50,775 nt of DNA, taken from contig JABEVE010000087.1 of the NCBI GenBank assembly GCA_013044035.1, positions 1-50,775 on the forward strand, given 5' to 3'. The translations under genes were made by a program, and so were the position numbers. The notes under the pieces are model-generated. The model had not been told where the DNA came from, ran no database searches, and worked only from the letters and a program-made list of their open reading frames with translations. Shown here one piece after another: positions 1 through 50,775 of the stretch. Numbering within the stretch: position 1 is the first letter of the stretch; each line of letters opens with the position of its first letter. Origin of the DNA: Burkholderiales bacterium (GTDB lineage: Bacteria; Pseudomonadota; Gammaproteobacteria; Burkholderiales; Burkholderiaceae_C).

Positions 1-20
1 AAGCATGGTGCATCGGGCTC

Positions 21-92
21 TCAAGGAAACGCAGGGCTGCCCCAAGTTTCCTTGACATCCCCAGCGGCGGCTCGGCGAGCCCGCCCCTGGGG
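21..92 (-). terminator. tandem hairpins downstream of the OmpW gene
   Basis: Two inverted repeats lie just past the stop codon of the OmpW-like gene when read on the minus strand. The nearer has arms CCCCAG (59-64) and CTGGGG (87-92) with an inner GGCTC/GAGCC stem. The farther is a perfect 10-bp repeat, TCAAGGAAAC (21-30) and GTTTCCTTGA (46-55). Neither is followed by a clear run of T, so intrinsic termination is an inference; a transcript-stabilising structure would look the same. Confidence 0.4.
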
Positions 93-96
93 GACG

Positions 97-837
97 CTAG
101 AAGCTGTAGCCCACGGCCACGGTGTAGACGATGGGGTGGAAGTTGATGTGCGTCTTGGCCTGCGAGGTGATGAGGCTGGGGTTGATCGGCGAGTAGGACG
201 TGGACGTCAGATCGCTCTGCACATCGGCGACGGCCACGGTTCCGACCACCGACCAGCGTGGGTCGATGTGATAGATCAGCCCGGCGTGCGCGGCTGCGCC
301 CCAGGAATCCGACAGACTGATCTGGGTCGGGCCGAGATGGCTGGTGAGCGAACTCAGCGCCTTGGTGTTGGTGAAGCGCGTGTAGTTGATGCCCAGCCCG
401 ACGAAAGGATCCCACTTCGATTGCTTGCCGAGGATGTGGTAGTTGATGAAGGCCGTGGGCGAGATCACGTCGACATCGGTGATGCCCACTCCCGGCGTGA
501 CGCCGACTTTCGCCCAGTTGGCGCCCATGGCGTCGGTTCGCACCCGGGGCGGATAGCCAAGCACCAGCTCGAAGCTCCAGGGCCCGGGCAGGTCGCGGAC
601 AAAGGTTAAGCCGAGCGTCGCGGCATTGCCGACGTTCAAGTTCAACCCGGGCGGCGTGTTGTAGCCGCTCAGGTCGGCCGAGCTGGAATGGTTTTGCAAA
701 TAGGCCAGGCCGACGAACACGGTGTTGGGCGTGGCCGGATCCGCATGGGCGCTGGGTGCGGCAAGCACCGCAGCCAGGGTCAGCGCTGCCGCAACCGGAG
801 CCAGCGACCAGGATGATGGGCGCAGAAATGTTGTCAT
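97..837 (-). CDS. OmpW family outer membrane protein
   Basis: A 246-residue secreted protein. It has an N-terminal signal peptide with a likely cleavage after AHA near residue 32, many alternating beta-strand segments, the OmpW-type stretches SPTAFINYHILGKQ and WDPFVGLGINYTRF, and a C-terminal aromatic residue (GYSF-end) as expected for insertion by the Bam machinery. OmpW proteins are 8-stranded barrels that let small hydrophobic molecules cross the outer membrane. The ATG at 837 is preferred over an in-frame ATG at 873 because GAGGAG stands just upstream of it and the signal peptide then starts correctly. It follows the esterase lipoprotein gene by 22 bp on the same strand, so the two are probably co-transcribed. 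The substrate is unknown; an ester or its fatty product would suit the neighbour. Confidence 0.85.
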   Translation of the reverse strand: MTTFLRPSSWSLAPVAAALTLAAVLAAPSAHADPATPNTVFVGLAYLQNHSSSADLSGYNTPPGLNLNVGNAATLGLTFVRDLPGPWSFELVLGYPPRVRTDAMGANWAKVGVTPGVGITDVDVISPTAFINYHILGKQSKWDPFVGLGINYTRFTNTKALSSLTSHLGPTQISLSDSWGAAAHAGLIYHIDPRWSVVGTVAVADVQSDLTSTSYSPINPSLITSQAKTHINFHPIVYTVAVGYSF

Positions 838-859
838 GTGAGGTCTCCTCGTCGTGGGG

Positions 860-2167
860 TCAATTCCAGCCAAAACCCTTCATCGCCTGCAAGGTTGCGT
901 TGGCGATGACTTGATAGCCGGCGGGTGTGGGGTGAACCGAGTCGGCGAACAGCCAGGTGCCCAGATTGGCCGTGGTGGCGCCAGCAGCCGTGAAGGGGGT
1001 GTTCATGTTGCACAACAGGGAGCTGGTGGTCGCCGGGTTGCACCACGGCGTAGTGATGTTGGTGAAGCCGAACTGGGACGGATTGGCGATTTCCTGGTTC
1101 AGCAAGGCGAAGCCATCGAGCATCTTCACCGGCTGACCCTGCAAATCATTCGTCAAGCGCTGGTTGAACACCTGCACGAGGTTGGACAACAAATAGCAGG
1201 GCTGGGTGGGATCCTGGTTGTTGCAGACATAGCCAGCCGGTGGTGCGACGGGTGGCGTGGCGCCGGTGTAAGGCAAACCACGGCCAAATGGTGTGACCGA
1301 GGAATCCGGCAAGGTGTAGACGAGAACATACTGACCGCCTTTGGCGATGATGTTTTGCACCACGCCGGCCAGTTGATCGGCTGCCGCACCCACGGTGGCT
1401 TGTGCCACCGCCACAGCTTGCGAAGTCGCCTGCTGCTGCACTGTGGCGATCTGGGCCGCGGTCAGCTGGGTGCCGGCCTGGGCCGCCTGCGTCACCGCCT
1501 GCGTTACCGCCGCCGTGACCTGCGCGCTTACAGTGCCCAACGCGGTGAAGATGTCGTTGTTGCCGGCCAGCACGGTGATCAGCTGGCCACTGGTGAACGT
1601 ACTGAACTGGGTGAGATAGTTCTGCACCTGCTGCGTCACGGGAATGGTGAGCGCGCCGGTGCTATGGCCGATGCCATTCGGGTTGCTGACCATGGAGCCG
1701 CCCTGGGCGAAGTCATAACAACTCGATGTCGGGCCCAATGGGCAGTACACCGGGCTCGTGCTCGGCGTCGTGCTCAGCGGATTGAGATAGTTGCCCGCGT
1801 AGCCGATGAGGTTCGGAGACAAGCCAAGGCCCAGGCTCTTGGCCACGACATTGGTCCAGTTCCCGGTGAGTGCACCGTTGACGGTGAACTGACCACCTGC
1901 CGGATACGGCAGCCCGGTAAACGGCACTTGAGCGCCGTAGGTGCTCACGGCCGCAAGGGTGTAAGCGCCATCGTCAGACAGGCTGTCACCGAACACCACC
2001 ATGGCCTTGAAGCCGCCCGCCGGCGCTGCAGCCGGCGCCTTGCTCGCAGCGTTGACGCTGCTGACGGTCGACAGGGTCGGGGCGCTGGAGCCGCCTCCGC
2101 CTCCGCCGCAACCTGCAAGAGCCAATGCGCTGGCCAATGCCAGCGCAGTCCAAATGGGATAACGCAT
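860..2167 (-). CDS. SGNH/GDSL-family esterase, predicted lipoprotein
   Basis: A 435-residue hydrolase. The signal peptide ends in a lipobox, LAGC, with the lipidated Cys at position 20, followed by a glycine stretch and a Pro/Ala/Ser linker. Catalytic blocks of the GDSL family are visible: FGDSLSD with the nucleophile Ser62 (block I), AGNND at 201-205 (block III) and DSVH with Asp409 and His412 (block V). Residues 211-266 form an Ala/Gln/Thr/Val-rich insert that looks helical. Members hydrolyse lipids or other esters at the cell surface or in the periplasm. GGAG stands upstream of the ATG. It is the first gene of a likely operon with the OmpW-type porin. The exact substrate cannot be read from sequence. 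Confidence 0.85.
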   Translation of the reverse strand: MRYPIWTALALASALALAGCGGGGGGSSAPTLSTVSSVNAASKAPAAAPAGGFKAMVVFGDSLSDDGAYTLAAVSTYGAQVPFTGLPYPAGGQFTVNGALTGNWTNVVAKSLGLGLSPNLIGYAGNYLNPLSTTPSTSPVYCPLGPTSSCYDFAQGGSMVSNPNGIGHSTGALTIPVTQQVQNYLTQFSTFTSGQLITVLAGNNDIFTALGTVSAQVTAAVTQAVTQAAQAGTQLTAAQIATVQQQATSQAVAVAQATVGAAADQLAGVVQNIIAKGGQYVLVYTLPDSSVTPFGRGLPYTGATPPVAPPAGYVCNNQDPTQPCYLLSNLVQVFNQRLTNDLQGQPVKMLDGFALLNQEIANPSQFGFTNITTPWCNPATTSSLLCNMNTPFTAAGATTANLGTWLFADSVHPTPAGYQVIANATLQAMKGFGWN

Positions 2168-2538
2168 GCCGATGTCTCCAGAATGTTGTGGTCAATCGGC
2201 TGCAGCGCATGTAGAGCCTGCAGCCCTGTCACGGTAAAAGCACGACCGTTCGTTTAGGTTAAGCGAAGTGGCGTAGGGTGGCAAGTGCGAAAACCCCCGG
2301 GTTGCAAAAATCCGCCACTCCGGACTCAACAAGACACAACCGGGGACAGCGGCGCGCCTGTGTCCCCGGCACGGTGTCGGGTCCGGCGTGGCCCCAAGGC
2401 TCAGGGCCGTGGATACGCGAGTCGACTGGACAGAAAACGCGACGGCCAGCACGGGAATCGGGGCGGGACGATGGCGACAACCGCGTTTCGGCGAAGCTCC
2501 GGCCGGGCTGCTGGGTGGGCTGCGCGGGCGTGAAGCTG
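2168..2538. other. intergenic region without a supported gene
   Basis: About 370 bases between the start of the esterase gene and the terminator of the purE-purK-sua5 unit. I see no credible coding frame; the open frames here are overlaps of GC-rich sequence. It contains one strong hairpin, CCGGGGACA (2340-2348) with TGTCCCCGG (2361-2369), without a T-run. The esterase promoter should lie near 2180-2280, but no convincing -35/-10 pair stands out. Confidence 0.5.
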
Positions 2539-2564
2539 AAAAAACACCGTTGCGCCGCGCAACG
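2539..2564 (-). terminator. intrinsic terminator after tsaC/sua5
   Basis: Read on the minus strand, a perfect 7-bp stem CGTTGCG/CGCAACG with a 3-base loop (2548-2564) is followed by GTG and six T residues (2539-2544). It begins four bases after the stop codon of the sua5-like gene and would end the purE-purK-sua5 transcript. Confidence 0.8.
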
Positions 2565-2567
2565 TCC

Positions 2568-3674
2568 TCAGGCCTTCTCGGCCGCGGCCCGGTGCAGGCG
2601 GTCGCGTACCGCGTCCCAACGGGCATCGGCAGGCAGGACCTGGGCCCAGATGGTCTCGAGCCCGGCGGCGTCCAGTTCCCGCAAGGCCGCGTAAAGCGCC
2701 TGGGCGTAGGCCTGCGCCTCGGCCGGCATGGCCAGCCAGCGTGAGTGCCGATTGGCGCCGGGCGCGGCCCGTGGCGCCAGCACCCCGATGCGCTGCGCAA
2801 GCGGCCAAGCGGTGTCGAGCGCAGCGACCTGGACCATGCGCAATGGAGTGACCGGGGCGTAGTGCGAAGCGAGCGCGCCGGGCACCCGAGGTGCCTCTGG
2901 CGCTGCGTCCGTTGCCTGGACTGCCAGGCCTGGTTCCAGGTCCGCGCGCTGTGGTTGCAGTCGCGTGCCCTGAAGCCGATGCGGCGGCGCCAGCAGACTT
3001 TGCTCTGTGCACCCCAGCGCGGCCGCGATAGCCTGCGCCTGCACACCGCCCGGGCGCAGGATACGTGGCAGGCCGTCCATGGTGTGCAGGCGCGAGCAGT
3101 CGACGATGGTGCTTTCGATGCCCACCGCGCAGGCACCGCCGTCGAGCACCAGGGATACGGCCGCGCCCAATTCACTGCGCACATGGGCCGCGGTCGTGGG
3201 GCTGATGCGGCCGAAACGGTTGGCCGAAGGCGCGGCCAAGCCGCCTTGCCCGCCTCGGAACGACGCCAGCACAGCTTGGGCCACGGGGTGGTCGGGGCAG
3301 CGCAAAGCGATGGTGTCTTGCCCGCCAGCGCAAGCCTCGGCGGCGCCGGCGCGCCGCGGCAGCACCAGCGTCAACGGGCCGGGCCAGAAAGTGGCCATGA
3401 GCTTGCCGGCCACATCGGACAACTCGGCAGCCCAGCGCATGGGGTCGGCGTCGCGGCGCAGATGGACGATGACGGGATGATTCGCCGGACGGCCCTTGGC
3501 AGCGTAGATCTTCGCCACGGCCTGGGGGTTGGCGGCGTCTGCGGCCAGGCCGTACACCGTCTCGGTGGGCAGACCGACGAGTTCTCCGGCTTCGAGCAAG
3601 CGTGCGGCCTGGACGATCTCGCGGGGATGGGTGGCCTCCGTGACCCGCTGCGGCCCACCGGCTTCGGCTTGCAT
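2568..3674 (-). CDS. sua5: L-threonylcarbamoyladenylate synthase (Sua5/TsaC type)
   Basis: A 368-residue protein that makes threonylcarbamoyl-AMP from threonine, bicarbonate and ATP, the first step of t6A modification of ANN-decoding tRNAs. The YrdC-like domain fills the N-terminal half, with LPTETVYGLAADA, the nucleotide-binding KGRPANHP stretch and SANRFGRISPTTA. The extra 150 or so C-terminal residues match the long Sua5 form rather than the short TsaC form. The start ATG (3674) shares one base with the purK stop (TGATG), so the pair is translationally coupled. A much longer frame runs upstream through purK out of phase and is not a gene. TsaB of the same pathway is encoded at 16499-17269. 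Confidence 0.92.
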   Translation of the reverse strand: MQAEAGGPQRVTEATHPREIVQAARLLEAGELVGLPTETVYGLAADAANPQAVAKIYAAKGRPANHPVIVHLRRDADPMRWAAELSDVAGKLMATFWPGPLTLVLPRRAGAAEACAGGQDTIALRCPDHPVAQAVLASFRGGQGGLAAPSANRFGRISPTTAAHVRSELGAAVSLVLDGGACAVGIESTIVDCSRLHTMDGLPRILRPGGVQAQAIAAALGCTEQSLLAPPHRLQGTRLQPQRADLEPGLAVQATDAAPEAPRVPGALASHYAPVTPLRMVQVAALDTAWPLAQRIGVLAPRAAPGANRHSRWLAMPAEAQAYAQALYAALRELDAAGLETIWAQVLPADARWDAVRDRLHRAAAEKA

Positions 3675-4849
3675 CAGAAGGGCTCCAGCCCGAGCACGCT
3701 GCACGCCTGCACTGCGGCCTGGGCGGCTTGTGCCGTTGTGGCCGCGGTGAAGGTGAGGTGGCCCATCTTGCGTGCGCGGCGTGGCTCGCGTTTGCCATAG
3801 AGATGCAGGTGCGCGCCGGGCAGGGCCAGCACACCGGCCCAGTCGGGCTCGCGCTGCTGGCCGGAGGGGTCGAACCAAACATCGCCCAGCAAGTTGAGCA
3901 TGACGGCTGTGCTGTGCTGGCGCGGCGCGACCAATGGGGCGCCGACGAGGGCGCGCACTTGCAGATCGAATTGCGAGACGTCGCAAGAGTCCAGCGTGTG
4001 ATGGCCGGAGTTGTGCGGGCGCGGCGCCATCTCGTTGGCCACCAGGCTGCCGTCGCCGAGCACGAAAAATTCCACGCACAGCACGCCCACGTAGTCCAGC
4101 CCCTGGGCGATAGTCTGCGCAGCCTGCACCGCGCGCTGCGCCAGGGTGGGGTCCAGGGCGGAGGACGGCGCGAAGCTGGCGAACAGAATGCCGTCGCGAT
4201 GCAGGTTCTGCTGTGGCGGCAAGTGGACGATCTGGCCGTCCCGCCCACGGGCCAGGATGACGGACAGCTCCAGGCGCAGGTCGAGTTTGCGCTCCAGCAC
4301 GCACGTCACGCCACCGAGGGCGCGCCAGGCGGCCGGAAGATCGGCGGCATGGACCACCGGCATCTGGCCCTTGCCGTCGTAGCCCAGGCGCGCAGTTTTG
4401 AGAATGCCCGGCAACAGCGATTCGAGGTGCGCGGCACGCGCATCGTCCTCGCAGGTGATGACCGCATGCGGCGCGCAGGCCACGCCCAGGCGCGTGAACA
4501 GAGCCTTCTCGGCGGTGCGGTCCTGGCACACGGCCACGGCAGGCGCGTGCGGCGCGAGTTGCACATGGGCGTCCAGCCAGTCGAGCGTCGCGGCCGGAAC
4601 GTTCTCGAACTCGATGGTCACGGCCGCCGTGTTGCGCGCGAGTTGGTGCAAGGCGTCGACATCGTCGTAGGCCGCGCGGAGATGGTGCGGCGCGACCTGT
4701 GCGGCCGGCGCATGGGCGTCGGGCTCCAGCACGGCCACGGCATAGCCGGCGGCCTGCGCCGCCTGCGCAAACATGCGTCCGAGCTGGCCACCGCCGAGCA
4801 CGCCGAGTGTCGCGCCGGGAGCGATGAAGTCTGTGGGAGAGTCGGTCAT
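3674..4849 (-). CDS. purK: N5-carboxyaminoimidazole ribonucleotide synthase PurK
   Basis: A 391-residue ATP-grasp enzyme that uses ATP and bicarbonate to carboxylate aminoimidazole ribonucleotide to N5-CAIR in de novo purine synthesis. The N-terminal dinucleotide-type loop reads LGGGQLGRMFAQAAQAAG, and the ATP-grasp metal site is seen in VEFFVLGDGSLVANEMAPRP followed by HNSGHHTLD. Length is normal for the family. It lies 141 bp downstream of purE and overlaps sua5 by one base. PurE, encoded just upstream, consumes its product. Confidence 0.95.
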   Translation of the reverse strand: MTDSPTDFIAPGATLGVLGGGQLGRMFAQAAQAAGYAVAVLEPDAHAPAAQVAPHHLRAAYDDVDALHQLARNTAAVTIEFENVPAATLDWLDAHVQLAPHAPAVAVCQDRTAEKALFTRLGVACAPHAVITCEDDARAAHLESLLPGILKTARLGYDGKGQMPVVHAADLPAAWRALGGVTCVLERKLDLRLELSVILARGRDGQIVHLPPQQNLHRDGILFASFAPSSALDPTLAQRAVQAAQTIAQGLDYVGVLCVEFFVLGDGSLVANEMAPRPHNSGHHTLDSCDVSQFDLQVRALVGAPLVAPRQHSTAVMLNLLGDVWFDPSGQQREPDWAGVLALPGAHLHLYGKREPRRARKMGHLTFTAATTAQAAQAAVQACSVLGLEPF

Positions 4850-4990
4850 GCGGGCATCAGCTCAAGAAAAGTGGAGCGAGAACAGCGGGCTTGATCGCAA
4901 CTGCGAAGCGCAAAGCGCACAAGGTGAGGCCTGGCGTGCGACGATGCGCACAAGCCAGCGAGAGTGCCGGCACGCCAAGCGCGGACACCC

Positions 4991-5473
4991 TCAAAGCCCG
5001 ACACGCATGGCCTCGGCCTGTGCGGTTTGCTCGGCGCGAAAGGCATCGAGCCTGGCCAGCAGCGCAGCGTCGTGCGCCGCCAGCATGGCCAGCGCGAACA
5101 GCGCAGCATTGGCTGCACCGGCCTCGCCGATGGCGAAGGTTGCCACCGGAATGCCCTTGGGCATCTGCACGATGGACAGGAGCGAGTCTTCGCCACGCAG
5201 GTATTTGCTGGGCACGGGCACGCCCAGCACCGGCACGGTGGTCTTGGCCGCCAGCATGCCGGGCAAATGCGCGGCACCACCGGCGCCGGCGATGATGGCC
5301 GCCAGGCCACGCCCGCGCGCGGTTTCGGCGTAAGCGAACAAGGTGTCGGGCATGCGGTGGGCCGAAACCACGCGGGCTTCGTGAGCCACGTCGAAGCGTG
5401 CCAGCATCTCGGCCGCGTGCCGCATCACGTCCCAGTCGGAACTTGAACCCATCACCACACCGATCAAGGCCAT
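4991..5473 (-). CDS. purE: N5-carboxyaminoimidazole ribonucleotide mutase PurE
   Basis: A 160-residue class I PurE, which moves the carboxyl group of N5-CAIR to give CAIR. Family signatures are [13 protein letters not shown] at the start, SAHRMPD with the catalytic His, and GGAAHLPGM. Its length is typical. It is the first gene of purE-purK-sua5. Its 5' leader holds a perfect 8-bp hairpin (5507-5529), described separately. It is divergent from the thioredoxin-TPR gene. Confidence 0.95.
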
Positions 5474-5506
5474 GCCGTGTTCTTTCGCGTTGCGTGTCGA
5501 TACGGA

Positions 5507-5529
5507 GCTTTCGGTCTTGCTCCGAAAGC
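5507..5529 (-). promoter_or_regulatory. hairpin in the purE leader / divergent promoter region
   Basis: A perfect inverted repeat GCTTTCGG (5507-5514) and CCGAAAGC (5522-5529), loop of 7, lies 34 bases upstream of purE in the 187-bp divergent spacer. A TAAAAT element on the minus strand at 5532-5537 could serve as the purE -10. The repeat could be an RNA hairpin of the purE leader or a protein operator; no known riboswitch fold is recognisable. Confidence 0.35.
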
Positions 5530-5660
5530 CTTCTATTTTACGGGGCCGTATGCTTGTGGCTAGCGTTCAGTCTCGCCCGGCGAGCCCCCGCGCCCTGTCT
5601 TGCGGGGCGACCTGGAAATCGGCCGCGGCGCCCCCATCTGTGCGTTTTGGAGAACTCATC

Positions 5661-6551
5661 ATGATCGACGCAACCCTGACGAATTTCGAAACCGAGGTGG
5701 TCGAAACCTCGAAGACCATGCCTGTTCTGGTGGACCTGTGGGCGCCGTGGTGCGGCCCCTGCCGCAGCCTGGGCCCGGTGCTGGAAAAGCTGGAAACCAG
5801 TTACGACGGCCGCTTCAAACTGGTGAAGGTCAACACCGAGGAGGAGCAGGAACTGGCCCAGGCTTTCGGTGTGCGCAGCATTCCGATGGTGGTGTTGATG
5901 AAAGACGGCCAGCCGGTGGACGGCTTCGTCGGCGCCCTGCCCGAAGGGCAGATTCGTGAGTTCCTCGACAAACATGTGCCTGCTGTGGCGGACCAGGAAG
6001 ATGACGCCCAGGATGTGCCGGATGCCATGGCAGATGCTGCGCCGGTCTCCGCGTTGGAGCAACTGCAGCAAGCGCTGGCCACCAACCCGGCGAACGATGC
6101 GGCGCGGGGCGAGTACGTCAAGCTGCTGTTGCAGGAGGGCCGCCTGGACGACGCGCGCCGCGCCTTCGAGCCGCTGTCAGGCAAAGTGGCCATCGACCGC
6201 ATGGCGAGTGCGCTGAAGCACTGGCTGGACGCCATCGACGCCACTGCAACGACTGCCGACATCGGCACGTTGCAAGCGACCATCGCGGCCAACAAGCGCG
6301 ACTTCACCGCCCGCTTTGCCCTGGCGCAGCACCATATGGCGGGACAGCGCTGGACCGATGCGATGGACGAACTGCTCGACATCCTCATGCGCGACAAGAA
6401 CTGGAACGGGGATGCCGCGCGCAAGGCTTATGTCGCCATCCTCGAACTGATCGCGCCACCGGTGGCCAAGCCGGCGGAAGGCCAGGCGCCTGCCACCGAC
6501 CCCACGGTGGAAAGTTACCGCCGCCGCCTGAGCATGGTGGTCTTGAGTTGA
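5661..6551 (+). CDS. thioredoxin-fold TPR protein (CnoX/YbbN family)
   Basis: A 296-residue protein. Residues 1-110 are a thioredoxin domain with WCGPC (Cys31, Cys34) and the cis-proline loop RSIPMVV. Residues from about 130 on are helical repeats of the tetratricopeptide kind, the CnoX/YbbN layout. These proteins are holdases that hand stress-damaged clients to chaperones. The E. coli protein lacks the first active-site Cys, while the Caulobacter one keeps a reducing CxxC, as seen here, so real thioredoxin activity is likely. The start at 5661 is chosen because GGAG sits 8 bases upstream and the domain begins there; the open frame extends further upstream without support. It lies between purE and purC on the opposite strand. 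Confidence 0.88.
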   Translation: MIDATLTNFETEVVETSKTMPVLVDLWAPWCGPCRSLGPVLEKLETSYDGRFKLVKVNTEEEQELAQAFGVRSIPMVVLMKDGQPVDGFVGALPEGQIREFLDKHVPAVADQEDDAQDVPDAMADAAPVSALEQLQQALATNPANDAARGEYVKLLLQEGRLDDARRAFEPLSGKVAIDRMASALKHWLDAIDATATTADIGTLQATIAANKRDFTARFALAQHHMAGQRWTDAMDELLDILMRDKNWNGDAARKAYVAILELIAPPVAKPAEGQAPATDPTVESYRRRLSMVVLS

Positions 6552-6596
6552 GATGCCGACATTCGGCTTTGGATGCCTCGTGTCGGAACCGGTGGA

Positions 6597-7487
6597 TCAC
6601 GCCGGGCCGGTGATGCGCTCGAGCGCCTCGCGGTATTTGGCCGCGGTGCCGTCGAGCACCTTGGGCGGCAACGTGGGGGGTGGTGGCCGCTTGGTCCAGC
6701 CGGGTACGGTTTCCAGCCAATCACGCAGGAATTGCTTATCGAAGCTCGGCGGCGAGATGCCCTCGCGCCACTGGTCTGCCGGCCAGAACCGCGAGGAGTC
6801 TGGCGTGAGCGCCTCGTCCATCCACACCAGGCGGCCCTGCTTGTCCAGACCGAACTCGAACTTGGTGTCAGCCAAAATGATGCCTCGCGCTTTGGCATAC
6901 GCCGCCGCGCGGCTGTAAACCTCCAGGCTGATGTCGCGCACCTGCCCGGCGAGTTCCACACCGATGAGTCGCACCATCTGCCCGAAGTCGATGTTCTCGT
7001 CGTGCTCGCCCAGCGCAGCCTTGGTGGCCGGCGTGAAAATGGGGTGCGGCAGACGGGCTGCCTGCTGCAGACCATGCGGTAAGTCCACGCCACACACCTT
7101 GCCGCTGGCCTGATAGTCTTTCCAGCCCGAGCCCGCCAGGTAACCCCGCACGACGGCCTCGACCGGCAGTGGCTTGAGACGCTTGACGACCAGGGCGCGG
7201 CCCCGGACCTGCTCGCGTTCGTGCTCGGCCACCACACTTTCGGGGTCGATGCCGGTGAGATGATTGGGCACCACGTCTTCCAGCAAGCCGAACCAGAAGC
7301 ACGAGATGCGCGCGAGCATTTCCCCCTTGCCTGCAATGCCCTGGTCCATCACCACGTCGAAGGCCGAGATGCGGTCGCTCGCCACCATCAGCATGAGGTC
7401 GTCGTCCACGGCGTAGTTGTCGCGCACTTTGCCACGCGAGAGCAGAGGCAGGGACGTGATGGAGGTCGTGAGTAGGGCTGAAGTCAT
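6597..7487 (-). CDS. purC: phosphoribosylaminoimidazole-succinocarboxamide synthase PurC
   Basis: A 296-residue SAICAR synthase, which joins aspartate to CAIR with ATP in purine synthesis, using the product of PurE. Motifs seen are [35 protein letters not shown], and [10 protein letters not shown] with [12 protein letters not shown] in the second half. The length equals that of long betaproteobacterial PurC proteins. The gene converges with the thioredoxin-TPR gene (45 bp between stops). A possible -10, TACAAT on the minus strand, lies about 35 bases upstream of the ATG, without a good -35. Confidence 0.95.
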
Positions 7488-7532
7488 GCGGCTGAGTGGT
7501 CGGCTTGGGAATGCCTGGAATTGTAGGCGTCG

Positions 7533-7937
7533 CTAGCGGCGGCACGAGGCTTGCCACGCAGGTCTTGCGGCATCCCATGATGCGCAGACGGCTGTCTCGG
7601 GCCGAAATCCGACCTTGTCCAGGATGGTGCAGCCTTCGCGGCTGATGGGTCGCTGCTGGTCCAGGTGCGGGCTGCACAGCCATGAACCGGCAGGATCGTG
7701 ACCATACCCCTCCTCGAGCATGCCGCGCAGCACGAAGAACTGTTCACGCCGGGGATGAGCGTACGTGGCAAACAATGAGCCCGGCACAACGCGCATCAAC
7801 GATAGGGCGCGACCAGTTTCGCGCAGTTCGCGCTCCGGCGGGTTGTGCCGGACACCGGCAGCCCGAAGGGTATGTCGCTCAGCATAAACACCGAGGCCAG
7901 GTGAAACGCTTGGACACAGTCGATACAAGGCAGCCAC
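7533..7937 (-). pseudogene. degenerate ChrR-like cupin
   Basis: The frame reads up to 134 residues. Its middle resembles the cupin of ChrR-type proteins: VVPGSLFATYAHPRREQ, FFVLRGMLEEGYGHDPAGSW, then ISREGCTILDKVGF. In typical members the first metal site is HxHPGGEE and the last is SSHAP. Here the first His is Tyr, GGEE is RREQ and the last His is replaced (DQQRP), so metal binding is probably lost. The only start at the 5' end of the frame is a GTG without a ribosome-binding site. I read it as a decayed gene; a short divergent functional cupin is possible. It lies in a 750-bp stretch between purC and the rhodanese gene. Confidence 0.4.
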
Positions 7938-8239
7938 ATTTACTCAGTACAGTATCTATTAGAGTGCAAGACAACCATGGATCGCTCTCCACGTTGACAT
8001 GGTCAGGCGCGACAACTGCCCAGCAGCGTCTTGTCGTGCCGCCCGAATGCCGTGGTGGCCTGCCGCAGTTCGCACCCCGGCGAACTGCGGCAGGCCAGGT
8101 GCCATGAACACGTTTCGCGCGGCCTGCCGAGAGGTGCGCTGCGGGGAAAAGAGGTCGGCAATGATGGTGGACTCAAGCCGACGCATGAATCTGCAGTTTT
8201 GGATGCTGTCTGATCGATTGAAACCGAGGAGGAGTTGAC
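7938..8239. other. non-coding stretch upstream of the rhodanese gene
   Basis: About 300 bases with no supported gene. It starts with an AT-rich patch (7938-7980) that could carry a promoter, contains the perfect palindrome at 8056-8097, and ends in a strong ribosome-binding site, AGGAGGAG, at 8227-8234 for the rhodanese gene. Upstream of the palindrome there is a weaker repeat (GCGCGACAA and TTGTCGTGC near 8008-8040). Confidence 0.5.
8056..8097. repeat. perfect 18-bp inverted repeat
   Basis: The arms TGGCCTGCCGCAGTTCGC (8056-8073) and GCGAACTGCGGCAGGCCA (8080-8097) are exact reverse complements around the six bases ACCCCG. It lies 143 bases upstream of the rhodanese ATG. No T-run follows on either strand, so it is not a plain intrinsic terminator. 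REP-like element, operator or leader hairpin are all possible. Confidence 0.9.
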
Positions 8240-9217
8240 ATGAAGATGAAAGAACTGATGTGCGCCAGCATTCTGGGGCTGGTCATGGCTGCAGCACAAG
8301 GCGCCATGGCCATGGATGTACCTGGCCCCCTGGTGACGCCGCAGTGGCTCAAGGCGCATCTGAACGATGTGACGGTGGTCGACATTCGTGGTGGTGGCAG
8401 CATGAAGGCGTTCGACGAAAAGCCGGTGATCGCCAACCACATGGTGAAGAAGAGCGGTGGCCACATTGCCGGTGCGGTGCTGGTCAACTTCAACGACATT
8501 CGTGAGACCCGCACGGTCGATGGCGTCAAGCTCAAGGCCATGATGCCCACCGCCGAGTACTTCACCAAGGTGATGGACGACGCCGGCGTGAACAGCGGCA
8601 AGCCCATCATCATCGTGCCCACGGGCAATGCCGTGTTCGCAATGGATCGTGGCACACGCCTGTATTTCCAGATGCGCTATTTCGGCGTACCGCACGACCA
8701 GATCGCCGTCCTCAACGGTGGCACCAACGCCTGGCTGAACGCCGGTTATCCGGTGAGTACCAAGCCCGCGTCCGCCGTCAAGGGCGACTGGAAAGCCGCC
8801 GGTGAAGACAAGGCCCTGCTGGCCACGACGCAGGAGGTCAAGATCGGGCTGCAGAACGGTTCGGAGCAATACATCGACGCCCGCCCGACTGCGCAATTCC
8901 TCGGCATCGCCAAGAAGCCGATCAACAAGACCGCCGGCCACCTAGCTGGCGCGAAATCGTTCCCGATCGATGCCATCGTGAAAGACGACCATGGGGCCGC
9001 TGTGTTCATGAGCGCCGCGGACTACAAGAAAATTTTCCACGACACCAACATCAGCGACAACGCGCCCACCACCACCTACTGCAACACCGGTCATTTGGCT
9101 TCAGGCGCCTGGTTCGTGGTGCATGAGATCATGGGCAACAAGAACTCCAAGCTCTACGCGGGTTCGATGAACGAGTGGACCAATCTGGGCAACCCCACAG
9201 TCGGCCTGCCAGGCTGA
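8240..9217 (+). CDS. secreted two-domain rhodanese (sulfurtransferase)
   Basis: A 325-residue protein with a Sec signal peptide (residues 1-24, ending QGAMA), so it acts in the periplasm. Two rhodanese domains follow. The first lacks a catalytic Cys (the loop reads VPTGNAVF). The second has the active loop CNTGHLAS with Cys281. This inactive-active pairing is normal for thiosulfate or 3-mercaptopyruvate sulfurtransferases, which move a sulfane sulfur through a Cys persulfide. The loop does not match the classic CRKGVT or CGSGVT, so the donor is uncertain. AGGAGGAG upstream fixes the start. It stands alone, followed by a terminator; the exported location suggests a role in inorganic sulfur metabolism. 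Confidence 0.88.
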   Translation: MKMKELMCASILGLVMAAAQGAMAMDVPGPLVTPQWLKAHLNDVTVVDIRGGGSMKAFDEKPVIANHMVKKSGGHIAGAVLVNFNDIRETRTVDGVKLKAMMPTAEYFTKVMDDAGVNSGKPIIIVPTGNAVFAMDRGTRLYFQMRYFGVPHDQIAVLNGGTNAWLNAGYPVSTKPASAVKGDWKAAGEDKALLATTQEVKIGLQNGSEQYIDARPTAQFLGIAKKPINKTAGHLAGAKSFPIDAIVKDDHGAAVFMSAADYKKIFHDTNISDNAPTTTYCNTGHLASGAWFVVHEIMGNKNSKLYAGSMNEWTNLGNPTVGLPG

Positions 9218-9225
9218 TCGCCTGC

Positions 9226-9301
9226 ATCGGGCGGGCTTTGCGCCGGCCCGATCCTGATTTCCGAGTGATTGACCTTGACCCCGCCGCGTGCGGGTTTTTT
9301 T
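9226..9301 (+). terminator. terminator after the rhodanese gene
   Basis: Two hairpins follow the stop codon. The first (9226-9252) pairs ATCGGGC with GCCCGAT and an inner GGC/GCC. The second is a canonical intrinsic terminator: CCCGC (9280-9284), a 5-base loop, GCGGG (9290-9294), then seven T residues (9295-9301). Confidence 0.85.
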
Positions 9302-9331
9302 GCAGACTCGGCTGGGCCTATCCAGTGGCAC

Positions 9332-9550
9332 TCAGCCAGCAATGCGGTTCACCAGCACGATCAGCAGCGTGACGATGGCGATGGCCACGATGACGCCGGC
9401 CACCACCACATGCTGCAGTTTCAGCGTGGTGAAGTCACGCTCGCGGTCCTGCCGTCGGCGCAAGCCCACCATGGCGGTGGCCACCGCACCCAGCGCCCGC
9501 AAGGTGCCTCGCAGGAAGACCGTCGATGGCTTGGGTGCCTGGGGTTGCAT
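9332..9550 (-). CDS. DUF2970 small membrane protein
   Basis: A 72-residue protein: a basic N-terminal part (TLRALGAVATAMVGLRRRQD), then FTTLKLQHVVVAGVIVAIAI, which begins a single hydrophobic segment running to residue 68. This matches DUF2970, a family of unknown function common in Burkholderiales. It lies 32 bp after the DAHP synthase gene on the same strand and may be read through from it. The ribosome-binding site is weak. Confidence 0.7.
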   Translation of the reverse strand: MQPQAPKPSTVFLRGTLRALGAVATAMVGLRRRQDRERDFTTLKLQHVVVAGVIVAIAIVTLLIVLVNRIAG

Positions 9551-9582
9551 CGCGCCGGCCTAAATCCCGCGTGTGCACTGAC

Positions 9583-10716
9583 TTATGCTGACTTGCGCTT
9601 GCGCCGCGCTTTCACCCCGGCGGCCAATGTGTCCATGAGTTGCACAGACTCGTCCCACGCCAGGCAACCGTCGGTGATGCTCTGGCCGTAGGTCAGGCTG
9701 CTGGCGGCGTCCTTGCCGGGGGTGAATTTCTGCGCTCCGCCGACCAGATGGCTTTCCGCCATGACACCGAAAATGCAGCGCTCGCCAGCCCCCAGTTGGG
9801 CGGCGATGTTCTGCGCCACGTCGAGCTGGCGTTCGGGTTTTTTGTCGCTGTTGGCGTGCGAGCAATCGATCATCAAGCGGCATTCGACCTTCGCCGCCTC
9901 GAGTTGCTCACAGGCTTCGCGCACACTGGCGGCGTCGTAGTTCGGCGCCTTGCCGCCGCGCAGAATGACATGGGTGTCCTTGTTGCCGCGTGTCTGGACG
10001 ATGGCCACCTGGCCGCTCTTGTGCACCGAAAGAAACGAATGCGGCCGGCGTGCCGCCTGGATGGCGTCGATGGCGATGCGCAGGTTGCCGTCGGTGCCGT
10101 TCTTGAAGCCGATGGGCGCCGACAGCCCGGAGGCCAGTTCGCGGTGCACCTGGCTTTCGGTCGTGCGTGCGCCAATGGCGCCCCAGGAGATGAGGTCGCC
10201 GATGTACTGCGGCGAGATCACGTCGAGAAATTCGCTGCCGGCCGGCACCCCCAGACGGTTGATGTCGATGAGCAGTTCACGCGCCATGCGCAAGCCTTCG
10301 TCGATGCGGAAACTCTGATCGAGGTAGGGGTCGTTGATCAGCCCTTTCCAGCCCACCGTGGTGCGCGGCTTCTCGAAGTACACCCGCATCACCACTTCGA
10401 GCTCGCCGGCGTGGCGACGGCGCTCACGCGCCAGGCGCTCGGCGTACTCACGCGCGGCCTTGGGGTCGTGGATGGAGCAAGGGCCGATGACGAGAAGCAA
10501 ACGGTCGTCGTCTGCCTGCACGATGCGGTGCACCGCCTTGCGCGTGTCCTGAATCAGCCGCTCGACCGGCGTACCGGCAATCGGAAAAAAGCGGATGAGA
10601 TGTTCGGGCGGTGGCAGCGGCATGACGTCCTTGATGCGTTCATCGTCGGTGGCCGAGGTCTTCTCGGACGGAGCGGCGCGCCACTCGGGCATCGGGGCAG
10701 TCGACTTCGGGGGCAT
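9583..10716 (-). CDS. aroG: 3-deoxy-7-phosphoheptulonate (DAHP) synthase, class I
   Basis: A 377-residue enzyme that condenses phosphoenolpyruvate and erythrose 4-phosphate to DAHP, the first step of the shikimate pathway. Class I (AroF/G/H) motifs: IGPCSIHDPKAAREYAERL, MRVYFEKPRTTVGWKGLIND, GFKNGTDGNL, HVILRGGKAPNYD, DCSHANSDKKPERQ and GVMAESHLVGG. The ATG at 10716 has AGGAGAAAG just upstream. An in-frame ATG at 10799 with a weaker AAGGAA would add 28 residues with no family similarity. Upstream lie a terminator with T8 (10823-10855) and a 25-codon ORF with an aromatic run, so attenuation by aromatic tRNA charging is likely. Which amino acid inhibits the enzyme itself cannot be told here. 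Confidence 0.95.
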   Translation of the reverse strand: MPPKSTAPMPEWRAAPSEKTSATDDERIKDVMPLPPPEHLIRFFPIAGTPVERLIQDTRKAVHRIVQADDDRLLLVIGPCSIHDPKAAREYAERLARERRRHAGELEVVMRVYFEKPRTTVGWKGLINDPYLDQSFRIDEGLRMARELLIDINRLGVPAGSEFLDVISPQYIGDLISWGAIGARTTESQVHRELASGLSAPIGFKNGTDGNLRIAIDAIQAARRPHSFLSVHKSGQVAIVQTRGNKDTHVILRGGKAPNYDAASVREACEQLEAAKVECRLMIDCSHANSDKKPERQLDVAQNIAAQLGAGERCIFGVMAESHLVGGAQKFTPGKDAASSLTYGQSITDGCLAWDESVQLMDTLAAGVKARRKRKSA

Positions 10717-10822
10717 GGATCTTTCTCCTGGCTGCGTGGAATGCTTGGGCTGCTGCGTCTGCTGCAGGATGGGGGAATGGAAGCGGTCGTCGAACATGGC
10801 GGGGTTCCTTGCCAGCCCGACG

Positions 10823-10855
10823 AAAAAAAACCGCCGGGTTGAGCCGGCGGTTTTT
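10823..10855 (-). promoter_or_regulatory. attenuator-terminator in the aroG leader
   Basis: On the minus strand a 12-bp stem (AAAAACCGCCGG at 10855-10844 with CCGGCGGTTTTT at 10837-10826), loop CTCAAC, is followed by an unbroken run of eight T residues (10830-10823). It lies between the aromatic leader ORF and aroG, 107 bases before the aroG ATG, so it would stop transcription before the gene. Its left arm CCGCCGGC (10850-10843) can instead pair with GCCGGCGG (10903-10896) inside the leader ORF, which would prevent the terminator. On the plus strand the same hairpin has five T residues. Confidence 0.8.
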
Positions 10856-10870
10856 GGGGATTTGATCGTT

Positions 10871-10948
10871 TCAGGCTGAACGCTGCCCTCTCCCTCCGCC
10901 GGCACGGTGCGAGAACCAGAAATAAAAGTAAAAACCGGAATTGAGCAT
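10871..10948 (-). CDS. aromatic leader peptide of aroG
   Basis: A 25-codon ORF, ATG at 10948 to TGA at 10871. Residues 6-12 read FYFYFWF: four Phe, two Tyr and one Trp in a row, after MLNSG and before SHRAGGG. Such runs are the mark of ribosome-stalling leader peptides of amino-acid biosynthetic operons. The stop codon is 16 bases before the terminator stem upstream of the DAHP synthase gene. Codons 16-18 contain GCCGGCGG, the reverse complement of the terminator's left arm. There is no clear Shine-Dalgarno site (the preceding bases are TTTTTCAAACTGCC), which weakens the call slightly. Only sequence logic supports it. Confidence 0.75.
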   Translation of the reverse strand: MLNSGFYFYFWFSHRAGGGRGQRSA

Positions 10949-10973
10949 GGCAGTTTGAAAAATCAGTGAGTTG

Positions 10974-11003
10974 AGTGTAGTCGCGTTCGCGCCGCGGCCG
11001 CAA
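10974..11003 (-). promoter_or_regulatory. possible promoter of the aroG leader transcript
   Basis: On the minus strand TTGCGG (11003-10998), an 18-base spacer and TACACT (10979-10974) resemble a sigma70 promoter. Transcription would start near 10967, leaving about 18 untranslated bases before the leader ATG. The -35 match is only fair. Confidence 0.4.
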
Positions 11004-11130
11004 GCCAGGCTTGGCTGAATTGCAACGCGGGCTTGGGCGGCATCCCGTGCGGACGCGACCAAGCACCGCCCCCTGGAACGCCGCGAGGTGCGCCGATACC
11101 ATCCACGCACAACAGCAGGAGGGAAACCGG

Positions 11131-11961
11131 ATGAGCCAACTCAAAGAGTTGAAATCGATGAGCGATCTCGGCTTTGACGTGGGTGAAGCGCCCAAGCTGG
11201 ACAAGCGCGACACCGCCATCGACTTGCCCGAATTCAGCGGCAAGAACGGGGTCGAAGCAGAACTCGAACAGCTGCGCGAGGACATTGGCGAACGCCAAGA
11301 CCGCATGTTCACCCGCAAGGATCGAGCGCTGCTGGTGGTGCTGCAGGGCATGGACTCGGCCGGTAAGGACAGCACGACCAAGGCCGTATTCACGGGAGTC
11401 AACCCGCTGGGCATGCGCGCGGCGTCATTCAGCTTTCCGACCGCTCTGGAGCAGCGGCACGACTTTCTGTGGCGGGTGCACGCACAGGTGCCCCCGCGGG
11501 GCTGTATCGGCGTGTTCAACCGCAGTCACTACGAAGATCCGGTGATCAATCTCGTACATGAGCAGATCGACACCCCTGAATTCGATCGGCGCCTGGCGCA
11601 GATTGCCGACTTCGAGCGCATGCTGGCGCAGAACAACACGACCATCATCAAGTGCTTCCTGCATATCGGCCATGAGGAACAGCGCGAGCGCCTGCAGGAG
11701 CGTATCGACAACCCGGCCAAACACTGGAAGTTCGATCCATCCGACCTGTCCGAGCGTCGATGGTGGCGCCGCTATCAGGACACCTATGAGGCCGCCCTGC
11801 AACGCAGCAACGCCCGGCATGCTCCCTGGTTCATCGTCCCGGCAGACCGCAAACCCATCCGCAACCTGCTGGTGGCGCGGCTGGTGGTGCGAGCGCTCCA
11901 GGCCATGGACATCCGCGATCCCGACCCGAAACCGGAGCTCAAGGGCTTGAAGGTGGCGTGA
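11131..11961 (+). CDS. polyphosphate kinase 2 family protein
   Basis: A 276-residue PPK2-fold phosphotransferase, which moves phosphate between polyphosphate and nucleotides. It has a Walker A-like GMDSAGKDS, the lid/Walker B region VFNRSHYEDP and RWWRRYQDTYEAAL, all typical. The single-domain length fits class I or III enzymes rather than the two-domain class II; whether it prefers AMP, ADP or GDP cannot be told. The ATG at 11131 follows AGGAGGG; the open frame reaches further upstream without support. It is divergent from the aroG leader and convergent with tldD. Confidence 0.9.
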   Translation: MSQLKELKSMSDLGFDVGEAPKLDKRDTAIDLPEFSGKNGVEAELEQLREDIGERQDRMFTRKDRALLVVLQGMDSAGKDSTTKAVFTGVNPLGMRAASFSFPTALEQRHDFLWRVHAQVPPRGCIGVFNRSHYEDPVINLVHEQIDTPEFDRRLAQIADFERMLAQNNTTIIKCFLHIGHEEQRERLQERIDNPAKHWKFDPSDLSERRWWRRYQDTYEAALQRSNARHAPWFIVPADRKPIRNLLVARLVVRALQAMDIRDPDPKPELKGLKVA

Positions 11962-12033
11962 AGTCCGGGGCACGCGGCGTGCGTGGGACCAGCCATGCTG
12001 CACATCACATGCCGCAGCCTTGGCGGCGAGCAA

Positions 12034-13500
12034 TCAGCCGGTGCCGCCCACGGTCATGCCGTCGATGCGCAGCGTGGGCTGGCCAACGCCGACGGGCACG
12101 CTCTGGCCTTCCTTGCCACAGGTGCCGACGCCCGGGTCGAGTCGCATGTCGGAACCGATGAGACTGACGCGGGTAAGCGCATCGGGGCCGTTGCCGATCA
12201 GCGTCGCCCCCTTGACCGGGTATTGCAGCTTGCCGTTTTCCACCCACCAGGCTTCGCTGGCAGAAAAGACGAACTTGCCACTGGTGATGTCGACCTGACC
12301 ACCGCCGAAGTTCACCGCGTAGAGGCCACGGTCGAGGCTGGCCACGATCTCCTCGGGTGACTTGTCGCCGGCCAGCATGTAGGTGTTGGTCATGCGCGGC
12401 ATGGGCACATGGGCATAGCTCTCGCGCCGCGCATTGCCGGTGGGCTGACGCTTCATCAAGCGGGCGTTGAGGCTGTCTTGCATGTAGTTGACCAACATAC
12501 CGTCCTCGATCAGGACGGTGCGCTGGGTCGGATGGCCTTCATCGTCCATGTTCAGCGAGCCGCGGCGGTTGTCGAGAGTGCCGTCGTCCAGAACCGTCAC
12601 ACCCTTGGCCGCAACTTGCTTGCCGAGCTGGCCGGCGAAAGCGCTGGACCCCTTGCGGTTGAAATCACCTTCCAACCCGTGGCCGATGGCCTCGTGCAGC
12701 AAGATGCCAGGCCAGCCGCTGCCCAGCACGACGGTCATCTCGCCGGCTGGGGCCGGGCGCGATTCGAGGTTCAGCAGCGCCTGGCGCACGGCTTCGTCGA
12801 CATGCTCCTGGACCTTGGCCTCGGTGAATTCACTGAGCGGAAAACGTCCGCCACCCCCAGCCGAGCCGGTTTCGCGCCGGCCATTCTGCTCGGCGATGAC
12901 CGAAAGGCTGAAACGCACCAGCGGGCGCACGTCGGCGGCCAGCATGCCATCCGAGCGCAGCACCATGACCACGTCGTACTCACCGGACAGGCTGGCCATG
13001 ACCTGCGCCACGCGCGGGTCCTTGGCGCGAGCCATGGCGTCGGCGCGCTGGAGCAGGGCCACCTTGGCGGCGGAATCGAGCGAAGACAGCGGGTCGACGG
13101 CGCCGTACAGCGACCGCCCTCCCGTTGCCGGACGCGCCGCGCCGCCAAGCTTGACATGGCCGCGGCCCTGGCGGGCGATGGCACGCACGGTGACTGCGGC
13201 CTCCATCAGTCGCGCTTCTGAAATGTCATCCGAATAGGCGAAGGCGGTTTTATCGCCCTCCACGGCACGAATGCCGAAACCCTGTTCGATGCCGAAGCTG
13301 CCGCTCTTGACCAAGCCTTCTTCCAGACTCCAACCCTCCGAGCGGGTGTATTGCAGATAGATGTCGGCGTAGTCGAGCTTGTGCTCGAACGCACGCGCCA
13401 AGGCGCGCTGCAGGCTGAATTCATCGATGCCGTAGGGAGTCAGCAGCAGGCGGCGTGCTTCGTCGAGGCGCAAGAGGGTGGGTTCGGTCAAGGTATTCAT
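12034..13500 (-). CDS. tldD: metalloprotease TldD
   Basis: A 488-residue TldD, the catalytic partner of TldE/PmbA in a cytoplasmic protease known for degrading CcdA antitoxin and trimming microcin B17 precursor. The metal site HEAIGHGLEGD is at residues 269-279 (HExxxH at 269-274). The C-terminal part has DPGVGTCGKEGQSVPVG, typical of the family. No tldE/pmbA is in the window; the partner is usually encoded elsewhere. It follows moaC by 130 bp, a spacer that holds a short tandem repeat. Confidence 0.95.
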   Translation of the reverse strand: MNTLTEPTLLRLDEARRLLLTPYGIDEFSLQRALARAFEHKLDYADIYLQYTRSEGWSLEEGLVKSGSFGIEQGFGIRAVEGDKTAFAYSDDISEARLMEAAVTVRAIARQGRGHVKLGGAARPATGGRSLYGAVDPLSSLDSAAKVALLQRADAMARAKDPRVAQVMASLSGEYDVVMVLRSDGMLAADVRPLVRFSLSVIAEQNGRRETGSAGGGGRFPLSEFTEAKVQEHVDEAVRQALLNLESRPAPAGEMTVVLGSGWPGILLHEAIGHGLEGDFNRKGSSAFAGQLGKQVAAKGVTVLDDGTLDNRRGSLNMDDEGHPTQRTVLIEDGMLVNYMQDSLNARLMKRQPTGNARRESYAHVPMPRMTNTYMLAGDKSPEEIVASLDRGLYAVNFGGGQVDITSGKFVFSASEAWWVENGKLQYPVKGATLIGNGPDALTRVSLIGSDMRLDPGVGTCGKEGQSVPVGVGQPTLRIDGMTVGGTG

Positions 13501-13542
13501 GAGTCTGATTGTAGGAAGCCGCGCTTGCCCTCGCGGGGCCTA

Positions 13543-13574
13543 TGGGCAGCCTGGGCAGCCTGGGCAGCCTGGGC
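13543..13574. repeat. 9-bp tandem repeat
   Basis: Three exact copies of TGGGCAGCC (13543-13569) and a partial fourth (to 13574) lie in the tldD-moaC spacer, about 43 bases upstream of the tldD ATG. Copy number could vary by slippage; no function is evident. Confidence 0.9.
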
Positions 13575-13630
13575 GGGGTGTGTCGGGGCGGTGACTGCGG
13601 CGCTGAGCGCCCCTCACTGCGCCGTCGACT

Positions 13631-14137
13631 TCAGCCATGGGCCGCATCCGCCTGCCAATGTCCGCTTTTGCCGCCCTGCTTTTCCAGCAGGCGCACGTCG
13701 GTCATCACCATGCCGCGATCGGCGGCCTTGCACATGTCGTAGATGGTGAGCAGGCCGATCTGCACGGCGGTGAGGGCTTCCATCTCGACGCCGGTGCGGC
13801 CGCAGGTTTCGGCACGGGCATGGCAATGCACGGCACTGCTGACAAGGTCCACCTCGAACTCGACTGTCACCCGTGTGAGCGCGATGGGATGGCACAAAGG
13901 GATGAGGTCGGCCGTGCGCTTGGACGCCAGGATGGCGGCGATGCGCGCCACGCCCAGCACGTCGCCCTTTTTCGCGTTGCCGGACTGAATCAGTGCCAGC
14001 GTGGCGGGCAGCATGCGAATGCTGCCGCGGGCCACGGCCATGCGCGCGGTTTCGGCCTTGGCGCTGATGTCCACCATATGCGCCTGGCCGGCGGCGTCGA
14101 AATGGGTGAGGGGCGAAGACATGGGGCTGGATGACAT
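13631..14137 (-). CDS. moaC: cyclic pyranopterin monophosphate synthase MoaC
   Basis: A 168-residue MoaC, which with MoaA turns GTP into cyclic pyranopterin monophosphate for molybdenum cofactor. Signatures: [48 protein letters not shown] and CKAADRGM. Two in-frame ATGs (14137 and 14122) are possible; neither has a good ribosome-binding site, and the first is only 23 bases past the pyrF stop, which suggests coupling. No other moa gene is nearby. A molybdopterin enzyme encoded at 29571-31670 would need this cofactor. Confidence 0.93.
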
Positions 14138-14160
14138 GGCGTGGAACAAGGTCGGGGCGC

Positions 14161-14985
14161 TCAGCCGGGAACGGCGGCGATGGCGGCGCGCAACTGCAGG
14201 GCCTCGGCGCGCGCGGCCTTGGCAAAGTCTGCGCCACTGCCGGCATAGAGCACGCTGCGCGAGGCGTTGATGAGATAACGATGGCGTGCGGCGTGCACGG
14301 TGGCGAGCACATCGCCGCCCTGGGCACCGATGCCGGGGATGAGCAGCGGCGCGTCGGGCGCGATGGCGCGGATGCGGGCGATGTCGCCGGGCCGAGTTGC
14401 GCCCGTCACCAGTCCGATCTGGCCGCTGCGGTTCCACGGCCCAGTGGCCAGGCGTGCAACGCGCTCGAACAGTTGTTCGGACTGTCCCGAGGCATCGGCT
14501 GCGATTTGCAGCGCTTGCAGGTCTTCGCCGCCAGGGTTGGATGTGCGGCAGAGCACGAACAGGCCGCGCTCAGGATAGTGATCGATGTAGGGGCCGAGCG
14601 AGTCCGCGCCCATCAACGGGGAAACCGTGAGCGCGTCGGCGCCGAAACGCTCAAATGCTTCGCGGGCGTATTGCCGCGCGGTGGAGCCGATGTCGCCGCG
14701 CTTGGCGTCCAGGATCACCGGCACGCCGGGGGCGCTGCGATGGATGTGGACGATGAGTTTTTCGAGTTGTGCCTCGGCCCCGACGGCGGCGAAATGGGCG
14801 ATCTGCGGCTTGTAGGCGCAGACCAGATCGGCCGTGGCGTCGACGATGGCGGCGCAGAAGTCGAACAGCCGCGTGGTGTCGTGTGTCCACGGCGCGGGCA
14901 GACGCTCCGGCTCCGGGTCCAGGCCCACGCACAGACTGCTTGCGTTGCGCTTGCTGGCGGCTTGCCATTGGTCGATGAATGTCAT
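14161..14985 (-). CDS. pyrF: orotidine 5'-phosphate decarboxylase PyrF (type 2)
   Basis: A 274-residue OMP decarboxylase, last step of UMP synthesis. The catalytic stretch [17 protein letters not shown] and the length place it in the long type 2 subfamily, not the short E. coli type. The N-terminal substrate region is [12 protein letters not shown]. It sits 9 bases after the udg stop and 23 bases before moaC, within the run tsaB-rimI-udg-pyrF-moaC. Confidence 0.95.
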
Positions 14986-14994
14986 GCGGGCATT

Positions 14995-15972
14995 CTAGGA
15001 AGCCGACCGATTGCCGGCTTGCAGCGCGACCGCAAGCTGATCCTGGGCGAAACACAGGTCGGCCCAGGCCCGGGCCTTGTCCTGCGGTGTGCGCAGCAAA
15101 TACGCAGGGTGATAGCTCACCACCACGGGAATGCCCCGGTACTGAAACACGCGCTGGCGCAAGCGGCCGATGGGCTCGGTGCTGCCGGTGAGTTGCTGCG
15201 CGGCAAAACGCCCCAGCGCCAGCAGCAGGCGTGGGCGTACGAGGGCAATCTGGCGTTCCAGAATGGGTTCGCATTGCGTGATTTCGTCCACCTCGGGATT
15301 GCGGTTCCCCGGTGGACGGCACTTGATGACATTGGCGATGTACACGGTGTGCGCCGGGTCGTCGCCGCTGCGCGCCAGGCCCACGGCACGCAGCATGTTG
15401 TCGAGCAGCTTGCCGGCAGCGCCGACAAAGGGCTCGCCCTGGCGGTCTTCCTCGGCACCGGGCGCCTCGCCCACCACCATCACCTGCCCCTGGGCATGGC
15501 CGACGCCGAACACGGCTTGGTGGCGCAGGCCGCCGAGCTTGCAGGCGCGGCAATCGCGGGTGAAGGCGGCGAGGCCAGCCGCATCCAGCGTGGCGATGTG
15601 CTGCAGTCGGGCTGGCGCAGCCAGCGGCCGCACCGCCAAGGCTGGCACGGCGACCTCCGAGCTTGCGGCGCGGAACGCGGCCGGGGGCGGCGCAGCGGTC
15701 TCCCCGCCGTGGTGCAAGCCATGCGCTGGTCTGGACGCCAGGCGCTGTCCGCCGCTCGGCTGCCGGCGCGAGGCTCCAGGCTGTTCGAGCCCCTGTGCAA
15801 CGCCGGTCTCGGCCGGCAGCGTGGCCCCGTCGCCAGCCCGCTCTCCCGGCATGCGCGGCTGCAGCGCTGCGAGTTCTGCCGTGCTCAGGACGCTGCGGCG
15901 CACGTAGGCTGCAGGCAGGCCCAGCGCTTGCAGCATGGCGCGACGATCGGCCTCAAGCCAGGGATGCGGCAA
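14995..15972 (-). CDS. uracil-DNA glycosylase, family 4 (UdgA-like)
   Basis: A 325-residue glycosylase that removes uracil from DNA. The catalytic domain is the C-terminal two thirds: CRACKLG (first Fe-S cysteines), VVGEAPGAEEDRQGEPFVG, NVIKCRPPGNRNP (third Cys) and SYHPAYLLR. These are the marks of family 4 enzymes with a 4Fe-4S cluster. An Ala/Pro-rich segment separates it from a short N-terminal motif (WLEADRRAMLQALG). The start is uncertain: a TTG at 15972 follows GAGGGAG and begins right after the rimI stop, while an ATG at 16038 with AAGGAAG would overlap rimI by 55 bases. I prefer TTG because similar proteins begin near that point. Confidence 0.85.
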   Translation of the reverse strand: MPHPWLEADRRAMLQALGLPAAYVRRSVLSTAELAALQPRMPGERAGDGATLPAETGVAQGLEQPGASRRQPSGGQRLASRPAHGLHHGGETAAPPPAAFRAASSEVAVPALAVRPLAAPARLQHIATLDAAGLAAFTRDCRACKLGGLRHQAVFGVGHAQGQVMVVGEAPGAEEDRQGEPFVGAAGKLLDNMLRAVGLARSGDDPAHTVYIANVIKCRPPGNRNPEVDEITQCEPILERQIALVRPRLLLALGRFAAQQLTGSTEPIGRLRQRVFQYRGIPVVVSYHPAYLLRTPQDKARAWADLCFAQDQLAVALQAGNRSAS

Positions 15973-15983
15973 AACGCGCTCCC

Positions 15984-16502
15984 TCAGGCCAGTCCACGGC
16001 GTCGGCGCAACATGTCGACCTGGGCCGACATCACCCATGCATCTTCCTTGCACGGCTGGCCATAGACGTCGAGCGCAGGGTAGTAGTTGCGGCGCTTGGC
16101 CACGGTGTGAAAGCCGTAGCGCTCGTACAGCCGAATGGCGCGGTGGTTGCTGGGACGCACCTCCAGCCACAGCAACTGCGCGCCTTGCGTGGCCGCCGCG
16201 ACCAGCACGGCGTCGAGTAGATGCCGGCCCAGCCCCAGGCCGTGCAGCGCGGGGTCTACGGTGAGGTTGAGCAGGTGCATTTCCTCCGCCCCCGACATGG
16301 CGACGAAATAACCCAGCACGATGCCGTCCGGCCGCGCCAGTACTTGCACCTCATAGCGCGGGTTGAGCGAGTCGGCAAAATTGCCGCGGCTCCAGGGAAA
16401 CTCGTAGGCGCGCAGTTCGATGGACATGACCGCATTCAAGTCGGCTTCGGTCATGCCGCGCAGTTCGGCCGCGGGCAGTGGCGCGTTGAACTGGGCGCTC
16501 AT
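15984..16502 (-). CDS. rimI: ribosomal-protein-alanine N-acetyltransferase RimI
   Basis: A 172-residue GNAT acetyltransferase. The acetyl-CoA loop is seen in TVDPALHGLGLGRHLLDAVL, preceded by EEMHLLNL and followed by WLEVRPSNHRAIRLYERYGF, typical of RimI, which acetylates the N-terminus of ribosomal protein S18. Its start overlaps the tsaB stop (ATGA), so the two are translationally coupled; tsaB-rimI is a common bacterial pairing. Confidence 0.93.
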   Translation of the reverse strand: MSAQFNAPLPAAELRGMTEADLNAVMSIELRAYEFPWSRGNFADSLNPRYEVQVLARPDGIVLGYFVAMSGAEEMHLLNLTVDPALHGLGLGRHLLDAVLVAAATQGAQLLWLEVRPSNHRAIRLYERYGFHTVAKRRNYYPALDVYGQPCKEDAWVMSAQVDMLRRRRGLA

Positions 16503-17269
16503 GGATGCACCACCTCGACATGGCGGGCACGCTCGCGTTCTTCCGTGGTCAGCGCCACCTTGTCGCGCACGTATATGGGCAAGGCCTGCGCGGCAGCGAC
16601 GCTCTCTCCACGCGCATGCGCGGCACGCGCCAGCCGGGCGATCGCGGCGGCTTTGGGCGTGACGGTCAGGGCCTCATCGAGCGGCTTGCGCCAAGCCACG
16701 GGCAACGCTGCTGCCAGTGCCGCACGATGCGCGGCCCAGGCATGACCGAGCAGTTGCACATCCTCGGGTGGCGCCTCGCCCAAGGCTTGCACCCAAGCCA
16801 TCGCTGCAGCTTGCGGCGACGCAACCTGCGCCGGGGCGCGCAGGCGCAAGTTGCCGTCTGCACCCTGCTGCACCAGCGCCCAATACAGTTCGCCCATGCG
16901 GGCATCGTTGGCCACCAACAAGGTGGAGGCCGGCATGGCCGCGTGTTCTGCCGATGCCGCCACGGCGAGGAGTGTATGAACCGGCACGACCGGAATGTCC
17001 AGCCCGAACGCCAGGCCTTGCGCGGCAGCACAGGCGGCACGCAGCCCGGTGAAAGCCCCGGGACCGGCGCCGAAACCGATCAGCCCGATCTCGCCAAGCC
17101 GCAGGCCGGCTTCGGCGAGCAATTCCTGCACCAGTGGCAACAGGCGCTGCGAGGCGCGCGCGCCGCCAGGCTCGCTGCCGGCAAGGATGGCCCCATCCTC
17201 CAGTTGGAGCGCGACCGACAGCCACTCCGTGCTGGAGTCGAAGGCAAGCACATGCAGGGCTGATGACAT
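16499..17269 (-). CDS. tsaB: tRNA threonylcarbamoyladenosine biosynthesis protein TsaB
   Basis: A 256-residue ASKHA-fold protein, partner of TsaD and TsaE in transferring threonylcarbamoyl to A37 of tRNA. The family start LAFDSSTEWLSVAL and the segment GFGAGPGAFTGLRAACAAAQGLA are clear. ATG at 17269 is chosen because the fold begins there; the frame continues upstream through non-conserved sequence, and no strong ribosome-binding site is seen. First gene of the minus-strand run ending in moaC or tldD. The enzyme making its substrate is encoded at 2568-3674. Confidence 0.93.
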   Translation of the reverse strand: MSSALHVLAFDSSTEWLSVALQLEDGAILAGSEPGGARASQRLLPLVQELLAEAGLRLGEIGLIGFGAGPGAFTGLRAACAAAQGLAFGLDIPVVPVHTLLAVAASAEHAAMPASTLLVANDARMGELYWALVQQGADGNLRLRAPAQVASPQAAAMAWVQALGEAPPEDVQLLGHAWAAHRAALAAALPVAWRKPLDEALTVTPKAAAIARLARAAHARGESVAAAQALPIYVRDKVALTTEERERARHVEVVHP

Positions 17270-17590
17270 GCGGGGGCTGAATCGGGCAGGACTATGGATG
17301 ACGGTAGCGTGAAAGCGGTGCAGGCATGGCGCCCTTCCGCGTGCTGCCACGCACCCAGCCCCCACCTGCAACCAAGTTTAGCCGTCCGGCAGAACCTGTT
17401 CATCATCAGCCGCCGAAAAGCATGCACCCCAAGGCATGCCGATGCGCGCCAAGGTGATGACGTCGCGTCGATGTCGCGTCGGCGTTGAAGCGGTTGTCGG
17501 CCGTGACTGCGGGGTTCGGCGCCAGATTGCGCCTCGCTGCTTGCGTTCGCGGCGAAGCCGGCCTGAGCATGGGCCGTCTGCGTACCCGAA
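17270..17590. other. intergenic region without a supported gene
   Basis: About 320 bases between the tsaB start and the terminator of the PsiF-like gene. It should contain the tsaB promoter. I see no conserved coding frame, repeat or clear promoter pair. Confidence 0.5.
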
Positions 17591-17628
17591 AACAAAAACG
17601 CGCGGCTTGTCAGCACAAGCCGCGCGTT
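17591..17628 (-). terminator. intrinsic terminator of the PsiF-like gene
   Basis: A perfect 14-bp stem, AACGCGCGGCTTGT (17597-17610) with ACAAGCCGCGCGTT (17615-17628) around CAGC, is followed on the minus strand by TTTTTGTTTT. It starts 14 bases past the stop of the small secreted protein gene. Confidence 0.88.
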
Positions 17629-17642
17629 CAGTGTGACAACGG

Positions 17643-17867
17643 TCAGCCCTTGTGCATGCACTGGTCGATGAAGTTCTTGGCCTGCTCACCGGAGAGCCCC
17701 TGAGCCGCGGCTTCCTGCTCACACTTGGCTTTTGACGGCACTCCGGTCTGGCCTTGCGAGGCGCCGGCGGTCTGGGCACTGGCGGACGCGAACCCGAAAG
17801 ATGTCAAAAGTGCCGCGGTGGCAAGTGCTCGAATCCATGGGCTTCGGAAAGGTGTGGCTGTTCGCAT
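17643..17867 (-). CDS. small secreted PsiF-repeat-like protein
   Basis: A 74-residue protein with a Sec signal peptide (about 1-32, ending ASASA before QTAG) and a short mature part containing KCEQEAAAQGLSGEQAKNF followed by IDQCMHKG. The two Cys bracket a helix in the manner of PsiF repeats, a periplasmic family of unknown function first seen in a phosphate-starvation gene. The start has AAGGAG 7 bases upstream; the frame continues upstream but without a signal peptide. It stands alone with its own terminator. Confidence 0.75.
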   Translation of the reverse strand: MRTATPFRSPWIRALATAALLTSFGFASASAQTAGASQGQTGVPSKAKCEQEAAAQGLSGEQAKNFIDQCMHKG

Positions 17868-18239
17868 GAGAAACTCCTTGATGAGTGAACAATGGTGCGC
17901 AGAATGGAACCAACGCGCAGAGTCATTGAGCAAGCGATGTGCCAGTGTCCATTTCCTGTTCGAAATCAAGACGTTCATACCCAGTCATGGATCGAAAATC
18001 CGGATGTCGAAGCTGAAACCGGGGATTCGGCGCCGAGAACGTCCTGCTGAGACGACACGATGCCCATCGTTGCGATAACCCGCTGATTTTTTGACGCATT
18101 TTTGTCCCGAACTCACGACAACCCCATGTCCGCACTATCGTCGCCACGCACGGGCTGATCGCCACTCCGCCCCTGACCGCCCGCTGTGCGCATCGTGTTG
18201 TCGCGTCCCCACGACCCACCTTCCAACCAGTAACTGCCG
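17868..18239. other. divergent spacer between PsiF-like gene and dacB
   Basis: About 370 bases that must carry promoters for both divergent genes. Two T-rich patches (18085-18108) stand out. I found no gene and no convincing -35/-10 pair. Confidence 0.45.
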
Positions 18240-19694
18240 ATGAATCGAACCCGTCGACTTCTGTGCTCCAGCCTGGCCATGGCCGCCATTCCTGCGGGGT
18301 TCGCACCCCCGGCCCGGGCTCGGGCTCGGGCGCACATGCGGGAACAGTTGCCTGCTGCGGTTGCGCAGGCCCTGGCCCAGGCCCGCATTCCTGCCTCGTC
18401 CTGCAGCTTCATGGTGCAGCCATTGGGGCATGCCGAGCCCACACTCGCCTTCAACACGCAGCAGCCGATGAACCCGGCTTCGCTGATGAAGCTGGTACCC
18501 ACCTATGTCGCGCTCAACCTGCTGGGGCCCGCCTACCGCTGGAAGACGCCGGTGTACACGGTGGGGCCGCTGCAAGGTGGCGTGCTCTCGGGCGATCTGG
18601 CCTTTGTCGGCAGCGGCGACCCGCACCTGATGGCCGACAACCTGTGGAGCCTGGCTCAGCGCCTGCGCGACTTGGGACTGCGCCGCATCGACGGCAACGT
18701 GCTGATCGATCGCAGCGCGTTCGACCTGCCGCCGCACGACCGCGCCGCCTTCGACGGCGATACCCTGGCGCCCTACAACGTCGGCCCCAACGCCTTCCTG
18801 CTGAACTTCGGCGCCATGCGCCTGAGCTTCCAGCCCGAGCCACAGCGCGGCCAGGTGGGCATTGCGGTGGAGCCGCCGCTGGCGGGCTTTCATGTGGCGC
18901 AGCGCCCGCACCTCGATGGCGCGGCCTGCGGCGCGTGGAAAGATCGCCTGCATGCCAACTTCGATCAGCCGCTGGCCCCTGCCTTCACCGGGCAGTATTC
19001 GCCGCAGTGCGGGGAGCAGACCTGGAACATCGCCGCGCCCCTGTCGGCCGACGCATTCGCTCAGGGCATCCTGGCCGCCTTGTTCATGCAGGTGGGCATC
19101 GTCTGGAACGGGCAGGTGGTGTCGGGTCGGCTGCCGCCGACTGCCAACCTGCTCACGGCCTGGGAATCCGAGCCGCTGGCGGTGATCGTGCGTGACATCA
19201 ACAAGTACAGCAACAACGTCATGGCACAGCAGGTGTTCCTCACGCTGGCGCTGCAAACCTATGGGCCGCCGGCCGACTTCGCCCGCGCCGCGCAAGCCGC
19301 CAACCAGTGGCTGGATGCGCATCAGCTCGCCATGCCCGGTCTGGTGCTGGACAACGGCTGCGGGCTGTCACGTATCGCCCGCATTTCCGCCGACGACATC
19401 AACCGCCTGCTGCGCTCCGCCTGGGCTTCGCCAGTGATGCCGGAGTTCATCGCCTCGCTGCCACTCACGGGTGAGGACGGCACGCTCAAACGTCGCTTCG
19501 ACGGTCGCCCGGAAGCTGGCCTGATCCACGCCAAGACCGGCAGCCTGCGCAATGTGTTGAGTCTGGCCGGCTATGTGCAATCGCCGACCACGGGCCGCCG
19601 CTCCACCGTGGTGGCGCTGATCAATGACCCACGCGCGGCCGGCGGCTGGGGTACGATTGAAGCCTTGCTGGACGACGCGCTGCACAACGCCTGA
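18240..19694 (+). CDS. dacB: D-alanyl-D-alanine carboxypeptidase/endopeptidase DacB (PBP4)
   Basis: A 484-residue class C penicillin-binding protein of the S13 peptidase family, which trims or splits peptidoglycan peptides in the periplasm. The three active-site motifs are present: SLMK at 81-84 in NPASLMKLVPTYVAL, SNN in KYSNNVMAQQVF, and KTG in HAKTGSLRNVLS. An N-terminal signal peptide is followed by an Arg/Ala-rich stretch (ARARARA) around residues 25-31. The ribosome-binding site is not obvious. A SemiSWEET gene begins 22 bases after its stop. Confidence 0.92.
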   Translation: MNRTRRLLCSSLAMAAIPAGFAPPARARARAHMREQLPAAVAQALAQARIPASSCSFMVQPLGHAEPTLAFNTQQPMNPASLMKLVPTYVALNLLGPAYRWKTPVYTVGPLQGGVLSGDLAFVGSGDPHLMADNLWSLAQRLRDLGLRRIDGNVLIDRSAFDLPPHDRAAFDGDTLAPYNVGPNAFLLNFGAMRLSFQPEPQRGQVGIAVEPPLAGFHVAQRPHLDGAACGAWKDRLHANFDQPLAPAFTGQYSPQCGEQTWNIAAPLSADAFAQGILAALFMQVGIVWNGQVVSGRLPPTANLLTAWESEPLAVIVRDINKYSNNVMAQQVFLTLALQTYGPPADFARAAQAANQWLDAHQLAMPGLVLDNGCGLSRIARISADDINRLLRSAWASPVMPEFIASLPLTGEDGTLKRRFDGRPEAGLIHAKTGSLRNVLSLAGYVQSPTTGRRSTVVALINDPRAAGGWGTIEALLDDALHNA

Positions 19695-19716
19695 GTCCGG
19701 GTCCGTCAGCCGCATC

Positions 19717-19986
19717 ATGCACCTATCCGACTGGTTGGGCTTCACTGCCGCAGCCTTGACCACGGCCTCCTTCATTCCGCAGGTTTGGCTGACTCTGCGC
19801 ACGCGCGACGTTTCCGGCATTTCACTGGGCATGTATGCGGTCTTCACGGCGGGCGTGTTCTTGTGGCTGATCTACGGCATCGTCGAGAACTCCTGGCCCA
19901 TCATCGTGGCCAACACCGTCACCTTCGGCCTCGCCGCCAGCGTTCTGCTGCTGCGGTTGCGCCACGGGCAGCCGCCGCGCGAGTAG
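19717..19986 (+). CDS. SemiSWEET / PQ-loop family transporter
   Basis: An 89-residue protein with three predicted transmembrane helices and the PQ motif in ASFIPQVWLTLRTRDVSGIS, then a helix with GMYAVFTAGVFLWLIYGI. This is the three-helix SemiSWEET half-transporter, which dimerises and carries small sugars; some members have no tested substrate. It follows dacB closely on the same strand and may share its transcript. The start is set by the domain; no strong ribosome-binding site is seen. Confidence 0.85.
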   Translation: MHLSDWLGFTAAALTTASFIPQVWLTLRTRDVSGISLGMYAVFTAGVFLWLIYGIVENSWPIIVANTVTFGLAASVLLLRLRHGQPPRE

Positions 19987-20113
19987 CGCCGTTCATGGGG
20001 GTTGAATGGCGCAGCGCAGCTTGGCGCCTCATGGGCCACTGCCTAGAATCGTTGGCAGCCGAGCGCGGGAATCGTTCGCGAAGGGCTGGTTGACAACAAC
20101 GAGGAGACACCCT

Positions 20114-20803
20114 ATGCGCATCCTGATAGCCGAGGACGATCAGGTCCTGGCCGATGGTCTGACGCGCTCGCTGCGAGCCAGTCACTACGCCGTCGATCAG
20201 GTCGGCGACGGCGCGGCGACCGACTCGGCGCTGCAGACCAGCGAGTTCGATCTGCTCATCCTCGACCTCGGCCTGCCGCGGCTGTCGGGTTTCGAGGTGC
20301 TGCGGCGGTTGCGCAGCCGCGGCAACACCCTGCCCGTGCTCATCCTCACCGCGGCGGACAACGTGGAAGACAAGGTGCGCGGCCTTGACCTGGGGGCCGA
20401 CGACTACATGGCCAAACCCTTCGAGTTGGCGGAGCTGGAGGCACGGGTGCGCGCACTGACGCGTCGCGGCATGGGCGGCGCCAGCCCCACCATTCGCCAC
20501 GGCCCGCTGAGCGTCGACCTGCCCGGGCGCGTGGTGATGCTCGATGACAAGGTGGTCGACCTCTCCGCGCGTGAACTCGCCTTGCTCGAAGTTCTGCTCA
20601 AACGCACCGGCCGGCTGGTGAGCAAGGACCAGTTGGTCGATCACCTGTGCGTCTGGGGCGAGGAGGTGAGCACCAACGCCATCGAGGTCTACGTCCACCG
20701 CCTGCGTAAGAAAATCGAGGTCGGTCCCGTGCACATCGCCACCGTCAGGGGCTTGGGGTATTGTCTGGAAAAAATCCCAGGCGCGCCTCAACAAATCGCC
20801 TGA
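20114..20803 (+). CDS. OmpR-family response regulator (TctD/QseB-like)
   Basis: A 229-residue two-component regulator. Receiver domain: acidic pair Asp8-Asp9, phospho-acceptor Asp51 (LILDLGLPRLSG), Lys101 in YMAKPF. The C-terminal winged helix (from about 130) has the usual LSARELALLEVLLKRTGRLV and VYVHRLRKKIEV. GAGGAG precedes the ATG. The partner kinase starts 25 bases downstream. The targets are unknown; TctD-like regulators often control uptake of tricarboxylates, but no such transporter is in the window. Confidence 0.92.
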   Translation: MRILIAEDDQVLADGLTRSLRASHYAVDQVGDGAATDSALQTSEFDLLILDLGLPRLSGFEVLRRLRSRGNTLPVLILTAADNVEDKVRGLDLGADDYMAKPFELAELEARVRALTRRGMGGASPTIRHGPLSVDLPGRVVMLDDKVVDLSARELALLEVLLKRTGRLVSKDQLVDHLCVWGEEVSTNAIEVYVHRLRKKIEVGPVHIATVRGLGYCLEKIPGAPQQIA

Positions 20804-20828
20804 TCGCGACCGGGCGCCATCATCCTTC

Positions 20829-22349
20829 ATGGCCAGTCTGCCCCAGTTGGACGAAGTCGCCAGGACCGAGTCCACACCACCCGGGCGCCGGCCACGCCAG
20901 CGCTCACTGTTCGGAGAAATTCTGGACTGGATGCTGGTGCCGCTGCTGCTGGTCTGGCCGCTTTCCATCGGCATCACCTATCTGGTGGCGCAGGCCATCG
21001 CCACCCAGCCCTTCGACCAGGGCCTGGAGCGGCGTGTCGCTGTGCTGGCCGAACTGGTGCAACGCAGCCCCCAAGCGGTCCGGCCGTTGCTTCGACAGCC
21101 GGGAACCGACACCCTGGCCGGCGGCGACCCGGTGCTGATGCAAGTGCGCGGCGCCCACGGCCAGTTGCTGGGTGGCGACGCCAACCTGCCGCTGCCGCCC
21201 GACGCCGCCGCGCCCTGGCCCGATGGTGTGCATCTGCGCGACGCCGAAGTGAGTGGCCAGGAGTTGCGCATCGCCTGGCGCTGGCTGGCCGCACCCGTCT
21301 TGCCCGTGACCGCGGCACCGACCGTTGCGTCCACACACGCGGCGGATCGGCCGGCACTGCTGCTGGTCCAGGTGGCCGAGGGCTTGAAAAGCCGCACGCT
21401 GCTGGCGCGTGACATCGTGCGCGGGGTCATCCTGCCGCAGTTCGTCATCGTGCCCATCTCCATCCTGCTGGTGTGGTTCGGGTTGGGCCAGGGCATCATT
21501 CCGCTGAACGAATTGCAAGCGCGCATTCGCCGCCGCCGGCCCGACGACCTGAGCCCGATCGACCAGCGCGAGGCACCCGAGGAAATCGCCCCGCTGGTGG
21601 ACTCGATCAACGGCTTGCTCGGCCGACTGGAACAATCCATCCTCACGCAAAAACGCTTCATCGCCGACGCCGCGCATCAGTTGAAAACACCGCTGGCCGG
21701 CTTGCGCATGCAGGCCGAGCTGGCGGCACGCCAGACCGACCCGCAGGAGTTGCGTGCCAGTCTGCGGCAGATCAGTCTTTCCGTCGTGCGCACCACGCGC
21801 TTGGTAAACCAATTGCTGCTGCTGGCGCGCGCCGAGAACCAGGGCGTGGCCGCGCATGGCGCGCTCAGCAGCGTGGACCTGCGCAGGCCGGTACGCGATG
21901 CCGTGCAAGAACTCGCGCCGATGGCCCTCGGCAAGGGGCTGGATCTGGAGTTCGACGCGCCCGATACGCCGCTATGGGTGCGTGGCCACGCCCTGCTGCT
22001 GCACGAATTGACGAAAAACCTGGTGGACAACGCCATCGCCTACACCCCACGTGGGGGCAGCGTGACCGTCCGTCTGAAAGCCGATGCCACCAACTGGCGC
22101 ATGCTGTTGAGCGTCGAAGACAGCGGCCTGGGCATCGCCCCGGCTGAGCGTGAACTGGTGTTCCGTCCCTTTTACCGCGTGCTGGGCACGGGGCATGACG
22201 GCAGCGGCCTGGGCTTGTCCATCGTGCAAGAAATCGCGCGCCAGCACAGCGCCATCATCGAACTGGCCGACAACCCGGTCTGCACCGGCCGCGACACGCC
22301 GGGGCTGGTGGTACGCCTGCACCTTGCGGCAGCGGAACCCCCGGGCTGA
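20829..22349 (+). CDS. sensor histidine kinase (TctE-like)
   Basis: A 506-residue membrane kinase. TM helix 1 at about 33-57, a periplasmic sensor of some 140 residues of the two-component sensor N-terminal type, TM helix 2 at about 199-219, a HAMP-like linker, then the H box DAAHQLKTPLAGLRMQ with His283, the N box LTKNLVDNAIAY, and G boxes DSGLGI and GSGLGLSIVQEIARQH. It phosphorylates the regulator encoded upstream. The gene converges with topB, with 59 bp between stops. Confidence 0.92.
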   Translation: MASLPQLDEVARTESTPPGRRPRQRSLFGEILDWMLVPLLLVWPLSIGITYLVAQAIATQPFDQGLERRVAVLAELVQRSPQAVRPLLRQPGTDTLAGGDPVLMQVRGAHGQLLGGDANLPLPPDAAAPWPDGVHLRDAEVSGQELRIAWRWLAAPVLPVTAAPTVASTHAADRPALLLVQVAEGLKSRTLLARDIVRGVILPQFVIVPISILLVWFGLGQGIIPLNELQARIRRRRPDDLSPIDQREAPEEIAPLVDSINGLLGRLEQSILTQKRFIADAAHQLKTPLAGLRMQAELAARQTDPQELRASLRQISLSVVRTTRLVNQLLLLARAENQGVAAHGALSSVDLRRPVRDAVQELAPMALGKGLDLEFDAPDTPLWVRGHALLLHELTKNLVDNAIAYTPRGGSVTVRLKADATNWRMLLSVEDSGLGIAPAERELVFRPFYRVLGTGHDGSGLGLSIVQEIARQHSAIIELADNPVCTGRDTPGLVVRLHLAAAEPPG

Positions 22350-22408
22350 AGTGAAGAGTGCTTTGCGGGGCCGGCCGACTCCAATCTCCTTGCGCGTCGG
22401 CCGGGCGC

Positions 22409-24964
22409 TCAGCGCGCCGCCTTGCGTGCCGGGGCCTTCTGCGCTGCCGTCTTGGCTGGCGCACCCGGCTTGGTCGTGGCCACGGGACGAGGAACGAACT
22501 CGAAGCCGACCTTGCCGTCCGGCTGGCGCACCAGGAAGGCCTTGAACTTACGCTTGGTGCGGGCGGAAATGAAACCATCGAGCAGGTCGGTGCGGCCTTC
22601 GCTCAGCAGCTTGCGCATCTGAGCCGGGTCGATCGGCTGTTGCAGGATGATCTTGCCGCTGCGGAAGTCACAGGACGGCGCAGGCCCCACGCTGTGCTCG
22701 CAGACATAGGCGTTGCCGGCATCGAAGACCGCGCCACTGCACTTTGGGCAGGCGCCCAGCGGCTCCTGATCGGTGAAATCCGGAGCTTCGGCGCCCTCGC
22801 CGGTCGAGGGCTGACCGAAGTCGAATTCGAGCTTCCACTGCCCCGCCTCGCCTTCGCGCGCGAGCTTGAGTTCGGCGGCGAAGGGTCGGCCCATCTTGCT
22901 GCGAAATCCGGTGAGCGGGCCCAGACGCTTGTGCGTCAACAGTTGCTCCACCTCGGCGATCTCGAAACTGCGTCCGGCCGGATGTTTGCCGATGGAAAAA
23001 TCGCACTGAGTGCAGGCGAAGCGGTGGTAGTTTTCCTTCACCACGCCGCCACAGTTCGGGCAGGGTGTCTTGAGCGTGGCATAGTCGCCCGGCACGCTGT
23101 CACGGTTGAATTCCTTGGCGCGCCTGACGATAGCCTCGGTCATCGACGCGATTTCCTGCATGAAGGCGTCGCGCTGCATCTGTCCACGCTCCATCTGCGC
23201 CAGCTTGTGCTCCCACTCGCCAGTGAGTTCAGGCTTGGTGAGTTCTTCCACGCCCAGCCCGCGCAGCAGGGTCATGAGCTGGAAGGACTTGGCCGTGGGC
23301 ACCAGCTCGCGGCCTTCGCGCAACATGTATTGCTCGGCCAGCAGGCCCTCGATGATGCTCGATCGCGTGGCCGGCGTGCCCAGCCCCTTGCCGGCCATGG
23401 CTTCGGCGTAGTCCTCGTCATCCACCATCTTGCCGGCGTTTTCCATCGCGCTCAGCAGCGTCGCTTCGGTGTAGCGCGCCGGCGGTTTGGTTTTGTGCTC
23501 GAGCAGCTCGACGGTTTCGGCGGCGACCTTCTCGCCGGGCTCGACCGCGACGAGATTGGCATCGTCGCCCTGTTGCGCGCGGCCATAGATTTCCAGCCAG
23601 CCGGGCACCACCAGCACGCGGCCCTCGGTGCGGAACTGGTGCGCGTCGATGCGGCTGATGCGGGTGGTGACGTGAAATTCGGCCGCCGGGAAAAACACCG
23701 CAAGGAAGCGCCGCGCCACCATGTCGTACAGCTTGGCCTCGGCCTCGCTCAACGCCTTGGGCACTTGCGGCGTGGGAATGATGGCGAAGTGGTCCGACAC
23801 CTTGGCGTTGTCGAACACGCGCTTGGTCGGCTTGACGTAGCCCTTGTCCAGCGCGCTGCGGGCGAAGCCGGCCAAGAGCGCAGCGGCGCCCTCGCCTTCC
23901 CCCAGCACCTTGAGGGTGTCACGGGCGACGGCCACATAGTCTTCGGGCAGGTGGCGCGAGTCGGTGCGCGGATAGGTCAGAGCCTTGTGCTTTTCGTACA
24001 GCGACTGCGCCAGCGACAGCGTCATCTTGGCAGAAAAGCCGAAACGCGAATTGGCCTCGCGTTGCAGGGTGGTGAGGTCGAACAGCGCCGGCGAGATCTG
24101 CGTTGCCGGTTTGGATTCGTCGGTAACCTCGGCCGTCTTGCCGGCGCAGGCGGCCACGACGGCCTCGGCCCGGGCACGGTCCCACAAGCGGTCGGCGCGG
24201 CGATCGCCGTCGTCCGCATCTTTCTTGAACGCCGGGTCGAACCACTTGCCACTGTAGTTGCCGGCGGCGGCGGCGAAACCGGCCTGCACTTCGTAGTATG
24301 GCCGCGCCACATGGCGCCGGATCTGTTCCTCGCGCGCCACCACCACCGACAGCGTCGGCGTCTGCACCCGGCCCACCGGGGTGAGGAAAAAACCGCCATC
24401 GCGCGAGTTGAACGCGGTCATCGCCCGCGTGCCGTTGATGCCCACCAGCCAGTCGGCCTCGCTGCGGCAGCGTGCGGCCGAAGCCAATGGCTGCATCTCG
24501 GCGTCGCTGCGCAAATGCGCGAAACCATCGCGGATGGCTTGCGGCGTCATCGACTGCAGCCACAGGCGCTGCACCGGCTGCTTGGCACTGGCGTATTGCT
24601 GGATCAGGCGGAAAATCAGCTCGCCTTCGCGCCCCGCGTCGCAGGCATTGACCACGGCCGTGACGTCCTTGCGCTTGAGCAGTTTGGCGATGGCCGAGAG
24701 CCGCGACTTGGTCTTCTCGATCGGCTTGAGGTCGAAGTGGGTGGGCACAACCGGCAGGTTGGCGAAACTCCACTTGCCGCGCTTGACCTCGAAGGCCTCG
24801 GGGGCGCCGATTTCCACCAGATGACCGACGGCCGAGGTGACGAGGTACGACTCGCTCTCGAAATACTCATCATGCTTGTCGAACTTGCCGGCGGTTGGCG
24901 TGAGGGCGCGCACGATGTCTTGCGCGACGCTGGGCTTTTCGGCGATGACGAGGGTTTTGCTCAT
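22409..24964 (-). CDS. topB: DNA topoisomerase III
   Basis: An 851-residue type IA topoisomerase, which decatenates and relaxes DNA through a single-strand break. Toprim domain at the start (KTLVIAEKPSVAQDIVRAL, NACDAGREGELIF with the acidic triad at 107-115), the helical core with LTPVGRVQTPTLS, and the catalytic Tyr331 in TYPRTDSRHLP. The C-terminal part carries a four-Cys zinc ribbon (CPNC, CTQC at about 650) and a second domain (CPKC...CEH...SCDF) followed by topoisomerase C-terminal repeats and a basic Ala/Lys tail. It starts 17 bases after the TlpA-family gene, so the two are likely one operon. A long open frame exists on the opposite strand but is a shadow. Confidence 0.95.
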   Translation of the reverse strand: MSKTLVIAEKPSVAQDIVRALTPTAGKFDKHDEYFESESYLVTSAVGHLVEIGAPEAFEVKRGKWSFANLPVVPTHFDLKPIEKTKSRLSAIAKLLKRKDVTAVVNACDAGREGELIFRLIQQYASAKQPVQRLWLQSMTPQAIRDGFAHLRSDAEMQPLASAARCRSEADWLVGINGTRAMTAFNSRDGGFFLTPVGRVQTPTLSVVVAREEQIRRHVARPYYEVQAGFAAAAGNYSGKWFDPAFKKDADDGDRRADRLWDRARAEAVVAACAGKTAEVTDESKPATQISPALFDLTTLQREANSRFGFSAKMTLSLAQSLYEKHKALTYPRTDSRHLPEDYVAVARDTLKVLGEGEGAAALLAGFARSALDKGYVKPTKRVFDNAKVSDHFAIIPTPQVPKALSEAEAKLYDMVARRFLAVFFPAAEFHVTTRISRIDAHQFRTEGRVLVVPGWLEIYGRAQQGDDANLVAVEPGEKVAAETVELLEHKTKPPARYTEATLLSAMENAGKMVDDEDYAEAMAGKGLGTPATRSSIIEGLLAEQYMLREGRELVPTAKSFQLMTLLRGLGVEELTKPELTGEWEHKLAQMERGQMQRDAFMQEIASMTEAIVRRAKEFNRDSVPGDYATLKTPCPNCGGVVKENYHRFACTQCDFSIGKHPAGRSFEIAEVEQLLTHKRLGPLTGFRSKMGRPFAAELKLAREGEAGQWKLEFDFGQPSTGEGAEAPDFTDQEPLGACPKCSGAVFDAGNAYVCEHSVGPAPSCDFRSGKIILQQPIDPAQMRKLLSEGRTDLLDGFISARTKRKFKAFLVRQPDGKVGFEFVPRPVATTKPGAPAKTAAQKAPARKAAR

Positions 24965-24981
24965 GGATGCTTGCGTTGAAT

Positions 24982-25539
24982 TCAGAGATCTTTGGCGATG
25001 CCGGCGATGTCTTCCGGGAACAGCTCGCCGGACTCGGCCAGTTTCACCCGGCCGTCACGCCCGACGACGATGGTCACCGGCAGCCCGGCAGGTTTGGGCA
25101 GGACCTTGGCCAGTTCAGGCGACATCCAGGCCACCGGAAAACTCATGCCGCGCTGCCGGACATAAGGGAGCACGTCGGCGGCCTTCTTGTCGATCGACAA
25201 ACCGAGCACGATCAGCCCCTTGTGACCGTGGTCCTTGTAGAGTTGTTCCATATGGGGCATTTGTCTGGCACAGAAAGGACACCAGGTCGCCCAGTAGTCC
25301 AGCACCACCAGACGCCCCTTCAGATCTTGCCCTTGGAGCTTACGGCCATCGATCAGTTCGATGCTGGATGGCAAGGCAAATGCGCTGCCCACGGCGGGCA
25401 GCGGCACCGCCTTCATGTCCGTCTTGTTCAGCCCGATTGCCTGCTGCGCCACGGACTGTGCCAGCACCACGGGCGCAAGTGCCGCTGCGGCAACGCCGCC
25501 GGCGAACAATCTGAGATGCAAACGACGCTGCTGGCTCAT
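24982..25539 (-). CDS. TlpA-family thiol-disulfide reductase
   Basis: A 185-residue exported thioredoxin-like protein. Signal peptide to about residue 27 (APVVLA-Q); active site WCPFC with Cys87 and Cys90 in VVLDYWATWCPFCARQMPH; cis-proline in PAGLPVTIVV. TlpA/ResA-like proteins reduce periplasmic disulfides, often during cytochrome c or oxidase assembly, and draw electrons from DsbD or CcdA. A DsbD is encoded at 31683-33821. GGAG stands upstream of the ATG at 25539. It precedes topB on the same strand. Confidence 0.9.
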   Translation of the reverse strand: MSQQRRLHLRLFAGGVAAAALAPVVLAQSVAQQAIGLNKTDMKAVPLPAVGSAFALPSSIELIDGRKLQGQDLKGRLVVLDYWATWCPFCARQMPHMEQLYKDHGHKGLIVLGLSIDKKAADVLPYVRQRGMSFPVAWMSPELAKVLPKPAGLPVTIVVGRDGRVKLAESGELFPEDIAGIAKDL

Positions 25540-25755
25540 GCTCAGTCTCCTTACAATTTCATCGCAAGCTGCGTTACAAAGTACAGGGGCGTGCGGTGAC
25601 TCGGCGGTCGCCACGACTCGGCTCGACACTGCGCTTGCACCCACTGCGCGCCCGTCTATCGGCAAGTTTGCAGATGCAGTTGGTCATGCACACTCCTTTT
25701 TCTACTTTAACCAGTTTCCCGCGAACGGTGAAACCGCAGGTCCGAGTCCCTACCC

Positions 25756-26244
25756 ATGTCCAGAGCCCAGCCAGCCCCCTTCACGGCGAAGTCCGGCCGT
25801 CGCCCATGCACCGAAGTGCGCTCCTCACCAGTGCATGGCAAGGGTGTGTTTGCACGCAGGCCCATTGCGGCCGACGAACGCGTGATCGAGTACGTCGGCG
25901 AGCGCATCTCCTGGGATGAAGCCCTGCGCCGCCACCCGCACGACCCGGCACAGCCGCATCACACCTTCTACTTCTCACTGGATGATGGCCGCGTCATCGA
26001 CGCGAGCGTCGGCGGCAACAGCGCGCGCTGGATCAACCACGCCTGCGCGCCCAACTGTGAAGCGCGGCAAGAGGGGCTGCGGGTGTTTATTCACGCCCTG
26101 CGCGACCTGGCCGTGGGCGAGGAGTTGTTCTATGACTACCGTCTCGTGCTGGACGCGCGCTACACCGCCAAACTCAAGCGTGAATACGCCTGCCACTGCG
26201 GGACGCCCGGTTGCCGCGGCACACTGCTTGCACCCAAGCGCTAA
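25756..26244 (+). CDS. SET-domain protein-lysine methyltransferase
   Basis: A 162-residue single SET domain. Visible are GKGVFARRPIAADERVIEYV at the start, the cofactor motif SARWINHACAPNCEAR, EELFYDYRL with the catalytic Tyr, and a post-SET zinc motif YACHCGTPGCRG. Such proteins transfer methyl groups from S-adenosylmethionine to lysines. In bacteria their targets are mostly unknown; histone-like proteins are one suggestion. It lies 15 bases before birA and may share its transcript. Note the Burkholderiales carry such genes on the core chromosome, so this is not by itself a sign of recent transfer. Confidence 0.85.
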   Translation: MSRAQPAPFTAKSGRRPCTEVRSSPVHGKGVFARRPIAADERVIEYVGERISWDEALRRHPHDPAQPHHTFYFSLDDGRVIDASVGGNSARWINHACAPNCEARQEGLRVFIHALRDLAVGEELFYDYRLVLDARYTAKLKREYACHCGTPGCRGTLLAPKR

Positions 26245-26259
26245 GCCCATCCCGAGTCC

Positions 26260-27291
26260 ATGTCCGAGCCCGATCCAGCAGCGTCCAGCGCAACGGCAGA
26301 ACCTGCGACTCAGGGCCCTCCCGGCAGCGCCGACGCAAGCCAGGCGCTGGCGCTGCAGACCCTGCTCGAGGCGCAGCAGCAGGCTTGCACGGTGCATTGG
26401 TGCGACCAGATCGACTCGACCAATGCCGAACTGCTGGCACGCGTGCGCGCCGCCGACAACCAGCCTCGGAAGAATCATGCCGGGCCGTCCCGCGCCATGC
26501 TCACCCCGGCGGACGGCCGCAGGCGAAACTGCGGGCCTGGGGGCGCCGGCCCGCAGCTTCTGGTTGCCGGCCACCAGACCGCCGGCCGGGGCCGTCAGGG
26601 CCGGCCATGGGTGGATGGCCCCCACACCAGCCTGCTGGCCTCGCTGGCCTGGCCGTTCGCGCCAGGCACACCCATCGCCGGTCTGAGTGTGGCGGTGGGC
26701 GTTTGGATGGCGCAATGCCTGCACGGACTGGGGGCCACCGAAGTGCGTTTGAAGTGGCCCAACGATGTGCTGCTGCACGAGCGCAAGCTCGCCGGTGTGC
26801 TGGTGGAACTGGCCGATACGCAACTCGCCCGCTGGGCTGTGATCGGCATGGGCCTGAACCTGCGTAGCCCGCCGGGTCTGCCCGATGCCATTGGCCTGGA
26901 TGCCTGCCATTTGCACCGGGGCACCCCCGACAGCTCGTCAACCGACTCTCCCCCAGGAGGGCGAGCAAACCGGGCGGCAGCCCGTCCGCTTCGTTTGAGC
27001 CGCTGGGACGTTTTGCAGCGACTCATGCCGGCCATGCTCGCTGGCCTGCCGATCTACGCGCAGGCCGGTTTCGCTCCCTGGTCCGATGCCTGGAATCAGT
27101 TGCACGCCTGGACCGGTGAGCCGGTGGCGGTGCTCGACCATGGCACACTGCGCCAGACGGGCCTGGCGCTGGGGGTGGACGACAGCGGCCACCTGCTGTT
27201 GCAGACGGCCCAAGGCACGAGCCGTGTGGCCAGTGGAGACGTGTCGCTGCGGCGCGCCGCGGCGCCGACCGGCCACCAGCCCATGCCCTGA
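26260..27291 (+). CDS. birA: biotin-[acetyl-CoA-carboxylase] ligase BirA
   Basis: A 343-residue biotin protein ligase, which makes biotinyl-AMP and attaches biotin to carboxylase carrier proteins. The active region reads DQIDSTNAELLARV, AGHQTAGRGRQGRPWVDGP and VRLKWPNDVLLHERKLAGVL. The N-terminal helix-turn-helix of bifunctional BirA is absent, so it should not be a DNA-binding repressor. Two unusual low-complexity inserts are present, about residues 70-98 and 225-245, which make it longer than usual monofunctional ligases. The next gene is the SPOR protein; the coaX gene often found between them in this order is not here. Confidence 0.92.
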   Translation: MSEPDPAASSATAEPATQGPPGSADASQALALQTLLEAQQQACTVHWCDQIDSTNAELLARVRAADNQPRKNHAGPSRAMLTPADGRRRNCGPGGAGPQLLVAGHQTAGRGRQGRPWVDGPHTSLLASLAWPFAPGTPIAGLSVAVGVWMAQCLHGLGATEVRLKWPNDVLLHERKLAGVLVELADTQLARWAVIGMGLNLRSPPGLPDAIGLDACHLHRGTPDSSSTDSPPGGRANRAAARPLRLSRWDVLQRLMPAMLAGLPIYAQAGFAPWSDAWNQLHAWTGEPVAVLDHGTLRQTGLALGVDDSGHLLLQTAQGTSRVASGDVSLRRAAAPTGHQPMP

Positions 27292-27354
27292 ACTATCCGG
27301 TACTGCTCCCCTGCCCGTCCATCCGAAAATCCGTTCTCCTCGCACCCATCCACC

Positions 27355-28119
27355 ATGCTGCGCGCTTTCGTTTTGCTCCTCGTCTTCGGCAATCTGGGCT
27401 TTTACGCCTGGTCGCATGGCTATCTGCGGGCTGCCGGCCTGGGGCCGGCCGACGTGACCGAGCCGCAGCGTCTGACGCAGCAGATTCACCCTGAGCGCCT
27501 GAGCGTGTCGGTCGCGCAAGCGCCCGCCTCCACGGCTGCACCCGCGTCGGCACCCGCTGCATCGGCGCCGTCAGCCCAGCCCGGCGCGGCGGCTTCGGCG
27601 GCCTCTGCCGCACAAACTGCCGTCACTGCGGCCGCATCAAGCCTTGCTGGCAACGCCTCCAAGCTCTGCCTGCAAGTCGGTCCTTACATCACGGTCGGCC
27701 CGGCCGTGGGTGCCGCGCTGCGTGCCGCCGGGCTAGCGCCAGTGGAAAAAAAGCAGGCGCTCAACCCGCAGTGGATGGTGTTGATGGGCCCCTTCCCGGA
27801 CACCGCCACGCTCAACCGCAAACTCGGCGAACTGCAGCGCCTGGGGCTGAAGGATGGCACCTACACACCCGTGACCGATCGGCCGGACTACATGCCCGGC
27901 ATCTCCCTGGGCGTGCTGGCCACTGAAGCTGCAGCGCAACAGGAACTGGCGCAGCTGCAAGCCAAAGGCGTGAACAGCGCGCATGTGGTGCAGCGCAATG
28001 CCGGCATGAAATCCACCTTCTGGGTGCTGGACGACATGACACCAGCCCAGGCCGCCACCCTGCGCAAACTCAGTGCGAGTGCGCTGAAGGACAAGAAGCC
28101 CGAAGCCTGCCCCGGTTGA
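27355..28119 (+). CDS. SPOR-domain protein
   Basis: A 254-residue protein with one N-terminal membrane helix (about 3-20), an Ala/Pro/Ser-rich linker (roughly 55-100) and a C-terminal part (KLCLQVGPYITVGPAVGAAL, then LMGPFPDTATLNRKL, and a second similar segment SLGVLATEAAAQQELAQLQ) that looks like SPOR repeats. SPOR domains bind denuded glycan strands at the division site. It follows birA by 63 bp. Function is inferred from the fold only. Confidence 0.8.
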   Translation: MLRAFVLLLVFGNLGFYAWSHGYLRAAGLGPADVTEPQRLTQQIHPERLSVSVAQAPASTAAPASAPAASAPSAQPGAAASAASAAQTAVTAAASSLAGNASKLCLQVGPYITVGPAVGAALRAAGLAPVEKKQALNPQWMVLMGPFPDTATLNRKLGELQRLGLKDGTYTPVTDRPDYMPGISLGVLATEAAAQQELAQLQAKGVNSAHVVQRNAGMKSTFWVLDDMTPAQAATLRKLSASALKDKKPEACPG

Positions 28120-28203
28120 GCCTGGTGACGACTGGAACCCTGGGGCGCCGCAGCAGTCCGGTCATGCCTCGCGCCCGGCGCAGCGCCAATCCTGCGAGGT
28201 CGC

Positions 28204-29397
28204 TCAAGCCTGGGCCAACCAGTTGCGTGAGAGCTGCACCCAAAAGCTGGCACCCAGCGGAATGATGTCGTCGTTGAAGTCGTAGCTGGCGTTGTGCAGG
28301 GTGCATGGGCCGGCACCGTGGCCAGGGCTGCGGTGGTCACCGCCGCCGTTGCCGATGATGACATAAGCGCCGGGCCGCGCCTGCAGCATGTAGGCGAAAT
28401 CTTCCGCCCCCATCGACGGTTCGAAATCGTGGACGGCTTCCTCGCCAACCAGCTCGCGCATGACGTGGCGGGCAAACTCGGCCTCTGCGGCGTGATTGAT
28501 GGTGGGCGGGTAGTTGCGATGGAAGGTGAAGTCGCACTGCATACCGAACGCCTGTGCGGTGTGCTGCGCCATCTCGCGCATGCGCGACTCGATCAGGTCC
28601 AGCAGTTCGGTGGTGAAGGTGCGCGCCGTGCCCTGGATTTCCACCGAGTCGGGCACCACGTTGGTGGCCTCGCCGGCATGGATCATGGTGACGGAAATGA
28701 CCCCGGCCTCCTGCGGATTCTTGTTGCGGCTGATGATGGTCTGGAAGCCCAGCGCCATCTGGCAGGCGGCCGGCAGCGGATCGAGCCCGAGATGGGGCAT
28801 GGCGGCGTGCGAGCCTTTGCCACGCACGACGATGCGAAACTCGTTGCTCGACGCCATCACCGGCCCGGCCCTCACCGCGAAGTGCCCGGCAGGCAGCCCC
28901 GGCCAGTTGTGCATGCCAAACACGGCGTCCACCGGGAACTTGTCGAACAGACCGTCCTTGATCATCTCGCGCGCGCCGCCGCCGCCTTCTTCGGCGGGCT
29001 GGAAGATGCACACCACGCGACCGGCGAAATCGCGGTTGCGGCTGAGGTGATGCGCCGCCGCCAGCAACATGGCGGTATGGCCGTCGTGGCCACAGGCATG
29101 CATCTTGCCGGGATGGGTGCTGACGTGAGCGAAGGTGTTCTTCTCCGTGACCGGCAGGGCGTCGATGTCGGCGCGCAGGCCGATGCCGCGCCCCGGCCCC
29201 TGACTGCCCTCGATCACCGCCACCACGCCGGTCTTGCCCAGGCCGCGGTGCACCGGCAAACCCCATTCGGCGAGCAGCGTGGCGATGGTGTCGCTCGTGC
29301 GGTCTTCGTGGAAGCACAACTCGGGGTGCGCATGAATGTCGCGGCGGATGGCGCGAAAGCGCGCCGCCTCGGTCACGATGGAATCGATGATCTGCAT
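28204..29397 (-). CDS. M20-family amidohydrolase (hippurate hydrolase-like)
   Basis: A 397-residue metal-dependent amidohydrolase of the M20D group. The metal motifs are HACGHDGHTAMLL, FQPAEEGGGGAREM and, near the end, PSMGAEDFAYML; the dimerisation domain includes VRGKGSHAAMPHLGLDP. Relatives cleave N-acyl amino acids such as hippurate, N-acetyl amino acids or IAA conjugates; the substrate cannot be told. AGGAG stands upstream of the ATG. It is divergent from the molybdopterin oxidoreductase gene and converges with the SPOR gene. Confidence 0.92.
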   Translation of the reverse strand: MQIIDSIVTEAARFRAIRRDIHAHPELCFHEDRTSDTIATLLAEWGLPVHRGLGKTGVVAVIEGSQGPGRGIGLRADIDALPVTEKNTFAHVSTHPGKMHACGHDGHTAMLLAAAHHLSRNRDFAGRVVCIFQPAEEGGGGAREMIKDGLFDKFPVDAVFGMHNWPGLPAGHFAVRAGPVMASSNEFRIVVRGKGSHAAMPHLGLDPLPAACQMALGFQTIISRNKNPQEAGVISVTMIHAGEATNVVPDSVEIQGTARTFTTELLDLIESRMREMAQHTAQAFGMQCDFTFHRNYPPTINHAAEAEFARHVMRELVGEEAVHDFEPSMGAEDFAYMLQARPGAYVIIGNGGGDHRSPGHGAGPCTLHNASYDFNDDIIPLGASFWVQLSRNWLAQA

Positions 29398-29570
29398 GAA
29401 AAGCTCCTGCTCGTGCGTTCGGGGATGGCGAGTTCATTTTCGCGCAATTGGCCGAAGGTTGCCGATGGCTTGCCTCGTCCCTATGGAAACGGCCTGGGCA
29501 GGCGCGTCCTGGACCGTCCTACACTTGCCTGCCACCGCGTGCGTCATCCCCCTCGCCCCTGTGCCCTGCC

Positions 29571-31670
29571 ATGACGACCCTTGCCACTATGGATGCTCCC
29601 CCAGACGCCACCTCGGGCTCGGTCGTGCGCGCCGCCTGTCCACACGATTGCCCGGACACCTGCGCCCTGCTTGTCACTGTGCGCGACGGCGTGGCCGTGA
29701 GCGTGCGTGGTGACCCCAGTCACCCCACCACCCACGGTGCGTTGTGCACCAAAGTCTCGCGCTACACCGAGCGCACCTACCACCCGGACCGCGTGCTGCA
29801 ACCCATGCGGCGCATCGGCCCGAAGGGCAGCGGGAAGTTCGCCTCGGTGAGCTGGGACGACGCCCTTGCCGACATCGCCACGCGGCTGCAGGCCATTGCC
29901 GCGCGCGACCCGCAAGCCATCCTGCCCTATTCCTACGGCGGCACGCTGGGTTTCGTGCAGGGCGAGAGCATGGCGGCGCGCTTTTTCCACAAGCTCGGCG
30001 CCAGCCTGCTCGACCGCACCATCTGCGCCACCGCGGGCGAGGCGGGGCTCAAAGCCGTGATCGGCGGCAAGCTCGGGATGGACGTGGAACAGTTCGAGAA
30101 CAGCCAGCTCATCCTCATCTGGGGCAGCAACAGCATCACCAGCAATCTGCATTTCTGGACCTATGCGCAACGCGCCAAGCGCAACGGCGCCAAGTTGGTG
30201 TGCATCGATCCCTGGCGCAACGACACGGCCGACAAGTGCCACGAGCACATCCAATTGCGCCCCGGCACCGACGCGGCGCTGGCCTATGCGCTGATGCACG
30301 AGCTGATCGTGAACGACTGGCTTGACCACGGCTACATCGCGTCATACACCGTGGGCTTCGAGCCCCTACGCAGGCGCGCGCTGGAGTGGCCGCCCGAGCG
30401 TGCGGCCGAGGTGTGCGGCGTGCCGGTGGCGCAGATTCGCCAATTGGCGCGCGACTACGGCACGCTCTCGCCTGCCGCTATCCGCATGAACTACGGCCTG
30501 CAGCGCGTGCGTGGCGGCGCCAACGCGGTGCGCGCCATCGCCTGCCTGCCGGCGCTGGTGGGTGCATGGCGACACGACGCTGGCGGGCTGCTGTTGTCCA
30601 GCTCGAACCATTTCGCTGCGAACGGTGCGGCGCTGGAACGTCCGGATTTGCTGGCGGGACGCAAGCCGCGCACGATCAATATGGTGACCATCGGTGACGA
30701 TCTGCTGCGCGAAGGGGACAGCGATTTTGGTCCGAAAATCGCGGCTGTCGTCGTCTACAACAGCAATCCTCTGGCCGTCGCTCCCGAAGGCGACAAGGTC
30801 CGCCAGGGTTTTTCCCGCGACGATCTGTTCACCGTGGTGCTGGAGCACTTCCAGACCGACACCGCCGACATCGCCGACTACCTGCTGCCCGCCACCACCC
30901 AGCTCGAACATGTCGACGTGCACAAGGCCTACGGCCACCGCTACTGGATGGCGAACAACGCCGCCATCGCCCCACTCGGCGATGCCAAACCCAACACCGA
31001 GATTTTCCGCCTGCTGGCCGCGCGCATGGGGTTCACCGAGCCGTGCTTTGCCGAGACCGACGAGCAGATCGCCGCCCAGGCCATCGCCCCCGATGCGCGC
31101 AACGGCGGCATCGATTGGGAGCAGTTGAAATCCAGCGGCTGGGCCAAGCTGCCCGGCGCCGCTGCGCCCTTCGCGCAAGGCGGCTTCCCCACGCCTTCAG
31201 GCCAGTGCGAGTTCTGGTCGCAGCGCGAGCAAAACGCCGGGCGCGACCCGCTGCCCGAAGTGCTCCTGCCCTACGAGTGCGCCGAGACCACGCCCGAACT
31301 GGCGGCGCGCTACCCGCTGACCATGATCTCGCCGCCCGCGCGCAACTTCCTCAACTCCAGCTTCGTGAACGTGGACAGCCTGCGTCGGCTCGAAGCGGAG
31401 CCGCTGCTACTGCTCCATCCTGACGACGCCGCGGTGCGTGGCATTGCCGACGGCGCCATGGTGCGCGCCTTCAACGACCGTGGCGCCACCCTCAGCCGCG
31501 CCCGGCTCAGCACCCGCACCCGCCCCGGTCAGGTCGTTGCCCTGGGCATCTGGTGGCGCAAACTCAACCCCGGCGGCACCAACATCAATCAACTCACCCA
31601 CCAGCGCCTGACCGATCTGGGGGCGGGGCCTTGTTTTTATGACTGTCTGATCGAGGTGGCGGCACACTGA
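29571..31670 (+). CDS. molybdopterin-dependent oxidoreductase
   Basis: A 699-residue member of the DMSO-reductase superfamily. The N-terminal 4Fe-4S motif is ACPHDCPDTC with the fourth Cys in GALCTK. The cofactor-binding region contains GGTLGFVQGESMAARFFHKL, ILIWGSNSITSNLHFW and VCIDPWRND; a C-terminal molybdopterin dinucleotide-binding domain ends with HQRLTDLGAGPCFYDCLI. No twin-arginine signal is seen, so it is cytoplasmic. The substrate is unknown and no partner subunit is adjacent. An ATG at 29589 is an alternative start. It needs the molybdenum cofactor, in whose synthesis MoaC (13631-14137) takes part. Confidence 0.88.
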   Translation: MTTLATMDAPPDATSGSVVRAACPHDCPDTCALLVTVRDGVAVSVRGDPSHPTTHGALCTKVSRYTERTYHPDRVLQPMRRIGPKGSGKFASVSWDDALADIATRLQAIAARDPQAILPYSYGGTLGFVQGESMAARFFHKLGASLLDRTICATAGEAGLKAVIGGKLGMDVEQFENSQLILIWGSNSITSNLHFWTYAQRAKRNGAKLVCIDPWRNDTADKCHEHIQLRPGTDAALAYALMHELIVNDWLDHGYIASYTVGFEPLRRRALEWPPERAAEVCGVPVAQIRQLARDYGTLSPAAIRMNYGLQRVRGGANAVRAIACLPALVGAWRHDAGGLLLSSSNHFAANGAALERPDLLAGRKPRTINMVTIGDDLLREGDSDFGPKIAAVVVYNSNPLAVAPEGDKVRQGFSRDDLFTVVLEHFQTDTADIADYLLPATTQLEHVDVHKAYGHRYWMANNAAIAPLGDAKPNTEIFRLLAARMGFTEPCFAETDEQIAAQAIAPDARNGGIDWEQLKSSGWAKLPGAAAPFAQGGFPTPSGQCEFWSQREQNAGRDPLPEVLLPYECAETTPELAARYPLTMISPPARNFLNSSFVNVDSLRRLEAEPLLLLHPDDAAVRGIADGAMVRAFNDRGATLSRARLSTRTRPGQVVALGIWWRKLNPGGTNINQLTHQRLTDLGAGPCFYDCLIEVAAH

Positions 31671-31682
31671 AGTGGTTCGTGC

Positions 31683-33821
31683 TCAAACCCCCGCCCGTCG
31701 CATCGACGCCAGGAAGGTCTTGGCGTCCTCGAAGCCGACCACGCGGCCGACTTCCTTGCCGTCCTTGAAAAAGATGATGCCGGGTGGACCGAAGAGCTGG
31801 AAGCGCTTGAGCAGAGCCTTGTCATCGGCATTGTTGCTCGTCACGTCGGCCTGGAGCAGCGTCATGCCGGCCATCTGCCGCGCCACGGCGGGGTCGGTGA
31901 AAGTGAAATGCTCCATCTCCTTGCACGACACGCACCATGCGGCATAGAAGTCGAGCATCACGGGCATGGTGCTCGAAGCCACCGCCTGATCGAGTGCGGC
32001 CAGGGTCTTGACGCGCTGGAACTGCACGGCGGGGACGCTGGCGGCGCCGGCGCTGCCCGCCACACCGCCACCAGCGACACCGGCCAGGGGCTGCAGGATG
32101 TCGCGCTTGCCTGCCGCCAGACCGATGACCAACGCCGCCCCGGCCAGGGCCAGCACCAAACCCAGACCCTTGAACAGCCGCGTCCACCCTGAAGCGTTGT
32201 CGGGCAGGCGGTCGAACACGCGCAGGAAGGTGGCGCTCACCAGCAGCAGCGCGGCCCAAGCCAGCATCAACAACCAGTTCGGCAAAACCGGGGTGATCAT
32301 GTAGAGCGCGGTGGCGAGGAGCAGCACGCCGAAGAAATATTTCACCCCGTCCATCCAGCCCCCGGCTTTGGGCAGCAGGGTACCGGCGCCGAAGCCAACG
32401 ATGAGCAGCGGCACGCTCATGCCTGCAGCCAGCGCGAACAGAGCGACACCGCCGATGAAGGCGTTGCCGGTCTGGCTGATGTAGAGCAGGGCGCCGGCCA
32501 GTGGCGCGGCCACGCAGGGGCCGACGATGAGGGCGGACAGTCCGCCCATGACGAACACGCCGATGAAATGCCCGCCTTGCAATTTGCCCGAGGTGTTGGA
32601 CAATCTGCTTTGCAGGCTGCTGGGCAATTGCAGCTCATAAAAGCCGAACATCGACAGCGACAGTACCACCAGCAGCAGGGCGAAGACCGAGAGCACCCAG
32701 GGGTTTTGCAGCGACGCCGCCAACCCTTGCCCGAGCAAGCCGGCCGCGACGCCGAAGGCGGTGTAGACCAGCGCCATGCCCAGCGAGTAGACAACCGCCA
32801 GCGCCAGGCCGCGTCCGCGCGACACCCGCTCGCCCTGGCCGACGATGATGCTCGACAGAATGGGAATCATCGGCAGCACGCAGGGTGTGAGCGCCAGCAG
32901 CAGGCCGAACAGCACAAACATGGGAATGATGCTGAGCAGGCTGCCCGAGGCCAGGGCAGAACCGATACGCGAGGATTCGCCACCCGCGGCTGCGGCCGCG
33001 CCGGCGCCGGACGCAGCCGGGCCTGAGCTACCGGCTGCGTCCGTTGCGGGCCCCGGCAATGATGTCGGGGAGGTGGGCGCAGAGGCGAACGCGGGGACAG
33101 CGACGCTGGCTGATGCCGGCGCCGCAGGTGCCGAGGCCGCGGCGGTAGCCGTGCCCGACGCGGCACCGCTCTTGCCGCCCAGCAGTCTGCCGAGCAGACC
33201 GGTGACGCTGCTGCTTGTTGCCGCATTGGTTGCCGCATTGGTTGCCACACCGGTGGCCGCGCCGCCGCCCTCGTTGGCATCGGCAATGCTGACCGTGCCC
33301 GTGCCACCGAAACCCTTCAGGCTGACGGTGGCGATCTTGTCGATGGGCGGATAGCACAACCCCTCGTCCGAACAACCCTGGTAGGTGAGCTGCAGCTTGA
33401 AGCTGGCCGGAGCGGCCAGCACCGGCAGCGGCACAATGACCTGATTGCGGTAGTGATACACCTCGTGGCCGAGGTTGACGTCGAACTTTTTGTGCGCCGG
33501 CGGGTAGTCGGGCTTTCCCAGGGTCACGCCCGGCGTTTGTGCTTCGAAATGAAAGCGCTCCTGGTAAAGGTAATAACCCTTGGCGATGTCGAAGGTCAGC
33601 AGCAGCGTCTTCGGGCCCTGCACCGCGGCGATGGCATGGAAAGCTTCGTCGGGCGGCAGGAATTTACCTTGCTGCGCCTGCGCCAGCGGCTGCAGGCCCA
33701 GCAGCAGCCCGGCGACCAACAGCAGCAAAGCGACGCAGCGACGCAGTCCTTGCGCATCGTGGCGGCGAGGCGCGCAAGCCTGCAGGCGCTGCAGGCGAAG
33801 AGCGGACGAAACTTGAGGCAT
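31683..33821 (-). CDS. dsbD: thiol:disulfide interchange protein DsbD
   Basis: A 712-residue inner membrane reductase that carries electrons from cytoplasmic thioredoxin to periplasmic thiols. The N-terminal domain follows a signal peptide (to about residue 50) and has Cys150 and Cys156 (CSDEGLCYPP). The membrane domain has eight helices with the Cys pair in TPCVLPMIPIL and VGPCVAAPLAG. The C-terminal thioredoxin domain has AAWCVSCKEM (Cys630, Cys633). Between the first two domains is an unusually long Ala/Ser/Pro-rich linker of about 100 residues with a tandem repeat. AGGAG is upstream of the ATG. Likely clients include the TlpA-type protein encoded at 24982-25539. Confidence 0.95.
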   Translation of the reverse strand: MPQVSSALRLQRLQACAPRRHDAQGLRRCVALLLLVAGLLLGLQPLAQAQQGKFLPPDEAFHAIAAVQGPKTLLLTFDIAKGYYLYQERFHFEAQTPGVTLGKPDYPPAHKKFDVNLGHEVYHYRNQVIVPLPVLAAPASFKLQLTYQGCSDEGLCYPPIDKIATVSLKGFGGTGTVSIADANEGGGAATGVATNAATNAATSSSVTGLLGRLLGGKSGAASGTATAAASAPAAPASASVAVPAFASAPTSPTSLPGPATDAAGSSGPAASGAGAAAAAGGESSRIGSALASGSLLSIIPMFVLFGLLLALTPCVLPMIPILSSIIVGQGERVSRGRGLALAVVYSLGMALVYTAFGVAAGLLGQGLAASLQNPWVLSVFALLLVVLSLSMFGFYELQLPSSLQSRLSNTSGKLQGGHFIGVFVMGGLSALIVGPCVAAPLAGALLYISQTGNAFIGGVALFALAAGMSVPLLIVGFGAGTLLPKAGGWMDGVKYFFGVLLLATALYMITPVLPNWLLMLAWAALLLVSATFLRVFDRLPDNASGWTRLFKGLGLVLALAGAALVIGLAAGKRDILQPLAGVAGGGVAGSAGAASVPAVQFQRVKTLAALDQAVASSTMPVMLDFYAAWCVSCKEMEHFTFTDPAVARQMAGMTLLQADVTSNNADDKALLKRFQLFGPPGIIFFKDGKEVGRVVGFEDAKTFLASMRRAGV
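33217..33249. repeat. 12-bp tandem repeat in the dsbD linker
   Basis: GTTGCCGCATTG occurs twice in direct succession (33217-33240), followed by a partial third copy. In the protein it gives the repeat ATNA ATNA in the low-complexity linker. Units are multiples of three, so slippage would change linker length without breaking the frame. Confidence 0.88.
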
Positions 33822-33964
33822 CGAAAAGTCTCCTGGCTGAGCCGCATCTGGGCACGAGCATTGCGGGCGGGAATGTGCCTGCCGGCATAGCCCTGGAAAT
33901 ATAAGCCCAAAGTGATATTCCCCGCATCGGGTCGGACCATCAGGCCCGGGATGTGGCCCTGGCT

Positions 33965-34801
33965 TCAGGCGGCAAAGCGGCGCTGCGTCAGCCAGCGCGC
34001 AAGCAGCCAGCCCGCCGCAAGATAAGCGAGCAAGATGACCAGGTGCTTCCCGGCATGCGCATCCCAGTGGCCAAAGAACAGCGGTCGCACCAGTTGCACG
34101 GCCGCCTGCAGCGGCAGCACCTCGGCCAGGCTCCGCAACCACACCGGCATGGCGCTCAAGGGAAAGAAAATGCCGGAGAGGAAGGTCATGGGGGTGAGCA
34201 CCAGGGTGAAGTAGTAGGTGAAAAAGTCGTAAGACCTAGCCAGCGCATTGACGATCAACCCGAGCGCCGAAAACACCATGCCCACCAGTGCCAGCAAGGG
34301 CAGCGCAAGCAGCAGGCTGGGCTGGCGGCTGATGCCGAGCAGCGCGACGACGACGACCAGGGCGACGCCGCTCATCAAGGCCTTGGTTGCGGCCCAGAGC
34401 AATTCGCCGAACAACACGTCGTCCAAGGTGGTGGGGGTCAGCAGGATGGCATCCCAGGTTTTTTGCACATGCATGCGTGAAAACGCGGAATACAGCGCCT
34501 CGAAACTCGCGGAGTTCATCACGCTCATGCTCACCGTGCCGGAGGCGAGGAAGAGGATGTAGGGTACGCCGTCGACCGTGCCGACAAGCGAACCCACACC
34601 CCAGCCAAACGCGGCGAGCGTGAGCAGCGGCTCGGCGATGTTGCCGAGCAGGCTGGGCAGAGCCAGTTTGCGCCACACCAGAGCGTTGCGCCGCCATACA
34701 GGCCAAAAACGCCAGCGCGGCATGACCGGCTCGACGCCGGCACCGTGCGCCGGCTTGGTACCGGCCTCGGTGCTGGTCAGTGAAGTGGATGGGCGGGACA
34801 T
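33965..34801 (-). CDS. ABC-2 type transporter permease (NodJ-like)
   Basis: A 278-residue membrane protein with about six helices: LPSLLGNIAEPLLTLAAFGW, LASGTVSMSVMNSASFEALY, then LALPLLALVGMVFSALGLIV and FFTYYFTLVLTPMTFLSGIF. This is the ABC-2 permease layout of the NodJ branch. In rhizobia NodI-NodJ exports lipo-chitin signals; in free-living betaproteobacteria close relatives export unknown, probably lipid- or glycan-linked compounds. ATG at 34801 is preferred to a TTG at 34834 that would nearly abut the ATPase gene; no good ribosome-binding site. It works with the ATPase encoded directly upstream. Confidence 0.88.
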   Translation of the reverse strand: MSRPSTSLTSTEAGTKPAHGAGVEPVMPRWRFWPVWRRNALVWRKLALPSLLGNIAEPLLTLAAFGWGVGSLVGTVDGVPYILFLASGTVSMSVMNSASFEALYSAFSRMHVQKTWDAILLTPTTLDDVLFGELLWAATKALMSGVALVVVVALLGISRQPSLLLALPLLALVGMVFSALGLIVNALARSYDFFTYYFTLVLTPMTFLSGIFFPLSAMPVWLRSLAEVLPLQAAVQLVRPLFFGHWDAHAGKHLVILLAYLAAGWLLARWLTQRRFAA

Positions 34802-34842
34802 GACGGTGGTTGGGTGATGATGCCGCGACGGCAATGCCGAGC

Positions 34843-35802
34843 TCAGTCGCGCAGTTGCCGGCCGGTGAGCTTGAGGAACACGTCTTCCAGATTGGCTGAG
34901 CGATGCAGCACACGCAAGCCATGGCTCAAGCCCTGCACGGCGGCCAGAACAGGAACGGCGTCGTGCGTGTAGGCAAACAAGGTATCACCGCTGCGCTCCA
35001 GGCGTTGGACCTGATGTGCCAGCACATCCTGAGCTTCATCCACGCGAGGGCCATACATCTCAATCACCTCGGGCTCGACATGGCGGGCAATGAGCGTGAG
35101 TGGAGCATCCTCGTCCAGCTTGCGGCCATGGTCGAGCACCAACAGGCGCTGGCACAGGCGCTCGGCCTCATCCATGAAGTGTGTGGTGAGCAGAATGGAC
35201 TTGCCCTGCGCCACAAGCCGTTTGAGCCGGTCCCAGATGAGGTGGCGGGCCTGCGGATCCAGCCCGGTCGTGGGCTCGTCGAGAAAAATGATGTCGGGAT
35301 CGTGGATGAGCGCGCGTGCCAGGCTCAGACGGCGCTTCATGCCACCGGACAGTTCGGCGATCCGTGCATCGGCCTTGCCTTCCAGTGCAGCAAATTCCAG
35401 CAAGTCGTTGATGCGCAGGCGCATGGCGACCTCGCTCAGACCAAAGTAGCGGCCATAAATGCGCAGGTTTTCAGCCACTGTGAAATCCGGATCGAGACTG
35501 TCGTACTGCGTTACCACACCAACACGCATGCGTGCCAAGCGGGCTGCTTGCGGAACGACGTGACCCATGAGCCTCACACTGCCAGCATCGGGCGCGGCCA
35601 AGCCCAGACAAAGCCGGATGGTGGTGGTCTTACCGGCGCCGTTGGGGCCGATGATGCCGTAGCACTCTCCAGGGAGGATCTGAAAGCTGACATGGTGCAC
35701 CACGGCTTCGTCCCCGTAACGCTTGTCCAGGTCTTGCACCACGAGCCGAGCGCTGTCGGCTACCGGTGGGACGACCAGGAGCGGTGCAGGGCGCGCGTGC
35801 AT
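34843..35802 (-). CDS. ABC transporter ATP-binding protein (NodI-like)
   Basis: A 319-residue ATPase of the DrrA/NodI type. Walker [14 protein letters not shown]-loop region [18 protein letters not shown], signature [15 protein letters not shown], Walker [15 protein letters not shown] and the H-loop [11 protein letters not shown] are complete; a C-terminal extension of about 80 residues is usual for this exporter group. It precedes the permease gene by 41 bp and the two should form one exporter. The ATG at 35802 has a weak ribosome-binding site; the frame runs upstream over the ribosomal terminator and is not supported there. Confidence 0.9.
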
Positions 35803-35844
35803 GGCGATCGGTTCACTCACGTCGAGGCAGGGCGCTCCAAAACG

Positions 35845-35886
35845 ACACACCCGGCTGGGCCTTGAAAAGACCGAAGCCGGGTGTGT
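35845..35886 (-). terminator. terminator at the end of the ribosomal block
   Basis: A perfect 12-bp stem, ACACACCCGGCT (35845-35856) with AGCCGGGTGTGT (35875-35886), loop of 18, lies 50 bases past the rplQ stop. On the minus strand it is followed by CGTTTTGG, a weak T-run. It probably ends the spc-alpha transcript ahead of the ABC transporter genes. Confidence 0.7.
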
Positions 35887-35935
35887 GTGCCCAAGATCGC
35901 GCCGCTTCAGCGCCAATAGGCAGGGAGCGAGTCGA

Positions 35936-36331
35936 TTACTCGGCCGCCTTGGCGTCGGCAGCCACCTCGACGTCGGGGCGGTCCACCAGTTCGACATAGG
36001 CCATGGGGGCGTTATCGCCCACACGATTGCCGAACTTCAGGATGCGTGTGTAACCACCTGGACGGGTTTTGTAGCGCTCGCCGAGCTCACCGAACAGCTT
36101 GACCACGGAGTTGCGGTCACGCAGGCGATCGAATGCCAGGCGGCGATTCGCCAATGTTGGCTTTTTCCCCAGCGTGATGAGGGGCTCGACGACGCGGCGC
36201 AATTCCTTGGCCTTGGGCAGCGTGGTTTTGATGGCCTCGTGGGCGATGAGCGAATTCGCCATATTGCGCAGCATGGCCAGCCGATGGCTGGAGGTGCGGT
36301 TGAGTTTGCGCAGGCCGTGTCCGTGACGCAT
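35936..36331 (-). CDS. rplQ: 50S ribosomal protein L17
   Basis: A 131-residue L17 (start [20 protein letters not shown], then [19 protein letters not shown]). The acidic Ala-rich tail ends AADAKAAE. It is the last gene of the alpha operon, 148 bp after rpoA; that spacer holds a two-part hairpin (36390-36424). Confidence 0.97.
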
Positions 36332-36389
36332 GGTGCTTTCCTTTCGTTATGTTGATGAGCCAGCCGGATCAGGTACTGGCCTTGCACAG

Positions 36390-36424
36390 CGCAGTTGCGT
36401 ACCCAATCGTTGGGCAAAACTGCG
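36390..36424 (-). promoter_or_regulatory. hairpin in the rpoA-rplQ spacer
   Basis: CGCAGTT (36390-36396) pairs with AACTGCG (36418-36424), and inside it CCCAA (36402-36406) pairs with TTGGG (36410-36414) around TCG. It sits 56 bases past the rpoA stop. No T-run follows, so it may be a processing or stability element rather than a terminator. Confidence 0.4.
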
Positions 36425-36479
36425 GTAATAAGAAACGGGATCGGCCCGCGAAGCCCATCTCGGTGGCAATCGCGCCGAA

Positions 36480-37472
36480 TCAGTTGGCGCGATTTTCCAG
36501 CTCTGCGGGCGGCCAGCTCTCCAGCTTCATACCGAGGGTGAGCCCGCGCGCAGCCAGCACTTCCTTGATTTCATTGAGCGACTTGCGGCCCAGATTAGGC
36601 GTTTTGAGCAGCTCGGTTTCACTACGTTGGATCAGGTCGCCGATGTAATAGATGTTCTCTGCCTTGAGACAGTTGGCCGAACGCACCGTGAGTTCCAGGT
36701 CGTCGACTGGACGCAACAGGATGGGATCGAACTGCTGGGCGCTGGCGGAACCACCGGACTCCAGTGACTTCTCCGCGCCCTCCAGGCTGGCAAACACCGA
36801 CAGCTGCTCAACCAAAATGCGAGCCGAGGTACGAATGGCCTCTTCTGCACTGGTCGAACCGTTGGTTTCGATTTCCATCACCAGCTTGTCCAGATCGGTG
36901 CGCTGTTCGACACGCGCGTTTTCCACCGCGTAGCTCACGCGCCGCACCGGCGAGAACGATGCATCGAGCACGATACGACCAATGGTCTTGCCACCCTCAT
37001 CGGCATAGCGACGCAGGTTGCCCGGCACATAGCCACGCCCCTTCTCGACCTTGATCTGCATGTCCAGCTTGCCTTGATGCGACAAGTGCGCAATCACATG
37101 CTCCGGGTTGACAATTTCGACGTCGTGCGGTGTCTGGATATCAGCTGCAGTCACCACACCCTCGCCTTCCTTGCGCAATGACAGCGTGACCTCGTCGCGG
37201 TTGTGCAACTTGAACACCACGCCCTTGAGGTTGAGCAGCACGCCGATCACATCTTCCTGCAGACCATCGACCACGGAATATTCATGCAACACGCCGTTGA
37301 TACTCACCTCTGTCGGCGCATAACCGACCAGAGACGATAGCAGCACGCGCCGCAGGGCGTTCCCAAGGGTATGGCCGTAACCACGCTCGAATGGCTCAAG
37401 CGTGACCTTGGCACGCAGAGGGCCCAAAGCCTCGACTTGGATGGATTTGGGGCGAAGCAAAGCGGTTTGCAT
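36480..37472 (-). CDS. rpoA: RNA polymerase subunit alpha
   Basis: A 330-residue alpha subunit. The N-terminal assembly domain includes [20 protein letters not shown] and EFSIGEVDGL-type positions read here as [18 protein letters not shown]; the C-terminal DNA- and activator-binding domain reads [20 protein letters not shown], then [19 protein letters not shown]. Length is normal. It lies 149 bp after rpsD, an unusually wide gap with a long hairpin next to the rpsD stop. Confidence 0.98.
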
Positions 37473-37568
37473 GAATGTCCTTTCAAGACCCTCCGCTCGT
37501 TACGCGGATAAGGCTGATGGCTGGGGGATAGGCAAAAAAGCGAAGGGGCATCAACGGCCCTGTTTGAC

Positions 37569-37611
37569 TTTGGTTGATGCCAGGCCACTGTGCAGCCTGG
37601 TATCAACCAAA
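37569..37611 (-). promoter_or_regulatory. long hairpin between rpsD and rpoA
   Basis: TTTGGTTGATGCCAGGC (37569-37585) and GCCTGGTATCAACCAAA (37595-37611) pair at 16 of 17 positions around a 9-base loop. On the transcribed strand it begins 10 bases after the rpsD stop codon. No T-run follows. It may slow or process the transcript before rpoA, or be bound by a regulator; no family match is recognised. Confidence 0.7.
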
Positions 37612-37621
37612 CGATTACACC

Positions 37622-38245
37622 TCAACGTGAATACAGTTCGACGATTAGCGACTCGTTGATGTCATTGGCGAATTCGTCACGGTCCGGCATTTTCTTGAAC
37701 ACCGCTTCCATCTTGCTGGTGTCGACCGAAACCCAGGCGGGGAAACCATTGCCTTCGGCCAGCTTCAATGCATCCATGACACGCAGCTGCTTCTTGGACT
37801 TTTCGCGCACGGCCACTGTCTGGCCAGGCATGACACGCGCCGAAGGGATGTCCAGCAATTGGCCGTCAACCATAATGCTGCGATGGCCCACCAGTTGGCG
37901 CGCCTCAGCACGTGTAGACGCAAAACCCATGCGATAGACAACGGTGTCCAGTCGTGACTCCAACAGTGTCAGCAGGTTGACACCCGTGTTGCCGCGCATA
38001 CCCAGCGCCTTCTCGTAGGTACGGTGAAATTGCTTTTCCAGCATGCCATACATGCGCTTGACTTTTTGCTTCTCACGCAGTTGAGTGGCATAGTCAGACT
38101 GACGCGCGCCAGATGTACGGCCATGCTGGCCGGGCTTGGTATCGAACTTGGCTTTGGATTCAATGCCGCGACGCGCGCTCTTCAGAAAGAGGTCTGAGCC
38201 TTCACGGCGGGAGAGTTTGGCCTTGGGACCGAGATAACGTGCCAC
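37622..38245 (-). CDS. rpsD: 30S ribosomal protein S4
   Basis: A 207-residue S4, which begins 30S assembly and in E. coli also represses its own alpha operon. Start [21 protein letters not shown]4-domain part [20 protein letters not shown]. The N-terminal zinc cysteines of some S4 forms are absent. It is separated from rpsK by 167 bp, more than in the compact E. coli operon, with two hairpins in the spacer. Confidence 0.97.
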
Positions 38246-38290
38246 TTGTTATTCCTTTCGATTGACTGCCGCAACACGCAGCTGCGGGAG

Positions 38291-38311
38291 CTTGAACCCT
38301 GAGGGCTCAAG
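38291..38311 (-). promoter_or_regulatory. hairpin upstream of rpsD
   Basis: On the minus strand CTTGAGCCC and GGGTTCAAG form a 9-bp stem with one G-U pair and a 3-base loop, 45 bases before the rpsD start. A second hairpin, GTTCTGC with GCAGAAC, follows the rpsK stop at 38389-38407. They could be targets for S4 feedback or processing signals. Confidence 0.4.
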
Positions 38312-38388
38312 CAGTGGGCTTTGCAGCTGGACGCCGCGTGGAGATCCGAATATATCGGTTGCGATCCGGCGAGGATTGTCAAATAAGT

Positions 38389-38407
38389 GTTCTGCGCCTT
38401 GCAGAAC
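38389..38407 (-). promoter_or_regulatory. hairpin just after rpsK
   Basis: GTTCTGC (38389-38395) and GCAGAAC (38401-38407) form a perfect 7-bp stem with a 5-base loop, five bases past the rpsK stop. The following bases on the minus strand, ACTTATTTG, are not a strong T-run. Possibly a partial terminator or processing site. Confidence 0.4.
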
Positions 38408-38412
38408 TGCAA

Positions 38413-38817
38413 TCAGATGCGGCGACGCTTCGGCGGTCGGCATCCGTTATGCGGTACCGGGGTCACGTCGGCAATCTGAATGACCTTGATGCCAAGGCCA
38501 TTGAGCGCACGCACGGCTGATTCGCGACCGGGACCTGGGCCCTTGATGCGAACCTCGAGTTGCTTGATGCCGCACTCGATTGCCTGGCGGCCGGCGTTTT
38601 CTGCAGCGACCTGCGCGGCAAATGGTGTGGATTTACGTGAACCCTTGAAACCCTGTCCGCCGGAGGATGCCCATGACAAGGCATTGCCCATACGGTCAGT
38701 GATCGTGATGATGGTGTTGTTGAACGAAGCATGCACATGCGCAATGCCGTCCGCAACATTCTTGCGAACCTTCTTCCGCGCACGCTGTGCGGAAGCTTGG
38801 TTGGGAGCTTTAGCCAT
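38413..38817 (-). CDS. rpsK: 30S ribosomal protein S11
   Basis: A 134-residue S11. The conserved part runs [20 protein letters not shown], then [20 protein letters not shown], ending in [17 protein letters not shown] as in all bacterial S11. It lies 26 bp after rpsM. Confidence 0.98.
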
Positions 38818-38843
38818 GACAGAGTCCTTGTGTCCTTGTGTCT

Positions 38844-39209
38844 TTATTTCTTCAGTGCAACGCCGCCCTTGCGCGGTCCCTTGCGGGTGCGCGCATTGGT
38901 GCGGGTACGCTGACCACGGACCGGCAAGCCACGACGGTGACGCATGCCACGGTAGCAGCCCAAGTCCATCAGGCGCTTGATGTTGATCGACATTTCGCGA
39001 CGCAAATCGCCTTCGATGACGTATTGACCGACTTGCTCGCGAACTTTTTCAAGCTCAGCGTCGGTAATGTCCTTCACCTTGGTGGAATAAGCGAGACCAG
39101 CCGCTTCACAGATCTTGCGAGCCGTGGTCCGGCCAATGCCGTAGATTGCAGTCAGGCCGATTTCGGCGTGTTGATGCGGTGGAATGTTGATACCAGCAAT
39201 ACGAGCCAT
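38844..39209 (-). CDS. rpsM: 30S ribosomal protein S13
   Basis: A 121-residue S13 ([40 protein letters not shown]). It contacts tRNA and 23S rRNA at the head of the 30S subunit. It lies 27 bp after rpmJ. Confidence 0.98.
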
Positions 39210-39236
39210 TTTATTCCTCGATTCAGATTCCGCCGG

Positions 39237-39350
39237 TCAACCCTGGCGCTGCTTGTGACGTGGGTCAGTACAAATCACGCGCACCACACCCTTGCGGCGA
39301 ATGATTTTGCAATTTCTGCACATTTTTTTAATGGACGCACCAACTTTCAT
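39237..39350 (-). CDS. rpmJ: 50S ribosomal protein L36
   Basis: A 37-residue L36: it begins [20 protein letters not shown] and ends [10 protein letters not shown]. The zinc ligands Cys11, Cys14, Cys27 and His32 are all present, so it is the zinc-binding form. It lies 12 bp after infA and 27 bp before rpsM, the usual betaproteobacterial place. Confidence 0.97.
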
Positions 39351-39362
39351 GATTTACCTCTT

Positions 39363-39581
39363 TTATTTTGCCCGGAATACGATCCGTGCCCGCGTCAAAT
39401 CGTAAGGCGTTAGTTCAACAGTTACTTTATCGCCCGGCAAAATACGAATATAGTGCATACGCATTTTACCGGAGATATGACCCAGCACTACATGCCCATT
39501 CTCTAGTTTAACCCTAAAAGTAGCGTTGGGGAGATTTTCGAGAATCTCGCCCTGCATCTGAATTGCATCGTCCTTGGACAT
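39363..39581 (-). CDS. infA: translation initiation factor IF-1
   Basis: A 72-residue IF-1 with the standard OB fold: [40 protein letters not shown] and the end [11 protein letters not shown] at 39581 gives the universal length; a TTG at 39599 in the same frame would add six unconserved residues and overlap secY. The position between secY and rpmJ is typical of betaproteobacteria. Confidence 0.97.
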
Positions 39582-39595
39582 AGATTCGTGTTGAC

Positions 39596-40915
39596 TCAAC
39601 GCAGGGTCATACCGCTTTTGAAATTAGCACGCTTGAGCAAGGCATCGTACTGATGTGACATCGCATAAGCCTGCACTTGAGCCATGAAATCCATGGTCAC
39701 AACTACAATAATCAGCAAGGACGTACCGCCAAAGTTAAAAGGCACATTGTATTTCAAAACCAGGAATTCTGGCAGCAGACAAACCAATGTGATGTAAAGC
39801 GCGCCGGCCAGGGTTAGACGCATCAGAATCTTGTCAATATGGCGAGCAGTTTGCTCCCCAGGCCGAATACCCGGAATGAATGCGCCACTCTTTTTCAAAT
39901 TATCTGCAGTCTCACGGCTATTAAATACCAAAGCGGTATAAAAGAAGCAGAAAAAGATGATCGCGCCCGCATACAGTGCAACATAAATAGGTTGACCGGG
40001 CGAGAGCAAAGCAGCCGCGTCCTTGAGCCAACTCATGCCACGGCCCGAGCCGAACCAACTAACGATCGTGGCAGGCAGCAAGATGATCGATGAGGCGAAA
40101 ATTGGGGGAATCACGCCAGACATGTTCAACTTTAAAGGTAGATGAGAAGATTGCCCACCATACACCTTATTTCCGACTTGACGGCGCGCGTAATTGACAA
40201 GAATTTTTCGCTGGCCGCGCTCGACAAAGACCACGAAATAAGTCACAGCAATTACGATAGCCAGCACGAATATGGAAACCAGAATACTCATGGCTCCAGT
40301 GCGCACCAACTCCAACAGACCGCCAAGAGCCGTCGGCAAACCGGAAGCAATACCGGCAAATATAATTATGGATATACCATTACCAAGACCGCGTTCAGTG
40401 ATTTGCTCACCAAGCCACATCAAAAACATTGTGCCAGCAGTCAAGCTAACAACAGCCGTCAACTTGAATCCGAGTCCCGGATCCAGAACCAGCCCCTGTG
40501 TAGCGCTGAGTGCAACAGAAATTCCGAGAGACTGGAAAATGGCCAAAAATAGCGTGAAATAGCGCGTGTATTGCGTAATTTTCCGTCGCCCCGCCTCACC
40601 TTCCTTTTTCAGAGCCTCCATCGACGGAACCACATAGGTGAGCAACTGCATGATGATCGACGCCGAAATGTACGGCATGATCCCAAGCGCAAAAACCGTG
40701 AAGCGCGAAAGTGCCCCGCCGGAGAACATGTTGAACAAACCGAGAATGCCGCCGGAGTTGTTGTTGAACAACTGTTGCAATTGCTGCGGATTGATGCCGG
40801 GGACGGGAATATGAGCTCCGATACGGAACACAACCAGGGCGCCGAGCAAAAACATCAGGCGCTTGGTCAGATCGCCGTATTTTCCGCCACCGAGTGCGCT
40901 GGATTGCGTTGCCAT
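39596..40915 (-). CDS. secY: protein translocase subunit SecY
   Basis: A 439-residue SecY, the channel of the Sec translocon, with ten membrane helices. Conserved parts: [16 protein letters not shown] near the start, the plug region after it, [20 protein letters not shown] and [23 protein letters not shown] at 40915 is chosen since the frame upstream covers rplO. Base composition is clearly more AT-rich than in neighbouring genes. It follows rplO by 7 bp. Confidence 0.97.
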
Positions 40916-40922
40916 GATGGGA

Positions 40923-41372
40923 TTAGCTTGCGTCTGCCTGCTGGGCGACCTTGCCGCCCGCCGCTTCAATGGCAAGCTTTGCGCCGCGACTCAGCAAGAC
41001 ACCACTGACCATGAACGCACGCACCACCTCTCCGGAGGCGAAAATCTTGGCCGATAGCGCCTGATCGGAGATAAGACCGGCCGCCTTGAGGCTGAGCAGA
41101 TCCACCTGGTCGCCCTGGATCAGAGCAAGCTCGGAGAGACGGACTTCCGCCTTGAACTTCGCCGTCGGAGATTTGAAACCACGCTTGGGCAGGCGACGCT
41201 GCAGCGGCATCTGACCACCTTCAAAGCCAACCTTGTGGTAGCCGCCGGAGCGCGATTTCTGGCCTTTGTGTCCGCGACCCGAGGTTTTACCCAGCCCGGA
41301 GCCAATGCCACGACCGACGCGCTTGCTGCTGTGCGTGGCGCCTGCTGCGGGTTGAATTGTGTTGAGTTGCAT
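40923..41372 (-). CDS. rplO: 50S ribosomal protein L15
   Basis: A 149-residue L15: [20 protein letters not shown] at the start, then the Gly/Arg-rich [20 protein letters not shown] and [17 protein letters not shown]. An ATG five codons upstream (41387) is possible, but the family normally begins with M-x-L-N-T-I. Confidence 0.96.
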
Positions 41373-41443
41373 GCTGCTGGATCCCATGTGGATGCTGCGC
41401 GGCGACAGTAGAACAAGCTGCTGCGTCGGCGCGTGTTGAGCCT

Positions 41444-41629
41444 TCAGGCAATGACCTTGACGAGATAGTCGACCTTGCGAATCATGCCTCGGACGGCTGG
41501 TGTATCTTCAAGGGCGCGCTCGTCATTGACGCGGCGCAGGCCAAGACCGCGCACCGTGTCGCGATGATCGGAGCGAGTGCCGATGACGCTGCGCACCAAT
41601 TTGACTTTCACTTCTTTCTTCTCTTGCAT
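41444..41629 (-). CDS. rpmD: 50S ribosomal protein L30
   Basis: A 61-residue L30 with [20 protein letters not shown] and [20 protein letters not shown]. It lies 8 bp after rpsE. Confidence 0.96.
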
Positions 41630-41637
41630 GGCGGCGC

Positions 41638-42156
41638 TCAGTTGAGGATTTCTTCAAGACTCTTGCCACGCTTCATGGCGATCTCCGAAGGGGTATTCGC
41701 CTTGGTCAGACCGTCCAGCGTGGCGCGAACCATGTTGTAGGGATTGGTCGAACCGTGGCTCTTGGCGACGACGTCGGTAATCCCGACCACCTCGAAAATG
41801 GCGCGCATGGGCCCACCTGCGATGATGCCCGTACCCTGCGGGGCTGGCGCCATCATGACATCGGAGGCGGCGTGGCTGCCGAAAACCTGGTGGTGCAAGG
41901 TGCCGTTCTTCAACTTGATCTTGATCATGTTGCGGCGCGCCTGGTCCATGGCCTTTTGCACGGCGACCGGCACTTCACGCGCCTTGCCTTTGCCCATGCC
42001 GATACGCCCATCCCCGTCACCCACGACGGCCAGAGCGGCGAAACCCAGGATACGGCCGCCCTTGACCACCTTGGTCACGCGGTTCACGGCAATCATTTTT
42101 TCCCGCAGACCGTCATCACGGGCTTCGGTGTTCATCTTTGCTTGGACTTTGGCCAT
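41638..42156 (-). CDS. rpsE: 30S ribosomal protein S5
   Basis: A 172-residue S5, which helps decoding accuracy. The N-terminal RNA-binding loop [20 protein letters not shown] and the C-terminal part with [19 protein letters not shown] are clear. It follows rplR by 7 bp. Confidence 0.97.
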
Positions 42157-42163
42157 GTCAACC

Positions 42164-42523
42164 TCAGAATTTCAAACCAGCTTCGCGCGCAGCTTCAGCC
42201 AGGGCCTTGACGCGGCCGTGATACTGAAACCCCGAGCGATCAAAGGCAACCTGCTCGATGCCTGCAGCACGCGCCTTTTCCGCAATACGTCGACCGACTA
42301 TTTGCGCTGCACCCACATTCCCACCCGAACCCTGGAGTTGCTGGCGGACTTCAGGCTCAACTGTCGAAGCGGTCATCAGCACACGGTCACCATCCTCGGA
42401 AATGATGCTGGCGTAAATGTGCGCATTCGAGCGATGCACCGCGAGGCGTGTCACACGAAGCCGCACAATCTGGGCGCGCGTGGACTTGGCACGGCGCATA
42501 CGGGCTAGTTTTTTATTTAGCAT
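42164..42523 (-). CDS. rplR: 50S ribosomal protein L18
   Basis: A 119-residue L18, which binds 5S rRNA (RLTVHRSN-type motif read as [16 protein letters not shown]; end [20 protein letters not shown]). It follows rplF by 11 bp. Confidence 0.97.
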
Positions 42524-42534
42524 GGCACAGCCCC

Positions 42535-43068
42535 TTATTTCTTCTTGGTTTCCTTGATCACCACGACCTCATTGGCGTAGCGAACACCCTTGCCCTTGTA
42601 TGGCTCAGGCGGACGGATTGCACGGATATCTGCAGCCATTTGGCCGACCAACTGCTTGTCGACACCCTTGAGCACGATTTCCGTAGGAGTCGGCGCCTCG
42701 ATTTTGATGCCATCAGGCATGTCACGTACCACAGGATGCGAGAAACCGAGAGATAAATTCAGTTTGGCCCCCTGAATCTGCGCCTTGTAACCGACACCGA
42801 CAAGAGTCAGCCTTTTCTCAAAGCCCTTGTCGACGCCTGCGACCATACCGGCAACAAGCGCGCGAAAAGTACCAGAGAGTGCGTGCGACTCTCGGCTTGC
42901 GTCGGTTGGAGCAAACGTCAAGTGACCGTCTTGCAATTCGACCTTGACCAGCGGATTCAGTGCGCGCTGCAGACGGCCCAAACCTCCCTTGACTGCGATT
43001 TGCTCCGCAGTCAAAGAGATCTCAACCCCTTTGGGGATGACGATAGGATTTTTGGCGACTCGAGACAT
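42535..43068 (-). CDS. rplF: 50S ribosomal protein L6
   Basis: A 177-residue L6 (start [20 protein letters not shown]; end [20 protein letters not shown]). GAGGG lies 7 bases before the ATG at 43068; an ATG two codons earlier is less well placed. Confidence 0.97.
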
Positions 43069-43081
43069 GGCCAACCCTCAA

Positions 43082-43477
43082 TTAAGCAACATAGCAAAGA
43101 ACCTCACCGCCGACGCCAACCTGGCGCGCTTTACGGTCGGTCATCACACCCTGTGGTGTGGAAACAATTGCAACTCCAAGCCCGTTCAGAACCTGGGGAA
43201 TGGCGTGCTGCCCGCGGTAGATTCTCAGGCCAGGACGACTGACGCGTTCGATGCGCTCGATTACCGGGCGCCCTGCGTAGTACTTGAGTGCGATTTGCAA
43301 ATCAGCCTTGACTCCATCGCGCAGCAATTCGAAGCCATCGATATAGCCCTCGTCCTGTAGAACCTGCGCAATAGCCGTCTTGAGTTTCGACGCCGGCATC
43401 TTGACTGTAGCCTTTTCCACCATCTGCGCATTACGGATGCGCGTCAGCATGTCGGCAATAGGATCACTCATGCTCAT
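43082..43477 (-). CDS. rpsH: 30S ribosomal protein S8
   Basis: A 131-residue S8 ([20 protein letters not shown]; end [20 protein letters not shown]). In E. coli S8 represses translation of the spc operon by binding mRNA at rplE; I did not find a clear copy of that site here. Confidence 0.97.
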
Positions 43478-43509
43478 TAAATATTCTCCAGAGAGTTCCG
43501 TTAGCCGCC

Positions 43510-43815
43510 TTACCAGCTGGACTTGGTGATGCCGGGGATCTCCCCGCGAAACGCCAATTCGCGAATCTTGTTGCGACCCAGACCGAACTTGCGGAACGTG
43601 CCGCGCGAGCGACCTGTCAACGCGCAGCGATTGCGCAAGCGAGTCGGATTTGCATTGCGCGGCAGCTGCTGCAAGGCATGGCGAGCCTGCAAATGTTCGT
43701 CGTGCGACTTGCCCATATCAGCGATGACAGCTTGCAGGGCAGCTCGCTTGCCCGCAAATTTTTCGACGAGTTTTTCTCGCTTTTCCTGGCGATTGATCAA
43801 TGAAAGCTTAGCCAT
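43510..43815 (-). CDS. rpsN: 30S ribosomal protein S14
   Basis: A 101-residue S14 of the long, zinc-free form (no CxxC pairs), with [20 protein letters not shown] and [20 protein letters not shown]. It lies 6 bp after rplE. Confidence 0.97.
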
Positions 43816-43821
43816 GACATC

Positions 43822-44361
43822 TCAGTTCTTGAAAGGAAAACGAAAAGCGGAAAGCAGAGCCTTGCACTCGTCATCCGATTTTGCTGACGTTGTGATGCTG
43901 ATATTGAGGCCGCGCAAGGCATCGACTTTGTCATACTCGACCTCGGGAAAAATGATTTGCTCTTTGACGCCGATGTTGTAGTTACCGCGCCCGTCGAAGG
44001 CGCGCGATGAGACACCGCGGAAATCACGCACGCGCGGCAGTGCCACGGTCACCAGGCGATCCAGGAATTCATACATCCGACGGCCACGCAGCGTCACGGA
44101 ACATCCAATTGGCATGCCCTCGCGCACTTTGAAGGCAGCAATAGCCTTGCGAGCCTTAGTCACCACGGGGCGCTGTCCAGCGATCTTGGTCATGTCGCTG
44201 ACCGCATGCTCAATAACCTTCTTGTCTGCGACAGCTTCGGATACGCCCATATTCAGCGTGATCTTCGTGATGCGAGGAACCTCCATCACGGACTTGTAGC
44301 CGTATCGCTCCAACAAACCTGGAACCACTTGCCCCGTATAGAACTCTTGTAAGCGCGTCAT
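43822..44361 (-). CDS. rplE: 50S ribosomal protein L5
   Basis: A 179-residue L5, which binds 5S rRNA and P-site tRNA. Conserved parts: [20 protein letters not shown], then [20 protein letters not shown] and the end [20 protein letters not shown]. It follows rplX by 11 bp. Confidence 0.97.
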
Positions 44362-44372
44362 AACGCCCCCGT

Positions 44373-44690
44373 TTAGACCTTGATTTCCTCGCCGCTCGAA
44401 CGGAACACACGAACCTTCTTTCCGTCAGAGAGCAAACGAATGCCGACACGATCAGCCTTGCCGGACGCGGGATTGAAAATGGCCACATTGCTTTGATGGA
44501 TGGGCATCTCTTTCGAGATCACTCCGCCCGGCTGGTTTTGCATCGGATTGGGGCGGGTGTGGCGCTTAACCAGGTTCACCCCCTCGACCAAAAGATGGCC
44601 CTCGCCCTGGCGAGCAATCACCTTGGCGCGACGCCCCTTGTCCGAGCCCGCAATGACGATCACTTCATCGCCCTTGTGTATCTTGTTCAC
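44373..44690 (-). CDS. rplX: 50S ribosomal protein L24
   Basis: A 105-residue L24 with the KOW motif ([20 protein letters not shown], then [20 protein letters not shown]). The start is a GTG at 44690, with GAGG six bases upstream; an in-frame ATG at 44729 would add 13 unconserved residues and overlap rplN. It lies 10 bp after rplN. Confidence 0.95.
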
Positions 44691-44700
44691 GATGGACCTC

Positions 44701-45069
44701 TTAAAGCACTTCAGGTGCGAGGGAAACAATTTTCATAAAACGCTCTGTGCGCAACTCGCGCGTGACCGGCCCGAAAATTCGGGTTCCGATCGGCTCAAGT
44801 TTGGCATTGAGCAAAACGGCAGCGTTGGCGTCAAACTTGATCAGTGAACCGTCGGCGCGACGTACGCCCTTGGCCGTGCGCACGACTACAGCGTTGAATA
44901 CTTCACCCTTTTTGACGCGACCACGCGGCGCAGCCTCTTTGATGCTGACTTTGATGACATCGCCAATACCGGCGTAGCGACGCTTGGAGCCACCGAGCAC
45001 CTTGATGCACATTACGGTTTTAGCGCCGGTGTTGTCAGCAACATCCAGCCTTGATTGCATCTGAATCAT
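44701..45069 (-). CDS. rplN: 50S ribosomal protein L14
   Basis: A 122-residue L14, exactly the usual length ([20 protein letters not shown]; end [19 protein letters not shown]). AAGGA is upstream of the ATG at 45069. It is the first gene of the spc unit, set apart from rpsQ by 250 bp with its own promoter-like sequence. Confidence 0.97.
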
Positions 45070-45169
45070 GTGGAATCCTTTTCCCAACTTGTAAGCGAAC
45101 GCCGCCAGCAGTCTTGGGCCCAGCTTGTGGGTCGATGAAGCGTTTAAGAAGTCAAACGCAGAACTATGT

Positions 45170-45198
45170 ATTCTCGCCCGTTACGGCATACTTGTCAA
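45170..45198 (-). promoter_or_regulatory. promoter of the spc operon
   Basis: On the minus strand a perfect -35 TTGACA (45198-45193), a 17-base spacer and GAGAAT (45175-45170, four of six consensus bases). It lies in the 250-bp gap upstream of rplN, giving an untranslated leader of about 90 bases. The gap holds no gene. Confidence 0.65.
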
Positions 45199-45319
45199 TT
45201 CACACGCACATCTTTTGATGATGCAGCAAGTCGAGGCACTCGAGTTCGATCGGAAGAGTGAGCTCAGACTGACCACGATCAGGTTGAACGCAGCAATCTG
45301 GCCGCAGTTCCTTCGTCAA

Positions 45320-45586
45320 TCACACCAGCCTGGATTTTTCGATCAAGCGCGTCACGACCCAAGCCTTGGTCTTGGAAATAGGGCGCGTTTCAGAGATTTC
45401 GACCAAATCACCCATCTGAAACTGGCCTTGTTCATCGTGTGCGCTGTATTTCTTCGAGCGCACCATGTACTTGCCGTACAACTCATGCTGCACGCGACGC
45501 TCAACCAAAACTGTCACTGTCTTCGCACGTTTGTCGCTCACCACTCGACCCGAGAGAACACGGGTTAATCCTTCCGTAGCAGACAT
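45320..45586 (-). CDS. rpsQ: 30S ribosomal protein S17
   Basis: An 88-residue S17 ([20 protein letters not shown], then [20 protein letters not shown]). Two ATGs in a row (45589 and 45586) overlap the rpmC stop; AGGAG is five bases from the second, so I use 45586. It is the last gene of the S10 unit. Confidence 0.96.
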
Positions 45587-45783
45587 CATGACTCCTGCGT
45601 TGCTTGTTGGCGGATGAGGGTACGCACGCGGGCGATGTCGCGACGCACTTTCATCAATTGACTGGTGTTCTGCAACTGCTGTGTTGCTTTTTGCATACGA
45701 AGACCCATGTGAGCCTTCAGCAGTGCATTCAATTCGTTCCGCAGACCGGAAACGTCCAGTTTGCGCAGTTCTTCCAAATTCAT
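45586..45783 (-). CDS. rpmC: 50S ribosomal protein L29
   Basis: A 65-residue L29, mostly helical ([20 protein letters not shown], then [17 protein letters not shown]). It follows rplP by 9 bp and its stop codon overlaps the rpsQ start. Confidence 0.96.
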
Positions 45784-45792
45784 CTTCTCACC

Positions 45793-46209
45793 TCAAAGAC
45801 CAAAACGCCGACCAACGAACACCGTGCGAAACGGTAGCTTAGCTGCAGCGAGCTCGAAAGCTTCACGAGCTTGTTGTTCAGTCACCCCATCGATTTCATA
45901 GAGCACCTTGCCAGGCGTGATTTCAGAGACGTAGTACTCGGGATTGCCCTTGCCGTTGCCCATTCGAACTTCGGCAGGCTTGATCGAAATAGGCTTGTCG
46001 GGGAACACACGGATCCAGATGCGGCCGCCACGCTTGACATGGCGGGAAATGGCGCGTCGAGCCGATTCGATCTGGCGTGCGGTCAGACGACCACGCGTCG
46101 TGGCTTTAAGCCCGTACTCGCCGAAAGCCACAGAGGCTCCACGTGTCGCCACGCCCTTGTTGCGACCCTTTTGCTCCTTGCGGTACTTGCGCCGCGCGGG
46201 TTGCATCAT
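45793..46209 (-). CDS. rplP: 50S ribosomal protein L16
   Basis: A 138-residue L16 ([40 protein letters not shown]). AGGAG lies 7 bases before the ATG at 46209; a second ATG follows directly. Its start overlaps the rpsC stop. Confidence 0.97.
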
Positions 46210-47060
46210 GACGATTCTCCTTGCTTGCTTGGCGCTGCGATGGAAGCCTCAGGTTTGCTGACTTTGCGCACACGCTTCTCTGGTGCCGCAGTTGGTGCGC
46301 CAGCGGGAGCAGCATGCGTTTCGCCACGGGCTGAGTCAGGACGGCGGTTACGGCGGGGACCATTCTTGTCATCACGACGCGGGCGGCGATCCGTTTCGGC
46401 AGGTTCTACAGCCTTTTGCGCTGGTGCACCGCGTCCCAGAGTATCGCCCTTATAGACCCAGACTTTGACGCCAATGACGCCATAGGTCGTTTTGGCTTCA
46501 GAAAAACCGTAGTCAATATCTGCTCGCAAAGTCTGAAGCGGCACGCGTCCCTCACGGTACCACTCGGTGCGGGCAATCTCGATCCCGTTCAAGCGACCAG
46601 ATGACATGATCTTGATGCCTTGGGCGCCAAGGCGCATCGCGTTCTGCATGGCGCGCTTCATGGCGCGCCGGAACATGATGCGCTTTTCCAACTGCTGCGT
46701 AATGGAGTCAGCGATGAGCTTGGCATCGATCTCAGGCTTTCTCACTTCCTCGATATCAACAGCGACGGGCACACCAAGCCTTTTGGTCAACTCCAGCTTC
46801 AAGGCTTCGATATCCTCACCCTTCTTACCGATCACGACACCGGGGCGTGCGCTGAAAATCGTGATGCGAGCGTTTTTCGCCGGGCGCTCAATGACGATGC
46901 GAGAAACAGAGGCCGCCTTGAGTTTTTTGACCAGGAACTCGCGCACGGCGAGATCTTCATTCAGCATTTTCGCAAACTGTCTACCGCTGGCATACCAGCG
47001 GGAGGTCCAGTCATGCGTGACCGCCAGCCTAAAGCCGGTTGGGTTGATTTTCTGTCCCAT
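46206..47060 (-). CDS. rpsC: 30S ribosomal protein S3
   Basis: A 284-residue S3, part of the mRNA entry channel. The KH domain includes [20 protein letters not shown] and the C-terminal domain [18 protein letters not shown]. About 65 further residues, rich in Arg, Pro, Ala and charged residues, form a tail longer than the E. coli protein (233 residues). It follows rplV by 9 bp. Confidence 0.97.
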
Positions 47061-47069
47061 CTGGAGTCC

Positions 47070-47399
47070 TTAATTTCCAACCGTGATGTAGATGTGGCAG
47101 GTCGGCTTGACGATCCGATTGCCTCGCCCCTTGGCTCGCGCAGAAAAACGCTTCAGCGAAGCGCCCCGCTCGACCATGATGGACTTAACTTTCAACTCGT
47201 CGATATCTGCGCCGTCGTTGTGCTCCGCGTTGGCGATTGCCGACTCGAGCACCTTCTTGATGATCTGGGCTGCCTTCTTGGGCGTGAACGACAGCGTGTT
47301 CAAGGCGTAGTCGACCTTCTTGCCGCGAATGAGGTCAGCCACCAGGCGGCCTTTTTGCTCTGACAGCCGCACGCCCCGCAGAATTGCTTGTGTTTCCAT
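47070..47399 (-). CDS. rplV: 50S ribosomal protein L22
   Basis: A 109-residue L22 ([20 protein letters not shown]; end [20 protein letters not shown]-type loop that lines the exit tunnel). It lies 5 bp after rpsS. Confidence 0.97.
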
Positions 47400-47404
47400 A
47401 GTCC

Positions 47405-47683
47405 TTACCTCTTCGCGGCTTTCTTATCGGCAGGATGACCCTTGAATGTGCGGGTCAGCGCAAACTCACCGAGCTTATGGCCCACCATTTGATCGGTGAT
47501 GTAGACAGGGATGTGCTGGCGGCCGTTGTGCACAGCGACGGTCACGCCGATGAACTCGGGAAGCACCGTGGAGCGCCGCGACCAAGTCTTGATCGGCTTC
47601 TTGTCTTTCGTTGCAACTGCGTTTTCAATCTTCCGAATCAGATGAAGATCGCAAAACGGGCCTTTTTTAAGAGAACGTGTCAT
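47405..47683 (-). CDS. rpsS: 30S ribosomal protein S19
   Basis: A 92-residue S19 ([40 protein letters not shown]). It lies 15 bp after rplB. Confidence 0.98.
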
Positions 47684-47698
47684 AACTGAGCCTCTGAC

Positions 47699-48523
<825 letters not shown>

Positions 48524-48524
48524 G

Positions 48525-48839
48525 TTAGACACCCTCCTGGGCAAAGTTCAGTTCCTGACCCGCAGCCAGGCTGACATAGGCTTTGCGAACATTGCTGCGG
48601 TGACCAACACCACGTGACGTGCGCTTGACCTTACCCTTCTGGTTCAAAACCTGGACGCCAGTGACCTGAACCTTGAAAAAGGCCTCGACTGCCGCCTTGA
48701 TTTCATCCTTGCTCGCGTCCTGGCGCACGCGGAACGCAACCTGGTTGCGCTTATCCGCCAGCATCGTGGCCTTCTCGGAAATAATCGGCGCAAGCAGAAC
48801 TTGCATCAGACGTTGTTGTTGTGCTTGTTGCTGACTCAT
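48525..48839 (-). CDS. rplW: 50S ribosomal protein L23
   Basis: A 104-residue L23, the docking site for trigger factor and SRP at the tunnel exit ([20 protein letters not shown]; end [19 protein letters not shown]). Start overlaps the rplD stop (ATGA). The Gln-rich start SQQQAQQQR is unusual but short. Confidence 0.96.
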
Positions 48840-49459
48840 GACAGCATCTCCTGCAGCTTGGCCACAGCGCCCTTGGCAATCAGGACCTTCTTGTAATAAA
48901 TCAAGGACAGTGGGTCCATGTAGCGAGGCTCGACCAACAACACATTGGGCAGATTACGCGCTGCGAGCATCAGTTTTTCATCGATCGAATCGGCGATGTA
49001 TAGAACCGAATCCAGACCCATGGCACGCAACTTGGTGGCGAGCAGTTTGGTCTTGGGCGCATCGAGAACCAACTCCTCGGTCACCATGACACGACCTTCT
49101 CGCGCCAACTGCGAGAGGATGGAACGCATGCCGGCGCGGTACATCTTTTTGTTGATTTTCTGGGTGAAATTCTCATCACCAGAATTCGGAAAAATTCGAC
49201 CGCCTCCTCGCCACAATGGGGAACTTGTCATGCCTGCGCGAGCGCGGCCGGTACCTTTTTGACGCCACGGCTTCCGGGTAGAGTGCTTTACTTCAGCGCG
49301 GTCTTTTTGCGCGCGGGTGCCCATTCGTGCATTGGCCTGATAGGCAATCACAATCTGGTGAATCAGTGCTTCGTTGTATTCACGGCCAAAAATCGTGTCA
49401 GGAGCGTCGAATGCGGCGCCTTGCGCGCCATCGGCGGCAACAAAATTCAGTTGAGTCAT
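48836..49459 (-). CDS. rplD: 50S ribosomal protein L4
   Basis: A 207-residue L4. The tunnel loop is seen in [20 protein letters not shown] followed by [12 protein letters not shown]. In E. coli L4 represses its own S10 operon. Start overlaps the rplC stop (ATGA). Confidence 0.97.
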
Positions 49460-50118
49460 GATTGAACTCCCGCCTTTTTCACTGCTGGCCGCAGCGTGAC
49501 GCAGCCGGAGTCGGCCCCGGGAATCGAGCCCTTCACCATGATCAGGTCTCGCACCTCATCAATGCGCACGACCTCGAGATTCTGAATCGTGACATTGGTA
49601 CCGCCCAGTCGTCCAGACATCCGCTTTCCAGGGAATACACGCCCCGGATCCTGCGCCATACCGATTGAGCCCGGAGCGCGCGTTGTGACCGAGTTGCCAT
49701 GTGAGGCACGATTGGAGGAAAAATGGTGACGCTTGATCGCACCAGCGTAGCCTTTGCCAATGGTGACACCACGGACGTCTAGCATTTGCCCAACCGCAAA
49801 AAGCGTTGCGGAAAGTTTGCTGCCGGGTCGGTAAGTCGCAGCCACATCCGCGGTCACCCTAAATTCACAAAGAAGCTTTGCAGGTTCGACCGACGCACTG
49901 GCCAGATGCCCTGCCTCAGCTTTGGTCAGCGATGATGGCTTGGTTGCGCCAAAAGCAACCTGGATGGCACTGTAACCGTCCTTGTCAGACCGGCGAATTT
50001 GCGCCACGGCGTTGCGAGAAACGTCCAAAACGGTGACGGGAATCGACACCCCGTCGTCCGTGAACACTCGCATCATGCCGACCTTGCGCGCAACAAGGCC
50101 GAGTGCTTGCGTACTCAT
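49456..50118 (-). CDS. rplC: 50S ribosomal protein L3
   Basis: A 220-residue L3 ([40 protein letters not shown], with the Gln of RASHGNS-type site not present). ATG at 50118 follows GGAGAAAAGA; an ATG four codons earlier is inside that ribosome-binding region. It lies 205 bp after rpsJ, a wide gap. Confidence 0.96.
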
Positions 50119-50323
50119 TCTTTTCTCCATGCCAGCTGCGATTGGCTGGCGTCATATGCAGATTTGCAAAACTCGCAACTTCGAGCTGTTGCCCGGAGAT
50201 GCCGTTTGCGCCAAACGATTCACCTGAACCTAGGTCCGCTCAATCAAGGACTCGAGCCAAGACGCTGGAAAACGTTCTAGTATAGTCAGGCGCGTGTCTT
50301 CTGTGTAGGGGTTTGTGATTTTT
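50119..50323. other. rpsJ-rplC spacer
   Basis: This 205-base gap within the S10 unit is wider than usual. On the minus strand it contains TATACT (50285-50280), a possible -10 without a good -35. No gene is seen. A second promoter for rplC and the genes after it, or an L4-responsive leader, are possible. Confidence 0.35.
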
Positions 50324-50635
50324 TTACTGCAACTTGATTTCGACATCGACACCAGCAGGCAAGTCAAGCTTCATCAACGCGTCAACCGTCTTGTCCGTTG
50401 GATCGACAATGTCCATCAGACGCTGGTGCGTGCGAATCTCGAACTGATCGCGTGAGCTTTTATTCACATGGGGCGAACGCAGGATATCAAATCGCTGCAG
50501 GCGCGTTGGCAGCGGCACCGGGCCCCTGACAATGGCCCCAGTGCGCTTGGCCGTGTCGACGATCTCAAGTGCAGACTGGTCGATGAGGCGGTAGTCGAAG
50601 GCCTTCAAGCGAATACGAATTTTCTGGCTTTGCAT
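50324..50635 (-). CDS. rpsJ: 30S ribosomal protein S10
   Basis: A 103-residue S10, also the NusE antitermination factor ([40 protein letters not shown]). It is the first gene of the S10 unit, 40 bp after tuf. Confidence 0.98.
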
Positions 50636-50675
50636 TGCGGTTCCAAAGAGCGGAAAAACGAGGAGTACCTCTCAA

Positions 50676-50775
<100 letters not shown>

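Follow-up and report, generated by a model that had tools for sequence, protein, structure and literature searches.

The window, a stretch of 50,775 nucleotides from the genome of a Burkholderiales bacterium, carries on its minus strand a gene for a DAHP synthase, aroG, preceded by a short leader ORF and an intrinsic terminator. The features of this locus are listed below in the order of the minus strand.

12034-13500, minus strand: tldD, beyond the PPK2 gene.
11098-11961, plus strand: PPK2 polyphosphate kinase gene, the neighbour on the other strand, upstream of the aroG leader.
10979-10974, minus strand: candidate -10 box of the leader promoter, TACACT, weak, read directly.
10948-10871, minus strand: leader ORF, 25 codons plus TGA, MLNSGFYFYFWFSHRAGGGRGQRSA, from the sequence read and the codon map.
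10933-10913, minus strand: proposed stall run FYFYFWF, codons 6-12, seven consecutive aromatic codons, from the codon map.
10915-10888, minus strand: candidate protector hairpin 1:2, UUCUC at 10915-10911 with GAGAG at 10892-10888.
10903-10896, minus strand: antiterminator arm GCCGGCGG, exact reverse complement of CCGCCGGC in the 5' arm of the terminator.
10855-10823, minus strand: intrinsic terminator, stem 10855-10844 with 10837-10826, T tract 10830-10823.
10729-10725, minus strand: AGGAG, Shine-Dalgarno sequence of aroG, read directly.
10716-9583, minus strand: aroG, type I-alpha (AroF/G/H kind) DAHP synthase of 377 aa, by TIGR00034, the proposed regulated gene.

The aroG product scores 510.2 bits against TIGR00034 aroFGH (cut-off 173.2). 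Its score with the AroG-specific model NF006723, 518.9, is under the cut-off of 568, so the letter G serves as a label only; meanwhile, an AroH-named subfamily model is over its own cut-off (491.2 vs 463). With the AroG model below and the AroH-named model above cut-off, the name does not settle the feedback type of the enzyme. By sequence, its start is most likely ATG 10716, behind AGGAG. The source genome (3.7 Mb, 95% complete) contains one AroFGH match, and no type II DAHP synthase was found in it. A second PF00793 match, tried as a second DAHP synthase, was rejected, as it is KDO8P synthase. Judged from the sequence and within this completeness, the leader precedes the only recognised DAHP synthase gene of the genome. 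Elsewhere in the same genome, an ORF MFIHRKHVSGSADRGAWPWRPDSRLADAA with Trp-Pro-Trp and an ATG start lies about 263 nt upstream of the trpE match (L277, G000:C2), below a TTTGCTACAGT box. It is a possible trp leader, and by eye no T-tract terminator is evident there.

According to the codon map, the leader starts at ATG 10948 and stops at TGA 10873-10871, and codons 6-12 read TTT TAC TTT TAT TTC TGG TTC, in which the Trp codon is codon 11, near the antiterminator arm. The preliminary description had reported a 25-codon minus-strand ORF with FYFYFWF at codons 6-12, followed in order by its stop, a stem, eight T and aroG; the codon map confirms the former and the sequence the latter. The frame is open further upstream, as a 79-aa ORF from GTG 11110, and ATG 10948 is taken as the leader start because the relatives start at the equivalent ATG. 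The 25-aa peptide has no match in NCBIfam. The TACACT box, shared with L032, a close relative, has its end 25 nt ahead of the ATG, which predicts a short 5' UTR for the leader RNA of the window; a promoter pattern scan reported no promoter here.

The terminator hairpin (10855-10826) has the sequence AAAAACCGCCGG/CTCAAC/CCGGCGGTTTTT, with eight T at 10830-10823. Its stem of 12 pairs consists of seven G-C and five A-U, and the A-U pairs use five of the eight T. The hairpin previously described as a 12-bp GC-rich stem plus eight T is therefore present, with its composition and the place of five T inside the stem now refined. The terminator rule of our tool reported no terminator at this site, probably because the five A-U stem pairs take up five of the eight T. 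Folding of 10970-10817 gives an only mildly unusual structure (z -1.85), equalled by 11 of 200 shuffles.

The antiterminator arm GCCGGCGG, a part of the anatomy absent from the preliminary description, sits inside the leader ORF and begins 9 nt past the last aromatic codon. From the end of the arm to the leader stop codon there are 22 nt in the window, the median over 88 leaders being 16. In the protector 1:2 stem, 77.2% of the alignment cells pair, with no covariation support (window plus 42 references). As read from the sequence, leader, arm and terminator together are the anatomy of a ribosome-mediated attenuator of the trpL/pheL kind.

For the comparison with relatives, we scanned 201 aroG-upstream regions, comprising 122 rows from genomes of the order (93 of the 120 sampled have an AroG-like gene) and 79 of 80 named loci, a set biased towards close relatives of the window's AroG. 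The regions were oriented by tblastn and scanned over the 350 nt ahead of the AroG match. Short ORFs in which six or more of eight codons are aromatic occur at 83 of the 201 loci, compared with none of the 201 reverse strands and one of 4020 dinucleotide shuffles. When four aromatic codons are allowed, an aromatic run with a terminator is found in 92 of the 201 regions (64 of the 79 named loci and 28 of the 93 genomes), while 65 of the 93 AroG-bearing genomes lack the element at the scanned loci. Among the other 109 loci, the terminator motif is present in two. The motif CCGCC..GGCGG-T follows within 110 nt of the leader stop at 90 of the 93 loci with an aromatic score of at least 5, plus two with score 4; L085, L145 and L164, with score 5 and no fitting terminator after the ORF, are left out of the attenuator count. 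L067, with 16 nt of upstream DNA, is left out of all counts, and L106 (Undibacterium) is counted as lacking the element, its leader-like ORF lying at -592, beyond the 350-nt scan.

This comparison of aroG-upstream regions across Burkholderiales was the check proposed at the outset, with loss of the aromatic codons in relatives as the outcome that would speak against the leader. The aromatic ORF and terminator recur in the 92 regions, and the aromatic codons are conserved across families. The run varies with lineage: FYFYFFW in Burkholderia, Paraburkholderia and Caballeronia, FYFxYFWF variants in Polaromonas, Variovorax, Rubrivivax and others, and FFTGYFYF or FFTAYFYF in Rugamonas and Janthinobacterium. 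In the FYFYFF codons of 13 leaders of the Burkholderia type (5 sequences distinct at the DNA level), the pairwise codon differences comprise 20 synonymous ones and no others. Meanwhile, 24 YFWF(S/P) leaders (12 distinct) show 91 synonymous and 14 other single-base codon differences. Both sets were chosen by peptide pattern, which favours a synonymous excess; with that qualification, we count the apparent codon-level selection on the aromatic run for the attenuator.

We also notice three features of these loci as observations in their own right. At the Polynucleobacter loci L062-L064, and similarly at L010 and L011, no aromatic leader was found by eye, and the short frames ahead of aroG look like the 3' end of tldD, as would be expected if tldD and aroG stood in direct succession. 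Eight of the 28 attenuator genomes have two AroG-like genes, with the attenuator at only one in each. Phe codons in the leaders of 87 loci are TTT (245) more often than TTC (139), a preference that would be unusual if the hosts are G+C-rich and might then keep the aromatic run unstructured.

Of 91 leaders, 41 have an extended -10 box, TGnTAnnnT, whose last base lies 6-9 nt ahead of the ATG, vs 6 of 4550 shuffles; L105, with under 60 nt of upstream DNA, is left out of this count. The 40 box-bearing loci of an earlier list (L033-L073 and others) belong mostly to Comamonadaceae or Sphaerotilaceae where a family is named. Judged by promoter geometry, transcripts from such a box would begin on the AUG or no more than about 3 nt away from it, and these leaders are accordingly expected to be near-leaderless. 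From sequence, we thus predict near-leaderless mRNAs for 41 of 91 leaders, the window not among them. All 91 leaders are without a good Shine-Dalgarno sequence (2-4 of the 6 AGGAGG letters); the best in-frame start of aroG, as the best of several candidates, has 4 or 5 AGGAGG letters in 74 of 79.

The arm is kept along with the run. GG[CT]GG lies 5-24 nt past the aromatic run in 88 of the 92 leaders, compared with 176 of 4600 shuffled spacers. When the whole RNA is folded with no ribosome, the terminator forms in all 88 leaders. If a ribosome is placed on the last aromatic codon and all RNA on its 5' side is barred from pairing, the arm is paired to CCGC(C/T) in 87 of 88; under the same block in the shuffled-spacer control, CCGCC is paired with anything upstream in 184 of 440. 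When only the ribosome footprint is blocked in the nascent RNA of the 88 leaders, the antiterminator forms in 76 with the ribosome on the first aromatic codon and in 64 with it on the last, as against 36 with the ribosome at the stop codon and 39 with no ribosome. The arm-to-terminator duplex has -17.1 vs -11.6 kcal/mol for shuffled sequences (n=71), and singly p <= 0.05 is reached in 47 of 71.

Covariation of the antiterminator rests on one variable pair, examined in an alignment of the window and 42 of the 63 named references, hand-chosen to thin near-copies. This pair is C-G in 22, U-A in 13, U-G in 3 and other in 5 of 43 sequences, and the same variable base within the terminator forms G-C in 26, A-U in 16 and other in 1. 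Across the 88 leaders, 72 pair at the variable antiterminator position. We placed these changes on an AroG tree, which holds the 78 of the 88 arm-bearing leaders whose locus contained a whole aroG and carries a long-branch warning. The tree implies 3 changes at the terminator base and 11 at the leader base; averaged over pairings, the leader base follows in 1.4 of the 3 terminator changes, and the 3' base of the terminator in 3 of 3. The terminator therefore covaries, while the antiterminator rests mainly on kept complementarity and position.

In the window itself, the RNA up to the 5' arm of the terminator was folded with a ribosome on codons 8, 10 and 12, and the antiterminator arm pairs with it at -21.7 to -26.5 kcal/mol. 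This fold barred pairing of everything 5' of the ribosome front, so the empty structure with the ribosome at the stop codon is forced. When the whole RNA is folded, the minimum-energy structure includes the terminator for all ribosome positions tried, hence any switch must be kinetic. With the footprint-only block, the nascent RNA of the window forms the antiterminator in all four states (first aromatic codon, last aromatic codon, stop codon and no ribosome). As modelled, the on and off states of this element cannot be told apart by folding alone, which counts against the attenuator, and the off state would need steric exclusion or a kinetic effect beyond folding. We speculate that a ribosome at the stop codon, between the two arms, may physically hinder their pairing, an effect outside the folding program. 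If the leading edge of a ribosome is taken to lie some 12 nt from the first A-site base, the arm would stay clear of a ribosome on any of codons 6-12 and would begin to be covered from codon 13 onwards.

A covariance model of 43 members (R1) was run over whole genomes. Full-length matches at E <= 5e-8 were obtained in 76 of 300 genomes of the order, one each; the 76 include the window, and further ones may share their species with members of the model. All 76 strong matches lie directly upstream of an AroG-type gene (30 by tblastn, 19 by coordinates, and 27 fetched and checked). In 25 of the 27 fetched matches there is an ORF in which five or more of eight codons are aromatic, and the other two, L264 and L267, have no aromatic run. 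Some match at E <= 0.001 occurs in 130 of the 300 genomes, and our claim is limited to the 76 at E <= 5e-8. Among seven weaker matches that were fetched (E 6.6e-7 to 8.6e-6), only that in G181 precedes aroG; no aroG follows the other six (L271-L276), of which three are full length. A search of 369 genomes across the class revealed four strong full-length matches outside the order (E <= 4.5e-13), all before aroG and in two families, with L236, L237 and L239 in family f63 and L238 in family f68; at three weaker matches (L240-L242) there is no aroG.

No Rfam family reaches its gathering score over the element. The best sub-threshold matches include RF00512 Leu_leader (21.6 of 50 bits) and RF01859 Phe_leader (20.0 of 55), among others that look like chance. 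A blastn search of 10700-11000 against a plasmid collection gave no match.

The leader, arm and terminator, with their order, spacing, conservation and linkage to aroG, are established by sequence and computation. We conclude that the element is very probably a ribosome-mediated transcription attenuator of aroG. The preliminary description had proposed an attenuator, and this reading gains support from the antiterminator arm, the conservation of aromatic codons across families and the aroG linkage of the strong matches. Weighing against it, besides the folding results for the window, are the single variable pair behind the antiterminator covariation, the unsupported 1:2 stem, the only mildly unusual fold of 10970-10817, the 22 nt between arm and stop codon, the poor Shine-Dalgarno matches of the leaders, the two strong matches that show no aromatic run (L264, L267) and the 65 genomes in which the element is lacking at the scanned loci. 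For the mechanism, we infer the promoter, the translation of the leader, the stall, the read-through, the enforcement of the off state in the window and the amino acids that count. Transcription would start shortly before the leader ORF, with a ribosome translating the leader behind RNA polymerase. With enough charged tRNAs, the ribosome would pass the aromatic run and sit on or beyond the arm at 10903-10896; with the arm covered, the terminator at 10855-10823 would form and a short RNA would be released. A shortage of charged tRNA-Phe, and probably one of charged tRNA-Tyr or tRNA-Trp, would stall the ribosome within codons 6-12, with the ribosome's leading edge ending at or before 10903. The arm GCCGGCGG would then stay free and pair with CCGCCGGC once this is made, so that the polymerase would read through into aroG.

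The fullest form of this mechanism is a gate that any of the three amino acids can open, in which too little charged tRNA for any one of Phe, Tyr and Trp would suffice to open the only DAHP synthase gene, by halting the ribosome within one and the same short stretch, replacing the repressor logic of the three E. coli isozymes. The gate would work on near-leaderless mRNAs in Comamonadaceae and their kin, and would be old in betaproteobacteria, reaching some other families of the GTDB class. We put it forward tentatively, being almost as ready to accept it as to doubt it. Alternatively, the same attenuator senses essentially Phe, and the Tyr and Trp codons matter little, which we consider possible while leaning against it. 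The composition of the leaders bears on both. The best eight-codon windows of the 92 leaders hold 382 Phe, 160 Tyr and 64 Trp, so that Phe dominates, and F is present in all 92 peptides. On the other hand, Y is present in 89 and W in 66, and the Trp codon at position 11 in the window is close to the antiterminator, which speaks for roles of the other two. Whole peptides hold F, W and Y in 65 leaders, F and Y in 24, F alone in 2 and F with W in 1; 26 of the 92 are without W, and Trp varies by lineage. In Corynebacterium glutamicum, the aroR leader, with Phe-Tyr-Phe, responds to limitation of Phe and reportedly not of Tyr, according to the available part of the source (PMC11802643), a precedent for sensing Phe alone. 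A Tyr codon without a Tyr response warns against deducing sensing from codons. On the sequence evidence, Phe sensing is thus the safest claim and Tyr sensing is likely. The idea that three end products are sensed at once, raised in the preliminary description, fits the 65 leaders with all three residues, and is weakened by the 26 without W and by the reported irrelevance of Tyr in C. glutamicum.

Two further explanations would replace the uncharged-tRNA signal or the attenuator itself. In nascent-peptide arrest, of the TnaC type, the ribosome would stall in response to a free aromatic amino acid or metabolite, a device that would likewise accord with many aromatic residues close together at a conserved spacing from the arm. 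We regard it as very unlikely, since no fixed peptide is kept: FYFYFWF, FYFAYFWF, FFTGYFYF and FYFYFFW all occur, and only aromaticity is common to them. Moreover, arrest by an end product would presumably induce the pathway when the product is plentiful, the wrong way for a biosynthetic gene. Still harder to believe is a plain terminator upstream of aroG with an aromatic ORF arisen by chance. The aromatic ORF does lie within a longer open frame, and folding of the window alone shows no ribosome-dependent switch, both of which agree with chance. Against it stand the aromatic score, reached so much more often by the loci than by shuffles or reverse strands, the synonymous-only variation of the Burkholderia-type run, and the joint conservation of terminator and arm. 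Besides attenuation in cis, the released RNA (roughly 130-145 nt if its start is close to the TACACT box) or the peptide could act in trans. The rnTrpL/peTrpL pair of Sinorhizobium meliloti offers a precedent in the available text of PMC7298713, while the peptide outside the aromatic run varies widely, and we think such an added role unlikely.

If the attenuator of aroG works as proposed, many betaproteobacteria (judging by the named loci, Burkholderia, Paraburkholderia, Variovorax, Polaromonas, Massilia and relatives) would control the entry step of aromatic biosynthesis otherwise than by the TyrR/TrpR repressors of E. coli, and such repressors may act there too. The element lends itself, as a natural example, to the question whether signals from three tRNAs are integrated in a single stall window. 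Along with the DNA model R1, whose strong matches are all before aroG, it offers a class of leader peptides without Shine-Dalgarno sequences, in part predicted to be leaderless.

We searched the open literature, mostly titles and abstract openings, for a betaproteobacterial aroG element and found none. The main text of PMC2965389 has no mention of DAHP, aromatic or phenylalanine, the available part of PMC5343134 has no mention of an aroG element, and strings such as FYFYF lead in the open literature to unrelated papers only. Within the open literature covered, two things are new: this family in betaproteobacteria, and a run in which Phe, Tyr and Trp occur together (65 of 92).

The classical attenuators are those of E. 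coli pheL-pheA and trpL-trpEDCBA, in which a control-codon leader peptide precedes an antiterminator and a terminator that share segments. Each of them senses one type of amino acid and controls a terminal branch, whereas the aroG element precedes the first shared step. Similar in its mode of working is the aroR leader peptide of C. glutamicum, by which the aroF operon is attenuated, as reportedly described by Neshat et al. in 2014. We compare the two by description. Both have Phe and Tyr leader codons upstream of a DAHP synthase gene, with ribosome-mediated attenuation reported for aroR (PMC11802643, PMC4046766) and proposed for the aroG element. In the available text of these sources, however, aroR differs in belonging to another phylum, in its Phe-Tyr-Phe with no Trp mentioned, and in that aroF is one of two DAHP synthases.

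In Acholeplasma, the uORFC-13-1 motif is a predicted uORF with one or more Phe codons and a terminator upstream of the DAHP synthase gene aroF (PMC8632094). As far as the available text goes, this motif differs from the aroG element: it is a prediction only, from another phylum, with 24 representatives, at least one Phe codon and another structure. Attenuation of E. coli aroF was hypothesised earlier, as cited in the available parts of PMC8632094 and PMC2659441. Control of DAHP synthase genes by repressors instead of leaders holds for E. coli and does not extend to C. glutamicum, where attenuation is reported, or to Acholeplasma, where it is predicted.

The trpL RNA of S. meliloti (rnTrpL) begins with the leader ATG (PMC7298713, available part). 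It shares with the 41 of 91 aroG leaders their predicted 5' end at or near the AUG, and differs in being a Trp leader upstream of trpE(G) in an alphaproteobacterium, and from the window in that a short 5' UTR is predicted for the latter. An earlier listing of the aroG element is possible; by its anatomy, it appears to be an attenuator that is distinct from the described families in its sequence, its lineage and its run of three aromatic residues.
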